Source of the DNA: Bryoerythrophyllum caledonicum
Taxonomy: Eukaryota; Streptophyta; Bryopsida; Pottiales; Pottiaceae
NCBI GenBank assembly: GCA_963971425.1
Contig: OZ020524.1
Span: 14,201,845 to 14,265,844 of the forward strand
Length of the DNA stretch: 64,000 nt
Reading direction: 5' to 3'
Shown: positions 1 to 64,000 of the stretch, one piece after another
How the letters are laid out: every line of letters starts with the position of its first letter
Numbering within the stretch: position 1 is the stretch's first letter
Notes under the pieces: model-generated
Databases searched by the model: none
The model's input: only the letters and a program-made list of their open reading frames with translations
What the model was told of the DNA's origin: nothing
Made by a program: the position numbers and the translations under genes

Positions 1-1262
1 AATTCTAGATTCCATTGCAAGCTTGTATTTCCACAATCCTTTTGCGATGATTTCATGAGCTCTTGTAGCCTCTTGCAATAAATCTTCAGTACTTTTGTCT
101 TCTCTCCTAAAATATGCATCACGTTCATCATCAATGTCCTCAGCAACTAAATCTTCACCACCTTCCAACACTCTATTGGGATCTGAATTCAAATTTCTAG
201 TCTTCACCTCACCTATAGAAGCACGTTCACCTTGTAATTCTTGGCCCTCCTTCAGCGCACCACTCTCCATTTGCTTCTTCAATTCATTTTCAGCATCTTC
301 TATCCAAGTATTGCCAAACTTGTCCTTTGAAATGAGACACAAATTGTTGAGCACAATACAACCTACTACAATATCCGGCACCATTCGTAAAGGTACATCA
401 AGACGCTTCATAATAATCCTCCACTTGCCTTTTAAGATGCCAAATGCCCTTTCAACACACATACAAGTAGAAGATTGGATAAAATTCCAATTTGCCTTAT
501 AAGGTTGTAATCCTTTCCATGAACCTCTAAAAGGGATGTATATCCAACTTAGGTCTCACTAGATATGCAACATCTCCAACGACTTATATTGCAAATATTT
601 CCTTGCCATACAAACTCTTCCTACTTTTGTTTGCTGAAATACAGTCCAATCGTGAAGACTACCTACCCATTCAAATTTGTAGTCCCAAAAAATACACCTC
701 ACATCTACAATTCCTTGCAACAAAGCTGAATGGAATAACTTTCGACACTAATAATCTTCGCCTTCAATTACTAGAGCAAGAATTGGAATGTGTGAGCCAT
801 GATAGCTCCTAAAACATACGGTATGTGATGCAAACCTTCAAATTCCCTTGCCAAAACCCAAAATCTGGACTCATTTGGAACTTGTAAAAAAATCTTTTGC
901 AAATGTAATCTAACCAATTTGCAAAACTCTCTAAGAATCAGTGAAACTGTGCACTCCGCAACTCCAAATAATTCTCCTACCCCACGCAACCCATCATCGG
1001 TACCAAGACTATACAAAGAGATTTGCTACTCGGGTTTCTACAGAAATTGGTGGTTTTCCTTGTGGCCTCTCATAACGTCCAACACTACAACATCTCATAC
1101 CCAAACCCTGAAGACAAGCACTTACAACTGCCACATTTGTCCACTCTCCTTGTACCACCAATGCTTGCATGTTGACAATATGTTGCATTATCGACATATA
1201 CAAGCACCAATATATCACCATAACAACAACAATTCTACGTCTCTTCTCCTCCATAGTGCTGA
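1..1262 (-). pseudogene. PIF/Harbinger DDE transposase relic (copy 1)
   Basis: Read on the minus strand this is a decayed PIF/Harbinger nuclease, the cut-and-paste enzyme of that DNA transposon superfamily. The start lies near 1,262 (MEEKRRR, closely resembling the start of the second copy near 8,244). The helix-turn-helix and early catalytic part is at 771-1,016 (GVGELFGVAECTVSLILREF, then FEGLHHIPYVLGAI, the family's FxGIPnviGaiD region with its catalytic Asp lost). The C-terminal part is at about 100-480 (CVERAFGILKGKWRIIMKRL and VVGCIVLNNLCLI, typical of the family tail). Reading continues off the left edge. Stops and frame changes between these blocks and a shortened N-terminal half show it is dead. 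The superfamily call is confident; exact ends are not. Confidence 0.75.
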
Positions 1263-1429
1263 AATTTTCTAGAAAAGAGCAAAAACAGAAAAGATAGAAG
1301 AAAAATAAGAAAAGGAGTAGAAGAAGAAGGTTGGGGGATTCCAATGAAAATAAGGAGGTAAAGTAGAGCAACAAGGATGAAGATACGGGCTTCCATATTA
1401 AAATTTATGTTAAAAAATGATTTGGTCCA

Positions 1430-1700
1430 CTTGATGGCCTTTTCTCACTTTATACTACTTCCAAAGGCCATGGCTACCAAAGGCCATCCTTTGGATTTGA
1501 AGCGAGGGACCTTCACTAAGCTTTTGAAGTTTTGGCCTCACCTTGGTTTGCAGCATAAAGAGGCCTTCACATGAGATTGCTAGAATGGCCAAAGTTTAGC
1601 CTTTGGGCCTTCATACTTGCACCCCAAAGTCCAAAGGCCATCGTCCTCTATTGTGCCTACATGGCAACACTTTTCAGGAGTTTTTGCGCCAAGGCCACAG
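1430..1700. repeat. GGCC/CTTTGG-rich subterminal cluster
   Basis: Within about 270 bases the motif CCAAAGGCC and its complement GGCCTTTGG, with variants, recurs some eight times in both orientations, just upstream of the Harbinger relic. The same motif appears near 8,330-8,380 beside the second Harbinger relic. Clustered short motifs next to the ends are what transposase-binding subterminal repeats look like; that role is inferred. Confidence 0.45.
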
Positions 1701-1818
1701 CCTCTCAAGCAAAACTTGGGTTGCCCGTTTTAGTCGACTCAAAATTCCTTCGAGAGTCCGTCAATTTTTTAAATAAAGTAATCAATGGAGAGCCTTCCTT
1801 CCTCCTTCCTTGGATGTA

Positions 1819-3110
1819 CAGTCACGTCTGAAAAGTTTCGACACCCTATGTTGAAACTGAAGCGTTTAATCTTGCATCTCTTAAAATCTCAAATGTAACA
1901 AACAACGATCAAGACTCACACACAACATGGAGGAAACCCTCAACTCTACTATAATTAGGAATGACCTCCGTTAGCGTTGATTACAGCTTGAATTCTACGA
2001 GGCATTAAATCTATCAAATTATCAATAGTGCCCTGATCAATCTCCTTCCATTCTTCTTATGTGGCAACAAACAACTCAGAAATGATATGTGGGCAACGTT
2101 CCTCCACCAAGACACATTTTCTAAGTTGTCGTTTCAACAACAACCACAAATTCTCAATCGGGTTGAGATGTGGTGAGTTGGGTGGCCAAGGGAGTTCCAC
2201 ATAGCCACAATCCTCTTGAAGTTTCTTGTTTTGAGGACCACGATGCCAAGTTGTTCCATCTGCTGCAAGGTAGATATGATTAGGATTATCAAATAGACTC
2301 CAAATGAAAGGTATTACGTGAGGTTCATGGATTTCACTCACAAATTGGAAAGCATTGAGGCCAATCTATTGCAAGGACTTCTACGCTCAATCTCAATCTT
2401 CTTTTTCACCAAAATCAACCTAGTGCAGCTCACTTTTGTTATGCACACAAAACCCCAACATTGATCCTTTTCGATTTGAAACTTGGCTTGATCCTTTTAG
2501 ATTTGAAACTCGTCTCCACTGCTACAAATCCCATTGGCACACAACTCCTCTCCAGGTCTCACACACACTTTCTTTCTAGCTGGGTAAGGATCATACTCCA
2601 TTGTCGCATTGTCGATGAATACCACTCGTCTCCACTGCTGCAAATCCCATTGGCGTCACCTTTGTGCAAACTTCTTGCGCCTTTGCTTTTGTCCAAGTCT
2701 CCAAAATGGCTTCTTCCTCGGAATCTTCAGGCGGAAACCAGACTCTCTAAGGATTTTGTCAACACTCGAATAACTGAGCCTAATATTAGCAATATTCGTG
2801 TCTTTCAAGAACTCAACCTTAGATTCTCGTCTACTACTTCTAAAACCCCCTTTCTCTTTGCTTTTGTGAGTTTTGAGGGGCGTCCAGAGCGCGAAGCATC
2901 CTTAACGTCACCCCCACACTCATCACCTCTCTTTACTACATCTTCTATTTTTGACTTTGACAATCCTAATTCAGAAGCAATCTTTTCGTAACCCCAACCT
3001 GTATGTTTGCGAAGGGTGTTGTCGTAGTCTAGTAGTTCATAATTCTCAAAGTTAACCGTAATCAACTTTAAGTGAGCCCACCTCACCAGATCGTTTCCAG
3101 GGATTTCTAT
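1819..3110 (-). mobile_element. Tc1-like DNA transposon A, decayed
   Basis: One end is visible: a TA dinucleotide at 1,817-1,818 followed by CAGTCACGTCTGAAAAG, the CAGT-type terminus of Tc1 elements. The transposase is on the minus strand. The paired N-terminal HTH region with the linker SRSGRPSKLT lies at 2,805-3,086. The catalytic core at 2,057-2,500 includes VVFIDN, then AADGTTWHR, then WPPNSPHLNPIENLW, which carries the final Glu of a DD34E triad. Multiple stops and frame changes separate the two parts. The opposite terminus was not found near 3,110, so the right edge is approximate. About 33 bases around 2,508-2,540 are repeated at 2,624-2,655, and a 23-base unit is in tandem near 2,464-2,513. 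Confidence 0.7.
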
Positions 3111-3119
3111 CGTGTGTGA

Positions 3120-6100
3120 AATTTTCTAAATGTATGGACAATTCACACTAAATACCTCAACACATCCCGGAATATGGCTTCCCCGGTCCCTTAGTGACCG
3201 GTAACAAGTAACCACAAGTCTTTAGTTTAAACTTTGTTGTGCGTCAGAGTAGTCTTCCGGTAAGTTTTTACAATGCTCCAAAAGTCACTACCCTCCGTTC
3301 TCACAATCCAGAGGCCACAATATCCACAATCTAACTCTACACCATGAAAGAGTTCAAAGGTTATATCTAGTTTTTTGGCCTTCACAATCTACCGAAAAAT
3401 AGTCTGGATAAATCGTTCACGCACAGCCACTTTCCAACTACAACCACACCCAATGAATCAAACAAAGTAGATACAAGAGTCACAACAAATCTATTGCTAA
3501 GTAATTCACATAAGCATCACAACCTTCCACGGGGATCAAGGGACCTTATTCACTGTAAAGATAGAAACCCCGGAATAATCCGGACTCAGGCATAGCCGGG
3601 ATCTCTCCCGGTGTACCAAGAGGGATGATGTCACCCCTCCTCCCCACCAATCCAAACACTTCTCACTTAAGGGAGGCTATCATAAATAGCCGTGGATTTA
3701 TCGGATCCCATCCGATAAACAACTCTTCACGGTCCAACCGGTCAAGGATTTGAAGTAGATCCTGAATCTTACTCCACCATCTAACTTGGATATCTTACTC
3801 CCTCCGGAAGCCTCAACTCACATTCAATCACATAACATTCAACAAGCCACAACCTTGGACATCCAGCAAAGACTCACTAGGAGGACTCAACCCTCTCCCT
3901 CTCTACTCACACAAGCTCAACAAAGACTCTAGACACAAGCAATGAAGGCAAGACACATATTAATCAACAAAGAGAAGAGTACTTAAACCAAGAGCCCAAG
4001 GCTCCTTAAGTATACAAAGACCATTAGCTACCCTCCAAAACTAGATCTCCAAAAGGTAGAAATTGCATCTAGATCCTAAAATCAATGACAACCTAGTCAC
4101 CGGCTGATTACCGGAAAACAAGTAAATCGGAAGACTCCCGGTCCAGGACCCGTAAAAACATACTTTAACAATAGTAGGTAGCCGAAAAAATCACTCAAGT
4201 GGTAGCGACCGGGTATACAATAAAGCTCCATCGTCATCACTACTCTCACCCTAGTGTTTAAATCTAATAACTTTAACAACATCCCGTCAATCGATAGCAT
4301 AAATAAAAAATAACACACAACATATAAAAAAGGCTCAACCAAAAGACTGATCCGGATGAGTGGAATTATCTTCCAATTGATCCATAGGGGGATTGACAAG
4401 AAGATTGGGAGTACCCACGAATACATGGTCAAGAGAATCCACCGGAAAGTTGGAAGTCTCAACCGGAAGGTCTACCGGTGGATTGGGAGTATCCATCAAT
4501 AGATTGAATGTATCTAAAGATTCATGAGAAGTCTCCATTAGATCATCAAGCATGGCTACTGAAGAAACAACCAAAGAATCTAGCGGTGAGAAAGGAAGGT
4601 CAACCGTTTCCTTCCAGAAAGGTTTTACCAGGAGGCCTTGTTGCCTCTTGTAAACTTTCACACCCCATTCCTTGGAGGATGGAGAATTCGCTCGATTCAC
4701 TCAACATTGAGTGGGTCGATCATCCTCCTCTGAAAAAAGAGAACTGTCATAGACAAATCTTCTCTTCTTCCGGGGTGGGCTCCGGGCTTGCAATGGCACG
4801 GTGGCACTCGTTTGACCGACAAGTAACTTGGTCAGTGCCTACCATGGTTTCTTGAGCCTTGACCTTCGTGTCAAGATGCTCCTTCTGAGATGTCAGGAGA
4901 TCTTTCTTCACTTTGATTAATTATTCATGGTTTTCCCAGGCTGCAGCCAAGATGTTGCCGGTGTTTTCCACTCCAAATACCTACCGGAGAGTCCTCTGAA
5001 GACTCCTTGCCTCCAGAAGCTCCATCTTTATCTGTTGGACATCCCGGGTCACCTCCCGAAAGAACTTGGCTATGTTCTCCATGAGAGTGAGACTCTTGGA
5101 TGCCCGGGGTGGTGGTGGTGATTTCTTCTGGTGAGACCGGAAGGACCTACCCTCACTTGAGATTGCCTGAGATGATGGGGCTTTCGTGGAATTGCCGGTA
5201 ACGGCATCTGGAGCTCAATGTGTTGAGGAAAGGCCCGGAGATCATGATCTTGAGGAGACATCCCTTGTCTCCACATTTTCTTCTCTTCCGGCTCCACACA
5301 ATTGTGATATTCATACAAGTGCATGAGATATGGAGTCAAGAAAGTCTTGGAATATCCACATTGTTGAATTACTTGGAGTTGAGGCAAAATTGCCTCTTCC
5401 AACAAAGACCCTCAATTCGGGAAGGAATCCTCAAAAAATGCATGTATGTAGGTGATGGCTAGTCGGGCTGTGAATCTTTCACGTTGGTTGAGGTGGAAGA
5501 TTGGGTTTAAAAACTCAACCACCTTTCTCAACCAATGGTTTGTGAATTGATCACTCCGGTAGCACTCCGACACGTCATAAGAATTGGACACATGCTTGTC
5601 TAGCAGCTTCTGGTTGACTCCTAGAGTCCACCCCTCCTCTTGAGGAAAGAAATACACCTCACGCCATACTTCCGTGGTCCATGACTAGAGAATAGCTTGA
5701 TAGACTCACCGGGGCGATCCGAGGTTGCAACTCTCCCGCCGCACGTCCCTTCTGGAAGACCCAGGGCTTCTTGTATAATCCTCTGCAACCCATCCATATG
5801 AGCTCATCCACCATCTGTTCACCTTTCTCAATCCCCTTCCACTTCTTCGGATCAACCTTCGAAAGCGTCAATGATACCGGTAGAGCCATGTCGTCCGGGA
5901 TGGATTAGCTCCGTGATGTGCCTATACCTCCACCAATCGCCCTATTAACTTATCACAGCCTCCAGTCTAGCACAGAAAGCATAAGTATATTGGACAACTG
6001 GTGTACTTTCTCCGGAACACTTTACTATTCTAACATGGATGTAGGTATCTCACATATCTAATAACACGACTAACAAAACAACATTACAATTGACCACTTC

Positions 6101-6800
6101 AAAGAGATGACTTGGAAAAACAAGAATTTTGGAAGGGGGTTTTCTGGTTGACTAGGAGACCAGAAAAAAAATGAAAAAATTAGACAAGACCTAGAGATGA
6201 GGGAGGAATAGAAAAAACATAAAAGAAGACTTTGCCACAAGGCCAAGACAATGGAAACAAACGATGGGACACGAAGGTAGATGCACAAGCACAAGAAATC
6301 AAGATCTAGGACATACAGAGTCTAGATAGAGTCTATCGGGAGACTTTTCTCTAGACCGGAGAGGAGGTAACTAGAGTTTACCCCGGGAGAAGAAAAGAGA
6401 TTTAACAAACAAGAGAGTTGTTCAAACAAGAGAGTTGTTTAAACAAGAAAAACCCATTATTTGACAAGAATCACCTTTTCCACAACTTCTTGCCACCTCC
6501 TTGTTGCACCCCCAACCTCTTTGAAATCGCGGTCTACTCTCTGAATCTTCTTGCTGCGGCCGTAAATCTCCTTGCACCACTTCCGCGCCTAGGAATTTCC
6601 ACCACCGTTGTGTCAAAAAGTCCTCTCCACCACTATCTTGTTCCAAACCCTAGGTTTGAAGCTTCAAATCCTAAGTGCCATCAACTCTCCTTCAAAACCC
6701 TAGCTTCGGCGCCCTTCTTTCATGCTTCCTTCAACACATTCTTTTTCTTTTTCTTCTTCTTCACACCTCTTCCTTGAAACTCAACTTCTCCTCCTCTGGG
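3120..6800 (-). mobile_element. Unclassified gag-like mobile element relic
   Basis: Minus-strand coding remnants lie between about 5,070 and 5,890, with further weak coding on to 4,335. They include FTARLAITYIHAFF and LTPYLMHLYEYHNCVEPEEK. The blocks are separated by several breaks. The predicted protein is helical and charged and looks like the gag-like region of a large retroelement, but no protease, reverse transcriptase or integrase is recognisable. The flanks (3,120-4,100 and 5,900-6,800) are noncoding and rich in CCGGT-type words. Class is uncertain. It could also be a decayed host gene family; the repetitive neighbourhood argues for a mobile element. Confidence 0.35.
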
Positions 6801-6829
6801 AGTCAAAGACTGCTAGCTGAGAGGGGGGT

Positions 6830-7815
6830 TGAATTGCGGTTTGGTGCTCAGGAGAGACCGTGGTACCTGGGTATCCGGGTACGATACTCGGCCCATACCT
6901 TGGTTGGTACCCGGGTTGGTACCAGAGTACATAATTATTTTATTATTTTATTATTTTATTTATTTTAAAAAATATATATTTTCCTCATATAAATTTAAGT
7001 GCCTATTTTCTCCAATAGGTACTTAAAACTTCTACAACAACAAGGTAAAAACCTAAATAATTACTACTAAAACTAACACTACTAAGTATACTATTTAGTT
7101 GATGAAGACTTTGACTAGCTAGTTTAGTTTTAAGTGGTGATTTGAACTATTGTCCTGGAGATCATTCCAGGGCATTCTTTCTAGGTTTTTCCGGGCACAA
7201 CCTTGGTAGTTTTAAGGCTCGATTTTATCACCACTTTAACACTAATTAACTAGTTAAGCATTTACCGACTTTTACTAATTATTATACAACCTACTTCTAC
7301 GTAATACTAATTACTTTGCCGGTTATCTAAGACTAAAAATCACAATTTAACTAATTTTTTTGGTAGGGGCAACCAAGTGGGAGTTTCAGACTCCCACGGG
7401 TGCAAATCTTTGAATTCAACCCCTTTCGTTTGCTCCAATCTCGTTTCCTAGCTGCCATCTCTTCTATCCCAAGACAACCTAAAATTCACAGGGGATGTAA
7501 AGACTTTTAAGACACGGCTGTACATGCACGCAATTCTCCTTCTTTTATGGCAATTACCGTCTTTGTTCTAGCTTCCAACATGTGTTGTAGTTGTTCTTTT
7601 CCTCCCATTTTTGAGCATTTTGGCTCAATTTTTTGGTTCTCTAGAATGTTGGAATCGACTCATGGCTGAGGTTACATGCATGGATGGTTTTAATGCTTCC
7701 AAAGTTTAATCGCACGGCCACAGCTTGCCGCAAGAAACTCACTCAAGTTTTTGTTTCTTACAAAGAGGACAAATTGGCAGACCTTCCCTCACAATCACCA
7801 AAGTAGTAGTCAAAC
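6830..7815. repeat. Noncoding repeat-derived stretch with foldback at 7,110-7,260
   Basis: No gene is seen. At 6,836-6,925 there are overlapping GGTACC and CCCGGG palindromes with repeated TGGTACC words, followed by an AT-rich tract at 6,930-6,980. Between about 7,112 and 7,260 two arms around ACTAG...TAAGTGGTGAT and the reverse complement ATCACCACTTTAAC...CTAGT form an imperfect inverted repeat with a GC-richer centre, like a small foldback MITE. The remainder shows no recognisable structure. Confidence 0.35.
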
Positions 7816-8244
7816 CTATCCAAATAAATCACCAATCATGGCTAAAGTATTTTCAGTTGCTAATCGAGATAGCGTTATAGCATGCCTACATTCAACAGTA
7901 ATACTTTTTCTAAGAAATGTATACTTTCTTCTCAAAACAAGCCCCAAAAGATTACATAAATACTTAAAAGTAGATGGACTCGCCTTCATTTGCTTTTGAA
8001 ATTTTCTCTCCAAATAAGACCCCATAAGACTATGCTCCAAAAATCCTCCATACCTTTTAAATTGCCAACAAGACCTCCCAAAATCCACCCTCCGTCCTTG
8101 AGCAATAAATACGGCCATCATCATCATTTGGACATTTTGTTGAAATATTGTAAGTTTTTGCAATGCCAAAATGCCCATTATAACATTCTTCATTACCATG
8201 AAAACCAAAAGTAGAACAAGAATACGTTCCCTTCTAGAATCCAT
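7816..8244 (-). pseudogene. PIF/Harbinger transposase relic (copy 2, N-terminal half)
   Basis: This is a minus-strand open stretch beginning MDSRRERILVLLLVFMVMKN. It carries FKYLCNLLGLVLRR, then HAITLSRLATENTLAMIGDLFG, the classic Harbinger segment leading to the helix-turn-helix. Coding similarity stops at the LFG, where copy 1 continues with VAECTVS, so this copy lacks the catalytic half. Subterminal CTTTGGCC motifs follow at 8,330-8,380. It complements copy 1 in coverage and is probably of the same family, though the two are clearly diverged. Confidence 0.7.
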
Positions 8245-8574
8245 GGTAAAAGAATGAGAGAGGAAAATTTTAGAAAATAGATCCATTCATGTAATAAAGA
8301 ATGATTGAAATCTTTGCAAATGGTATGGGGTTTGGCCTTCGAGTTGGCCTTTGGGGCTTCACACCACGACCGGCCAAAGGGTTCAATGTGTATATTTTAA
8401 TGTATATTTTTAGCAAAAAAGTTTGGCCTCTCGCCATTGTTTGGGCTGAAATTATTGACGAGATGGTGGAGTGAGACATGATTTCCTAGACGACAATCAG
8501 TTTTGGGCAAGGTGCACATAACAATTATCTGAAACTAAATGACAAGTTTGGTCTTTCTAATTTTATTCTAACCC

Positions 8575-8583
8575 GTTGCGGTC
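8575..8583. repeat. Target site duplication of MULE, left
   Basis: GTTGCGGTC directly before the left inverted repeat matches GTTGCGGTC at 18,833-18,841 exactly. Nine bases is the standard Mutator target duplication. Confidence 0.93.
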
Positions 8584-8896
8584 CCCGCTCACTAGGTTCA
8601 ATCCGTGTTCGGGCTGTCAGGCCCTGTTTTGGTCTTCTTTCCGTCTCCCGCGGCCGTCCCCCAAAAGCATCTTTCCGCCCCCTTGTCCGCGTCTTTTCCT
8701 TCCAGCGCCTCTCGCCCTTTCCGAGATCCCTGCCCGATCCATCCCGATAAGCGCCTGCCCGCCCCTGCTATCGGCGCAGACCCCGAGACCCGATAACACC
8801 ATATCGGCTATCGGCCTAGGAACGGATCCACGCCCACGTGTACCGGTGGGACCCATCCACCCGCCCTCCGCCGCCGATAAGCCAGTATCATCCGGG
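8584..8896 (+). repeat. MULE left terminal inverted repeat
   Basis: Its 313 bases are the reverse complement of 18,520-18,832; the match ends at TCATCCGGG. It is GC-rich and contains about six TATCG/CGATA words. Open frames in it are chance frames mirrored exactly in the other repeat. Confidence 0.93.
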
Positions 8897-9028
8897 CAAT
8901 CCGAGGAGCGGATATGATGTAGATGATTTATGTTGGACTCGGCTTGCAACGTCTCCCCAGCCCGTGTTCATTGCGGCGCCATTTGTTGTGCTCGCGGGAG
9001 AGTAGAGTGTCACCAATAGGCAGCGGGA

Positions 9029-12000
9029 ATGGAGTTCCTGGATCTGAATCTCCTGCCGCCGGTCTTCCCAGGTGTGGATGCAAGTGAGGTACCAGTTCGG
9101 AGTGGAGCCGATAACGGGGTGGCAGCGAGAGGATGGAGGCGGCAGGGTCGAAAGAAGCCTGCTGGTGTGCGTGAGGAAGGTGTGCAAGATCTAGATACAG
9201 CTATCCGAGAAGGCCCGCACGCTCGGTACCTCATGAAGCATGGTCACAAGGTTCTTAGGATGCGTGATGCATTACATAAGCCTCCACCTGGTTTGCTAAC
9301 TTGGAAAGATCTGAGGTGGAATATTGAGGCCGAGAGGGAGACGAAGTCCGCTGTTGATGACCTCCATGGTCTTCCTGATCATGACCCCGGTGAGGGAAAG
9401 CAATCGAAGCTTATCGCCTACATTCCATGGGATAGAGTAATGGATTTCGTGAACGGTGAGCAATCAGGCCGAAAGGACGTCGAGACCACATTCGTGCGGG
9501 ATAAATTCGACCCCACGAACGTGGGAGATAAGACCCACTATCGCTGGAACTGCCCCATCGAGCTTCAACGGTAAGATGGTCATTGCTGTTACGAGGGTTA
9601 CTGTCATATCGTCTACTGCGCACTGTATCCATCACTAAAAGTTCTCGGCTGTCGTTGCAGATGGCGTTGTCAATACGGTCCCCAAGACAATAGAGACAAG
9701 ATCGACGATATCACTCCCGATATGGCACCCACAACACGACGATACAATCGGAAAGGAAAACAGATATACTCAGGACGTGGTCAGAAAGGCCCTCGTGCTA
9801 CTGACGCGAAGGAGGGAGGGTCTATGAAGGTGGGCTGCCAATGTAGATTCTATGTAAAGAGGTACTACTTTCTACCATCTATCGCCGAGATAGGGTACTT
9901 CTGCAAAGATCACGTTGATAGAGAGGGCATTATCGTTCACGATAAGGTAAACATCACAAGGGGGAGACTCAGATTCCGAAAGTGCATATCGGAGGAGGTT
10001 AGAGATTGGGTTCTACGGCAGTACGACGAGCTCGTTCCTATGGAATCGATTAAACTAAAGCATCAGAGGTTGGTACTCAAAGGACGCGATGAGGGCACGC
10101 TCACACCTTCTCGGGATTGTTTCCTGAGCATGGAGGATATTCGGAACATTTGTGGCGTCCGTGCGCAAGAACTCTACCAGAAGCACCATAATGATGCCGA
10201 GAGTGTTAGAATGTGGGTACGAGAGAATCGAGAGATGGTATTCTACTACCAGGATCCGGGGACTAAGATAGAAGGGGTCTTGAACTCTGACAACGTGCCC
10301 TTCGTGATAGGGATTCAGACCCCCTTTCAGCTGCGGATGATGCTCAACTATGGGCACGATAGCATTATTGCGATAGACGGGACCTTCGCTACAAACAACA
10401 AGAAGGTATGCGCCTTTACGATTCGCTCTGAATGTGTCTATTCATCCTATCTACGAACTTCTGCTACATCGATTCGTATCTTCTAGTACTAATATTTCCT
10501 ATTGTTTACAGTACCCTCTATTCACGATGATGGTGTTCGACGACTGGAGGAATGGCGTGCCCGTCGCCTTTATAATCACCGCCAGATCAAAACAAAGTGA
10601 TCTAGTGCCTTGGATGCACGCTCTAAAAGAGAAGCTAGAGCAAATCAACCCAAGATGGAGACCTACAGCATTCGTACTCGACGACGCCGATAACGAGATC
10701 AACTCACTCCGGTAAGAAACTATAGAGACTCACAGAATACCCCCTCTGGTTTCATATCTTGCCTTTTGTACGTCAGGTTCAGGTCGGGATGATACGACAT
10801 ATCGGCGTTCCGGCTTTCTCGTATTGTGCCGGGTTATCTGATGGGTTATCGTGTTTTTACTTATCGCAGGGAAGTTTGGCCTCGGTCGTTTCTGTTCCTA
10901 TGCTTGTGGCACGTGCGTCGAGCCTGGCAAAAGAACGCTTGTGCGAAGTTGAAAGACATGGAGACGAGAGCTGCTGCATTGCGTACTGTAGGGGATCTTA
11001 TGTACATGTCTGAGACACCAAGTGATTGCGATGACCCTGCTACGAGAGGACCTCCTATGAGGATCTGGACGTTGTTAGAGTGGGTTCAACACGTCTATAT
11101 GGAGGCAAAGGCACGCATTCCAGATGCAAAGGAGTACTGGAAGTATTTTGACAAGGAATGGATGCCGAAAATCCATATGTGGGTAGTGGGAGACAGAAAG
11201 ATCCCTCATGCGGGCCAGGATACCACAGCTGCGATAGAGTCATTCCATTCGAACATGAAATCCGTCTTGCGACAGTCGAAAAGGAAGCTTATCGGCCGAC
11301 GGATGGACTGGCTTATCTATGAGCTCACTGGGAATGTCATTGAGAAATATGACTACACCGACTGGAGTAAACAGAACGGGTTCGTGAAGAACAAGAAGTT
11401 GAGGCAGATTATGGTAAACTCCATTATTCAAGCCAATTCGATCCCAAACGAGAACGTCGTATTGCCAATGTATATTGGAGGACCGGCTTTGGTTAGGTCT
11501 TCGAAACGAGGTCACATTGCGTACGCTGTATACAATCCCTGCACAGAGTGGGCCGTCTGCGAGTGTGTGTATTCCCAGAAAGGGAACATCTGCAAGCATC
11601 AAGTTAAAGTACTCGAGTTAACGAGACCCGACCTCGCCTCGGGCAAGATTGCCCGATACCTCGGCTCTCTACGCGGCACGGCCCAAGGAGGTATGACAAA
11701 TCTCCTGCTCTCCAACGACCAGAGATCGGAAATCCTACGGCCTGTTCTCGATATCGACGCCAACGATATCTTGCCTTCAAGATCATGTGACCGAGATGTA
11801 TGTTTCGAGACATCGCCAACACGAGAACTGGGAAGTGTGTGGTCAGATGACTTCGACCGCATGCACCAACTCATTTTGAAGCTCCTCGATAAGGCGTATC
11901 GGCAACCGATACTGGCGCGGCACTTGGACGCCGGGTTACAAAGTATGGATGCGACATTGTCCAGAATCGAGGCAGATATTGATGTCGGCATGCTTCATCC

Positions 12001-12136
12001 ACTGCAGCAGATTGCTCATTCCCTCCCTTGTAACCGAGACGGGCTCGGAATGAGGCTTCAAAGACTGCGCGATTTCTTAGATTCGCGAGGTTACCGACAT
12101 TCCTCGGCTCGTGCTCCCGAGAACCTTACGCAGTAA
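9029..12136 (+). CDS. MULE transposase (DDE, SWIM zinc finger)
   Basis: Catalyses cut-and-paste of the element, acting in the nucleus on the terminal inverted repeats. Four exons join in frame: 9,029-9,570, 9,661-10,405, 10,512-10,711 and 10,870-12,136, each with GT-AG borders, giving 917 residues. An N-terminal FLYWCH/WRKY-like zinc-binding region (WRCQYG, GCQCRFYVK, CKDH) is followed by the MULE catalytic domain: first Asp in IIAIDGTF, second in AFVLDDAD, the CLWHVRRAW block, and Glu in AAIESFHSNMK. The C-terminal SWIM finger is CECVYSQKGNICKHQ. All key residues are present and no break is visible. The ATG at 9,029 was chosen as the first in a frame that runs straight into the first donor. 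It shares its element with the protease gene and converges on it. Expression cannot be judged from sequence. Confidence 0.9.
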
Positions 12137-12149
12137 GCATAGCCAGTAG

Positions 12150-12540
12150 TCTATATTCTAAATTTAGAGATCCGATAACGCCACCGCGTTATCGGGTTGC
12201 CATATTGCGGTCCATCGTCCTCTCCTACATATGTTCATCTTATCGGAAGAGGTATACTGCTCTCGCTCCTATAGTTCTTATCGCGGGAGGTATAGTCCTC
12301 GACAGGATACAAACAGGATTGCTAGGACAAATACACATTATAATGCATAGATAAACGATAGCCAGGATAGAAAGACATCTTCGCGATCATTTCATTACCA
12401 ACACATTCTTGTACATTATGGAATATACAGTACAGATTCGTCCGGTATTTGATCGGAAAATGAATGTATACACACCTATCGTCGGACGATATGTCTGAGC
12501 CTAACCTATCGTACATATAAAATACAAGAAGAAGAAGCTC
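12150..12540. other. Intergenic spacer of MULE with dense TATCG/CGATA words
   Basis: This is the spacer between the convergent MULE genes. No coding is seen. CGATA or TATCG occurs about eight times in 380 bases on both strands, against less than one expected by chance. It probably contains both 3' ends. Confidence 0.5.
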
Positions 12541-12545
12541 TGAGC

Positions 12546-15500
12546 CTACTTCTTCTTCGGCTTTCTCTTCGTGCCCGGCTTCTTCACCCCTTCCCTAGGT
12601 GCTTCGCCGAGAGCCTGCCTCACACGACATCCCTTGAGCTGCAATGCTATCGTCTTCTCGATACCCAAGTCGATAGCAGCCCTCGTCGTATTCCTCCTTC
12701 CTGTTTCCGGGCTCATCTCCATGGTTTCATCATCGCCCTCCATGTTCTCGCTGGCGAGAACATATGCCTGTACAGGACTCCAGACATCAACTGTAGGCTT
12801 AGAAAACCCATTGGGCGGGGAAATAAGCTCGAGATAGAACGCCTGAACTAACCACAGTCGCGCTTTTGACCCCGCCCAGTCCTGCCATTTGTGGTTCTTC
12901 AGCAAATCCGGATCGGACACTGGACTACTCCCACGTATGACGAGGTACTGCCAGAATGCTAAGCACGACACGTAACCGCACTCCCACGACAACGCTTGCT
13001 TTGGAATCGGCAACCTCTTCACCTTCCGTCCTTGCCACTTCCTCCACATGGCCGACTTTGGCGAAACACCCCTCGCCATCGCCCACGCCATGTGCAACAC
13101 AAACGCGAAGTTGCCCGCTCGCTCGTCCCGGTGCATATTCAACGTGTCGAATTGTATCGTCTGGGAGTCCTCCACGACAAATATACTCCAGTGACCCATG
13201 TTCTGGTAGGGCACCACTAGTGTGTCCTCGAGTCGAGATACGGTACGCACGGTACGATAGATGTAATACACGACTTCGTCCCATGTGCTTGCGTCATCGA
13301 TTTTCGACTGCATGCAATTGGACATCCAGTTGTGAGTCAACGCGTAGTGCCGTCGTACCTCCGGGTCAGCGCGGTATACGATATGCCGGAGTAGGAAGTC
13401 CATAAGAGAGCCGTCGAGCTCTCGCCGGTCTTGGAGAATGCAGCCCCAGTCGGCACGATTGAGCGATATGGTCACAGCTTTTCTCTTGTCCGGGCCGAAG
13501 ACGAGCATATCGTCTACAATGTCATCGAGTTTCTTGCCAGGGGGTCTGCGGGACAGAAATGACACTGTAAGTTAGCAAACGATACGTGCATTTGTACAGT
13601 ACAAGTCATATCGTATTAAGGGGTTATCGTTCACAAGATATCGAACATGAACTATACTTGAGGAAGCAAATCGGAAAGTATCGGACGATAAGAGTAAAAA
13701 AACTAAACCTGTGCTTCAGAAGCTCGACGATAAGACCCAAACTTTGCTCGACCAGCTCCGGAGAGTGACTTGCAGCCTCGAAGCATAGAGTGGGCTCTCT
13801 ATTCCAGTCGGGCATCCGAGACGTGCAAATGTGGCGGTTCTCGGGCAACATACACTCATACGGGGGTGGGTTATCAGGGACGCGTTTCGCGAGCGATTCC
13901 AGAAGTCCTGGATGATACACAATGGACTCCCTCTTCTCCATCACGCCCTCGATGACTTGCGCTAGTGTTCGCTCTCTCCATTGTTCCGATAACCCGTCCT
14001 ACAAAAACCAAGAATCTATAGTCGTTAGGGGCGTAGTCTCTATGACACGGATTCGAGGGGAAGCAAACAACATAGCATACATAGGCGGATATCGCGATAG
14101 GTTAAAAGGACGGTTTTGTCTATTAATTCCCTCGGCAACCTTCACGACTACGTTGTGTTCTTACCCCGTGTAATAATCGTAAGTCCTCGGGGGTTCGGTT
14201 CCCGTGTAGGTTTAGCAACCCATCTCCAAGCGTGAGGTCAGCCATTACCTGGGTCCATCCGAGAGGCGTTTCGTCCCCGTCGTCCGCCACAACAGGCTCC
14301 GATGGCGTTGCCGCTCCTTCTTCAGGTACGGTAGGCTCCGAAGGCATTGCCGCTTCTTCTTCAGACAGCCTAGGCTCCGATGGCTGCGAATCCCTCTCAA
14401 CGATAGGCGGATCGTTGTTTTCTTTAGCCCGACATTCCTTCTCGGCTTCGATAGGAACCGGGACCATGTAAGAAGCGACGCCTGACATATCGCCTTCGGC
14501 AGTAGCACCGCCTGCAGATGTAGTGCGCCGGTCCGCTAGGTTCTCAGCTTCCTGGCTGACCTCGGCGTTGTCAGGTGTGACATCGGCTTCTCGCTCCTCG
14601 CTCCCACGGCTTAAATTCGGGACGTCATCGAACCCGGGGTCGGGGATACTGGCATCTCCTTCGTTACCCGAGATCTCCTCCCTCTCGGAGTCGACGTCCA
14701 TCGTCTCCTCCCCCTCCCGAGATGCAGTTTCTGAAGGACTCTCATCTTTCTTATCGCCGACGTCCTCCACCACGATATGCGGCGGGAGAGAGACCTTCTC
14801 TACGTGCTCCCTTCTTTGAGCAGGTTCTTGTCGCTCTCCGAGCCCAATCGGAGTTCCGTCGTGGACGGCGATAAGAGCCTGGGCACCCTCGATGTCTCGA
14901 GTATTCCGAGAAGAATCCTCCGTGACGTCTTCGGATCGAATACGTGACACCGATGCTGCGCATTGCTTCCGGCAGAAACTTGTTATCGCCGTGAGACAAG
15001 CCTGCATCTCGGGCCCGTCATGGACTCCGATAAGGTGACCACCTACCATATCTGTATACACGTGACAGTGGATAAACATAAGTACTCACACACGATATGC
15101 ATAAAATTGTAAGTGAAGATCGTAAACGATGTGGCGGACGGCTTACTCGATCCACTGCCGACATATAGTAAGTCGATGTCTTCCCGAAACAGGCATTGCT
15201 CTTCGAGAAGCTCCCATGGCATGTACGACGCCAGATCGGTTTGACACCACCTCAGCTCAAACTGCACCTCGTGTCTACAGGCCATGTCGATGACTGTCCG
15301 CGCTCTTACGTGATGGGTGAACTGTATTACAGCTCTGCCGCATTCACGCGCTTCGTTAACGAGCATCTGATGGAGTTCTACCACCTCCGGATCTTCATCC
15401 GCGTACTCCACATGCCCGAAGAGAAACCTCCCTAGCTTCTCGTACAGAAATAATGCGCCATCCCAAGGCGAATGTGCGTTATCGGAGTTCCTATCAACCA

Positions 15501-17749
15501 TCAGCGGCGTCATTCGCGCGTGGGGATGGCACATATTTGTTCCACTGCAATTCAAACAACAGTCAGCCGATAACTCATAAGCGATACCTCCAATCCAGTA
15601 GTTGTTAAAACGACAAAAAACTCTGAACTGGAACGAGAATCCGATAGCATTGAAGCCCTAAAATAGCTGGTAAAATAGATGACGATAATAGAGGGGGGAC
15701 AAACCGGTTACTGAAACCGTTGGCGATAAACCAGCACTTCAGGAGCCTCGCTTCTCGGGGAGGACGCATGGGATCGATACTTGCTGCCTTCAAGATCGAT
15801 AACACCACTCTCGCCTCTTCGGAGTTGTGTTTCCATGGCATGGGCGGCAAGAGCTCGCGAATGAAGGGGTTATCGGCGCAGAAGTGGAACAGGAGATTGT
15901 AGTCCCACACCAAGGCCTCCCATTCCACAGACCGCTCCTTGTCGTAGGAGGCAATTCGGGAGACCAGTTCCGCCTCGCGGTCTTGTTGGATCCTGGCGGC
16001 CCTAGCTCTTCCCGAGACCTCCCATTCTTGCGCCTCCTTCTCTCGTTGAAGAAATAGCCACGTCTCCCTCACAGTAGCAACCCACCGAATTCTCAACTTC
16101 TCGCTCCACGGAAACTACGCCAGCTCCACGATAGGCTTGCACTCATTTAGCTCGTCGGTGGAGATGGCTTGCGTGCAGAACGCTTGCCCGATAGCAGACG
16201 TAAAACGCCACTGCCCTTGCGCCACAACGTCCTGCATCATCTGAAGTAGATGATCCTCGGACGATATGCTGCGACGCTCCTCTTCAGACAACAAACCATT
16301 CTTCATGAGAATCCACAAAGGGGTTCGGGTTCGCCTCACTGGAGGTATGTCGGTTTGGATGGACGCCGCGTACTTTTCGTCCACGTCGAGACGAATGCGC
16401 TGTATTTCGCGAATGCGCATTTCCTCCAATTCCCGCGCCCTGGCTTCTCTGTCCGGGTTACTGTATCTCGGCCTAGCGCCCCCCGCGAGGTATTGTCTGA
16501 TACTTAACCTCTCGGCGGAGATATCGGCGAGAGTCGCGCTAGGTCCATCGTCCCTCCGCACCACCTTGTACTGTTCGCGCACTTCCGGTGCATTCCCTAC
16601 GGAATATGGATCGTCTTCTCCATGGAAATTCGGGGCAGTGATGCTATCAAAGGGACACATCGCACGCGCAGTAAAGTTCGGTTTGGGGCTCCTCGCACGC
16701 CGAGAGGATGTTGCAACATCCTGGCCTATCGTAGGCCTCTTCTCGACGTTCCCGGAGCTGCATTGCCCACCCTTCGCCGTCGCTGGATGCCTGACCGGGA
16801 TCGCTTCACTGGGACGCGCATCGGTATCTTCGCGCGCCTCAGAGGATTCGCTATCCTCTCGCGACCCGTCCTGGTCCTCCTCATCCGATGTGGTCGTATC
16901 GGACGGGGCCTGTGCATGCACTACTCTCGATGCCCGAGAGGACGATGCACCTCGCTTTATCGAGTGCATGTCCCGACCACGAGCACTTGATGTAACAATC
17001 GCCTGGCTTATCGGGGCTCTGGAAGCGACATTCCCGGAAACGAAGTGCCCACTTTCCGATGTCGCTGGAACGCTGTAGGCGACGATGTCCATGGGCCTAG
17101 CATCGACATCTTCGCGGTCCTCAGACCTATCGCCATCCTCGCCCGCCTCGTACTGATCGTCGTCATCCGATGACGACTCCTCGTCATCGGCTTCCAATCG
17201 GACTTCTCTCGATGCCCGAGAGGACGACGCTCCTCGCTTTCTTGCGCGCGTGTCCCGAGATCCAGTCCCGGCCGCTCTCTTCCCGCCGCCTCTCGGCTTC
17301 CTGCTAGCCCTATCGAGTGGGACGATATGCTGGAAAGCAGCAATGATTTCGTCCACTGTTGTAGAATCCACCATCTTCTGTATGAATTGAGGTTGATTCT
17401 TGATGTCGAGGTTCGGATAAGCAGGCATTTTCCTGTTAGGTCGCCCAGGGCACTTCGCGTGATTCAGGTGCAGATTGATCCTATGTTTCTGCCCGACCTC
17501 CTTGCAATACGGACAGTGAAAAGCTTTCTTCTCCGGAGACAGTTCACTGGTCTTGTAAATCTGCGAGTCTGGCCCGTGCATCGCCAGAATCATTCTCCTG
17601 GCCGTGAGAGGAGACCAGCTGTCTTGCCAGTAATGCCCCTCCACCTTGAAAACTTGCTCTATCCTCTTCAGCCTATCGTTGTACTTCGGGTGGGTGGGAA
17701 CAACCTCCACCCCTCTCGGTAACTCACTGACGCAGTTGCATCTCGGCAT
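12546..17749 (-). CDS. MULE-encoded zinc-finger and Ulp1-type cysteine protease protein
   Basis: Five exons on the minus strand join in phase: 17,749-15,705, 15,544-15,147, 15,051-14,165, 13,998-13,709 and 13,545-12,546. This is about 1,539 codons with a single in-frame TAG at 16,115-16,117. The N-terminus has a CPYC...H...H/C zinc finger (FHCPYCKEVGQKHRINLHLN), followed by acidic, Ser-rich and Arg-rich low-complexity sequence with two similar KRGASSSRASR blocks. The C-terminal 300 residues are a C48 (Ulp1/SENP-like) fold: His in MGHWSIFVV, Asp in FDTLNMH, oxyanion Gln in KQALSWECG and the catalytic Cys in the same block. The C-terminus is very basic (KRKPKKK), suggesting nuclear localisation. 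The family is known to remove SUMO or related modifiers; its role in Mutator elements is unknown. The TAG may be a recent mutation or a readthrough site. Confidence 0.85.
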
Positions 17750-17809
17750 TTTTGCAGACCTACAGCATACAGCGCAAATCAGTCATGAAACTTATTATGA
17801 AACGTGGTA

Positions 17810-17836
17810 CATGAGAAACCCTAAACCCTAAACTAA
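17810..17836. promoter_or_regulatory. Telo-box-like AAACCCTAAACCCTAAA upstream of the MULE protease gene
   Basis: Two consecutive plant telomere-type units, in the AAACCCTA orientation on the plus strand, lie about 65 bases upstream of the ATG of the minus-strand gene. Short telo-boxes of this kind are known promoter elements of plant growth-related genes. A role here is inferred. Confidence 0.4.
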
Positions 17837-18519
17837 AACCGAGAAGTTAAAGCCTTTTAGTATTCCAAACGGTATCTCCCTTGGTACTCCTATCAGCGCG
17901 GCACTTGGAATTCCAATCGTTATTTCCTTTCGTACTCCAATCGAAGATAAACTTCAGTATGATTCCAGAAAAAATAGTACTGAGAATATCGAGTTCCAGA
18001 AACCCTAACTATCAACTTCCTGCGTCCACTTCCCAACTCGATATGAGCCTATAGGTTTACAAACTGAATGAGAGCGGGAGGGTTTGCATGCTTACCAGAA
18101 GGCGTCGTCGGAGATGGAAGATGTCAAGGAATTCTCTGAGATCGAGCTCGCAAAAGAACAACGCAAACGATAATAGCGAGTACAAACAAACGGGTTTGCA
18201 AATGAGAGAGAAAACGAGCCAACAGCAGCCTTCGCCATTTGAACAACGCCGCCGGAACATTTGAAATTGATGGCGACAATGATGAGACTCTAATTCTCCT
18301 GTCGAGACTACCAGCCGCCAACCACAGAACTATAGCTATCAAAACCATCTCACGCTTTACCATGAAAGCACATCGCCTAGACCAAATCAAGAGACCGCCC
18401 TGTCATTCAATCCGCGATAGCTCCATCGAAACCCTATGCAAAAAATGATTGCTTTCAGATTCAATCGATTTGGATTCCGGCTGATTGCAACCCTCCTGCG
18501 ATGGATGATTGTGACCATC

Positions 18520-18832
18520 CCCGGATGATACTGGCTTATCGGCGGCGGAGGGCGGGTGGATGGGTCCCACCGGTACACGTGGGCGTGGATCCGTTCCTAG
18601 GCCGATAGCCGATATGGTGTTATCGGGTCTCGGGGTCTGCGCCGATAGCAGGGGCGGGCAGGCGCTTATCGGGATGGATCGGGCAGGGATCTCGGAAAGG
18701 GCGAGAGGCGCTGGAAGGAAAAGACGCGGACAAGGGGGCGGAAAGATGCTTTTGGGGGACGGCCGCGGGAGACGGAAAGAAGACCAAAACAGGGCCTGAC
18801 AGCCCGAACACGGATTGAACCTAGTGAGCGGG
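18520..18832 (-). repeat. MULE right terminal inverted repeat
   Basis: Reverse complement of 8,584-8,896, same length (313) and no difference noticed by eye. It is followed by the 9-bp duplication GTTGCGGTC at 18,833-18,841. Confidence 0.93.
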
Positions 18833-18841
18833 GTTGCGGTC

Positions 18842-21061
18842 TGCCGCTTGGCTCCGACGCTTCTCATTGGCTGAGAGCTCCTCGATTACTCACGGTATTA
18901 GTATTAGCCACGTCAACTACCTTCCCAAAAATTCAATCAACGCACTTGAAAATACAACGACCTACCTAAATAGCACAACGACCATGTACCAATATACACT
19001 GTGCAGCTTCGGTAGCGGACGCTCTTCCCGATCTGCGTGGTGTGCTAGAGCTTCAACGACGCCATCAACCGCTACATCTATGAGCTGCCCTTATTCCGCA
19101 CCAGCGTCGCCGTCAGAGAAGGTGTGCTGTTCCAATCCATTTGCCTTGTAGCCTGGTAAGAACTTCTCTGTAGGGATGGAGGAATCGCTCATTATTGACG
19201 ATCGCCCGTAAGCAGATGGACTGCATTTTCTGTGTCTTTGCAGGTGGACAGATGACCTAACGCGTGTTGTGCTCTGGTTTTTTTTGGGGTTTCTGGACAA
19301 CGGTGGACCACTTTTTAGAAGCGGCTTCATTTCCTCTGTAATTTGGGAGACACTTCGATTAGATTTGGAGATATTTCGGTTTTTCTGCCGTCTTCCCAGT
19401 CTTTGCTCGGCTTGGGACACTTCTGTTGAAGGCAGGTGGTTGAATAAATAAGAAGATTCATCTTCAGTCATGTCGTTGTCGGGTGAAATTGGATGGGGTC
19501 TAGGGTACTAGGACCACTACAGTAGTTGCGTTCATTGCTTTTCTGTTGTTTGCATGATTATGCCTTCAGCAAGGAGAGGTGTATGGTTCAGAATTGCACC
19601 TTGCGTCTCTTAATTCTACTCCTGAAGCACAGTCAATGTACTCACCATCTAATCATCTTCTCTAGCATATGTTTCATTGCTGGAACGTCGTCTTCTTTGT
19701 TGTAATCTTCACATGTGTACCATAATTGATTGAGATCATAGAGCCTTAAGGGGAATTAGTCAAATAAAATCTTGATCTGTGTCCCAAGCCCTAACGAGGT
19801 GACAGTCTTACCCTCTTTCATTTCTGTCATTTTTTCTTTTGACGAAAAGCTAGATTACACATGAAGTTTGTTCAGCTCATCATACACAATAAGCAATTAT
19901 TCTCTACTAACAACCTTGCAGCCGCATACACATCAATCCAATAAACAATACCGCACCATTATCTTTTGTCTACATGAGCTTCGAAGATACATAGTGCATC
20001 TTGGTGCATTTTCTTCAAACAAATGCGAAGAGCAGAAGATGGAGGGAAGCGGTTTTGAAATATAGAATATTCTCGCCAGATGGCAGACTGCTACGTAGCG
20101 GGTTGGGCCCGCCCCGCTCCACCTCTGGTACCTACCCACCTCGTGGTACAACACTCGGTAGGTACCACCTCCCCCGCTACTTGCCGTAGCGGGGCTCACC
20201 CAACCCGCTACGCAGTCCATAAAAGCACCAAGGCATTATATATGAATACATGCTCCATTGATTAGTAAATCTACCCAGATGAACCTTTTGAGAATGTAAC
20301 TGTAGGATCTTCTTATTAACTTACATGTGGTAAATTTTTTGTGAATTTTGAGCATGCGGATTGAAAGTTAATTGCAGTCAAAGTGAAATTTTTTGTTCTT
20401 CAGGGAACACTTGGCCCTTCAGGGGTCAAGTTCGTCATGGTGCAGCGGACGGCGGATCTCCCGGTAGAACTGATCAGATGTGGCCGGGGAATCTATCCCG
20501 GTACTATCTCAGTAATAGCTAGCCACATCAGACGAACCCGACCCAGGCGCACAACAAGACGACGGACGAGGAGGCTGCGGAACACCAACAACATCATCGC
20601 CTTTCTCTCCACTGTCTGGAAATATGGAGAGAAGTAGTAAGCATTCGGGGGAGGTACACTCGGCGAGTACCATCACCACCACCATGATGGCAGTCTCATC
20701 AAAGCCGAGGAGCCTAGACTCATCGCCATCGACTTGCCTATCTGCACCCCGCCGCAACTCTCATGATCTAATAGCACTAGCTCGGACAGCGAATCGGCAA
20801 GTGGCGCAGATTCGCACACCATCGAGTTCACGTCGGGGGTTGTGTTTTCCAGGAGCTGGGTACAACTGGTCCGCACGCACCCAGCGGCATGGCACGGGAT
20901 TCACTACTCCCCGGAACACACAGGCTGCGGACTCGGCTTTGTTAGAGCAGCGCTACTAGTTGTGATGAAGCGGAGGAGAGGTAGAGCGGCGTAGTAGCTA
21001 GACACGAGTCTGGGGAGGAGGGTGGCTGGTTGAATTGAGGTTCTAGGGCGACGTCGGGGGT
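18842..21061. other. Intergenic region, no supported gene
   Basis: Between the MULE and the RING gene nothing convincing is coded. A short coding-like stretch lies near 19,040-19,150 between possible splice borders but needs a frame change and matches nothing I recognise. A GC-rich palindrome sits at 20,086-20,219. The GC-rich 20,420-21,060 segment has no ORF with family features and is probably promoter and 5' leader of the following gene. Confidence 0.4.
20086..20219. repeat. GC-rich foldback palindrome
   Basis: The two arms begin with ACTGC(TAC)GTAGCGGGTTGGG and its reverse complement, and include GGTACC-containing inner arms. The whole would fold into a hairpin of about 130 bases. Ends and centre resemble a small foldback MITE or a solitary palindromic repeat. 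The CCCGCTAC/GTAGCGGG word occurs four times. Confidence 0.6.
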
Positions 21062-24000
21062 ATGAAACGGGTCGCTCCGACAGCTTGGTGTGGTCCGGAC
21101 GGCGCTTCTTGGCTGGTCGTGATCCTCCTCCTAGCGCTTCATGTTCCGTTCGGTACGCGTCTTGTCTGGAATTTGATCGATCCAGGTTGCAGGAACTTGG
21201 AGGAGCTAGGGTTTCACGAACTCGTGGATTGGGCGTGCAGGTTATGCGGTGCTCCAGCCGTGGAGGAGATCGTTGGACGAGGTTGTGGACAAGAAGAATG
21301 TGACGCTGTCGGCGTCCAACATCTGTCTCCAGAGCCTGGTGCAGGAGGAGACGCTGATTTGGTACAACCTGGACACTTCGGACTGCTTCGAGGATCCTGC
21401 GCTGGGATTCCAGTTCGTGCAAGTCGAGGCGCGCGTGTTCCAGCAGTGCTCGGACGATCACGAGTGGTTCGTGGTGGTGAACACGCTCGACGAGGAGCTC
21501 TCCGTCGACGACGCCAAGGTCGCCTCAGCGTCGGGCACCTCCGTGGATCTCATCGGTATGTTTAGGTTAATCCACAGCTTTGGCAGCATTCACAAGGCAC
21601 ATATTACTAAATATCATTAGTTCCTAATCAAACTCACTCCTCATCAAGTATCTAATGTCTAACATCCATAGATTTTCTAGATGCTAGAGTTGCAAAGTGT
21701 ATAAATATCTCATTTCCATCTGTTGTTATACCTGATTCTAACACTATTGGCATTACAGGTGGGGGCAAGGACCGATTATTAGGACACTTATATATACCTC
21801 TCGGAAACGCCTCCCAAAACTGGGTTATTGGCATGTACAGCAGCTGTGGACCCGTAGAATTCACCTTGAAATCGTGGTGTTCAGGTACACCAACTACTCA
21901 AGTCATGTGACTATGCCATGCTTTTGCAGCAGATGACTAGTTTTGTTGAATTTTATTGTTCAATGCAGGGGTTTGTATGTTAGAGATTACTCCTTTAGGA
22001 GTTCGGCGGGCATATTAGTGATTAAGAACCAGTACCTTGAGTATTGTGTAACCTTATTAATCTTACAAACACCATTAATGCCTAACAGCCACCCTCCACT
22101 TTGTGGATGTTGAATTTTGGATGCAGTGACCAAAGGCTGCAACTTGAGCTGCGGTGATCCTGACACCGGACCTTGTGTCAGCACTGAGAAGTGCCGGTGC
22201 ACAAGAACCGAAAGCGACTCGGCTTGTATAGTAGGTCAGTATTCAATCACTTGCGCTATGGCGTTATCAGAGCACATTTTGGCCAATATATGTTAAATGA
22301 AAATAGTGCGACCTTTTTCTACTATTGTGGCTCTTAACGTTTGCTTCCATTTAATGTAACTCCTTTACTAACCAAGATTGGCCAATATAATTAATATGGC
22401 GTGATTTGTTGGCAGACGTAGAAGTCTTGCCAGGCGAGGAGGACGTTGTAACACGACACGGATTCCATCACAACGGTGACACGTTAAAATACGGCGCATG
22501 GAAGTACTTCCGGTTCCACGTAAAGATCAGATGGCCATTTTTTGAGTTCATTGATATGTTACATACATCAAACCATTGGAAACTTTGACAAACTTTGGCG
22601 TCTACAACATCTGCGAAACCTATGGATGACATTAGACAGTCTAGGCTGCCAAAGTTACGGCGTTATATTAGCGTTACGTAACGTTAGTGAACGGTAAAGG
22701 TAGCATCACGCACTTCGTGTTTTGCAGGCTTATGACGATGCGAGCCGGACGCTGGTGGAGCTGGAGAGAGCGTTCGGCGACCTGATTGTGTACGTGAAGC
22801 CGGGGGACGACTTCTCGGTGCCGATAGAGCAGGACCTCAGGCACGCGGATCTGTTGAGCTTCCAGAACCGGTTGAGCCACCACTCGGTGTTCGTGAACGG
22901 GTCCGGGAACTTCTCCATCGGCGTGTACAACGCCGATACATGTCTTCAGGAGGATTCCATGTTTAATCTCACTGTCACCATGGCTACGCCGCAGGAGCCC
23001 ATGAACCTGTGCCCCTTGAACTGCTCGTATCCTCAGGGGCAGTGCGTGGCGGATAACGTGTGCAGCTGCGAGCCTGGGTATGGAGGACAACATTGTGCAG
23101 GAAGTGAGTCATTTACTATGATCCAAACACTTGTAGTACTCTAGATAATATGTGAACTGACATGGCTTCGTGTGCAGCGGTTTCGCCAGCTTCTGCGGTG
23201 AATAAATACGGTGGGCAGCTTGCGCCGGGTGGATGGGCCTACATAAACATGTCGCTCGACCAGATGGCGGACGATATCGATGTGTCGATATCGTTCTGGT
23301 CCGACAGCGGGCATCCGATTCTGCTCGCGCATGAGCAGAACCGCTTCCCCACGCTCAAGGACTATCACCTCAAGTTCTCGAATTCGACGCTCGGCGCGAC
23401 GCCGTCAGACGTGTATTCAATCAATGGCAATTCTCTGATTCTAGGAGTCTTCAACGTCGATTATATGCACCGAGGAGTATCAAATTTTGAAATATCAGTT
23501 GTAGGTGAGCCAATCATGTGTTCCTCGTCAGATTTCCTTCATGCCATGGCGTATGATGATTCTAATGGAATTACTGGAGGTTTGGTTTCTAATTGAGATT
23601 TTGCTTGTTAAGTTTCTAATTTTAGATGTTTTATATCAGATGTTCGGAAAGAGCTGGTCATTTGGATAACCATCCTTGTGGCGCTTGGGAGCTCTATTTT
23701 TCTGCTCTTAGGTATACTAACCATCAGGCACATGATCCTGAAGAGGGGGCCACGGACCAGTCCTCCCACTGGAGGCATGGATTTTGAGGCCACCCCGGGC
23801 CAAGACCTGGTATGCCGTCTTAGTCTGTAGATTATGAAAGGTCCATGATTCTCTCTGTCTCCAGATTAAGTGTGGCTTTTGGTGCTGACTTTTGTAAGTG
23901 TAACAGGAAATGGTGCAAAGCGACGGTCAGGCTACAGTCATGATCAGCTCATTGCCGTTGCTAGCATTCCAGACAGGAATGCTTGCCAAGGAAGATGCAG

Positions 24001-24539
24001 GGTATGTTTCATCCTGTCTTTCGTTCGCCTTGTGATTGTTGACGTGGTAGAGCCATTTGAAAAGTCAATAAGATATCTCCTTCTTGGACTACTCGTTCCT
24101 CACTGTAAATAGTTATTAGAGCAGTAAAATTGCTCGTTGGTCAAGAAACTCAAGTCTAAGTTGTCATCTTTCAGAAAGTGAAGAAAGAGTTAACGTAGAT
24201 GCCCTGATGAATTTTCGCTGCCTCTCTTTCCTCGAAGGAGATTTGAGAGTAATTGAGAACTATTCAGAGGGTGTAAACTTCCATGAAGGGTGTAAACTTT
24301 CAAGGGCTTTGAAGTTTTTAGTACTCTGATTCTCTGGGTTTGGTTGCAGGTGCTCCATATGTCTCAACAACTACGTCCTCGGTGAAATTGTGTGCAGGTT
24401 GCCTCAATGTGGGCACATCTTCCACATAAGATGCCTTGAGGAATGGTTCCGAAAAGACATCAGGTGCCCCTTGTGCCGGGTGCCGTTGCAGGATCCCGGT
24501 GGCGAACCCTCCTCTGAGACCTCACCTGTTGAGAGGTGA
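21062..24539 (+). CDS. Membrane-anchored RING-H2 protein with EGF-like ectodomain
   Basis: Ten exons join in phase to 644 residues: 21,062-21,185, 21,241-21,555, 21,759-21,884, 22,127-22,234, 22,416-22,519, 22,728-23,103, 23,178-23,504, 23,640-23,809, 23,907-24,001 and 24,350-24,539. An N-terminal hydrophobic stretch (SWLVVILLLALHVPFG) is a signal peptide. The ectodomain has N-glycosylation sites and two cysteine-rich EGF-like modules (GCNLSCGDPDTGPCVSTEKC; CPLNCSYPQGQC...CSCEPGYGGQHC) separating beta-rich repeats. One transmembrane helix (ELVIWITILVALGSSIFLLL) precedes a cytosolic RING-H2: CSICL...CGHIFHIRC...CPLCR. It is therefore a predicted receptor-like E3 ubiquitin ligase of the secretory pathway or plasma membrane. 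The family name is unknown to me; the topology and RING are clear. A retroelement LTR lies just downstream. Confidence 0.85.
21978..22087. repeat. Small TGTTAG...CTAACA element in RING-gene intron 3
   Basis: About 110 bases start TGTTAGAG and end CCTAACA inside an intron. They share the word GTACCTTGAGTATTNTGT with the LTR at 24,620-24,811. This could be a miniature solo LTR related to that element. The evidence is only the ends and the shared word. Confidence 0.35.
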
Positions 24540-24619
24540 TATCTAAGAAGATATCAGTGTTTGTTGCCTGGGCAGTAGAGATATCCTTTCAAGTTAGCGG
24601 CAAAAACCAAGAGTTTGGC

Positions 24620-25310
24620 TGTTAGGCAAAGTGTACCATTCAAGAATCTATAGTACCTTGAGTATTTTGTTGACAAATCTCATTAGCTTCACAGAACTAC
24701 AGTAATTAGGTTTAGCATTAGGCTTAGCAATCTGTATAAATTCGTTGCACTACAACCGTTGTATCTCTCTCAAAGTCTAAAGTCAAACCACTTCATTGGT
24801 TACTTTGAACATGGTATCAGAGCTAGGGTTGCTCTTTGGCTGTTTTTCTTTGACAATCTAGCATCATCTAGATCTCACTCCAAGATGGAATCTGTACTCA
24901 ATGGAAGAGAAGTCCCTAAGAGCTCTAAGCTTCGAGGCGTCTCAAATTATACTCAACAGGCTTTCAAGGCCACTAACAATTTGCGCAGTGAGAAACTTTG
25001 AAAGTGTGTAGATCCCACCTCATCTCCATCTCGTACTGCAGGTGCATCTGACATACGTGATTCATTGGAGATTGCTACACTAGCAGCGGCAGCTACAGGT
25101 GCAAGAGGCAAGGCGACTCAAGTTGAAGTGAAGGCGTAGGGTGACTTGGTAAACCGTGACGATTATCTTTAACTTCTTGATTGTCTTGAACAAAGTTTGA
25201 AAATAATTGAGGATTTAGCAGAAGAAGTTTGGGAAAGGAAAAATGAAGTTCGGAAATGCCATGAAGAAATTCAAGAACTAAAGGAACAAGTTCGGGAAAA
25301 AGACAGGTTG
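24620..25310 (+). mobile_element. LTR plus primer-binding site and gag-like start of an LTR retroelement (fossil)
   Basis: An LTR-like block of about 190 bases starts TGTTAGGC and ends TTGAACA, with a TATAAA at about 24,736. It is followed at once by TGGTATCAGAGC, the initiator-Met tRNA primer-binding site used by plant Ty1/copia elements. A weak gag-like stretch with a coiled-coil-like segment follows to about 25,310. The body then ends against the reverse-oriented copia LTR. Only the 5' end survives. Confidence 0.6.
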
Positions 25311-28095
25311 ATTGCAATTTGGTTGTTTAGAACATTAATTGCGGTAGAAATATACAGATGGCAATTTTGGAACGTTTTGGAAAAAGAGTCTTGACCTCTT
25401 TGACGTTGCACCATACATGTACCACTCCAGTTCCTTTCACTTTTCCTCATTTTCACCCCATTTACTTTCCCCTCTAAATCTATCTCAATAACTATTTGCA
25501 ATGCCGCATTAACTACCAACAATCCTTAACTCCAACACTCCCACTTTATAAGTAGTTACCATGTCGCCATCCCATCGCCATAGCTAACATTTGATGTCGC
25601 TCTCTCACAAGTGCTTTTGTCAACACATCGGCCACTATGTCTACCGTTGGGAAATACTTCAAGCTAATCTTACCGCTCTCCAACTTCTCGCAAATTAAAT
25701 GATGTTCCACATCAATGTGCTTTGACCATGAATGGTGTGTAGGGTTCTTTGCAAGAGTTATGTACCCTTGGTTGTCACACATGATAATCGTTGCTCTTTT
25801 TTGAACAAACCCCACAATCCCCACAAATCCCACATCCGCTAAGAGCTTGCAAAGTCAAATTGCCTCCTTTGTACTTTGACTACTTCCATATACTCCGCCT
25901 CCGTAGTCGACACGGCAATCGTGGGTTGCCTCTTGCAATTCCAAGAGATGACACCATCTCCAACAAAGAACACATACCATGTTGTTAAACGACGCTTGTT
26001 CACATCTCCAGCCCAATCCACATTGCGTAGCCCCTCAAAGCAATGTTCTTACTACCATGCCACAATTTGTGGTCCTTGATACTTTGCAAGTACCACATGA
26101 TGCGCTTCACCACACTCCAATGAGATGAAGCAGCCCTAGACATGAATTGATTTACTATGCTCACCGCAAAAGCAAAATCAACCCATGTGGCCACCATGGC
26201 ATACATCAATGATCCGACTCCACTCTTGTATGGCACGCCTTCTATGTCACCTTGAATGGCATGAAACTCTTCTTCCGAGATCTTCAACAACTTGACATTC
26301 GTATCAAGTGATGTATCGATGGGCGTGCACTCTTCCATGTTGAAGCACTTGAGCACCTCTTCAATATACTTCTTTTGGCTCATGGTGATGGTGTGTGCAT
26401 GGTGGTCCCTCACAAATTCCACACCAAGACAATACTTCAACTCACCAAGATCGGTCAATGTGTCAAACTTCGCGTCGAGCTTGCCTTAGAGCCACATCAA
26501 TTTGGCCAAAAGGCTAGCCAAGATGATCAAATCATCTACATAAATGAGTACTATCAACAAGTACTCACCCGTTTGTTTGATGAACAATTAGTGATCAGCT
26601 TGAATCACTTCTTGTAAAGCCTTTTTTAATGAACAATAAGTCGATTCGTTGGTATCAAGCCCTTGGTGATTGCTTGAATTCGTACAACAACTTTTTGAGC
26701 TTGCACACAAGATGCTCAAAGTCCCTCTTCTCAAAACCTTGTAGTTAGCTCATGTAGATGTCCTCTTCCAAATCGCCACTCAAAAATGCGGTCTTCACAT
26801 CCACTTGATAGATCTCCAAATCCAACGCAGTTCCCATGCAACAATGCACCGAGTGGTGTTGAATTTTGCAACAAAAGCAAAGGTCTTAAGGTAGTCTGCT
26901 CCTTCAACTTGAAGGTATCCATTTGTCACCAACCGTGTCTTGTGGCGCACAACTTGACCCGAAGCATCCTTTTTTGTGCAAAACACTCATTTGCATCCGA
27001 CGCTCTTGTGACCTTTTGAAAGGGGAGACAACTCCCAAGTTTCATTTACCATGAGCGAGTCATACTCCTCTTGCATGGCCGCCTCCTATTTTCTCGCATC
27101 CTCGGATCGCATGGCTTCACACACATTCAATGGATCCTCGAGAGTGTCCCGCTCCACTTCATGTTGCGGCAAGATGTGGTTCATCCACCACTCTCCAGGC
27201 GGCCGCCGCTCCCTTCTTAGATATTGTGGCTCTTGAGTTCTCCCACTATCTTCATCACCACTTGATGTTGATATAGGTGTCGTTGAAGGCCCCAAGGGTG
27301 CACCTTCTTTGTCACCATCCACTATCTTCTCTTTTTTCAAATCGCTTTCACCCGTGGTACTTGGTTTGGAAGATTTGTCTACCAAATTCAACGAAGGCGT
27401 CTCCAAACCATAATCAACACTTGAGCTATCTTTAACAAACACCACATCACGACTTTAAATGATCTTCTTCGTCTCAACACATGAGGCGATATGCCTTGGT
27501 GGCCTCGCAATAGCCAAGAAACAAACACTTCGTGCCTTTGCATCGAGTTTACCCCTCTTTGCATCCGGCACCATTGCGTATGCAATACATCCAAACACAC
27601 GCATGCGTGCAACGCATGGCTTGCGGTCGCTCCAAGCCTCTTGTGGTGTGATGGTTACAAATACTCTTGTCGGGCACTGATTGCGAATGTATACTGCATT
27701 GGTCATCGCTTCCGCCCAAAAAACAAGTTTGAGCCGTTGAGCATGGATCATGTTTCTTGCCATTTCCACAATGGTGTCGCTAGCTCGCTCGGCCACTCCG
27801 TTTTGCTCGAGGGTGTACGGTGTTGATAGTTGCCTCTTGATGCCATGATGCTTCAAGTAGCCTCGAAATGCCTTGGAAATGAATTCCACACCATTGTCAA
27901 ACCGAAACACTTTGATCTTGTGCTCGGATTGTTTTTTTGCAAGCGCCTCGAATTCATTGAATTTCTCAAGGCACTCTTTTTTTGTCTTCAAACTGTACAA
28001 CCACACCTTCCTTGAAAAGTCATCACTGATAGTCACAAAGTACCATGCACCGCCAATGGACATGATTCTCATGAGGCCACACACAAATGAATGTA

Positions 28096-29812
28096 CAGTA
28101 CCTTGCAAATGAGTTACGTTTATTTCTTGAACTGTCAGAACACGTCTTTTATAGTGGTGTCACTTCGGAATGAGATCTTGGCAAGAATTTCAAACACTTG
28201 GCTATGTAACTTAGTGGATACATGAAAATCATAGTTGTGACTCACCAACTGCTAAATTTAGGATGTACCAAAATGTCAACAGGTACAAATTCGGGATTTT
28301 TAAGAGACATCTTGAACTTGCTGTCACTACAACTGGAATGCTTGCAACAATGTTAACTGCGAACACGCCATCACAATAAAGATTTTTCTAACTTGCAACT
28401 ACAAAATGGATCCTTGGGTTCTAAGAATCATAGTGGATTTGAGTGCTAGAGTGTTTGTAGCAAAACTGAGTGTTGGCGGAGGTCGAAATTGTTGGGTATA
28501 TGGTCTGTGCAAAGTTGTGCATGTTGTTGTCTTTGCATGCTTGTTGTGTATTGGTTCCATTTGAGAGAGATGAAGATAAGGACTTTGAGTGAGGAAGAAA
28601 GAGGGGTCATCGTGGGAATGCGGAGTGCTGGAATGTCAACTTATAGTATTACGAAGGAACTGGAAATGAATCAGTCAACTGTCTTCACTATCTGGAAGAA
28701 CTACTGTGAGGGTGGTACAGTGGTAGCACGTAAGCCCTGTGGAAGGGCTCAAAAGCTTTCAATTCGTGATAAGAGGGACCTTGCGCGCATTCTCACCCAA
28801 AATTGTCACCTATCTCGTGAAGATATCATTGAGCAGATGAGGATCAAGGTCTGCAAGCGCACGTTGTCAATGTATATCAACAAACTGGGTTTTGGCAATC
28901 AAATTGCAGTGAGGAAGCCATATTTGAGCGAGAAATACAAAGCAGATAGGCTAGCATTTACAAAGGCACACAAGAGATGGACTCTATCAGATTGGCGCAA
29001 CATTATGTGGAGAGACGAGTCTTTTTTTGAAATTGGAAAGAGGTCCCGACAAGTCAAGGTTTGGCGTCGAGCGTATGTACTATGAACGCTACTCAATGGA
29101 TTGCATAGCCCCCACATTCAAGTCGGGCCGCACTTCCGTCATGATTTGGGGTGCCTTTAGTGGCTTTGATAAGTGCCCTATTATTGTTATGCCACTTCAT
29201 AAACGCACAAGTGAAGATTTTGTGAATATTGTATATGAAGGTCGCTTAAGTGGCTTTTATTTCATGCATGATGAGCGTGAGAATCTTATCCTCATGGAAG
29301 ACGGCGTTCCTGTGCATCGTAGTAAATATGCTGAAAGTTGGAGAGTAGCGCATCACATTAAGAAGCTGAAGTGGCTGGCAAACTCGCCAGACTTGAGTTC
29401 TATAGAAAACCTATGGATGATTATAAAGGACTGTGTACAAAATGGGCTGATACCAAAAAACCAAGAAGAAATGATTGAATCCAATGAACAGACATGGGAA
29501 GGCATCTCTAAGGAAATAATTGAGATCCTCATTGCTAGCATGCCTAATCGTATGAAGGCTATAATTGATGCTAAAGGTGGTAGCATAAGATGGTAGGTAG
29601 TATATTCTAAGATATTTTATTGTTGTATGATTTTGCAAGTTTGTTGTAAAATTTTCTTCTTGCAGTAAAATCCACTTCATTACCTTTTCAATGCAATTTT
29701 CCATACTTGATTTGGCCCAAAATTGAATCTGTAATGCCAATTCGAAATTACAACTCCATGTATGTTTACTACCCTGTGGATACAATAAACGTAACTCATT
29801 TGCAAGGTGCTG
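28096..29812 (+). mobile_element. Tc1-like DNA transposon B (DD34E), inserted in copia
   Basis: A 1,717-bp element bounded by TA at 28,094-28,095 and 29,813-29,814. Its terminal inverted repeats of about 29 bases start CAGTACCTTGCAAATGAG at the left and CAGCACCTTGCAAATGAG (complement) at the right. It lies in opposite orientation inside the copia integrase region, with only the TA duplicated, as expected of Tc1/mariner insertion. It encodes one transposase (next entry). One frame change makes this copy inactive, but the ends and frame are otherwise well kept, so it is younger than its copia host. Confidence 0.92.
28570..29596 (+). pseudogene. Tc1-like transposase B, one frameshift
   Basis: Starts MKIRTLSEEERGVIVGMRSAG, with a first HTH (MSTYSITKELEMNQSTVFTIW) and a second HTH ending in the linker GRAQKLSIRDKRDL. 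The catalytic domain has Asp in IMWRDESFF, Asp in ILMEDGVPVH and Glu in NSPDLSSIENLW. Thirty-four residues separate the last two, the DD34E spacing. The reading frame changes near 29,070, just after VKVWRR, where relatives continue directly with a Tyr- and Cys-containing stretch. That single frameshift is the only break seen. Length about 342 residues, normal for Tc1 transposases. Confidence 0.85.
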
Positions 29813-30254
29813 TACAATCTCCAAAGGCTTTGACTCTTCATCCTTTGAAAATGGTGCCCTATGTTGTTTGTCTTGCACACACCCTTTACAAAATGGCATA
29901 GATGATTCATCTTTGCCAAGGGTCATGCCACTTACCATGCTTTGAAGGAAATGCACACTTCTCACGTTCTGAAGGCTTCGAACGTGCTTTTGTGCTCATT
30001 TGATGAGCAACTTCCTGACGCTGAACCCCATGTGAGAGCAAATGAGGTGGACTATAAATGTTGGATGGAGCTGGTTGGCACGGTTGGCACAGGATCCTAC
30101 AGAGCACCGGAAGTCCTCGAGCAGTTAAAGGTGAGGCCTCCAAGTTCTGATTAGGTGTTCACATATGAGAGTGATGTGTACAACTATGGTATGCTATGCT
30201 ATGAGCTTATGACAGGACGCTCACCCCTGAAGGACAATTTCTCAGGCTGGAATA

Positions 30255-31883
30255 CAGTGTCTAGCAAAACTGAGTCAAGTTCTAGTAATTCAAAATTCAA
30301 TTATCAATGTAGGAAAACTGGCAATAGATTTGCACAAATCATAAATTGTACAAGATAGCAATTTTAGTCGGCTACAATTTGATGCAAAAGAAAGTTCTTT
30401 TTACATTCATATGTACAAGAAAATCACATTCGAAGGAAACTGTGTCTCTTGACTCAGTCTTACATCATCAACCAAAAAACAACTTAATATTTTGTCCAGT
30501 TGCCTTTGGCAGCTAAAACAGCTTGGATTCGTCGTGGCATGCTTTTGTACAATCTCCTACACTCCTCTGGTTTTATAGAAGCCCAATACTCCTCAATACG
30601 TTCTGACAACTCTAAAATTCCTTTTAGAGCACTTTCATTCTGGTTAAGACGACGTTTTAGCCTTATCAAAAGATGTTCAATTGAATTTAGGTCAGGAGAT
30701 TGTGCAGGCCACTTAAGAACATCAAAGTTTTGTGATTTTAGCCATTGGCGAACACTTTTTGCTGTATGTTTGGGATCATTGTCATGCTGAAATATCAAAT
30801 TCGAAGGATCAAGATCATATGCCATCACCGTGTACATTAAATCTCTTTGCAAAATTGCTTTGTACTGATGTTGATCCATTCTTCCTTCAATTCTACAAAA
30901 CATGCCTGGGCCTTGAAATGTCATACAACCCCACAACATGACAGAACCACCACCAAACTTTACACTTTGTTTCACTTCTTTTAAATCAGAAGACCGTTCA
31001 TTGCGAATCCAACACCAACTGCGACCATCGGAGCAAAATCGATTTACCTTTGTCTCATCAGAGAAGATGATGTGCTCCCAATCATGAATGGTCCAATGAC
31101 CAATGTTCATGGCGCCTAGCAAATTCAAGTCAATCCTTGATGTGTCTCTGGTTCAATTTCGGTTTCTTCTGCTTCACTTTTGATCTCAGTCCTCCTGCAT
31201 GTAAGACCCTTCTCACCGTATCAACACTTACAATAACTTGGCATTCCTCACGTACATGTTGGGTAGCATATGTCGCAGTTTCAAATCCTCCTGATGTGAC
31301 AGCTCTAATGCCTGCACTCTTTTGAGCATCTGTTAATACTTGTGGTCTACCACCACTACTAGTAGGAATATCAGACAATCTCTTCCTTCTAAGTCTTGCA
31401 ACATGACTTTGAGACACCTACAACTCACTTGCTACATCCCTTGTGGATCTATAAGCTTGCAACTTCACCAAAATAGAGTTATCAAGGTCTGTACGAGCGC
31501 TTGCAGAAAGCTCCTTCAAGTACACCATGTTGAGTAATAAAAGTATACTAACAATGTGCATGGAGTGTTGCAACATTGTAGTTTAATATGCCCAAGCCAA
31601 TTTGAGCTCATACATCCTCAATGCATTTGTGGCATGCAAAACACATGTCTTGGCCCTTGAGTCCTCAATGGCATGCAAAATTGAGTCAAGAGACACAATT
31701 TCCTTCGAATGTGATTTTCTTGTACATATGAATGTAAGAAGAACTTTCTTTTGCATCAAATTGTAGCCCACCGAAATTGCTATCTTGTACAATTTATGAT
31801 TTGTACAAATCTATTGCCACTTTTCCTACATTGATAATTGAATTTCGAATTACCAGAACTTGACTCAGTTTTGCAAGACACTG
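30255..31883 (-). mobile_element. Tc1-like DNA transposon C with 202-bp terminal inverted repeats
   Basis: A 1,629-bp element flanked by TA (30,253-30,254 and 31,884-31,885). Its inverted repeats, 30,255-30,456 and 31,682-31,883, start CAGTGTCTNGCAAAACTGAG and differ at only about a dozen sites. Long inverted repeats are typical of Tc1 elements with internal direct repeats: a GACTCA/GAGTCAAG word sits at both ends of each arm. It encodes a single DD34E transposase on the minus strand and has landed in the kinase pseudogene. Confidence 0.93.
30484..31528 (-). pseudogene. Tc1-like transposase C, lightly broken
   Basis: Starts MVYLKELSASARTDL at 31,528. The HTH (VSQSHVARLRRKRL, SSGGRPQVLTDAQ) is followed by the DDE core: IIFSDETKVNRF, LIFQHDNDPKHTAK and WPAQSPDLNSIEHLL, with exactly 34 residues between second Asp and Glu. 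Breaks seen are a TAG within the first HTH near 31,420, a TGA near 31,130 that looks like a decayed CGA, and a 7-base tandem duplication (CATTGGT CATTGG) near 31,100 that shifts frame. It ends AVLAAKGNWTKY. About 345 residues in the intact relatives. Inactive but fairly recent. Confidence 0.85.
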
Positions 31884-32391
31884 TATGATGATGTTATTGG
31901 AAAGGTGCCATGGGATACTCATTTGCTTGTAAACATGTGTTGTTCGGCGACGTCTGGGAAGAGGCCGAGCTTTTCTAAAATAGTGGAAATGCTGGAAATA
32001 ATGCCCGAGGTCAGATGATTAACTTGCGTGGAATAGTGAGCTCTTTTTAATAGCAGTCTTGAAATAGTGAATAGCAACCTCAGGTGACCTTCCAGGAGGA
32101 TATACTTCATTTCTACATGAGTATTCGTAAGCAGAGACACAGAAAGTCCACAGGCTATGATATGTGTACCTGTAGTACTACACATGTACAGTACTAATCA
32201 TTTGCCAAAGAGCCCCTCTGAATAGCTCCTCTGAATTGCTAGAGTAAATCTATTTTGCAACTTGAACGCACTGGCTATGGATTTGAGCACATCTCGTGTA
32301 ATGCATGTGAAGCTTCATGCATGTAGAATCCAATCGCGATTTCATCGAAGCTGGGCCAAGGTTTCCGAGGCTATGCTAGTTGACTAAGGTT

Positions 32392-35300
32392 TTAATTTTT
32401 CACTTGCTTCGGTTTGGAAAGGGCTGTCAATTTGCTGAACACAGGTCCTGGCTTCGGTAGGTTTCCATCACGAAGAGAAGACGCATACAGCTCTTTGCAT
32501 TCGGCTACCACCTGCACATCATCAGATATGTCAGAATAATCTCATGAATTTCAACAAGGGGAAAGTGGAACATCACCATAAAATAGTTACACAAAAGAAT
32601 TGGGGACCAAATTTAAAACTACTTGAATTGATGAACCAAGTCATACCGCTCTTGAGTCTTTTCTTGGAATGCCTACTCGCATTGCCACCAACTTTTCAAC
32701 AACTTCAGGCTGTTAAAAAAACCACTTCAATGAGTGCAACTTTATCAGTCTTATACTTAAGATAAACACTCAAGAGGTAGTATAGAAACCAACTGAAATA
32801 CTGCTGCGATGATCACATGGTAGTACGAGATAACTCACTTGGCAGTCAGGATGGTTTTGCAGGAGATTTGTGTAAGCCAATGTGTAGGCATCAACGCTCT
32901 CAGAAGAAGCCAACTCCCAAATGTCAGCTAATGGTTGCAACCGCTTCTCTACTTTCTGTTATGATAATAATAACTATGATTGCGCTTTTCCAACGATAAT
33001 ATGGCATTGAGTTTGACAAACTTGAAATTGAAAGGCATGATTCTCACCGAATAGCTGATGATTTCTCTGAAAAATTTGCTCAACATCTCCCTGTCTTGTT
33101 TCATCCTCTCCAGAGTTCCTTCCTTAATATAATTCCTCTACTCTCATTCCATCATCAAAACCATGATTAACATGCACGAATTAAGTTAGGAGCCACGATA
33201 CCAAAAGTTTTGACCTCTTTTCCTCATTTTAAATACTTAAAATCAGGCATAAGTAGCTCCAAATTTTAATGATCACTTTAAAGAGGAAAAAGGTGGCTTA
33301 GATTCATGGTACAACATGACCTCTCCTTCATTCTCAAAGGCAGCTAAAACTAAATCTAACTTGGGTCAAAAGACTCATCAAGCCTTTAAGGCCACGTTGG
33401 CTATGGCTGATGGTCAAATCTACAACTATAATAGACTCTGAAGAATATCATCTACTCCAGCCATAGAGTTTCCATCAAAGGGTTAATTAAAAGATTAAGC
33501 TCTTCCACATCTAATGGCTATTGAGGGTAAACATATATTAGTATTATCAATCAAAACCCCAGTGTCTTTGGATGACTTTACATATGACTCAAACGTGACC
33601 AAGTTACACAAGCTTCCTTTCTCTTGTTTCAGGAAGGTGTGTACTTGAATGAATGCAATTTCAATGACACTTTAAGCTTGAATTTCTACCTGTATGAGAA
33701 GTCGGTCTATGAATATCACAACTGTCTCCTCAATACAAAACTCCACATATTTCTGGAAATACTTCTCTTCCAAGTACCTGCAAATTCAATCAACATCACC
33801 ACGTCCATCATCTTGGAAACACAACTACAATTGATGCACAACCAACGATTATTGCTCACATTTTGATATCTTCGAAGTAGTCCTCAAACGTGGGTATCAA
33901 ATACTCAGTCACCATGCTGTCGAGCCAATCTAATTCCATCCCCCTCAAGAAATACACATGGTTAGGTTGGTAGTACAGTAGCCTTTTCATTTCAAAGCAG
34001 ATTGCTAGGTTGTAGATTTGAGCAAGGGAGACACAAATTTGACCACCTTTCAGGTACAACTTTGCGAGGAGTTCTTTAACACCCGGGTCTTCAAAGATAA
34101 CCCTCACACCATGCTGCACTGCTAACTGCCACCATCCAAAAATCTAAAGAACTTCAATCCAAAAACAAAAATCTACCAGGAGGTAGATCCTACTATTTTC
34201 ATCATATGCAAATTAAACGAGCCAGCATACCTTGGCAACCGCAAGGAACCCTTGAGAAGCATCATCAAAGCTGACCTGACACTCACAATCATGAAAGGAG
34301 TCGGTCAATAGTTGAGTTACTTGTAAAGTCACCCAAAGTTTGAATAAGATACCCTTCTTTTGAGTTGAATTCTACTCTTTCCTCACTCTTAATAGCTATT
34401 AGATCAATGAAAGAGCTCGGCGGACTCTAAACTCAAGGCAGAGCTAGTTTTGGCGGCCTTTGATAAAGAGGTCATGTTGTCCGTCTTTTCCCTCTTTCAG
34501 CTTATTATAGAAATTTAGGGTTGGTTTGAATTATCTAAAATGGAAAACTATCATGATAACTTTGCCTTACTTTACTTCATTTTTGTATTGTACCTGTTCA
34601 ACATAAGAGATAGGGAGGTCGTCAAGGATGGAAGTGCTCATGTCGTTAGTCATTTCATGACACCTAACGTTATTATTCGCCTGAAAATACCAATCCACAC
34701 CAAAATCAAGGCTCCATAACCACAGAAAAAACAAGAAATAGATTGATAAACATTGTTGTTCTCACCATGGCACATAAAGCTTCCAGACCGATGACAAGAG
34801 GATACTCAGATTGCAGACGCCACTTCTCAGCCCCTTGGAATTCGAGCATCAACTGCACAATATAACCAGATGATCAGTGATGAATACCAAACGGGAAGAG
34901 ATTTATGAGAGTTTTGAAGGCCAGACCTGATTAATGGCAACTGCAACATGCAAAACCATGATATCAGTACTAGTTTCTTTCACAACTTTCACTTGCTCAT
35001 TCAGGAGGCGAAAGAGGTCCACACATGATGGTGTCCACAACCTTCCACTTTCAGTTCTCTTGGGAGGGTTCAATCTGTCAACGTCCAAAATATTTGAGCA
35101 CATCCTCTGCGCAAAACCCCCACTTCTGTCAAGCACTTGAAACTACATGTGGTGCCAAAAATGAAAATCAGAAAGCAGATAAAACCCAAGCATTTGTGAA
35201 GTCACCCGGAGTTTAAATAAGATACCCCCTCAAAAATCAGCTCTAAATAGTCGAAAGGAGAGAAAGGCGACTAATGTTCATGGTAAAAACTCTGTTCAGA

Positions 35301-37489
35301 TGGTTAAAACTATTCTGACTTGAATTTAGAGCCCACCAAGCCCTTCCTATTTTGAGTGAGGAAAGAGTAGTCAAAAGAGGAGATATCTTATTGAAACTTT
35401 GGGTAACTTTAGAAAGAGCTCTAATGAGTCCACTCTTGATAATATCGCAAACCTGCATAGTACCCTTCATCCGAAGGATATATGTTGTGAAAAGAGGATC
35501 CATAGCTCCACTTTCAGCACACACGGATGCAAGCATTTCCTCAACTCCAAGACTTAGTAGCTGCTCTTCGTACTGAAGAACCCATTCTGTGACCTGCAAT
35601 CATAAAAAAGTATCTCTCTCAATACTGCGGTCTAAAGTCACCCAAACTTTCAAAGAGATACCCCCTCCCTTTTAATAAAAATCACCTCTAAAATGAGTTC
35701 TCAATCAATCTAAAGTCTGCTTAAAGGAGAGAAAGGCAGCTAATATTCGTAGTAGAAAACTCTTTCTAGACGGCTAAAACTACTTTGACTTGAGTTCAAC
35801 CGCTACCAAGCTCTTCTAACCATTCAGAGTGACAAAAGAGTAGTCTAAAAAGGAGGTAAATTTCGGTGACTTTAGAAAGAATTCATATGTGATTACCTTT
35901 AAGATCTCTTGATTCGACAAGTCATTCGCCCTGTCACTTAATTTGCGCAGCATCTGCACAAAGCGCTCGGTGTAGGATTGCACTATCACCTGGAAGATCT
36001 GATATCTGTAGTAGTAAATAGATGATATTCGAAATATTAGTTTACGTTATGATCATGATTTGTGAAACAGGTGGGGTGGAAATGAAAGGTGTGGGATGGA
36101 AACCTGGGCGGAAAGCAAGGGGCCACATAATCGAAGTTGGCTGAGAGCTCCCGAGCTACCTGTCCTTCAAAAAGGTGAGATTATTATCTCAAGATCCATG
36201 AAAAATAAATTTGAAAGACCACCAAGCGCTTCAAATAATCTAGTATCTATTTGAAGTAAGTAAAACAGTACGAAATAGAGCAGGTATCTAGTATCTTATT
36301 GAAAGAACTCTATATCTGGCAAATAAGGTCATCATACCACTGTTGCTTGCTCCAAAGCCGCAGTTAAATCACCTGCAACTGACTGCAAATTTCACATATA
36401 CATAGTCAATAAAAAAATTTAGTCACATCACGATCCAATTGTCAAAGTTGTAGCATCTAACTCACCATCTCAAGAAGGTTTGTGAACCTCTCCTCAATTG
36501 ATTTCTGGATCTCCACATAGCAGCGATCCTTGTATCCTCTTCTTGGAATGGGACCATCTGCACTGATTACTCCGCCTCTACGCCCTTCTAATGCAGCTGG
36601 TAATGGAAGGCTCCTCCTAATTATTAAGCTTTCCTTGCGCTCTCCTAGCACACTAATATAGCCAACACATCACTTTAAAAGTCTATTTTCTGATGTCAAA
36701 CTTTGATGAGAGGGGAATCATGTTTTCAGATAACCTTCATAATTTGACATAACCTGAAAGTTTATGAGATTAAGGCTCAGCTCCTCTACCTGATTACACT
36801 AATTATTGCTAATAGTGTTCCCATAATGGGCTCTACTGTTTGCATAATCTCAAAATTAGTGATAATTCACACGACCGGAAAATGTTGATTTACCTTGAGT
36901 CTCCATTTGGAGATGTGACAATGGGCTCAATATTATCAGCTGCAGCTTCTTCTTCATCTTGTTGCTGGTCTGCAATCTCTTGCATTTCCACCACACTTCC
37001 AAAGTACAAACCCCCTCAATTAAGACAGAGAGATAACAATGTTTCAAGCAAACCACTTCTGACTATCAAATGTTTTCATTATTTCAAAATGGAGTCCTTG
37101 CAAATTTATTCCTATGTATGCTACATTTGAAACTTATCATTTTCATGTATGTGGTTTTTTTGTACCATAACGCTCGAACAAGAGTCTGTGGGCTGCACAT
37201 AATATAAAAGGAATAGTTGTGAGTTCTGACCTTATTTATTGCAGAATTGCACTACTTCAAAGCTTCAGCAAATATGAGCAGATATGAGAATGAATTTATT
37301 TTCTAGGAAGAGACCTTGTCTTTGCAAGTTGGAAGTAGTTGCGAATGTGGTCCCATAATGTTTGTTCGAAGATTGTTCTTGTTTCTCTCACATCTTCAAA
37401 AAAGGCACTACTTTGCAACGGTGTTCAAGTGAGATTAATCTTAGAAGAGATAAATATTAACTCAAATGAATTGCAAAGAGCTTATTATT

Positions 37490-37532
<43 letters not shown>

Positions 37533-38692
37533 TTATCAAATCATGTACCTCAATCTGCTGGCTTCCTCCATTCGTGTAGAAACAGTAGCCATGGCAAACC
37601 GCCGTTTCTGCTCCAATGCAGTCAATGCCTGTCACAACCAAAAGATTACTGTTACCATTACCGTTATTCTAAGAAAAAAGGGGTAAACTCGGAACTGGTT
37701 CAGAATTGGGCACCTCAAATGTTTGCACCAACTCTCTCTCATCTTTCAGTGATTCTCTTGCGTTGGCAGCAAGTGTGGATATAGACATCATGCCTTGCAC
37801 ATCCTGAAAGAAACTGATCAGATGCAGATTCATACAAATAAGCGAGGCAAAAATCCCTCTTTTCTCAAATTTAAATGAGGAAAAAGGCAGGTAACATTCA
37901 TGGTACAACATGACCACTCGTTCTTCATTCTCCAAGGCCGCTAAAACTAGTTCTAACCTGAGTTTAGAGACCACCAAGCTATTGAAGCTATTAAGAGTAA
38001 GGGACGAGTAGTTTATTGACCAGAAGAGGAGGTATCTTATTGAAACTTTAAGTGACTTTACAAATACCACAAGAAAATATGATAGCACAACATACTGTGA
38101 AGGTTTTATTGAGGTTGTTGCGAGCATGGCTGAGAAGATTAATCTGGTCGTGATTCTCAATCAGGGTTCTACATTCATCGCACAAGCTGCAAAAACGAAG
38201 GAAAATTAAGAGAAGAAATGCACATCTGCTCAAAAATCAACAAATTTGTGGAACCTAACTTGTCAATGAGAAGAAAATTCTCGCGCAACTGCTTCACCGT
38301 GGCCTTCGCTTGGCTTACAGCTTCTATTCCTGCTTTTGTTTGCTCCACCTGCACAGCTCAAAGTACGTAATCAAAGCGAAAATGATAGCTTAATATCAGA
38401 ATTAGGTCATACTCTTAGGTTTTAGGACTTATGCACCTGATTCATGACACTTGCAGCGAGCAGGGCGTCGTTTCTCTGATCCAAACAATCATATGCAGTT
38501 TGTCAATTGCAGATAAAATACATGCAATGTAATGTTAATAGTGTTTACCTGGAGGCGTGAAGCGTAGTCTTCTCGGATTCTTTTGACGGAGGCAAGAGAG
38601 TCTGGGAGAGGCAAGAGCTTGGCCACTTTCTGCACGGCTGCCTCCTTGGCTTGAATCTCCCAAGCAGACTCGTCAGGTTGCATTCCTGCCAT
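32392..38692 (-). CDS. SEC6: Exocyst complex component SEC6
   Basis: SEC6 is a subunit of the octameric exocyst, which tethers secretory vesicles to the plasma membrane and in plants also acts at the cell plate. About 25 short exons on the minus strand give a protein of roughly 750 residues that follows plant SEC6 throughout: [20 protein letters not shown] near the start (38,692), [128 protein letters not shown] and a C-terminus ending at the TAA at 32,392-32,394. The first five exons join in phase (38,549-38,692; 38,437-38,475; 38,260-38,348; 38,096-38,186; 37,714-37,803). No break was seen. Introns carry several MITE copies and an ATT microsatellite. Confidence 0.93.
33190..33610. repeat. 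Degenerate intron-MITE copy in SEC6
   Basis: Shares words with the better copies downstream (ATGGTACAACATGACC, GGCAGCTAAAAC, TCATCAAGC) but has lost clear ends. Same family as 35,636-35,871. Confidence 0.4.
34326..34500. repeat. Intron-MITE copy in SEC6, partial
   Basis: Left terminus GTCACCCAAAGTTTGAATAA is clear, as are internal words for the family; the right end is not recognisable. Confidence 0.55.
35200..35408. repeat. Intron MITE, copy A
   Basis: About 208 bases in a SEC6 intron, bounded by AGTCACCCGGAGTTTAAATA and its inverted partner TTATTGAAACTTTGGGTAACTT. Noncoding, with a conserved middle shared with copies at 35,636 and 37,850. MITE of undetermined superfamily. Confidence 0.75.
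35634..35873. repeat. Intron MITE, copy B
   Basis: Ends CTAAAGTCACCC and GGTGACTTTAG are perfect inverted repeats over ten bases; the centre matches copy A. Located in the next SEC6 intron. Confidence 0.75.
37475..37540. repeat. (ATT)n microsatellite
   Basis: About 19 consecutive ATT units with one substitution, in a SEC6 intron. Confidence 0.95.
37850..38058. repeat. Intron MITE, copy C
   Basis: Same family: right terminus ATCTTATTGAAACTTTAAGTGACTTTA is clear, left terminus eroded. Lies in the SEC6 intron between exons 4 and 5. Confidence 0.65.
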
Positions 38693-39425
38693 GCTCACCT
38701 ACAATTGCAAGTGCACTCACACCATAACAAATGCATCTTCAAGTGTACTCATACCATAACAGCTTCCTCTTCGAATGCATTCACCATAACAGATGTCCTT
38801 CCTGCGCAACAACCATACAGAACACGATTTCCCTTGTAGCAAATAAAACTATGTGAGTCAGTCCTAAAAATCTTAAAACCCTAAACGCCCAGCTTTGGGT
38901 GGTAGGAAAATACCGTTGACATAATGCAGGACCTTCAAACCATGAGAGTAGCACAACAGGAAGAATGCCATCATTCATAACACACAGAAGAAGGCAAACA
39001 CAGAATGCAATTGCAAGTGGTTTTGAATCATTTCTCCAGGGACGTGTCAAAGAAACACACCCTGGTCTGTCAATTTAACAGAAGAATGGGGGTTGAATCA
39101 CTGTGTCTCGTAGACAGAATGGCTCAACTCCCAATCTTCAAAAAAGAAATAGCCATCCAGCATCATTTCGACTTATGACTTACAAGCTCCTCCAAAGCAG
39201 AGGAGACAAGTCCTGTCAATCTACTGGAAAATAATTTTAAAATGAGTACAAAATGCCCTAACAATGGCACCGAGTAAAAGTGTGAAGACCTCAGCCTCTG
39301 AATGTGAAGATGGATGATTCTTCCAACATGAGGAGTCAAACCACAAGAGAAACAATAGATCTAAAACCTATGAAAATGTGAAGACTCCAACCTCAAAGAT
39401 ATGAAGACTTCAACCTCTGATTCTG

Positions 39426-40049
39426 CTATCTTTCACGAGAGGCTTCCTCTGCAACACGACCGAGAGAGCGGCGACCAACGCCAGGAGAGGGAGAGATGTA
39501 CTTGATGGCTCGGTTGCCAGCCGCAGGAGTGACAGGCGCCACCATGGAGTTGCCGGGGTACAGATCGCCGAGGTGCACGTTGGAGTCTTCAGCGGACTGC
39601 ATGATCTTCTTGTACGAGTCCATGATGCCAGTCAGGAAGCCCTTGATGCCAAACTTCTTCTTTGTCTTCTTCAGCTGGGATTCCTCTTCTTTTGGTTGCG
39701 GGTCGTCGTTTTCCAGGTCGAAGTGCTTTTTCGAGGGTCTCCTGCTCCAGCTGAAGCTCGATCTGCGCGTGACTGAGGGCCTGGTGACGCGCTCGTCCTC
39801 TTCTTCTGGTTGAGGTTGCGGGTCGTTTTCCAGGTCGAAGTGCTTTTTCCAGGGTCTTCTGCTCCAGCTGAAGCTGGATCTGCGCGTTACTGAGGGCTTG
39901 GTGACGCGCTCGTACCCGAAAGCTGCAGAGGGCACATCGGTGGTGTGAAGCTCGTTGATGCTGTAGAGGTCCTTGGTCGGGTTGATGCGTCCGTAGCTCC
40001 CGTCCATTGAGCTTGAGCGCATACCTGCAAATCCTTTCCCTTTCGCCAT
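39426..40049 (-). CDS. Uncharacterised basic protein with two tandem 39-residue repeats
   Basis: A single open frame of 207 residues, GC-rich like a real exon, starting MAKGKGFAGMRSSSMDG. I do not recognise the family. The middle holds two nearly identical modules of about 39 residues, each ERVT(K/R)PSVTRRSSFSWSRR followed by P(W/S)KKHFDLEND and an acidic tail. The duplication is also visible in the DNA at about 39,690-39,905. Next come a lysine-rich stretch (LKKTKKKFGIKGFLTGIMDS) and a C-terminal SPSPGVGRRSLGR. RRSSFSW looks like a basophilic-kinase or 14-3-3 type site (inference). It lies about 730 bases upstream of SEC6 on the same strand; whether separate or part of a longer 5' gene is not decided. 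Confidence 0.6.
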   Translation of the reverse strand: MAKGKGFAGMRSSSMDGSYGRINPTKDLYSINELHTTDVPSAAFGYERVTKPSVTRRSSFSWSRRPWKKHFDLENDPQPQPEEEDERVTRPSVTRRSSFSWSRRPSKKHFDLENDDPQPKEEESQLKKTKKKFGIKGFLTGIMDSYKKIMQSAEDSNVHLGDLYPGNSMVAPVTPAAGNRAIKYISPSPGVGRRSLGRVAEEASRER

Positions 40050-40059
40050 GGTGGCAAGG

Positions 40060-41090
40060 TAAGGTGAGAGGAGAGAAGGATTTGGGGGGGTTTTGTTACC
40101 GGGAACTCGAGGACGCCATCTTCACTGCAGGGTCACCTGCTCGGAATTGATTCCCTCCGCACCATCGGTCACTGCTCCATCGTGCAAATACTCTGCAAAA
40201 AAAACGAGAAACGTCCTAGAATTAGAATAAACTCTCCACATCGATCCTGCGACCAAACTCAACGAAGAATCTCCAGAACCCTCCGAAGCTGCGACGAGCA
40301 TCCACTTCTCTTACATCACTCAACACCACAAGATGAGGAACCAAGCACACCAGGCTCTTTCAACCTCGTAATCCTGCAACCAATTCCTGCAACGAAGAAT
40401 CTCGAACCTACGAAACCCTCCAGAGCACCCTCTTCATTCACCAACCAATCTCAAACTGCGAACTTTCCTGCACTCACAATATTACAACCAAACCTACAAA
40501 GACCTCCGAAGATCATCCTCTTCTCAACCAGCCGCAAAAAATGAAAACCGGACACACCAATGTGCCTCCAACATCACCTTCCTGCCTCTAATCCAAAACC
40601 TCCAACATCTCCTAAACCGAAACTCCAGGCCAAAAGAATCGGATCAGAAGAGAGGTTCACACCTGTGAAGAGGTTCGAGTGCTCATGTGACACCCGAAGA
40701 GTGAACACAGGCTCAACTAGAACAGTTTGAACACTGAGGAAGAAGCCAAAAAGCATACAACTCACAGACAGTGAGGCCAGCATCGGCGTCTTGTGGCAAA
40801 GTCATAGCTAATTTTAAAACATTTATTTCTCCTCAAATTCCGCGCCGTCAGGTGCGGCCAGGATTTCTCCACACGCGATAAATTTGGCATTTAGTAACAA
40901 TAATGGAAGGCTAACAATGATTGGTAAGGAGTTGCTGACTTGATTTAATTGCAGCTTAACTGCTTCAGTTGTTGTCTTGATGAAAATTACACGCTCTTGT
41001 TGTGGTAGTTGAATGCCGGCCGAGTTAACCCACGTCTGCAGCCTTTATTGGCAACCGATAGCTTCTGTACAACTGTAGGAACAAAGCAAG
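40060..41090. other. Intergenic, no gene seen
   Basis: Probably the promoter and leader of the 207-residue protein (minus strand) up to about 40,800, then the 3' flank of PDIL5-2. Open frames here lack family features. Confidence 0.4.
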
Positions 41091-41095
41091 GATCA

Positions 41096-43996
41096 TCAAT
41101 CTTGCTTCACATCGCCTCCTGGAGGTGGGAATCTGCTCTCAGCCCATCTACCTGTGCTAGGACCCTCGTAGTACTCTTCCTTGTCCTCTCGGAAGGCGCT
41201 GTAATCTAGACCTCTCAGCAACATGACTAGAACTCCTATAATCAAGAGAAGATATGCTGCAGCTAAAGGAAGATTTGCAGTGGCTCGTTCGTATAGCGAG
41301 GCAGCACGCATCTTCTGTCGCTTCAGCGTGTTGTCCTTGAATCCGTGCAGCAGCTTCGAAAGCTCTGACTCCACCGAATCGCCAACAAACGAATCCGTGT
41401 TGTTGCTCTGTGTGCACAAGGTTTTTCTTAGAAAAAATAATCGAATATATCTTCCACCAATCCTATGTCAGACTATTCCACCAACAAATCCTCTGATCAC
41501 TCGCCAGGGTTCCAACATATGATACAGAGGTCAACTCCATTTAACTGATGAGACAGGCATAAGAAAGTAAACAGTGCTTTTCAACGTTTTACACCAAAGA
41601 AATGAGGCAGATCAGCTTGGTGGTCTCTAAGCTCAAGTCAAAGTAGTTTTAGCTGTCATTGAGAGTGAAGAATGAGTTTGCCAACCATGAATATCACCCA
41701 CCTTTCTCTTCCTTTGTGCTGATTTTAGATTAATGGAGAGCCATTTAAACATGATATTTTATGAGAAAAGAGGGGGTTATCTTATTGAAACTTCGGGTGA
41801 CTTCACAAATGACTCTATCATGAGAGCTCACCATGACAAAAGTGTCGCCATCCCAGACGAATACGGTGGGAAGCTTGGTATCTGTCTTGATGTAGAAAGG
41901 ACGCAAGAAGTCCGGCCACTGAGAGGCAACCACATACGTGAACACGAACTTGCGATGTGCAGGAGCCGCCATCTTCAGCTTCTTGATGAACGATTTGTCT
42001 TCGGGAGTGTCATCAGAGTCCAGAACAGCCACCACCACCGGACGTCCGTCCTCCTTCACAGGCCTCAGAGTCTCCCCACTGATGGGAGTCACAAGTGGAA
42101 GCAGGTTCTGTGCAACAAAGTCCGCTACATCTTCAGCTGTAACAACCACACAAGTCAAGATCAAAAAGCTAGCTCCACCGATCTCCCAAAAGCATGAAAC
42201 AACTAAAAGAAGCTAGCATACAACGACGACATTTCTTATTCTCCTAAGTGTGGGTGTCTCAGAGTTTTACATGAAGCTGTACATGTTTGTGACGTTTTTT
42301 TTTTATACCAACTATTTTGTGGAGGTACCTCAACATGAATACTATCAATACCATGTCTTGTGGTAAGAAAAATCCTTCACAATAAACAGTTATAGCTTCG
42401 TGTACAAATGTTCAGGCACCCACGCTAGCATTCAAAGGCTTCGCATCCAACAACTAGCAAGGGTTAGCATCTATCAACTAGCAAGAATTAGCACCCATCA
42501 CCTAGCAAGGATGAGCATCCTGCAAGGATTAGCATCAACTAGCAAGGATTACTAGCAAGGACTAATGCTAATCCTTGCTAGTTGCTTGCTAGCAAAAGGA
42601 ATAACGTCCAACAACTAGCAAAAGGAATAGCATCCAAAACTGCCATACAACAAGCAGCAAAGGTATAGCCCATCCTAACCTTCAAAAGGACCATAGAAAG
42701 TTGCTCTCTCGCCAAACTCCCCGCGCACCACCACAATCGCAGGGCCCTTATCAAAGTCGAAGTCCTCCATGACGTTGTCGGAGAACATCTCCATGACCGC
42801 GAACCATGCCTTGGTACGGTACTTCTTGGCCAGATCCTCTAAGTCGGTGGCTTTGAGGCCGAACCCGACGAAGAGAGGGATCTCGGACCCGATAGATCTC
42901 ACGAAGCTCCGCAAGCTTGCCTCGGAGTCGAACTGCTCGATGGAAGGAGCTGACAAACGCCTCAAGTAGGACACGATGCCGTCTGCCTTTCGTGGCCCCG
43001 CGTAATCTGTCGGGAAGCCGTTGATGAAAAACTTCAGCGTCGGGTACGCACTGCACACAAAACAAGAGTTTGTCACAAAGAATGCCACATCAAAAACTCA
43101 TCATTGTCATGGAAACTGATCATGGAAAAAGAGCATGAACAACGAGAATTGAAACTGATTATGATCATGGAAACCGATCATCAAGTAGTGGTCACAATTG
43201 AGAAAAAAATTCAGTCCATTTCCATCATGGAAACTGGTCATGAACACTACCTTATCTTGTATTTTGAGGCGATGCTTGAGTGCTTCTCAGCGTCGATTTT
43301 GGCCAACACGATTGGCCTTGAGTCCTGGGCAAGTATGGGAGCTGCAATGTCCAGCTGCAAACACAATTACAAATTAGAAACCAAACACTTTTAAACCTAA
43401 TGAAACATGAGCTAGCTCAAATATCTTACTAACCTGACAATCTCCAGAGAATTAGTTCAACAACTAAAGAGGAGGATTGTGTGCAAGAGGTGAGGATTCA
43501 ATCAAGCGAAAGAAAGACAAGGACATGAACTATTCAGACGTCAAACCCTAGAACGAGACAAAAAAGATGAGCTACTAGCTCAAAATCTCACCATCTCCAG
43601 AAAACAGGAGATTCTGTTTCTAGACATAAAGAATGTGCAAAGAGATGGACTTACATACAGCAAACTCTAGGACGAGACATACATACACCAAACCCTAGAA
43701 CGAGACACAAACCGTGGGCTACCTCACCATCTCCAGAGACAAGGATTGTGTGCACGCACCTGAGGCGCGAGACGCTTGCAGTGGCCGCACCAGGGAGCGT
43801 AGAAGTCCACCAGGATGTGATCGTGCTTGGAAACAGCAGCGTCGAAGCTGGCGTCCGTGAGCTCCACGACACGCCCATAGAATCCGCTCGCTACAACTTC
43901 CTCTCCAAGCACCACGCCGAGTGGTGAATTTGCCACCGCAACTACTACGAACACCCAAAAACAGAAAACCCTCGACAACGCCATCGCGACTCCCAT
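41096..43996 (-). CDS. PDIL5-2: Protein disulfide isomerase-like PDIL5-2
   Basis: A thiol-disulfide oxidoreductase of the ER membrane that assists disulfide formation in secretory proteins. Five exons join in phase to 442 residues: 43,996-43,760, 43,354-43,251, 43,050-42,680, 42,136-41,832 and 41,407-41,096, close to the usual length for the family. A signal peptide ([18 protein letters not shown]) leads into one thioredoxin domain with active site [25 protein letters not shown] then marks the cis-Pro region. Redox-inactive thioredoxin-like domains follow ([27 protein letters not shown]). A transmembrane helix near the C-terminus ([19 protein letters not shown]) is followed by a short cytosolic tail ending GGDVKQD. 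The single CGHC plus C-terminal anchor is diagnostic of this subfamily. No break seen. Introns hold a MITE copy and a minisatellite. Confidence 0.93.
41600..41804. repeat. Intron MITE copy in PDIL5-2
   Basis: Right end TTATCTTATTGAAACTTCGG and GTGACTTCACAAA matches the SEC6 intron family; the left end is eroded. It sits in the last PDIL5-2 intron. Confidence 0.65.
42420..42665. repeat. Minisatellite based on CAACTAGCAAGGATTAGCATC
   Basis: Roughly ten imperfect units of 15-21 bases (CAACTAGCAAGGATTAGCAT and variants), one block inverted (GCTAATCCTTGCTAG), in a PDIL5-2 intron. Confidence 0.8.
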
Positions 43997-44328
43997 TTAA
44001 AAATCGAGCTCCAGAATCAAAACCCTCGAAGGCAATGACAAAACCACAATTCCACCCGAAAACACGGGCATAGGCTTTAGGCGCAAATATCTTTTCAAAT
44101 TCCTCGAAATATCATATCAACGGCTACTTTGTTGAGACTGATAATCTGTGATCTGTGAAGATGGGGTGTTGAGAGGAATGTGTGTTAGGATGGTGAAAGA
44201 TTGTGAAGGTTTTGTGATGGATAGGTTGATGGACGGCGAATGTGCGGCGCCCATGGCGCAGGTATTTGCAGTGTTCTTCTTCTTCTCGTAGGTGTTATTT
44301 GTGCCAGGAATCGGTTGGTGATTTGGAG

Positions 44329-47200
44329 ATGTCGTTGGTGTTTGGGCTTAGCTTCAAGGGTTTCGTGCTTTACCAATTGGGTCTGCGTTGTTTGTGCAAG
44401 TTTGTGGAGGGAGGATGTGGTTTTGTTTTCGGTGGGATTTTTGTTACAGGCATTCTGGGTCATGTGTGCTGGGTGATTGTGTTGCAGAGAGACGTAGAGA
44501 GAGAGGAGGATGTGGAGTTTGAGGAGAAAAAGGTGTGGCAGGTGCAGAAGGAGGAGCTGGAGAAAGAGCTCTACGATGTGAGTGCCGATACCTTCTTGCA
44601 GATTGTTTTGCAAGGTTTGTTTGTCTATTGTGTGATCGGTTGCCGTCTCAGCATCCGTGATCAGGGTTGTTGGAACATCAATCTACAAGGAACTTGCACC
44701 TTCTCAGCGCATCTCTTCACTTTCCTAGCATGTCATCAGCGCGATTTTTCATTTCTCACAGGTTGGTTTACATATCATGGTTATATGGTTGCCAAGTGTT
44801 CATGTGGCTGTGCAGTGCACTAAAGATCACAAGATGAGCATCCTCCGAAGCGCATATGAGATGTCGAAGCTGCAAGTGTCGTTTGTTTATGTGAAGCGAC
44901 AGGAATCTCTCGCCAAAGAAAGACTTGGTGAGTAACAGATCAGATCGCCATATGTACTTTCTGAACAATTTCGGGTCAACCCGGTCAATCCACTATCTTC
45001 TTTGGATGTGCAGAGGATGCGCTTGGTGTTGTGCACAAGCTGCAAGCGAAGGTAGAGAGGTTAAACGTGCAGCTTCGCCAGAGCGAGAACGAAAACAAGA
45101 GATTAAACGCCGCCTTGTCTGAGCCAACCTTGGAGCTTCAGAAAAAGACTGTGGAGACATGGACGCAAGAGACTGCTCCGTTGATAGCCCAGCATGAGAT
45201 GGAAGTCCAGCAGCTGCAGAAGATTGAGCGCAACATGGCGGTGGCAGGTCATGTGACTGACCAGAATGTTCTTGGGAAGTGGACTCTAGAGAGCGAGGTG
45301 CAGGAACTCAAACAGAAGCTGGAAACGCTTGAATCGGAGAGCAGGAAACGGATTGAGGCAGTGAATCAAGAGAAGGAGGAGCTTGTGGTGCGCCTCGAGG
45401 CAGCGACGAAAGAGCTTCTGGAATGCAAGAGCAAGATTGCAGAGACTGAGTTGCATGATGCGGAGCTGGGGAGGTACGCACAGGTGCTGAATGTGGAGAA
45501 GATCACGTTGATGGGGCAGCTCGAGCTCTTGAGAGCGGAATTTGGTACTCAAAAAGAAGCTGCAAGAATAGCGCAAATTGAAGCCAACAAGGTATGTGTC
45601 TCTTTGTAGAGGAAACATGTAGGTGGAAGTTGTTAGGTCCAGACTGATGTTGGATGCTGTAACTTGCAGGTGATGGAAGCTGAGCGAGAGCGTGCCAAGG
45701 CGATGAAGCTTGTGGAGGAGAAAGAAGAGGAGATAGAGTATTTTATGAAGCAGCTTGAGAGTTTGCGGGAGAAGAATAGCATGCTGCGGACTCAGCTTGA
45801 TATGGAGCAACAGTGCAAAGAAGCAGAAGTGAGTTCTTGTTCCCCTTAATGTTGAATAAGATTGCAAGAATGTGTCCTTGACATGAATTCTGTCTCTTTT
45901 GCAGATGGCGGCGGTGCCAAAATTAACGCACGAACTAAGTAAGAATCTGCTCAGTCGAAATCTCAATACGTCTATGGAGCTGGTGGCTAGCAACAGTGTC
46001 CAAAATCCTCAGAAGATGCCTTTCGATCCGCTTTTGTTGGAAGTAAGTAGTTAATTTTCCCCCAAGTAGATATCGTAACAAATTATTTTTAATATTTGGC
46101 TCGCTCCTGTTTACACACCCTGTGTTAGTGATTAATATCAAATGATTTGATGCAGGTCCCGGAAGTCATTCCAGAAGCAGTGGAAACGAAGAAATCATGT
46201 AATGACAGTTCCAGATGCGAGGTATGTGGGCACTTTTGATTTTTTCATCCTTTAAAGAGGTACTTTTTCTTCTGCTGTGCGCTTGCAAGTATGACCCAAG
46301 TCACGTTTCTTATGAAAAACGTATTTGAACTTTCCACTTGCAACAGAGATCCGGCGAAGGAAAAGGCAAGCCTGCAGCAACTGAGGTTCTGAATGAGATT
46401 CCAAACCCTGAGCCAAATGCAGAACTACAACAACCGCCCTCAAATCTCCCGGTGAAAAGAAGCTCCAGGTTGAGGAATCGAGTGAACACGCAACATTCGA
46501 CGGTAATTACCGAGTCCTACAACTTTTGTAGCAGTATGGTTCACTTCATACCTCGCTGACTCTCATCCAGTTCAAACCTTCTCGTTTTCACCGACATTAT
46601 CTGATCTGTGATACAGGACTCTGCCTCTGCGACAACTGGTGTCCGGAAACCACCAGTCGTTGACCTGGACGAGGAAGAAAACGATGAGAATGACGGCGTC
46701 ATTGAGGATGTCACACAGACCTATCGGAAGAGCGTTTCGAGACTGGTAGAACGGCAACCCTCTCTCATGAAATTTCAACGTAATAGATTCATATTCTACA
46801 CTGAAATGAAGTATCGTCTATAGACAAGTAGACGTGACATTTTTCAAGTCACTGCTTACTAATTAGCACAAGTCTCCAGGTTTGTAAACCACACCGTTTC
46901 TGACTTGAAATTGGGACGATATATTTGACTCAGGTTTGTATAGACACTGTTTCTGACTTGTAATTGGGAATCTTTTTGCAGAAGAGGCCTCAGGCACTTA
47001 TCCCTACAGAAACCGACACCACCAAGAAGAAAGGGCGGAAGAAATATTTGAACCCCAGGAGCACGGATGGCGAGCTTGGGCTGGCTCATCTTCTTGTGGG
47101 ACGTGAGAAGAACCTCTCAAATGAAGAGCTTCGGCGTACTCCGTTGAGGTCATCAAATGTCCAGAGTACTCCCAGAACTAGCTCTAGATTACCAAGATGA
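44329..47200 (+). CDS. Uncharacterised membrane and coiled-coil protein, 601 residues
   Basis: Nine exons join in phase: 44,329-44,577, 44,816-44,927, 45,014-45,591, 45,670-45,828, 45,905-46,042, 46,156-46,221, 46,347-46,502, 46,617-46,745 and 46,982-47,200. The N-terminus (MSLVFGLSFKGFVLYQLGL) has one hydrophobic segment followed by a second (GFVFGGIFVTGILGHVCWVIVL), a likely membrane hairpin. About 250 residues of heptad-rich coiled coil follow (residues ~85-350: KLQAKVERLNVQLRQSENEN, ELKQKLETLESESRKRIEAV). The tail is low-complexity, with basic patches (SSRLRNR, KKKGRKKYL) and an acidic block (DLDEEENDENDG), suggesting DNA, chromatin or cytoskeleton contact. I do not recognise the family; the layout recalls nuclear-envelope or ER-shaping coiled-coil proteins. 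It diverges from PDIL5-2 with about 330 bases between starts. Confidence 0.75.
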
Positions 47201-47469
47201 CAACGTCCTGAACTTGAACACACTGTACAGTCATAGAACAATATTGTTCCAACAAGTGATGAGCGGTAAAAGATGTCAGTGACTCAATGACATTCTCTCC
47301 TCTTGAGATCTGTAGTTATCTTCTTTAGGAAATGGTATGGTACATCACTTGTTCTGAATCTGAGTCAGTTTTTAGAAAACCATCCCAAAAACTTTCACAA
47401 CATTCTGTGCAGTTACCGACACTGCAATGACCTTTGGTGTACTCTCGTCCCTTGATGATTAAAGTCCCG

Positions 47470-48460
47470 AGGTGGGCTTTTGCAAATCTTGAGCACGTAC
47501 AATTCTTTAAATTTTGTTCAAAGATGGAAGAAGAGAAGAGGTACATAAAATTATATTTTTTACACTCATTGGACCTATGGAAAAAAAAATTATGCCATTT
47601 CAAGGAAAATCTTCTCAAGAGTGGGCCACTCCAAAAACTTTTGCAAGGACACTCTTTAAAATGTGAAATTTTCAAAACAAGCAAGTAACATTATTTCCTT
47701 TTATATTGCCAACAAGAGGTTTCTTGAGTTTAGTGGATAATAGCATTTTAACCCAAGTCAAACATTTTCAACATTGTCACACATTGTTGGGCAAGGTTTC
47801 AAAAAATAACTCATTTTCCACACAAACTGTAGAGATCTCCATATTTTTTTACTGTTTTATTTCCTTCCACAACAATATGTGGCGCAAACCTTCTTATCAA
47901 CCATTTGGATTGTCATTCTAAAACATATTAAGCTCAAAAAAAAAAAAAAAGTGAATTGGCAAGTTTTGAACCTCCAATCCTTGCATAATTGATTTGAATA
48001 TGCTACACCCCTTTTCTACTTCTAAAAATTGGTGTGCAAGGGACTAATATCATGCTCAACATAATGGTAATGAATTTAATAGACCTTGTGTAGTGCAAAC
48101 ATTTGACACCAAGCGAGGTCAAAGAATGTTGATCCACTCAACACAAGGAAGAAAATAAACCATTTTCTCTACAAACATCACTATAATTTGCCCATAATTA
48201 GACTCTTGTGCACTTTCCCACCACATTTGTTGGAAGCGCAGGGATCCAACGAACTTAAGTTAGGTTGCAGATCAAATAGTGATGAAGTATTGGTCCACCA
48301 ATTTGCAAATTACTCCAAAAGTGACCACCTATGGGTCTCTCGTCCTAAAAGAGTTAATCAAGATCCTATAATTACAACTTAAAATAAAGCTTTGTATTCT
48401 TCCGTACTCACCACACTACATCAACAATTTTGAAGTGTATTTAGTGTGAAATTTAGGGGT
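47470..48460 (-). mobile_element. piggyBac-type MITE, copy 4 (degenerate)
   Basis: Reverse-complement homologue of the element at 51,135-52,050. Shared landmarks are GAATATGCTACACCCCTT, ACAACAATATGTGG and a terminus near 48,460 reading AATTTTGAAGTG...AGGGGTTA, where the intact copies have AGGGGTTAA. The left end is eroded. Noncoding. Confidence 0.7.
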
Positions 48461-49150
48461 TAGATGACCGAGAACGTGAGGTTATCTAAGTTGCCGATGA
48501 CAACATCGTAAATGCTAAAAATAGTAACTGAAAAACAACAGGTTTGCTACTAGCATCGACAACCCAAACAGTTTTCGGTTGTCATATAATTTCATGGGAG
48601 TTTCATAACTGAGCATCTGATTTAGGAGATGGATGTTACAAAACAATAACAGTTTCAGCTTTTGAAAGAACTTCACGGCTTGAAAGTTGGTCATTCTGAA
48701 GTCTCCTTCACTTGTTAGTATCCCTTACATGGTCTCTATAAATCAGAAAGCATTGTGGTTGTAGTAATTTACATCCACAATCTTGCTGCATTTGAGGTTG
48801 GCACCCTTTCTATTCCTGTCACATACTTCTGCCATGATTAGAGACAATGGCCTCACAATGCGTCATTTACCGGTCCAATAAGCCACCGAATACTTTCTTT
48901 CAATGTGGGCCTTCAGGCTATCAAACTATTCACAGTGAAGGAATCTGACCAAACTTCTCCTCTAAATTCCACTATTTCTACATATACACGCCTAGACCCA
49001 AACACACCACTCGGGGAACTAAAAACGACTGAATTTTAAAGCCGGACAAACCAACTTAGAAAATCATCTCAAGCGCTTCACCTTGAAACTAGAAGCCTTG
49101 CACCTTTTTATACAATGGCAGGATCTGAGCTTTCATGGTTCGACTTATGC
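48461..49150. other. Intergenic, no gene seen
   Basis: Between the MITE and the DRM1 3' end. AT-rich, no coding or repeat structure recognised; it probably includes the DRM1 3' untranslated region. Confidence 0.4.
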
Positions 49151-49158
49151 TTTGCTTC

Positions 49159-49998
49159 TCATCCTTCGAGGGCAGTGATCACTACCCTGCAACCAAGGCA
49201 CAGCGAACTCTTCAGAAAACGAAAGTACCTCTTAGATGCCGACGAATTGCATCATACTTACCAGTCATACACAGTTGGTGAAGTACTTTCCTGCACCTTG
49301 TTCGCTCCAGGAGACAAGTTCCGCTGAATCACCTTATTCTGACCAGAGTGGAAAACACTGCGCCAGAGATTGTCCTTCTCTTTCGGATCTACTCAGAGGA
49401 TGAAATATTAGACCTCACAAGATGTGGAATTACCACATATGGAAATGCATGAGAAGCAGATGTATGCACTTACAAGTTGAAGGGGACGGTGAAGTGGGCG
49501 GAGTGGAGCCGAGGCTGCAGGGAGTTGCACAAGAAGAATCTGGAATGTCCAGCATTGGCAGCGGCTTCTTCATCGGTATGCTCTGCGACGGAGTACTACT
49601 CTGATATTCCCCCAAACTCAAGCGCCGCCCAAACTTGCTCTTCTCACCAGTATCACCTGTCAGGAAAAGATCGACTTACGTGAGTTGACAGTCTCCTCAA
49701 CAAGATCTAGAAAGTAATGAATTGATCCTCGTTCAGCTTCTGGTTCAGAAAATCATAACTAGTGAGAAACTCCTACTTAGTATCTGGAGGCTGTCATACC
49801 GTCACTGGGGAAGAGGCCATAGTTCGCTGAATTCTGCTTCCAGAGCTGCTTCATGCCTTTCTCAGGAGGCAAGCCCCCACCGTCACTGGGGAAGAGGGCA
49901 GAATTTGCGGAATTCTGCTTCCGGAGCTGCTTCATGCCTTTCTCAGGAGGCGAGCCCCCAGCGACGTCGTCCCAGAGCTTGCTCAACATGCCGGCCAT
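49159..49998 (-). CDS. DRM1: Dormancy/auxin-associated protein (DRM1/ARP family)
   Basis: Small, largely disordered plant protein of unknown biochemistry whose transcript marks dormancy, carbon starvation and auxin repression in seed plants. Four exons on the minus strand: 49,998-49,800, 49,656-49,474, 49,388-49,262 and, less certain, 49,228-49,159 (about 192 residues). The conserved N-terminus MLSKLWDDVAGGSPPEKGMK and the C-terminal NLWRSVFHSGQNK and SPTVYDW motifs fix the family. Unusually, the PPEKGMKQL(R/W)KQNSAN module is present twice in tandem (DNA repeat at 49,797-49,960). The last exon gives an unusual tail (YFRFLKSS...) in place of the usual LYSGETRS-like ending, so its splice site is uncertain. 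Confidence 0.82.
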
Positions 49999-50039
49999 GT
50001 CCACTCAAGTACTAGTACAGTAGGTAATTCCCACACTGG

Positions 50040-50350
50040 CACAGATGATGGACCCTAAACTGTCAATCGATCGTTACCACAAAGTTGCCCCATTTCTATT
50101 CTCAAAACCTTTATATTCATATATTCACCAAAGTACGGTCACAACTCAAATCACACCTCAAGCAACGCAAAAAGACTTAGATCGACGTCCACAATGTCAC
50201 AAATAACTCCTCCCAGTTGGAACACCAAAACTGTAGCTTCGAATCAAAGCATCCTCACACTAGTAACCTGGAGCAGGGTAATATGAACTTAGACGGCGAT
50301 CGACGCCACAATCTAGCTAGTCGTGGGACACAACACTGAAACAGTGGTTA
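50040..50350. other. Intergenic, no gene seen
   Basis: Likely DRM1 upstream region: AT-rich and without coding. No specific promoter motif stands out. Confidence 0.4.
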
Positions 50351-50608
50351 CTACAACTGAAGTCTGTCTCTGTGCAGGTCTGATTCTCTGCCTAGGTTGC
50401 CAAACAAGGAGTGCGACAAAGCCTGTAACTTGGTCATGTAGGTGTGGAGGTCGAGGGTGTGAGCAGTGAGATTGTGAGGAGACGTGACGAAGAGGACGGC
50501 TTGAATGGTGGCGGCAGCGGGCCATGCAGGCAAGTTCTGCTTGGCCCATGTGACGATGGCATCTACGATAGTCGTGGATTCCGCGTCGGGGATTATCTCC
50601 TTCGCCAT
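50351..50608 (-). CDS. Small uncharacterised protein (85 residues)
   Basis: An open frame starting MAKEIIPDAESTTIVDAIVT and ending ESDLHRDRLQL, with high GC in third positions compared with its surroundings, which is what real coding looks like in this window. It has no signal peptide or membrane segment and no family I know. A continuous frame extends 10 codons upstream of this ATG. It could be a single-exon gene or one exon of a larger one. Confidence 0.4.
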   Translation of the reverse strand: MAKEIIPDAESTTIVDAIVTWAKQNLPAWPAAATIQAVLFVTSPHNLTAHTLDLHTYMTKLQALSHSLFGNLGRESDLHRDRLQL

Positions 50609-50861
50609 TATCTGGCTCTGCGGACATGCAGCGTCCACCAGTCAACTTCCGTCCTGTACATGCTCCAGTGCTTTTAGTATGTCATAAATTAAAATTATCA
50701 TAAAACTAATACAGAAAGACCGGAGACCTTAACATTCTGTAACGTGACTTTCTCTGCTAAACCCTTTGGTGCCAGCATGACTGGCAAGACCTAGGAGATT
50801 CTTTGAGGGTGATAGATCATGCAAAACATCACATGTGCACAGTGGATACATGTCATTGTGA

Positions 50862-51075
50862 CACTACTTCACATAAATCACTGTAGTTTGCTAAAGTCTG
50901 CATCAATAATTGCCGCAATGGTCTCATTGGAATACGTCCGTCGTGAAGAATGTTTAAGCCCCAACTGTGATTTTTCAAAACATTCTTCGCGACGGACGTA
51001 GTCCACGTTACAATGATTCTAATGAGACCATTGTTGCAAAAATTGGTGAGCTACAGTGACTTCCGTGAAGTGAGT
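50862..51075. repeat. Foldback element
   Basis: Two nested pairs of arms: 50,910-50,955 (TTGCCGCAATGGTCTCATTGG, ACGTCCGTCGTGAAGAATG) and their inverted partners at 50,978-51,039, with a short centre (50,956-50,977) and one asymmetric bulge. Outer, weaker arms (TGACACTACTTCAC / GTGAAGTGAGTTTG) extend it to about 215 bases. Noncoding; a MITE or a source of hairpin RNA. Confidence 0.75.
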
Positions 51076-52290
51076 TTGTATTGGTTAGCTACATTTTTAC
51101 AAGCCAAAAAAGCTCATCGGCCTTAAAGGGTTAACCCCTAAAAGCCCTTGACAATTTCACACCAAAAACACCCCAAAATTGTTGATTCTAATGCAATGAG
51201 TAAGAAAGGAAACAAAACCTTATATTTATCCTTTTGACCGTAGGATCTCTATTAAGACTTACTAAGTAACATACTCACAAAATTTCATACACGTTGGCCG
51301 CACGGATTGAAAGAATATAGTGTTTGAAGTCAAGAAAATTGTTCATCTTCTTCCTTGTGTTGTGTGGATCAGCAAACTTTGACTTCACTTGGTATTAAAT
51401 TTTTACACTACACAAGGTCTAAATCTTTTACCAATGTGTTGAGCATGATGTTAGATCCGTGTACAAAAGCTTTTAGAGGTAGAGAAGGGGTGTAGCATAT
51501 TCAAAATAAGTGTGCAAGGAGTGGAGGTTCAAAAATTGTCAATTCAAGATTTATTTTTTTGAGAATTTAATATGTTTAAGAATGATAACCTAAACAGTCA
51601 GTAAGAAGGTTTACACCACATATTGTTGTAGAAAAAATAAAAAGTGAAAAATATGAAAATCTCTAGGTTTTATGTAAAAAAAATGTGAGGTTTTTTTCCC
51701 CGCTTGCCCGAAATGTGTAAAAATGTGTTAAAATGTTTTTTTAACACTAAAGACAAGAAAAAAAAATTGACTTCTTCAATGAAAGTAATATTCTTTACAT
51801 GCATGGAAAATCTCAATGTCAATAGAGACTTCAAGCAAAATTTTCGAGCTGCTTGGAGTCCCCATTTCTAACTTTGAGTGGTACTAACTTTCAAACCATG
51901 ACTCCAAAAAAACAAAAAAATATATCTCCATGGAGCTCTTATCAGGGAAAATCTAGCGTAAGAGTTTTAAAAAAAAGATTTTTTTTTTAATTGTAGGAAC
52001 CTGCCTAGAATCCAAAATGTACGCCCCACGTACACTTGGGCTCTTAGGGGTTAAGGATGAGCGACCATATACAAAAATCCGAATGTAAGAATGTATTGGA
52101 AGAAAGCATCGGCAAGCTACAATGATTTTCGTGAAGTGAGTTTGTAGATTTTTTTGCTGAAATGTATCGAGCGCGTAGATGTCATTGTGCATGATCTAGT
52201 ACACTTGTACATTCTTACATGCCAAAAAAGCTCATCAGCCTTATAGGATTAAGGACAAGCGACCATGTACAAAATCTGAAATGTACCTGT
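51040..52290. repeat. Repeat X, two copies, one split by MITE 1
   Basis: The stretch CTACA(G/A)TGA...TTCGTGAAGTGAGTTTGTA ... CAAAAAAGCTCATC(G/A)GCCTTA...TTAA occurs at 51,047-51,134 and again at 52,112-52,252. The following words TTAAGGAYRAGCGACCAT occur at 52,051 and 52,249. In the first copy the TTAA is the insertion point of MITE 1; in the second it is empty. Confidence 0.75.
51135..52050 (+). mobile_element. piggyBac-type MITE, copy 1
   Basis: 916 bases bounded by CCCCTAAAAGCCC and its inverted partner GGGCTCTTAGGGG and flanked on both sides by TTAA (51,131-51,134; 52,051-52,054). TTAA targets and CCC...-type ends are the signature of piggyBac transposons. No transposase frame; nonautonomous. 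The paralogous empty site is visible nearby. Confidence 0.85.
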
Positions 52291-52371
52291 TGTTGTCATG
52301 TTGTTTTGTAAATTCTATGATGCTTGTACATTTTAGATTCTAAACATGGTCACTTGTCCTTAAAGGATTAA
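52246..52371. repeat. Small inverted repeat with TTAA borders
   Basis: TTAAGGACAAGCGACCATGTAC at the left and GTACATTTTAGATTC...GGTCACTTGTCCTTAA at the right form arms of about 38 bases. It may be a second, shorter TTAA-type MITE. Confidence 0.5.
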
Positions 52372-53059
52372 TGTAACAAATTATAATTGGAATTACAAGT
52401 ATAAAAAGAGCTTTCACTCAATACTTAGGTAAATTCCCCCACATTCTAACAAAGAAGGTAAGCAATGTACATGATAATGGAGAAAGAAAAGAACTCTACA
52501 TTTGTTTTTTTGGTGATAGATGATAGAATTACAATTTCAACATAAGTGAATTTTTTTATTTTTCTGATGAATGTAAATCAGTTATAAAATTTTCAAACTC
52601 TATTCTTGTGTCTGGTCGAGTTGTCACAAGATGTGGTGTCGAGGGCCTCTCCATATCGTAATGTTTAGAGTAGAATAGTTTGTTACTACTCTACGAGTTT
52701 AGGGACGTACGGCGGCGCACCACATTCATCCGCGGATGATTTTCATCCACTTAGGGTTGTGTGTGTACATATAACGTCGCATACGTCTTTGACTTGACGT
52801 CTTCGTCAAATCAAGCTTTGTGAGTGAGTTATAGAGTGTTTAGTGATTACTTTTGCTTATAAGTGATTGGTTATCATTTGTAAAGGCTCCGCATTCTCTT
52901 ATTCTACTTGCACTCCTTGATTTTCCTTTTGTGGAGCGCGAGACACTTAACAACTCTTGTGATTCACTAGTTATTCACTTGACAAAGACCCTCTCACGTT
53001 CCTCTCTTTAGTTCTAGAATTTGAGCTTGGGTGAGTTTGGAAAATTTTTGGATGCTTAA

Positions 53060-53867
53060 CCCCTAAAGAACCGATGTCCCCTCGGGGGACGTTTTGAGTT
53101 TGGGTAAGGTACCACATTCTCAATTCTAGGCATTATTTTCTGAGATTTTTTATTGAATGGCCAACTTTTTATTCGCTTTGCGTAGACACAAATTTTGTAG
53201 AATTCCGACTTACGGTTCAAGAGTTACAATTTATTTTTATTTACATATTCAAATAGTGCAGTAGTTTAGTGTGACATATCACAAATACTGTCACCAAACT
53301 TTAATAACTTCTAAATTCAATAGAAATTCGAGTTTTTGTCCATTTAGAAGACTGAAAATGTCTTCTTGGAAAAGAAATTGAGATCTTTGCATCTACCGTA
53401 CGGATTTGTGAATTTCAAATATTTGAAAAGGATATGACATATGCAAAATATAAAGTGTATTTTTGATTCTCGGCACATAGGTGCATTGTAGGATTTTTTA
53501 GGACATCTTCTACACCTCTTCTACTTCTAAAATTTGGTGCACATGTGCCTAACATGATCCTTTTCAAGTTAAGACAATAAAATCACGGCCTGTAGTGCAA
53601 AAAGTTGCCATAGAAGGTGGTCGAAGTTTGTTGAAGGTGTATAGTATGACCTGAAAAAGAGATTATGTCGCACTTCAAAGATAAATATCTTTCAATCCGT
53701 GCAATCAAACTTACCAAAAATTACACCACACACTCTCATACAAGTCTAGTATAAGATCCTACGGTTAAATTTTCAAAAAAATGATTTTGTATCATTTTGT
53801 GTTGAATGCGCTGAAAATGGCAGGTTTGGAGTGTTTTTGAGGAAAAACTGCCTTGGTCCTTTAGGGA
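53060..53867 (-). mobile_element. piggyBac-type MITE, copy 2, inside the gypsy leader
   Basis: 808 bases with ends CCCCTAAAGAACC and GGTCCTTTAGGGA, flanked by TTAA (53,056-53,059; 53,868-53,871). It is homologous to copy 1 in inverted orientation (shared CCGTAGGATCT and GCACGGATTGAAAGA). It is inserted between the 5' LTR and gag, hence younger than the retroelement. Confidence 0.82.
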
Positions 53868-56800
53868 TTAAATTGAAGTTGTAGAGCGCGTTACAATGAA
53901 GCCAACGCAACAAACGACGCCCAAATCGAACAATTTTTGAGCAAGATGTGAGTGGCGAAAGAATTAGAAGAAGAAGAATAGCTGCTAGACCTCATCTGCG
54001 GTTTCTCATTCTATTTGTGAATTCATCCGCCGTGGGCAGTTTTCATCCATTGTAGATGAATCTATAATTTGGGTAGAATTCATTAATTGTGAGTTAATAT
54101 CTCCCAAACTATTCATTTATTCTTTAATTCTGACTTTGGATTTGAGCTCTCCATAGGGGTTTCTACGAATGAAGAAGGGAAGATTTTAGTGGATTTTTTT
54201 TTCCAAAACCACATTTTTGGAGGTCATTAAAAAAGAAGATTAGTGTCTAAACTTTGGAGGTATGTAACTAGGGTAGTTTAATTCGGTTTTGAGTGAAATT
54301 TGTGCCTATATTTAGGGCATTTTACCGTTAATCCAATTTTGATATAGGATTGATGTTGAGCGCGTTTGTCACCCAATGTGTGATTTTCATTAAAGGGACT
54401 TGTGTTTGTTAACACCGCGACTACATTAGCTCAGTACCCCCTTAGTTTTAGACTTTGGGAAGGACATCTTTGGGTGTTTCCCTTGTGCTATTGCAGGTTT
54501 TGCGGCTAGTAACCATCCACTGCAAGTGTGTGCTAGTGGCTCTAGTCATTTTCATTTACCACTTTTATGTTGTTGGGGGAGAGCATCCGGTTTTGATTTT
54601 TGGATTCTTATGCGGTACCTCTCCTGTGTTGTGGGCTTGTTGCCGGTGTTTTCCGGTTGCCCCAATTTCTTGTTGTCCCCAGATTGTAATAGGATACCGT
54701 AGAGGTGAAGTCAGATGGATGGCCGGGAATACCTTTCTGTATGGAGATTGTGTTTGGACCTCCGTTAGTCGGAGGTGGTGACTGGTTAACCACAAAGTTT
54801 GGTGGATTTGTAAGTGCAGGTTGTTCGTTCCTATCCTTCCTTTAGATACTACGTGTAGATAAATCCGGGGTCGTTATTGTTTATGGTGAGTATCCGGAGT
54901 TGATATTATTGCTCCCCCTCGCCAAACCACTCAAAGAGTTCTTTCACCACAAACTTTGGACCAGGGTCGGATACTAATGAGGCTTTTGAGCCCATTTCGG
55001 CATTGGATATCGACCGTAGGCTTCGCATCTGGGGCATGGGCACATTTGACGGCTTGGAGGACGATCTCTGTCATGTCTTACTAGACAGGTTCTTGAGACG
55101 GGTTGGGGCATCCCCCTACCCCATTGGCAGCTTCGATTCCATATCTGAATGAAAGAAAAGCGCCAGAGGACACGGTCGTTTAATAATTGTTATGCGTTCA
55201 AGCTCTTGCCCGACCATTTGGAGTTGGAGGCCCTTTAGTCATATGAAAGGTGGACTACGCAGCACGATGCACTATTGCGCCCTGTTGAGGAGTACTGGCG
55301 CCAACGTGTGGAGTTGGTGACTACGTTATAGGAGAGTGCAATTATCAAACTCTCGACTTTCACCGAGGAGCTCAAGGTGGAAGAGGGTTTTCTTAGAGAG
55401 GACTCCAGGGCGTTGCTGTTGTGGCCGAACGGTCTGGCATGGGGCCCATGTCACGTTTGGCAGTGGCAACATGTGCGGCATTGATGGCGGTTGACAATCC
55501 GCCAGCCTTCGATCCTTTAGCGCAATTAAGACACATCTGGAGGTCGAGCTCGAGGGATTTAGACGTAATCAGATGCCACACATCCAGAATTTCCACCGGG
55601 AAAAGGAGGATACCCCTCGTACTATGTATACCCGATTGGCACGATTATTAGGGGAGGCCCATGATGTGTTCACGAAGCACCAGCTGGTGAAGATTTTCAT
55701 CTCTAAGCTAGATAAGCGGATGGTGGAGTTGATTAGTCCGCATCTTCTTTTTTGGTATTATGAGAACGCTACTTTTTTGGTACAATGAGAACCTGAAAAG
55801 GTTGTGCATTGTTGGACTTATGGGGAAGCGGGTCACATCAAGGGGGATGTGAATTGCTCTAAGAAGAAGGGAGCTGGCACTAGTAGGGCAACCAAGCCTG
55901 TAGAGAAAGGCAATCAAGCCTGTAGAGAAAGGCAATCAAGCCTGTAGAGAAGGTTGGAGGCAAGAAAAAGAAGACGGTGACATGTTCCCACTGTGGCAAG
56001 TCCGACCATAGTGATGAGGAATGTTTCGCTATTCACCCAGAAAAGCGCCCATGGTCTTGAGTTGCTGGATTAGATGTCGTGAAGACACTTTAGGCCAAAC
56101 TGGGAGAGCTAAAGAAGCAGATGAACGCGATGGTCATTTAGAGACAAGTAGCAGACACACGGTCTCCGGTAAGGAGTTAGAGCTCATCTTCAGCCCTAGA
56201 CCTCTACTTGTATGGCGCTTCGGAAGGTGATGGCAATAGTGGCCACTTGTGCTCAGACTACCGCATAGACGGTGGCACCTTCCCTCTATTTGTCGCGTAG
56301 TAATGGCCGTCCACGCCACACGGGTTTGCCAGACTACATTGGTCAGTCCTTGTTACTTTTTTGTTCTGTATCGCGGATGCGGTTAATTATATTGCCGCTC
56401 CTACTCCGATCTCGTTACAACGATTTCTTCTAGTCGTGGAGGTGACGCACACATCTTGGCGTATAAGGTGTTGCAGTTGCTGGTGTTTGTTGGTGTGGAC
56501 TTACTGACACCGGATTTTTAACCATCCAATGTATTCCACTTCGCGCGTAGTATGTTGGAAGGCAAGGTGCCCATGCCATGGTTGGAGGTGTCGCAAGTAG
56601 TGATGGCTCCACCCACCGAAGAGGATTTGGCGGCAATGTAGGCTAAACTGGCGGCGGAGGCTATTTCCGCGTTTGAGGCCAATACCACGTCCACACCTAT
56701 GGACCAATCCTCTAGAGATCAGTCCTTGATCTCTAGAGTGGCATATTTGTCTGACTTTGCAGCCCGGTCGGCACAGGCGTGACGTAGTGTGCGTCCAAGG

Positions 56801-57539
56801 GTGGTACGTTTGGTAAATGACGATGGAGTCATGGTGGTTGGCTGTACAAACGGCAATCCCACTTGAGCTACCCTCCATTGTGTTAGGTTGGACTCCGGAG
56901 CTCAGTCATTGATGATTGACAAGCAGCTAGCCCAGGATTTTGATCTAGGTGCTTCAAACCTTGAGCCTTACCCATTTACGATTGTTGTATCGGTAGGGGA
57001 CACAAAGAAGGCCATGGGCTACACCCGACATTCGTTGCAGTTGATGTTCGGCGTGGAATCTGGTCGATTATTCTCCCATGTATCTCTATAGTGTGTTGTG
57101 GCTGGTACTACCAACTACGACATCTTGGTGGGTCAGCAGACTCTTTATCCACTCCATTTTTGGGTGGACAACTAGATGGAGGTGGCCTAGATTAGGCTTG
57201 GATGGTTTGTCGGCGATGGCAGAAAGAAGCTCATTCCGGTTGTCTTCGCAACTAGTGCGGTGACTTCCACGGCAAATGCAATGTTTGGATTCAAGCCTTG
57301 GCATCCAATTTGCCATGTGGTTCTACACTTTTGGACGAGACATATGTTTTTATGTCGGGGGGTGAGGAATCACGTGAGCATAGATTAGTGGAGATCCTTT
57401 TACTTCTTGAAGGACCCAGTTGGAGCTCACACGTCGCAGTCGTGAGATTGCGGACACTCTTGATGCTCCATAATTCTCAGTGGATTCTTCCACTCCGTTA
57501 GTAGCTTGTAGTATTCAGTGGCGACCATTGGATGAGGGT

Positions 57540-58500
57540 AATACCCTCGTGGAGCTATTTGTCGATATCGGTATGGGGCTCACGGCTACGTAAGTGGCCG
57601 GTCTGAAGGTGTGGCAATACATCCACGTGGATAGTGGCTTTGCAGCTAACCGTGCTGCTCATCATCACATTGAGCGTCTTTTGGCGTTGTATCCGGAGCA
57701 ATTACCACCTTCTGCAATTCAAGGGTGTTTGGGCAAGTTGCCACGTGATGTGACGTTGATCAGTGAGGAATATGATTTGCGCCAGTTAGGTCACGTGGAC
57801 TTGATGATTTCCGGATGGCCTTGCCAAGGCTATTCACGGGCAGGGAGTGGACATGGCCTAGATGATCCACTGATGGGTCTCTTTGAGGATTTGTTTAAGC
57901 TCATTCAGTGGGGGACTACCCACCAATTGATGCCACCGGGGTACATTTTTGAGAATGTACCCCCATTGGGAGATACACAGACAAATGTGCGTGAGGATGG
58001 GGCATACATCCAACACCTTTTTGGTCCCCCCACGCATATAGATGCCGCAGCGTTGGGCTCTTATGCCCATCAGCCATGTTGGATTTGGACCAACATGGCA
58101 TCATCGGCGACGCTCACATCCGCACTTGCTTAAGTGCAACAGCCTGTACATCGTGAGGTCTATATCATCTTGGACGACCACGGAGGTTCCCAAGGATGAT
58201 GAGCCACCGTTGGTAGTGGTGAACCACGTTGGTTTCACTTTAGGGGCATTTTCCAAGTTGATGTGCAACGCGGAATTTTTTGCCTTTAGAACACGCGGTC
58301 GAGGCATGGTTTGGGATTCTACTTTCCAAACTTACGAGGAGCCTTTTGCTGATGAGAGGGAGGGAGCGATAGACTTTTTGACAGGCAACACCGCCGCATT
58401 GGATCTTTCTAAGGGCCATCGTCGATATTTGTTGGGTCAAGCCATTGACCTCAACACTCTTGTTTGAGCTTGTGGCCTCTGTTTTGCTGTTCAGCGTTGT
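57540..58500 (+). pseudogene. Cytosine-5 DNA methyltransferase domain within the gypsy fossil
   Basis: Part of the retroelement polyprotein region, not a host gene. Methyltransferase landmarks are visible in order: motif I-like VELFVDIGMG (S-adenosylmethionine site), motif IV DLMISGWPCQGYSRAG with the catalytic PCQ Cys, motif VI GYIFENVPPLGD with the ENV Glu, and a late LGQAIDL block that resembles motif X. Such enzymes methylate cytosine in DNA. The domain sits between protease and reverse transcriptase. It belongs to a broken fossil; its former activity is inferred. Confidence 0.85.
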
Positions 58501-61500
58501 TCGCGTGACCATCCATACATGTTTAAAGCAAACTCTGATAGTCAAGGGACAAAGGTATCACACTTCACAGAGATTGAGGAAGCCGAGTTGTTTTTTTGTT
58601 CAAAGAGGCACGCAACTGAGGAGCTTTGTGCTTAGCGTGTCTTTCTGGCTTTCGCCGAGGACATTGGTCGAGAGGATGCTTGGGAAATCTTTTCCTGGTT
58701 TTATCATGACGACACGGTATTTTCTATGGATCCCATTAGTGAGGAGTCAGGCGGCATGAACGCCCTATCTGCTACTATGTAACAATTACCAGTTGTGCCG
58801 ATACGTAATTAGTCTCTTAAGATGGAGAAAGAGACGACGAAGTTTGATGATTGGCCTTTGGATTTTGGACCACATTTTATCGGTGCCGAGGCACGGAGGG
58901 TACGAGCGTTTATACGTTTGTATCGTAATTGTTTTGCCTTTAGTCTCCATGATTTGGAGGGCTATAGAGACAAGCCTATTGACATTCATTTGGAGGACGA
59001 CCACCCAATCTTCCGACGACCGTACAAGCTTAGTCTTTCAAAGAAAAGTGGAGTTCAAACTCGTTGTTAGGAATTATTGGCTGCAAGTTTGATTGAGCTT
59101 TCTAATGGCAAGTACGCTTGTGCGACGCTTATGCCATCAAAGAAAGATAACTTTGGCAACTAGACGTAAAAGCAGATATGTTGGAATCATAGGCCAGTCA
59201 ATTGGAAGACCAAGTCATACTAATATTCCATGCCCACGTCAGAGGAGTTATTTCATACGTTGAACCATGCTAGAGTATTTAGTACTCTAGATTTAGGGTC
59301 TGGTTATCACCAGTTATCATTAATGGAGGATGCCCAGGCGAAGACTACATTCTGGATAGTTGATCAAGATGAAAGAGATCAACCCTATCATTAGAAGTTT
59401 CTTGTATTTGGCCTCAAGAACGCACCTGCTAAGTTTCAGAGGGTGAATGATCAAATGTTGAACGGTTTATCGTTTGCCCGATGCTACATTGATGATGTTA
59501 TCATTTTTAGTAGTAGCCCATAGGAGCATGTGAGACATCTTCAGGCCATGTTCAAGAGGTTACGGCAGTGGGGATTGTGTTTGCACCATAGCAAGTGCAA
59601 GTTCTCCTACGACTAGTTGCCATATTTGAGACATGTGGTTGTTCCGAGAGATCTTGGCGTGCAGCAGGCCCCGGTGGAGGCGTTGCAGAAGATTCTTGCC
59701 CCGATTGACATGTCACAGCTTCAAGCATTTCTTGGTTTGACAAATTACTATCGCCGGTTTGTCAAGAACTTTAGCTTGATTGCTAGGCTGAAGCTATTTT
59801 CACGGGAAATGATCAACCATGGACTTGAAGACTAGAGCAGTAGCAGGCGTTTTCTTCTTTGAAGCTGAAGCTCGGTTCAACGCCTAGGTTGTGTCGTCCA
59901 GATGCTACACGACCCTTTCAATTGCACACAGGCTGGAATGTTGTGGGATTGGAAGCAGTGTTGACTTAGAAGGATAATGAGGGACGGGAGTGCGTTGTGG
60001 CGTTTGCTTCTAAGAGTAACAACAACAAGGAGTCAAAGTATCCTATGAGGGGGAGGCTTTGGCCGCGGTTTGGGCCATAGCCCATTTTAGGCCTATTTTT
60101 ATGGGCAATTTTTTACGTTGATGACCGACCATCAGCCTTTGAAGTGGCTCATGGAATCTAAGAAGCTTACTGGCAAGCTCGCCAGGTGGGCTTTGTTGCT
60201 TCAGAAGTATAACTTTGAGGTTGTAGATTGGGTTGGCACCACGAACTTGGATGCGGATGGTCTATCTCGCAATCTAAGCCCTTCAAAGGAGGATTTGACT
60301 AGTGTCAGGCGGGATGAAGACTGTGATAGAGAGTTAATCCCGGAATGGATTGCAGCGGCTTACCTCACGTTGATGTATGGCTCCGCATCGACGTTGTCTA
60401 ATTTTGGCAACGGATGAGGAACCGGATAGGGCCCAAGTTGTAAGCGATGTGTGGAAAGACGGTGTAGTCTTGCACAAGCTAGAACATGGGACACTACCCC
60501 CAGCTTTTTCTGCTATGGAGCATAATCATATTGGACACCAAAAAAGGTAGAGCCAACTAATTCCGATCAATAGAGTATGCATGGCATGGTGCATGAAGTG
60601 ACCCAAAACCGATGTCTCAAAATCTGAAAACTCTAGTCATTATCGGCATTGGCTCATGAAGTGTGCAATTTTGGGTTGCTCCCCATCGATTAAGCTCTCA
60701 TTGGTGGCATTGCCTCAAAAGTCAAACAAGGCCGATCGGCATATGATACCCTCCATGAGTTGGTTATCCATAGCATGTCTTTTCTCTTTACTCACTCTCA
60801 CTTGTTGGCATTGGGCAAAGGAGGGCACTAAATCTCATCTACTCTGTAGTTTGAATATGGGCTCCGGTGGTTTTTAGGCTTCTAAATTCTATATAAATTG
60901 CAAATCTTTGAGATTAAATTTGAATTTTTATTGTTGAGTTTCATTCCTAATTCTGCACCTTTCTATATAAATGTTTTTGACATACAATGTCATTTGAGAC
61001 CCTAGTTGGCTAAAGTGATCAAAATTGGGTGCGTCTACCTTAGCAAGGTTCCGTTGGGAGAACGGCCTCCTATTTCGGGTGTGGCCGGATGAAACTAGGC
61101 ACATAGTTCTCAAGCTGGATCAAAGGGCTTTGTTGGTACGGCAAGTACACAAAGACCTAGGACATTTTGGTATGCAACGGACTCATTTGATGTTTCGTAG
61201 CCGATATTGGTAGACCGGCATGTATCAACATGTCGCCTCGTATGTTTCTCAGTGTGAAGTGTATGATCGAGTCAGATCCAACATCAACACCTAGTCACCG
61301 CAGTTGTAGCCTTTGCCCATTATGGGACTAGGATACCGGTGGTCTTTGGACTTTGTTGGTCTACTTGTCATGATTCCATGCAGAGCCAAGTATATATGTC
61401 TTGGTGATGGTGGAGCATTTCAGCAAGTGGATTGAGCTCGTGGCTCTTCCGCAAAACTCTTCAGAGTTGGCGGCCATGGCATTCTTTGACCGGGAGTTGG

Positions 61501-62732
61501 CTTGTTTTAGAGTCCCATCTGAGGTTTTGACTGACCGGGTGCATGAGTTCTTTGGGACTTTCGAAGCTTTGTGTACCAACGCTTTGATTGACCATCGAAT
61601 CACTTCGGGGGATCATTCGGAAGCGGACGGTTTGGCGGAGCGTGAACTTCAAATCATAAAGCAGGGCCTATGGAAATGTGGATTACTTCAAGGTGCCTAC
61701 CGTGATTGGAATCTGATTATACCATGGATCGCCATGGGTTACCGATTTAGCCGACAAGCTTCACTAGCCATTTTCAGTCCGTATTAGTTATTGTACGAAC
61801 ATGAGCCAATTTTACCGAGTTCCGTTTGGAAAAAGTTGGCTCCGGTTGTAGATTTGGACGATCGTGAGATGTGGGCCCAGTGTCTACAAGATCGAGCGAA
61901 GTTCTTCAAGCAAGCCATGGAGAATTTATTTATTGCTCAGCACCATGACACCTGAAGGTACGCTTGTATTCGTAGCGGTGCCTACCAACCCCAGCTGCTA
62001 CATTTCTCTATGGGGGATTACTTTTATCTACAACATGAGGCGCTCACGACATTGGACATTAGGACATGGCGCATCATTCTTTACGTGAAGGATGTATTGC
62101 CCACTGGCATCTTGTTGCAGGAAGGCGAGGATGGCTAGGAGTGTTGGGAGTGTACTCTAAGAATTTGACTTCTTGCCATATAACCATTAATGGCTTCGTT
62201 CATCTAGAGTTGGCCATTGTGTGAGACGGTCTTCTGTGTTTCGTGTGTGTAGAGAAGAAGGGCGCGGCTACCATGTTGCTTTGTGACCATTGCAGGCGTG
62301 GATGAGATATAGCTTGCTTGGCGCAGCCTCTTTCTACACTACCGTCCAAAAATTGGACTTGCTCTTGTAGTCGGAGGTCTTCAAGCCACGTTTCACTCGA
62401 TGAAGCGGCTTGAATTTCTCGTGGACTTGTCACTATGTAGTGCGTTGCTATCCAATTGAAGTCCCTGGTTTTGATTCAAGGATAGGCAACGTGAAGATTG
62501 ACCAAAGGATTGGCAACAAAGTTGTCTAAGGCGATTAGAGATGGGGCTCACATTGCACCCGACCTACCCTCTTTTTGTTACTTCTCCATATGCTTATTGA
62601 TTCGAGGACGGGCGACAGCTTTGACTGGATGCGTACAGTTATTGTAGCAACATTATCGTGGCGTTTAATCTTCATAGTGTTGTTTGGTTCTAGTTGGATG
62701 AATGGTCTTTTTATCCGCTAGGGGGGGCACTT

Positions 62733-63195
62733 GAGGGTGAACTACGTACCCTTGTTTTAGTGTATGTTTTTCATTTATTTGATGTTGGTTAGGACTTTCG
62801 ATCTGTTATGGTTATCAATCTTTCTTTAGACGATAGCTGTTACGGGACATTAGGTCGAGGGATCCTTTGTATTATAATGTTTAGCTTAGATTAGTTTGTT
62901 ACTATTCTACTGGCTTAGGGATGTACGACGGCGCACTACATTCATCCGTGGATGTTTTCCATCCACTTAGGATTGTGTGTGTACACATAGCGCTGCATAC
63001 GTCCTTGATTTGATATCTCTGTTAAGTCAAGCATTGTGAGTGAGTTAGAGAGTGTTTAGTGATTACCTTTGCTTGTAAGTGATTGATTATCATTTGTAAA
63101 GGCTCTGCATTCTCTTATACTACTTCCACTCGTTGATTCTCCCTCTGTGGAGTGCGAGACGCTTGACTACTCTTGTGATTCACTAATTATTCCTT
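62733..63195 (+). repeat. 3' LTR of the gypsy fossil
   Basis: Begins TGAGGGTGAACTACG after the polypurine tract and ends near TTATTCC. Its right two thirds match 52,640-52,979. Confidence 0.8.
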
Positions 63196-63300
63196 GAGGT
63201 GTACTACATATACTTGTTTTAGTGTATGTTTTTTGTTTATTTGATGTTGGTTAGGACTCACGGTCTGTTGTAGTTATCAATCTTTTTTTACACAATAGAG
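63196..63300 (+). repeat. Partial second LTR adjoining the 3' LTR
   Basis: The LTR beginning is repeated (TTGAGGTGTACTACATATAC, CTTGTTTTAGTGTATGTTTT) directly after the 3' LTR and stops after about 100 bases. A head-to-tail LTR fragment. Confidence 0.75.
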
Positions 63301-63611
63301 TAGCTCCAAATAGGAATCCAATATGCGTTGACCAAAAGCAAGGAGCTTTAGATGGTAATGGGACGGAAGTAGGTTGGATATACCTCAAATTTACAAGTGT
63401 CGATGAAGGATTTTAGTTGGTTACCAAGGATTGCCTCAAATAAAAAAACAACAGAGCACTATAGTGAGGTGTAAGACAAAAACATTATTTTAAAAAAAAA
63501 ATCCTCATTACATCCATTCAACCAACTAACAAGTGGGGCAATATTAGACAATGTTCATCCAATATTTTTGGTGAGTTTACTTTATTTTTTTCCGTATTTT
63601 TGGTGGATTCT

Positions 63612-64000
63612 TGTCTAAAGCTTCTTGACTATTTTACACCAAAAACACTTTCATATTGCCTGTTCTAATGTAAAGAGCGGAAATGGGGGAAAAGGTCTCA
63701 TTTTAGTTATTACCGATAGTTCTTGATCGAGCTGATAACAAACATGCTTACTACATTATTGAACTTTGATGCACAGATTGGACGATTGTTGGAGTGTTTG
63801 AAGTAAAGAAAAACAATTCTTTTCCTACCTTGCGTAGAAATGATCAATAGACTTTGATTTCATTAGTGACAAAATTTTGCATTACGCAAGGTTTGAATTT
63901 TATAACATCATATTTTACATGATGTCACTTGCTTGTACACCATTTTTTAAAAGTAGACAACATGTGTAGCATATTCAAAACCATTGTGCAAAGAACAGTG
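63612..64000 (+). mobile_element. piggyBac-type MITE, copy 3 (runs off window)
   Basis: Same order of landmarks as copy 1: TTTTACACCAAAAACACTTTC, TTGATTTCATTAGTGACAAAATTTTGCA, GTGTAGCATATTCAAAACCA. The left end is eroded and the right is cut by the window edge. Confidence 0.7.

What the first reader, a model, noticed from the sequence alone, without database searches (positions are those of the whole stretch)
52640..63195. Gypsy retrotransposon fossil with its own cytosine-5 DNA methyltransferase
A methyltransferase domain with recognisable motifs I, IV (WPCQG), VI (ENVPPLGD) and a motif-X-like block lies inside a Ty3/gypsy element, between protease and reverse transcriptase. Retrotransposons that captured a cytosine methyltransferase have been reported from dinoflagellates and charophyte algae (Klebsormidium). 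Finding one in what looks like a land plant suggests the capture is old or repeated in the green lineage. An element that methylates DNA could disguise itself, help silence itself to limit damage, or silence rivals.
Basis: partly seen in the sequence, partly recalled or inferred. Interest (0 to 1): 0.88.

Follow-up and report, generated by a model that had tools for sequence, protein, structure and literature searches.

The report
Retrotransposon carrying a DNA methyltransferase
The window holds a decayed copy of a plant retrotransposon that carries its own DNA-methylating enzyme; younger copies in the same genome and relatives in liverworts and green algae point to an old family in which this enzyme and the reverse transcriptase were inherited together.

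Summary
Window 52622-63297 is one decayed Ty3/Gypsy element with a 4-bp target duplication (GAGT) and a DNMT3-type cytosine-5 methyltransferase (MTase) between protease and RT. It is no one-off: the same genome has at least 40 nearly full-length relatives of the Gag-protease-MTase ORF and a second family 53% identical in the MTase. Host DRM genes are permuted; the one compared is 23-25% identical.

Beyond the finding: (1) the MTase ends the Gag-side ORF, before a stop in the tobamovirus leaky context (TAG CARYYA) in 26 of 26 own-genome copies read; (2) copies lie as A-internal-B-A-B, a cyclic permutation of an LTR cDNA, with 4-bp duplications in 10 of 12 younger copies with both ends; (3) over 54 elements, MTase and RT trees share 29 of 51 splits without strong conflict, so the capture looks single and old.

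Known precedent: KnitGypsy-Dnmt3 of Klebsormidium. New here: liverwort relatives, against a printed statement that methylase transposons are absent from land plants, and points 1-3. Enzyme function, readthrough and integration route are inferred. Host species not named.

The parts
52618..52621 (.). 5' target-site duplication GAGT
   Evidence: read; 4-bp duplications in 10 of 12 younger copies
52622..52988 (+). repeat A1 (starts TGTCAC)
55427..56222 (+). decayed gag with zinc-knuckle region
   Evidence: tblastn to L003 ORF1
56870..57088 (+). decayed aspartic protease (LDSGAQ)
   Evidence: Pfam E 0.03; position
57546..58593 (+). DNMT3-type cytosine-5 methyltransferase domain, motifs I to X in canonical order, broken by stops and a frame change; catalytic Cys codon 57822-57824
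58780..58788 (+). ORF1/ORF2 stop with its context, TAA CAA TTA here, TAG CAA TCA in the living family
58783..59787 (+). decayed reverse transcriptase
59796..60405 (+). decayed RNaseH
61040..62150 (+). decayed integrase (zinc-binding and DDE core)
62237..62371 (+). PHD-finger remnant
   Evidence: intact in L003 ORF2, E 4e-10
62720..62727 (+). polypurine tract AGGGGGGG
   Evidence: also before B1 in younger copies
62731..62835 (+). repeat B1
62838..63196 (+). repeat A2
63197..63297 (+). repeat B2
63298..63301 (.). 3' target-site duplication GAGT

Best explanation
Shown: a decayed copy of a Ty3/Gypsy family that has inherited a DNMT3-type cytosine-5 MTase together with its reverse transcriptase since before its sampled groups split. 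Younger copies encode Gag-protease-MTase, then a conserved leaky-type stop, then RT-RNaseH-integrase-PHD, and lie in the chromosome as A-internal-B-A-B with TG..CA ends and 4-bp target duplications. Inferred: (a) a minority of ribosomes read through the stop, so the MTase is made at Gag level and enters the particle (about 0.8); (b) it methylates the element's own new DNA (cDNA, circle or fresh insert) de novo, which quiets the copy early and limits harm to the host (about 0.5); (c) reverse transcription makes an ordinary BA-internal-BA cDNA, its ends join to a two-LTR circle, and the DDE integrase opens the circle at the internal palindrome GACA-GC-TGTC, giving the permuted chromosomal form (about 0.4); (d) the PHD finger steers integrase to chromatin through the histone H3 tail (about 0.5).
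For: MTase is DNMT3-type: 29 of 49 PDB hits, all ahead of the other 20. Purifying selection: pooled pN/pS 0.16 within family 1, 0.108 against L003, 0.117 between subfamilies 2a and 2b. Catalytic Cys kept in 31 of 32 group I and 69 of 70 group II rows, gaps in the other two. Leaky context in 26 of 26 own-genome copies read and in L003, against 12 of 5905 stops in the window. Permuted ends with the palindrome in 10 of 10 family-1 and 5 of 6 family-2 3' ends; duplications in 10 of 12. MTase-RT congruence. That retrotransposon DNMTs can methylate CG de novo was reported for other elements (PMC5890265, abstract).
Against: No activity, readthrough or circle was measured. P0034 has MTase and RT in one open frame and group II has them in one ORF, so the leaky stop is not universal. 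In group II, and in P0034 and P0038, motif IV is mostly ECQ or SCE instead of PCQ, so activity there is uncertain. A two-LTR circle has two B-A junctions, yet only one of the two permutations was seen. Two of nine family-1 copies lack a duplication. The 54 elements were found by MTase similarity, so MTase-less relatives were not sampled.
Confidence: 0.62

Rival explanations
1. The MTase acts mainly on other DNA: it silences rival transposons or DNA viruses, or shifts host methylation.
For: PMC6338049 proposes an anti-viral role for transposon methylases (passages); PMC5890265 says that such events could affect the host epigenome (abstract). Purifying selection fits this as well.
Against: In Klebsormidium the host methylome is like that of land plants despite such elements (PMC5890265 section 9). 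Being encoded with Gag puts the enzyme next to the element's own DNA (inference).
Confidence: 0.25
2. The MTase was captured separately in group I (before RT) and in group II (before integrase).
For: The domain sits at two different sites in the polyprotein; group I as a whole is weakly supported in the larger MTase tree (0.394); host DNMT3 genes are missing from the trees.
Against: MTase and RT identities fall together over the pairs compared; the split of L003, family 2 and P0034 from the rest is supported in both trees (0.978 and 1.0); both groups carry a PHD finger.
Confidence: 0.25
3. The A-internal-B-A-B layout is made by a DIRS-type route, or by tandem-LTR recombination in the chromosome, not by opening a two-LTR circle.
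For: The same repeat layout is described for DIRS elements and for KnitGypsy-Dnmt3 (legend). One family-2 copy has three tandem BA units and then B, which recombination could make.
Against: ORF2 has a DDE integrase and Pfam named no tyrosine recombinase in it; 4-bp duplications abut TGTC..GACA; the layout is uniform across two families.
Confidence: 0.4

Closest known systems
KnitGypsy-Dnmt3 of Klebsormidium nitens (PMC5890265: abstract, passages and section 9 seen)
   Same: Gypsy element with a non-rearranged DNMT3-type MTase in its polyprotein, DIRS-like repeat layout, purifying selection on the MTase.
   Different: Described as lying in the Pol ORF of a charophyte alga; here it closes the Gag-side ORF before a leaky-type stop, a PHD finger follows integrase, the genome is another streptophyte, and named relatives are liverworts. 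Sequences were not compared.
Group II elements found here (RT-RNaseH-MTase-integrase-PHD), one from the chlorophyte Monoraphidium neglectum
   Same: Related MTase (34-39% identical), RT, integrase and PHD; congruent trees.
   Different: MTase lies between RNaseH and integrase; motif IV is mostly ECQ; one ORF without the stop.
Dinoflagellate DNMT retrotransposons (PMC5890265, passages)
   Same: A retrotransposon that carries a cytosine MTase.
   Different: Reported as an independent acquisition in elements only distantly related to Gypsy.
Tobamovirus type I stop-codon readthrough, UAG CARYYA (PMC5382211, passages)
   Same: Same stop and hexamer between an upstream product and a polymerase-bearing extension.
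   Different: Here in a retrotransposon; readthrough not measured.
DIRS/PAT split-direct-repeat elements (recalled; listing only)
   Same: A1-internal-B1-A2-B2 repeat layout.
   Different: DDE integrase and 4-bp duplications instead of a tyrosine recombinase.

Membership tests
Ty3/Gypsy LTR retrotransposons | domain order RT-RNaseH-integrase with Ty3-like RT | tested here: met
   L003 ORF2 order; best PDB match Ty3 Gag-Pol, E 7e-100; same order in the window
Ty3/Gypsy LTR retrotransposons | two complete LTRs at the ends of the insert | tested here: not met
   5' end has A only, 3' end B-A-B, in the window and in 9 of 9 family-1 copies with both ends found
Ty3/Gypsy LTR retrotransposons | short target duplication made by a DDE integrase | tested here: met
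   10 of 12 younger copies and the window
DNMT3-type cytosine-5 MTases | closest to DNMT3, motifs I to X not rearranged | tested here: met
DNMT3-type cytosine-5 MTases | motif IV PCN | tested here: not met
   PCQ in 29 of 32 group I rows; PCN in human DNMT3A and 3B
DNMT3-type cytosine-5 MTases | de novo methylation activity | not testable with these tools
   no assay
KnitGypsy-Dnmt3 | sequence grouping with the Klebsormidium elements | not tested
   no Klebsormidium sequence was recognised
DIRS/PAT elements | split direct repeats A1-internal-B1-A2-B2 | tested here: met
DIRS/PAT elements | tyrosine recombinase, no target duplication | tested here: not met
   DDE integrase and no recombinase named in ORF2; 4-bp duplications
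host DRM genes | permuted order, motifs VI-X before I-V | tested here: not met
   element order is I to X; the two host DRMs are permuted
host MET or CMT genes | clusters with MET or CMT of this genome | not tested
   search not answered; no DNMT1, MET or CMT chain among 49 PDB hits at E up to 1

The most novel reading that the evidence does not exclude
A green-lineage retrotransposon group in which a DNMT3-type enzyme is made at capsid level through a tobamovirus-like leaky stop and methylates the element's own DNA, and in which the DDE integrase opens a two-LTR circle at an internal palindrome instead of using LTR ends, so that inserts are born both methylated and cyclically permuted.
Probability: 0.22. 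Interest if true: 0.9.

Novelty: new variant of a known kind. Interest (0 to 1): 0.74.

Why it matters
[quoted passage not shown] its next sentences speak of tracheophytes). Five Marchantia polymorpha proteins and one Calypogeia fissa protein of this family show that it fails for liverworts. Congruent MTase and RT trees and purifying selection mean that the elements gain something from the enzyme, and one genome with many young copies lets the question of what a parasite gains by methylating DNA be tested directly. The permuted insertion form with DDE-type duplications is a second, separately testable puzzle about integration.

Tried and rejected
Host-gene capture: rejected for DRM only (L090 compared in sequence, L091 by motif order). 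No host DNMT3 exon was recognised among the 147 matches of a DNMT3B piece, but only 150 of 423 candidates were scored, and I looked into four of the matched places. MET and CMT were not tested.

Chance truncation of the 5' LTR: rejected, because the same layout and junction recur in two families.

Chance stop between the ORFs: rejected.

Bacterial origin of L003: the record is named a cyanobacterium, but the contig is a Gypsy element whose ends overlap by 127 bases; treated as eukaryotic DNA in a metagenome bin.

Phage and prokaryotic-type MTases (and L004): distant; L001, L002 and L004 were included in the tree.

Led nowhere: structure prediction; first alignment scans; naming the host from genome size (listing, passages of one moss paper with another size); plasmid search; counting the junction palindrome genome-wide (not completed). 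One search read family 2 in a wrong frame; one search replaces it. Dropped before the ratios: 5 of 20 family-1 copies (two missed by the anchor, three with broken frames). The comparison of family 1 with family 2 there is saturated and not used. Sequences under 150 aa and P0108 were left out.
Full report
What is there. The right end of the window carries one Ty3/Gypsy element on the + strand. Pfam on its open pieces finds a C5 DNA methylase (57594-58130, E 2e-9), RT, RNaseH, integrase zinc-binding and integrase core, with a weak protease upstream. The copy is decayed: against the two ORFs of an intact relative it falls into 16 matched stretches with 39 in-frame stops. Where that relative and one young copy agree, 101 of 163 substitutions in the methyltransferase (MTase) region are C-to-T or G-to-A, and C-to-T is commoner at CpG (20 of 73) than at other C (31 of 243), as expected of DNA that was long methylated (inference). 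The borders are 52622 and 63297, flanked by GAGT on both sides. The two A repeats differ by K2P 0.203, against 0.003-0.034 in nine younger copies. I give no age in years, since no rate for this host is known.

The relative that made it readable. A scan of genome contigs found one locus, L003 (9285 bases), 83% identical over the MTase piece. Its record is named a cyanobacterial metagenome bin, but it is a Gypsy element whose contig ends overlap by 127 bases. The two main nucleotide blocks match the window at 81-82%. ORF1 (1162 aa in the contig; its 5' part lies at the other contig end) is Gag-protease-MTase, and ORF2 (1047 aa) is RT-RNaseH-integrase-PHD. Both are in one frame with a single stop between them.

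A family, not a one-off. In the own genome (437 Mb, 894 contigs) the Pfam methylase model gave 123 scored matches of 1058 candidates. L003 ORF1 gave 40 scored places of 3851 candidates, all covering nearly the whole query at 86-90% identity, 14 of 40 without a stop inside the match. A human DNMT3B piece gave 147 matches, best score 39.7 bits, 150 of 423 candidates scored; of four matched places looked into, two were decayed copies of this family and two were host DRM genes. These counts are lower bounds. A second family in the same genome has an MTase about 53% identical and the same order, MTase, stop, RT ORF (6 of 6 copies read), with a PHD-like tail.

What kind of MTase. The L003 domain hits PDB chains of DNMT3A, 3B and 3C first (29 of 49 hits, E 4e-8 to 5e-6), then HhaI- and HaeIII-like enzymes (14), then DRM-type chains (6, E 0.014-0.053; the label DRM for two of them is recalled), with no DNMT1, MET1 or CMT chain at E up to 1. 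The profile of the window piece with eight relatives agrees (29 of 45, all ahead of the rest). Motifs I to X are in canonical order, but motif IV is PCQ, not the PCN of DNMT3: a divergent DNMT3-type enzyme. Two host DRM genes were found on contig C3; in both the ENV block precedes the motif IV block, the mark of DRM. The segment compared, from one of them, is 23-25% identical to the element enzymes, which are 29-34% identical to human DNMT3A. So the MTase is not a recent copy of these DRM genes. MET and CMT could not be searched.

Selection. Pooled pN/pS is 0.16 within family 1 (15 of 20 copies usable, 105 pairs), 0.108 against L003 (15 pairs) and 0.117 between subfamilies 2a and 2b (8 pairs). 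The catalytic Cys is present in 31 of 32 group I rows and 69 of 70 group II rows; the other two have a gap there.

The leaky stop. The ORF1 stop and next six bases read TAG CAA TCA in 20 of 20 family-1 copies (18, two) and in L003, and TAG CAA CCA in 6 of 6 family-2 copies. The window has TAA CAA TTA at the same place. This is the type I readthrough context UAG CARYYA of tobamoviruses (PMC5382211, passages). Of 5905 stops in the six frames of the window, 12 are followed by CARYYA. In L003 the first Met of ORF2 is residue 117, inside RT, which speaks against re-initiation; in family 2 it lies at residue 16 to 82, so there re-initiation is less clearly excluded. The MTase thus belongs to the upstream, presumably Gag-level product. 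This is inference; readthrough was not measured, and other members (P0034, group II) have no such stop.

The permuted ends. In 10 of 10 family-1 copies the 3' end is B1-A2-B2 (one with a shortened B2); in 9 of 10 the 5' end has A without B, and in the tenth no A lay in the stretch fetched. In family 2, 5 of 6 3' ends show the layout, one of them with three BA units in a row and then B; the sixth, in a disrupted copy, shows none. B1 and A2 meet at the palindrome GACA-GC-TGTC in 15 of 16 3' ends, the same sixth one lacking it. Inserts start TGTC and end GACA with an exact 4-bp duplication in 7 of 9 family-1 copies (0 of 72 mismatched pairings agree) and in 3 of 3 family-2 copies, read from flanks printed; the window makes one more. 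A polypurine tract lies just before B1 in the window and in family 1. Ordinary reverse transcription would give BA-internal-BA; the chromosomal form is its cyclic permutation. My model is that the cDNA ends join to a two-LTR circle and the DDE integrase cuts the internal palindrome with a two-base stagger, leaving the usual recessed CA ends. Its weakness: the other possible permutation (A-B-A-internal-B) was not seen. The Klebsormidium paper says in a legend that its element has DIRS-like repeats with Gypsy domains, so the layout is probably shared.

Distribution and age of the capture. A protein search with the L003 MTase found 34 relatives: mostly unnamed metagenome proteins, one of Calypogeia fissa (a liverwort) and five of Marchantia polymorpha, at 44-49% identity. 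One Marchantia protein, P0033, runs from the MTase into the start of RT; its model has a gap at the Cys. A search with a distant relative found 67 proteins, itself included, among them one of the chlorophyte Monoraphidium neglectum. Of 70 distant proteins examined, 48 have the order RT, MTase, integrase, PHD; 21 have part of that order, and one (P0042) shows only the MTase. So the domain sits at two sites: before RT (group I, with the window) and between RNaseH and integrase (group II). Over the 54 elements with both domains, MTase and RT trees share 29 of 51 splits (label permutation: mean 0.14, maximum 2 in 200), have no conflicting pair with support 0.95 or more, and both split L003, family 2 and P0034 from the rest (0.978 and 1.0). 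In a larger MTase tree of 105 sequences, group II without P0042 is a clade (0.948), group I is weakly supported (0.394), and family 2 joins the liverwort sequences and two unnamed ones (0.982). The simplest reading is one old capture and one move inside the polyprotein. Limits: elements were found by MTase similarity, no Klebsormidium sequence was recognised, and host DNMT3 genes are missing from the trees.

The PHD finger. Its nearest solved relatives include PHF12, UHRF1, KDM5 and PHF21A. Several of these bind the unmodified H3 tail (recalled), so it may aim the integrase at such chromatin, by analogy with chromodomains in chromoviruses (recalled).

Against what is in print. PMC5890265 (abstract, passages, section 9) describes KnitGypsy-Dnmt3 and reports that retrotransposon DNMTs can methylate CG de novo. 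PMC12344493 (passages) mentions DNMT3 in retrotransposons of streptophytes and dinoflagellates, calls the elements LTR Copia and DIRS, and has no occurrence of 'liverwort' or 'bryophyte' in its main text. PMC6338049 (passages) places methylase retrotransposons in green algae and charophytes among others, so group II in a green alga is not new in kind, but says that they are absent from land plants, such as tracheophytes. In the listings of six searches no title or abstract start reports them in a land plant; only open PubMed Central papers are covered, and most listed papers were not opened. I call it a new variant of a known kind.

Not settled: enzyme activity, readthrough, the integration route, the host's name, the relation to the Klebsormidium elements, and whether the element gains by quieting itself or by acting on other DNA.

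Noticed in passing
L004 (own genome C14:16014858-16018817): A full-length 370-aa intronless C5 methylase of prokaryotic look beside an IS4/5-type transposase, inside a 22-Mb contig: gene transfer or a misassembled contaminant.
   Followed up: partly
60542-61040: A 499-bp stretch absent from L003 interrupts the fossil's ORF2; it has no other match in the window.
   Followed up: partly
55882-55951: Three copies of a 22-bp unit in the decayed gag (family D6).
   Followed up: no
L071: A family-2 copy ends in three BA units in a row and then B.
   Followed up: partly
group II proteins P0040-P0109; also P0034, P0038: Motif IV is mostly ECQ, also SCE or ECK, instead of PCQ, with Cys, ENV-type Glu and R.R otherwise kept: an unusual C5 methylase variant.
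   Followed up: partly
L003: A eukaryotic Gypsy element filed in a cyanobacterial metagenome bin; P0057 of group II is likewise labelled a Minisyncoccia bacterium.
   Followed up: partly
28955-29593 (+) and 30487-31152 (-): Two DDE_3 (IS630/Tc1-like) transposase remnants.
   Followed up: no
27458-28159 (-): Integrase with an SH3-like retroviral domain, probably a Copia remnant.
   Followed up: no
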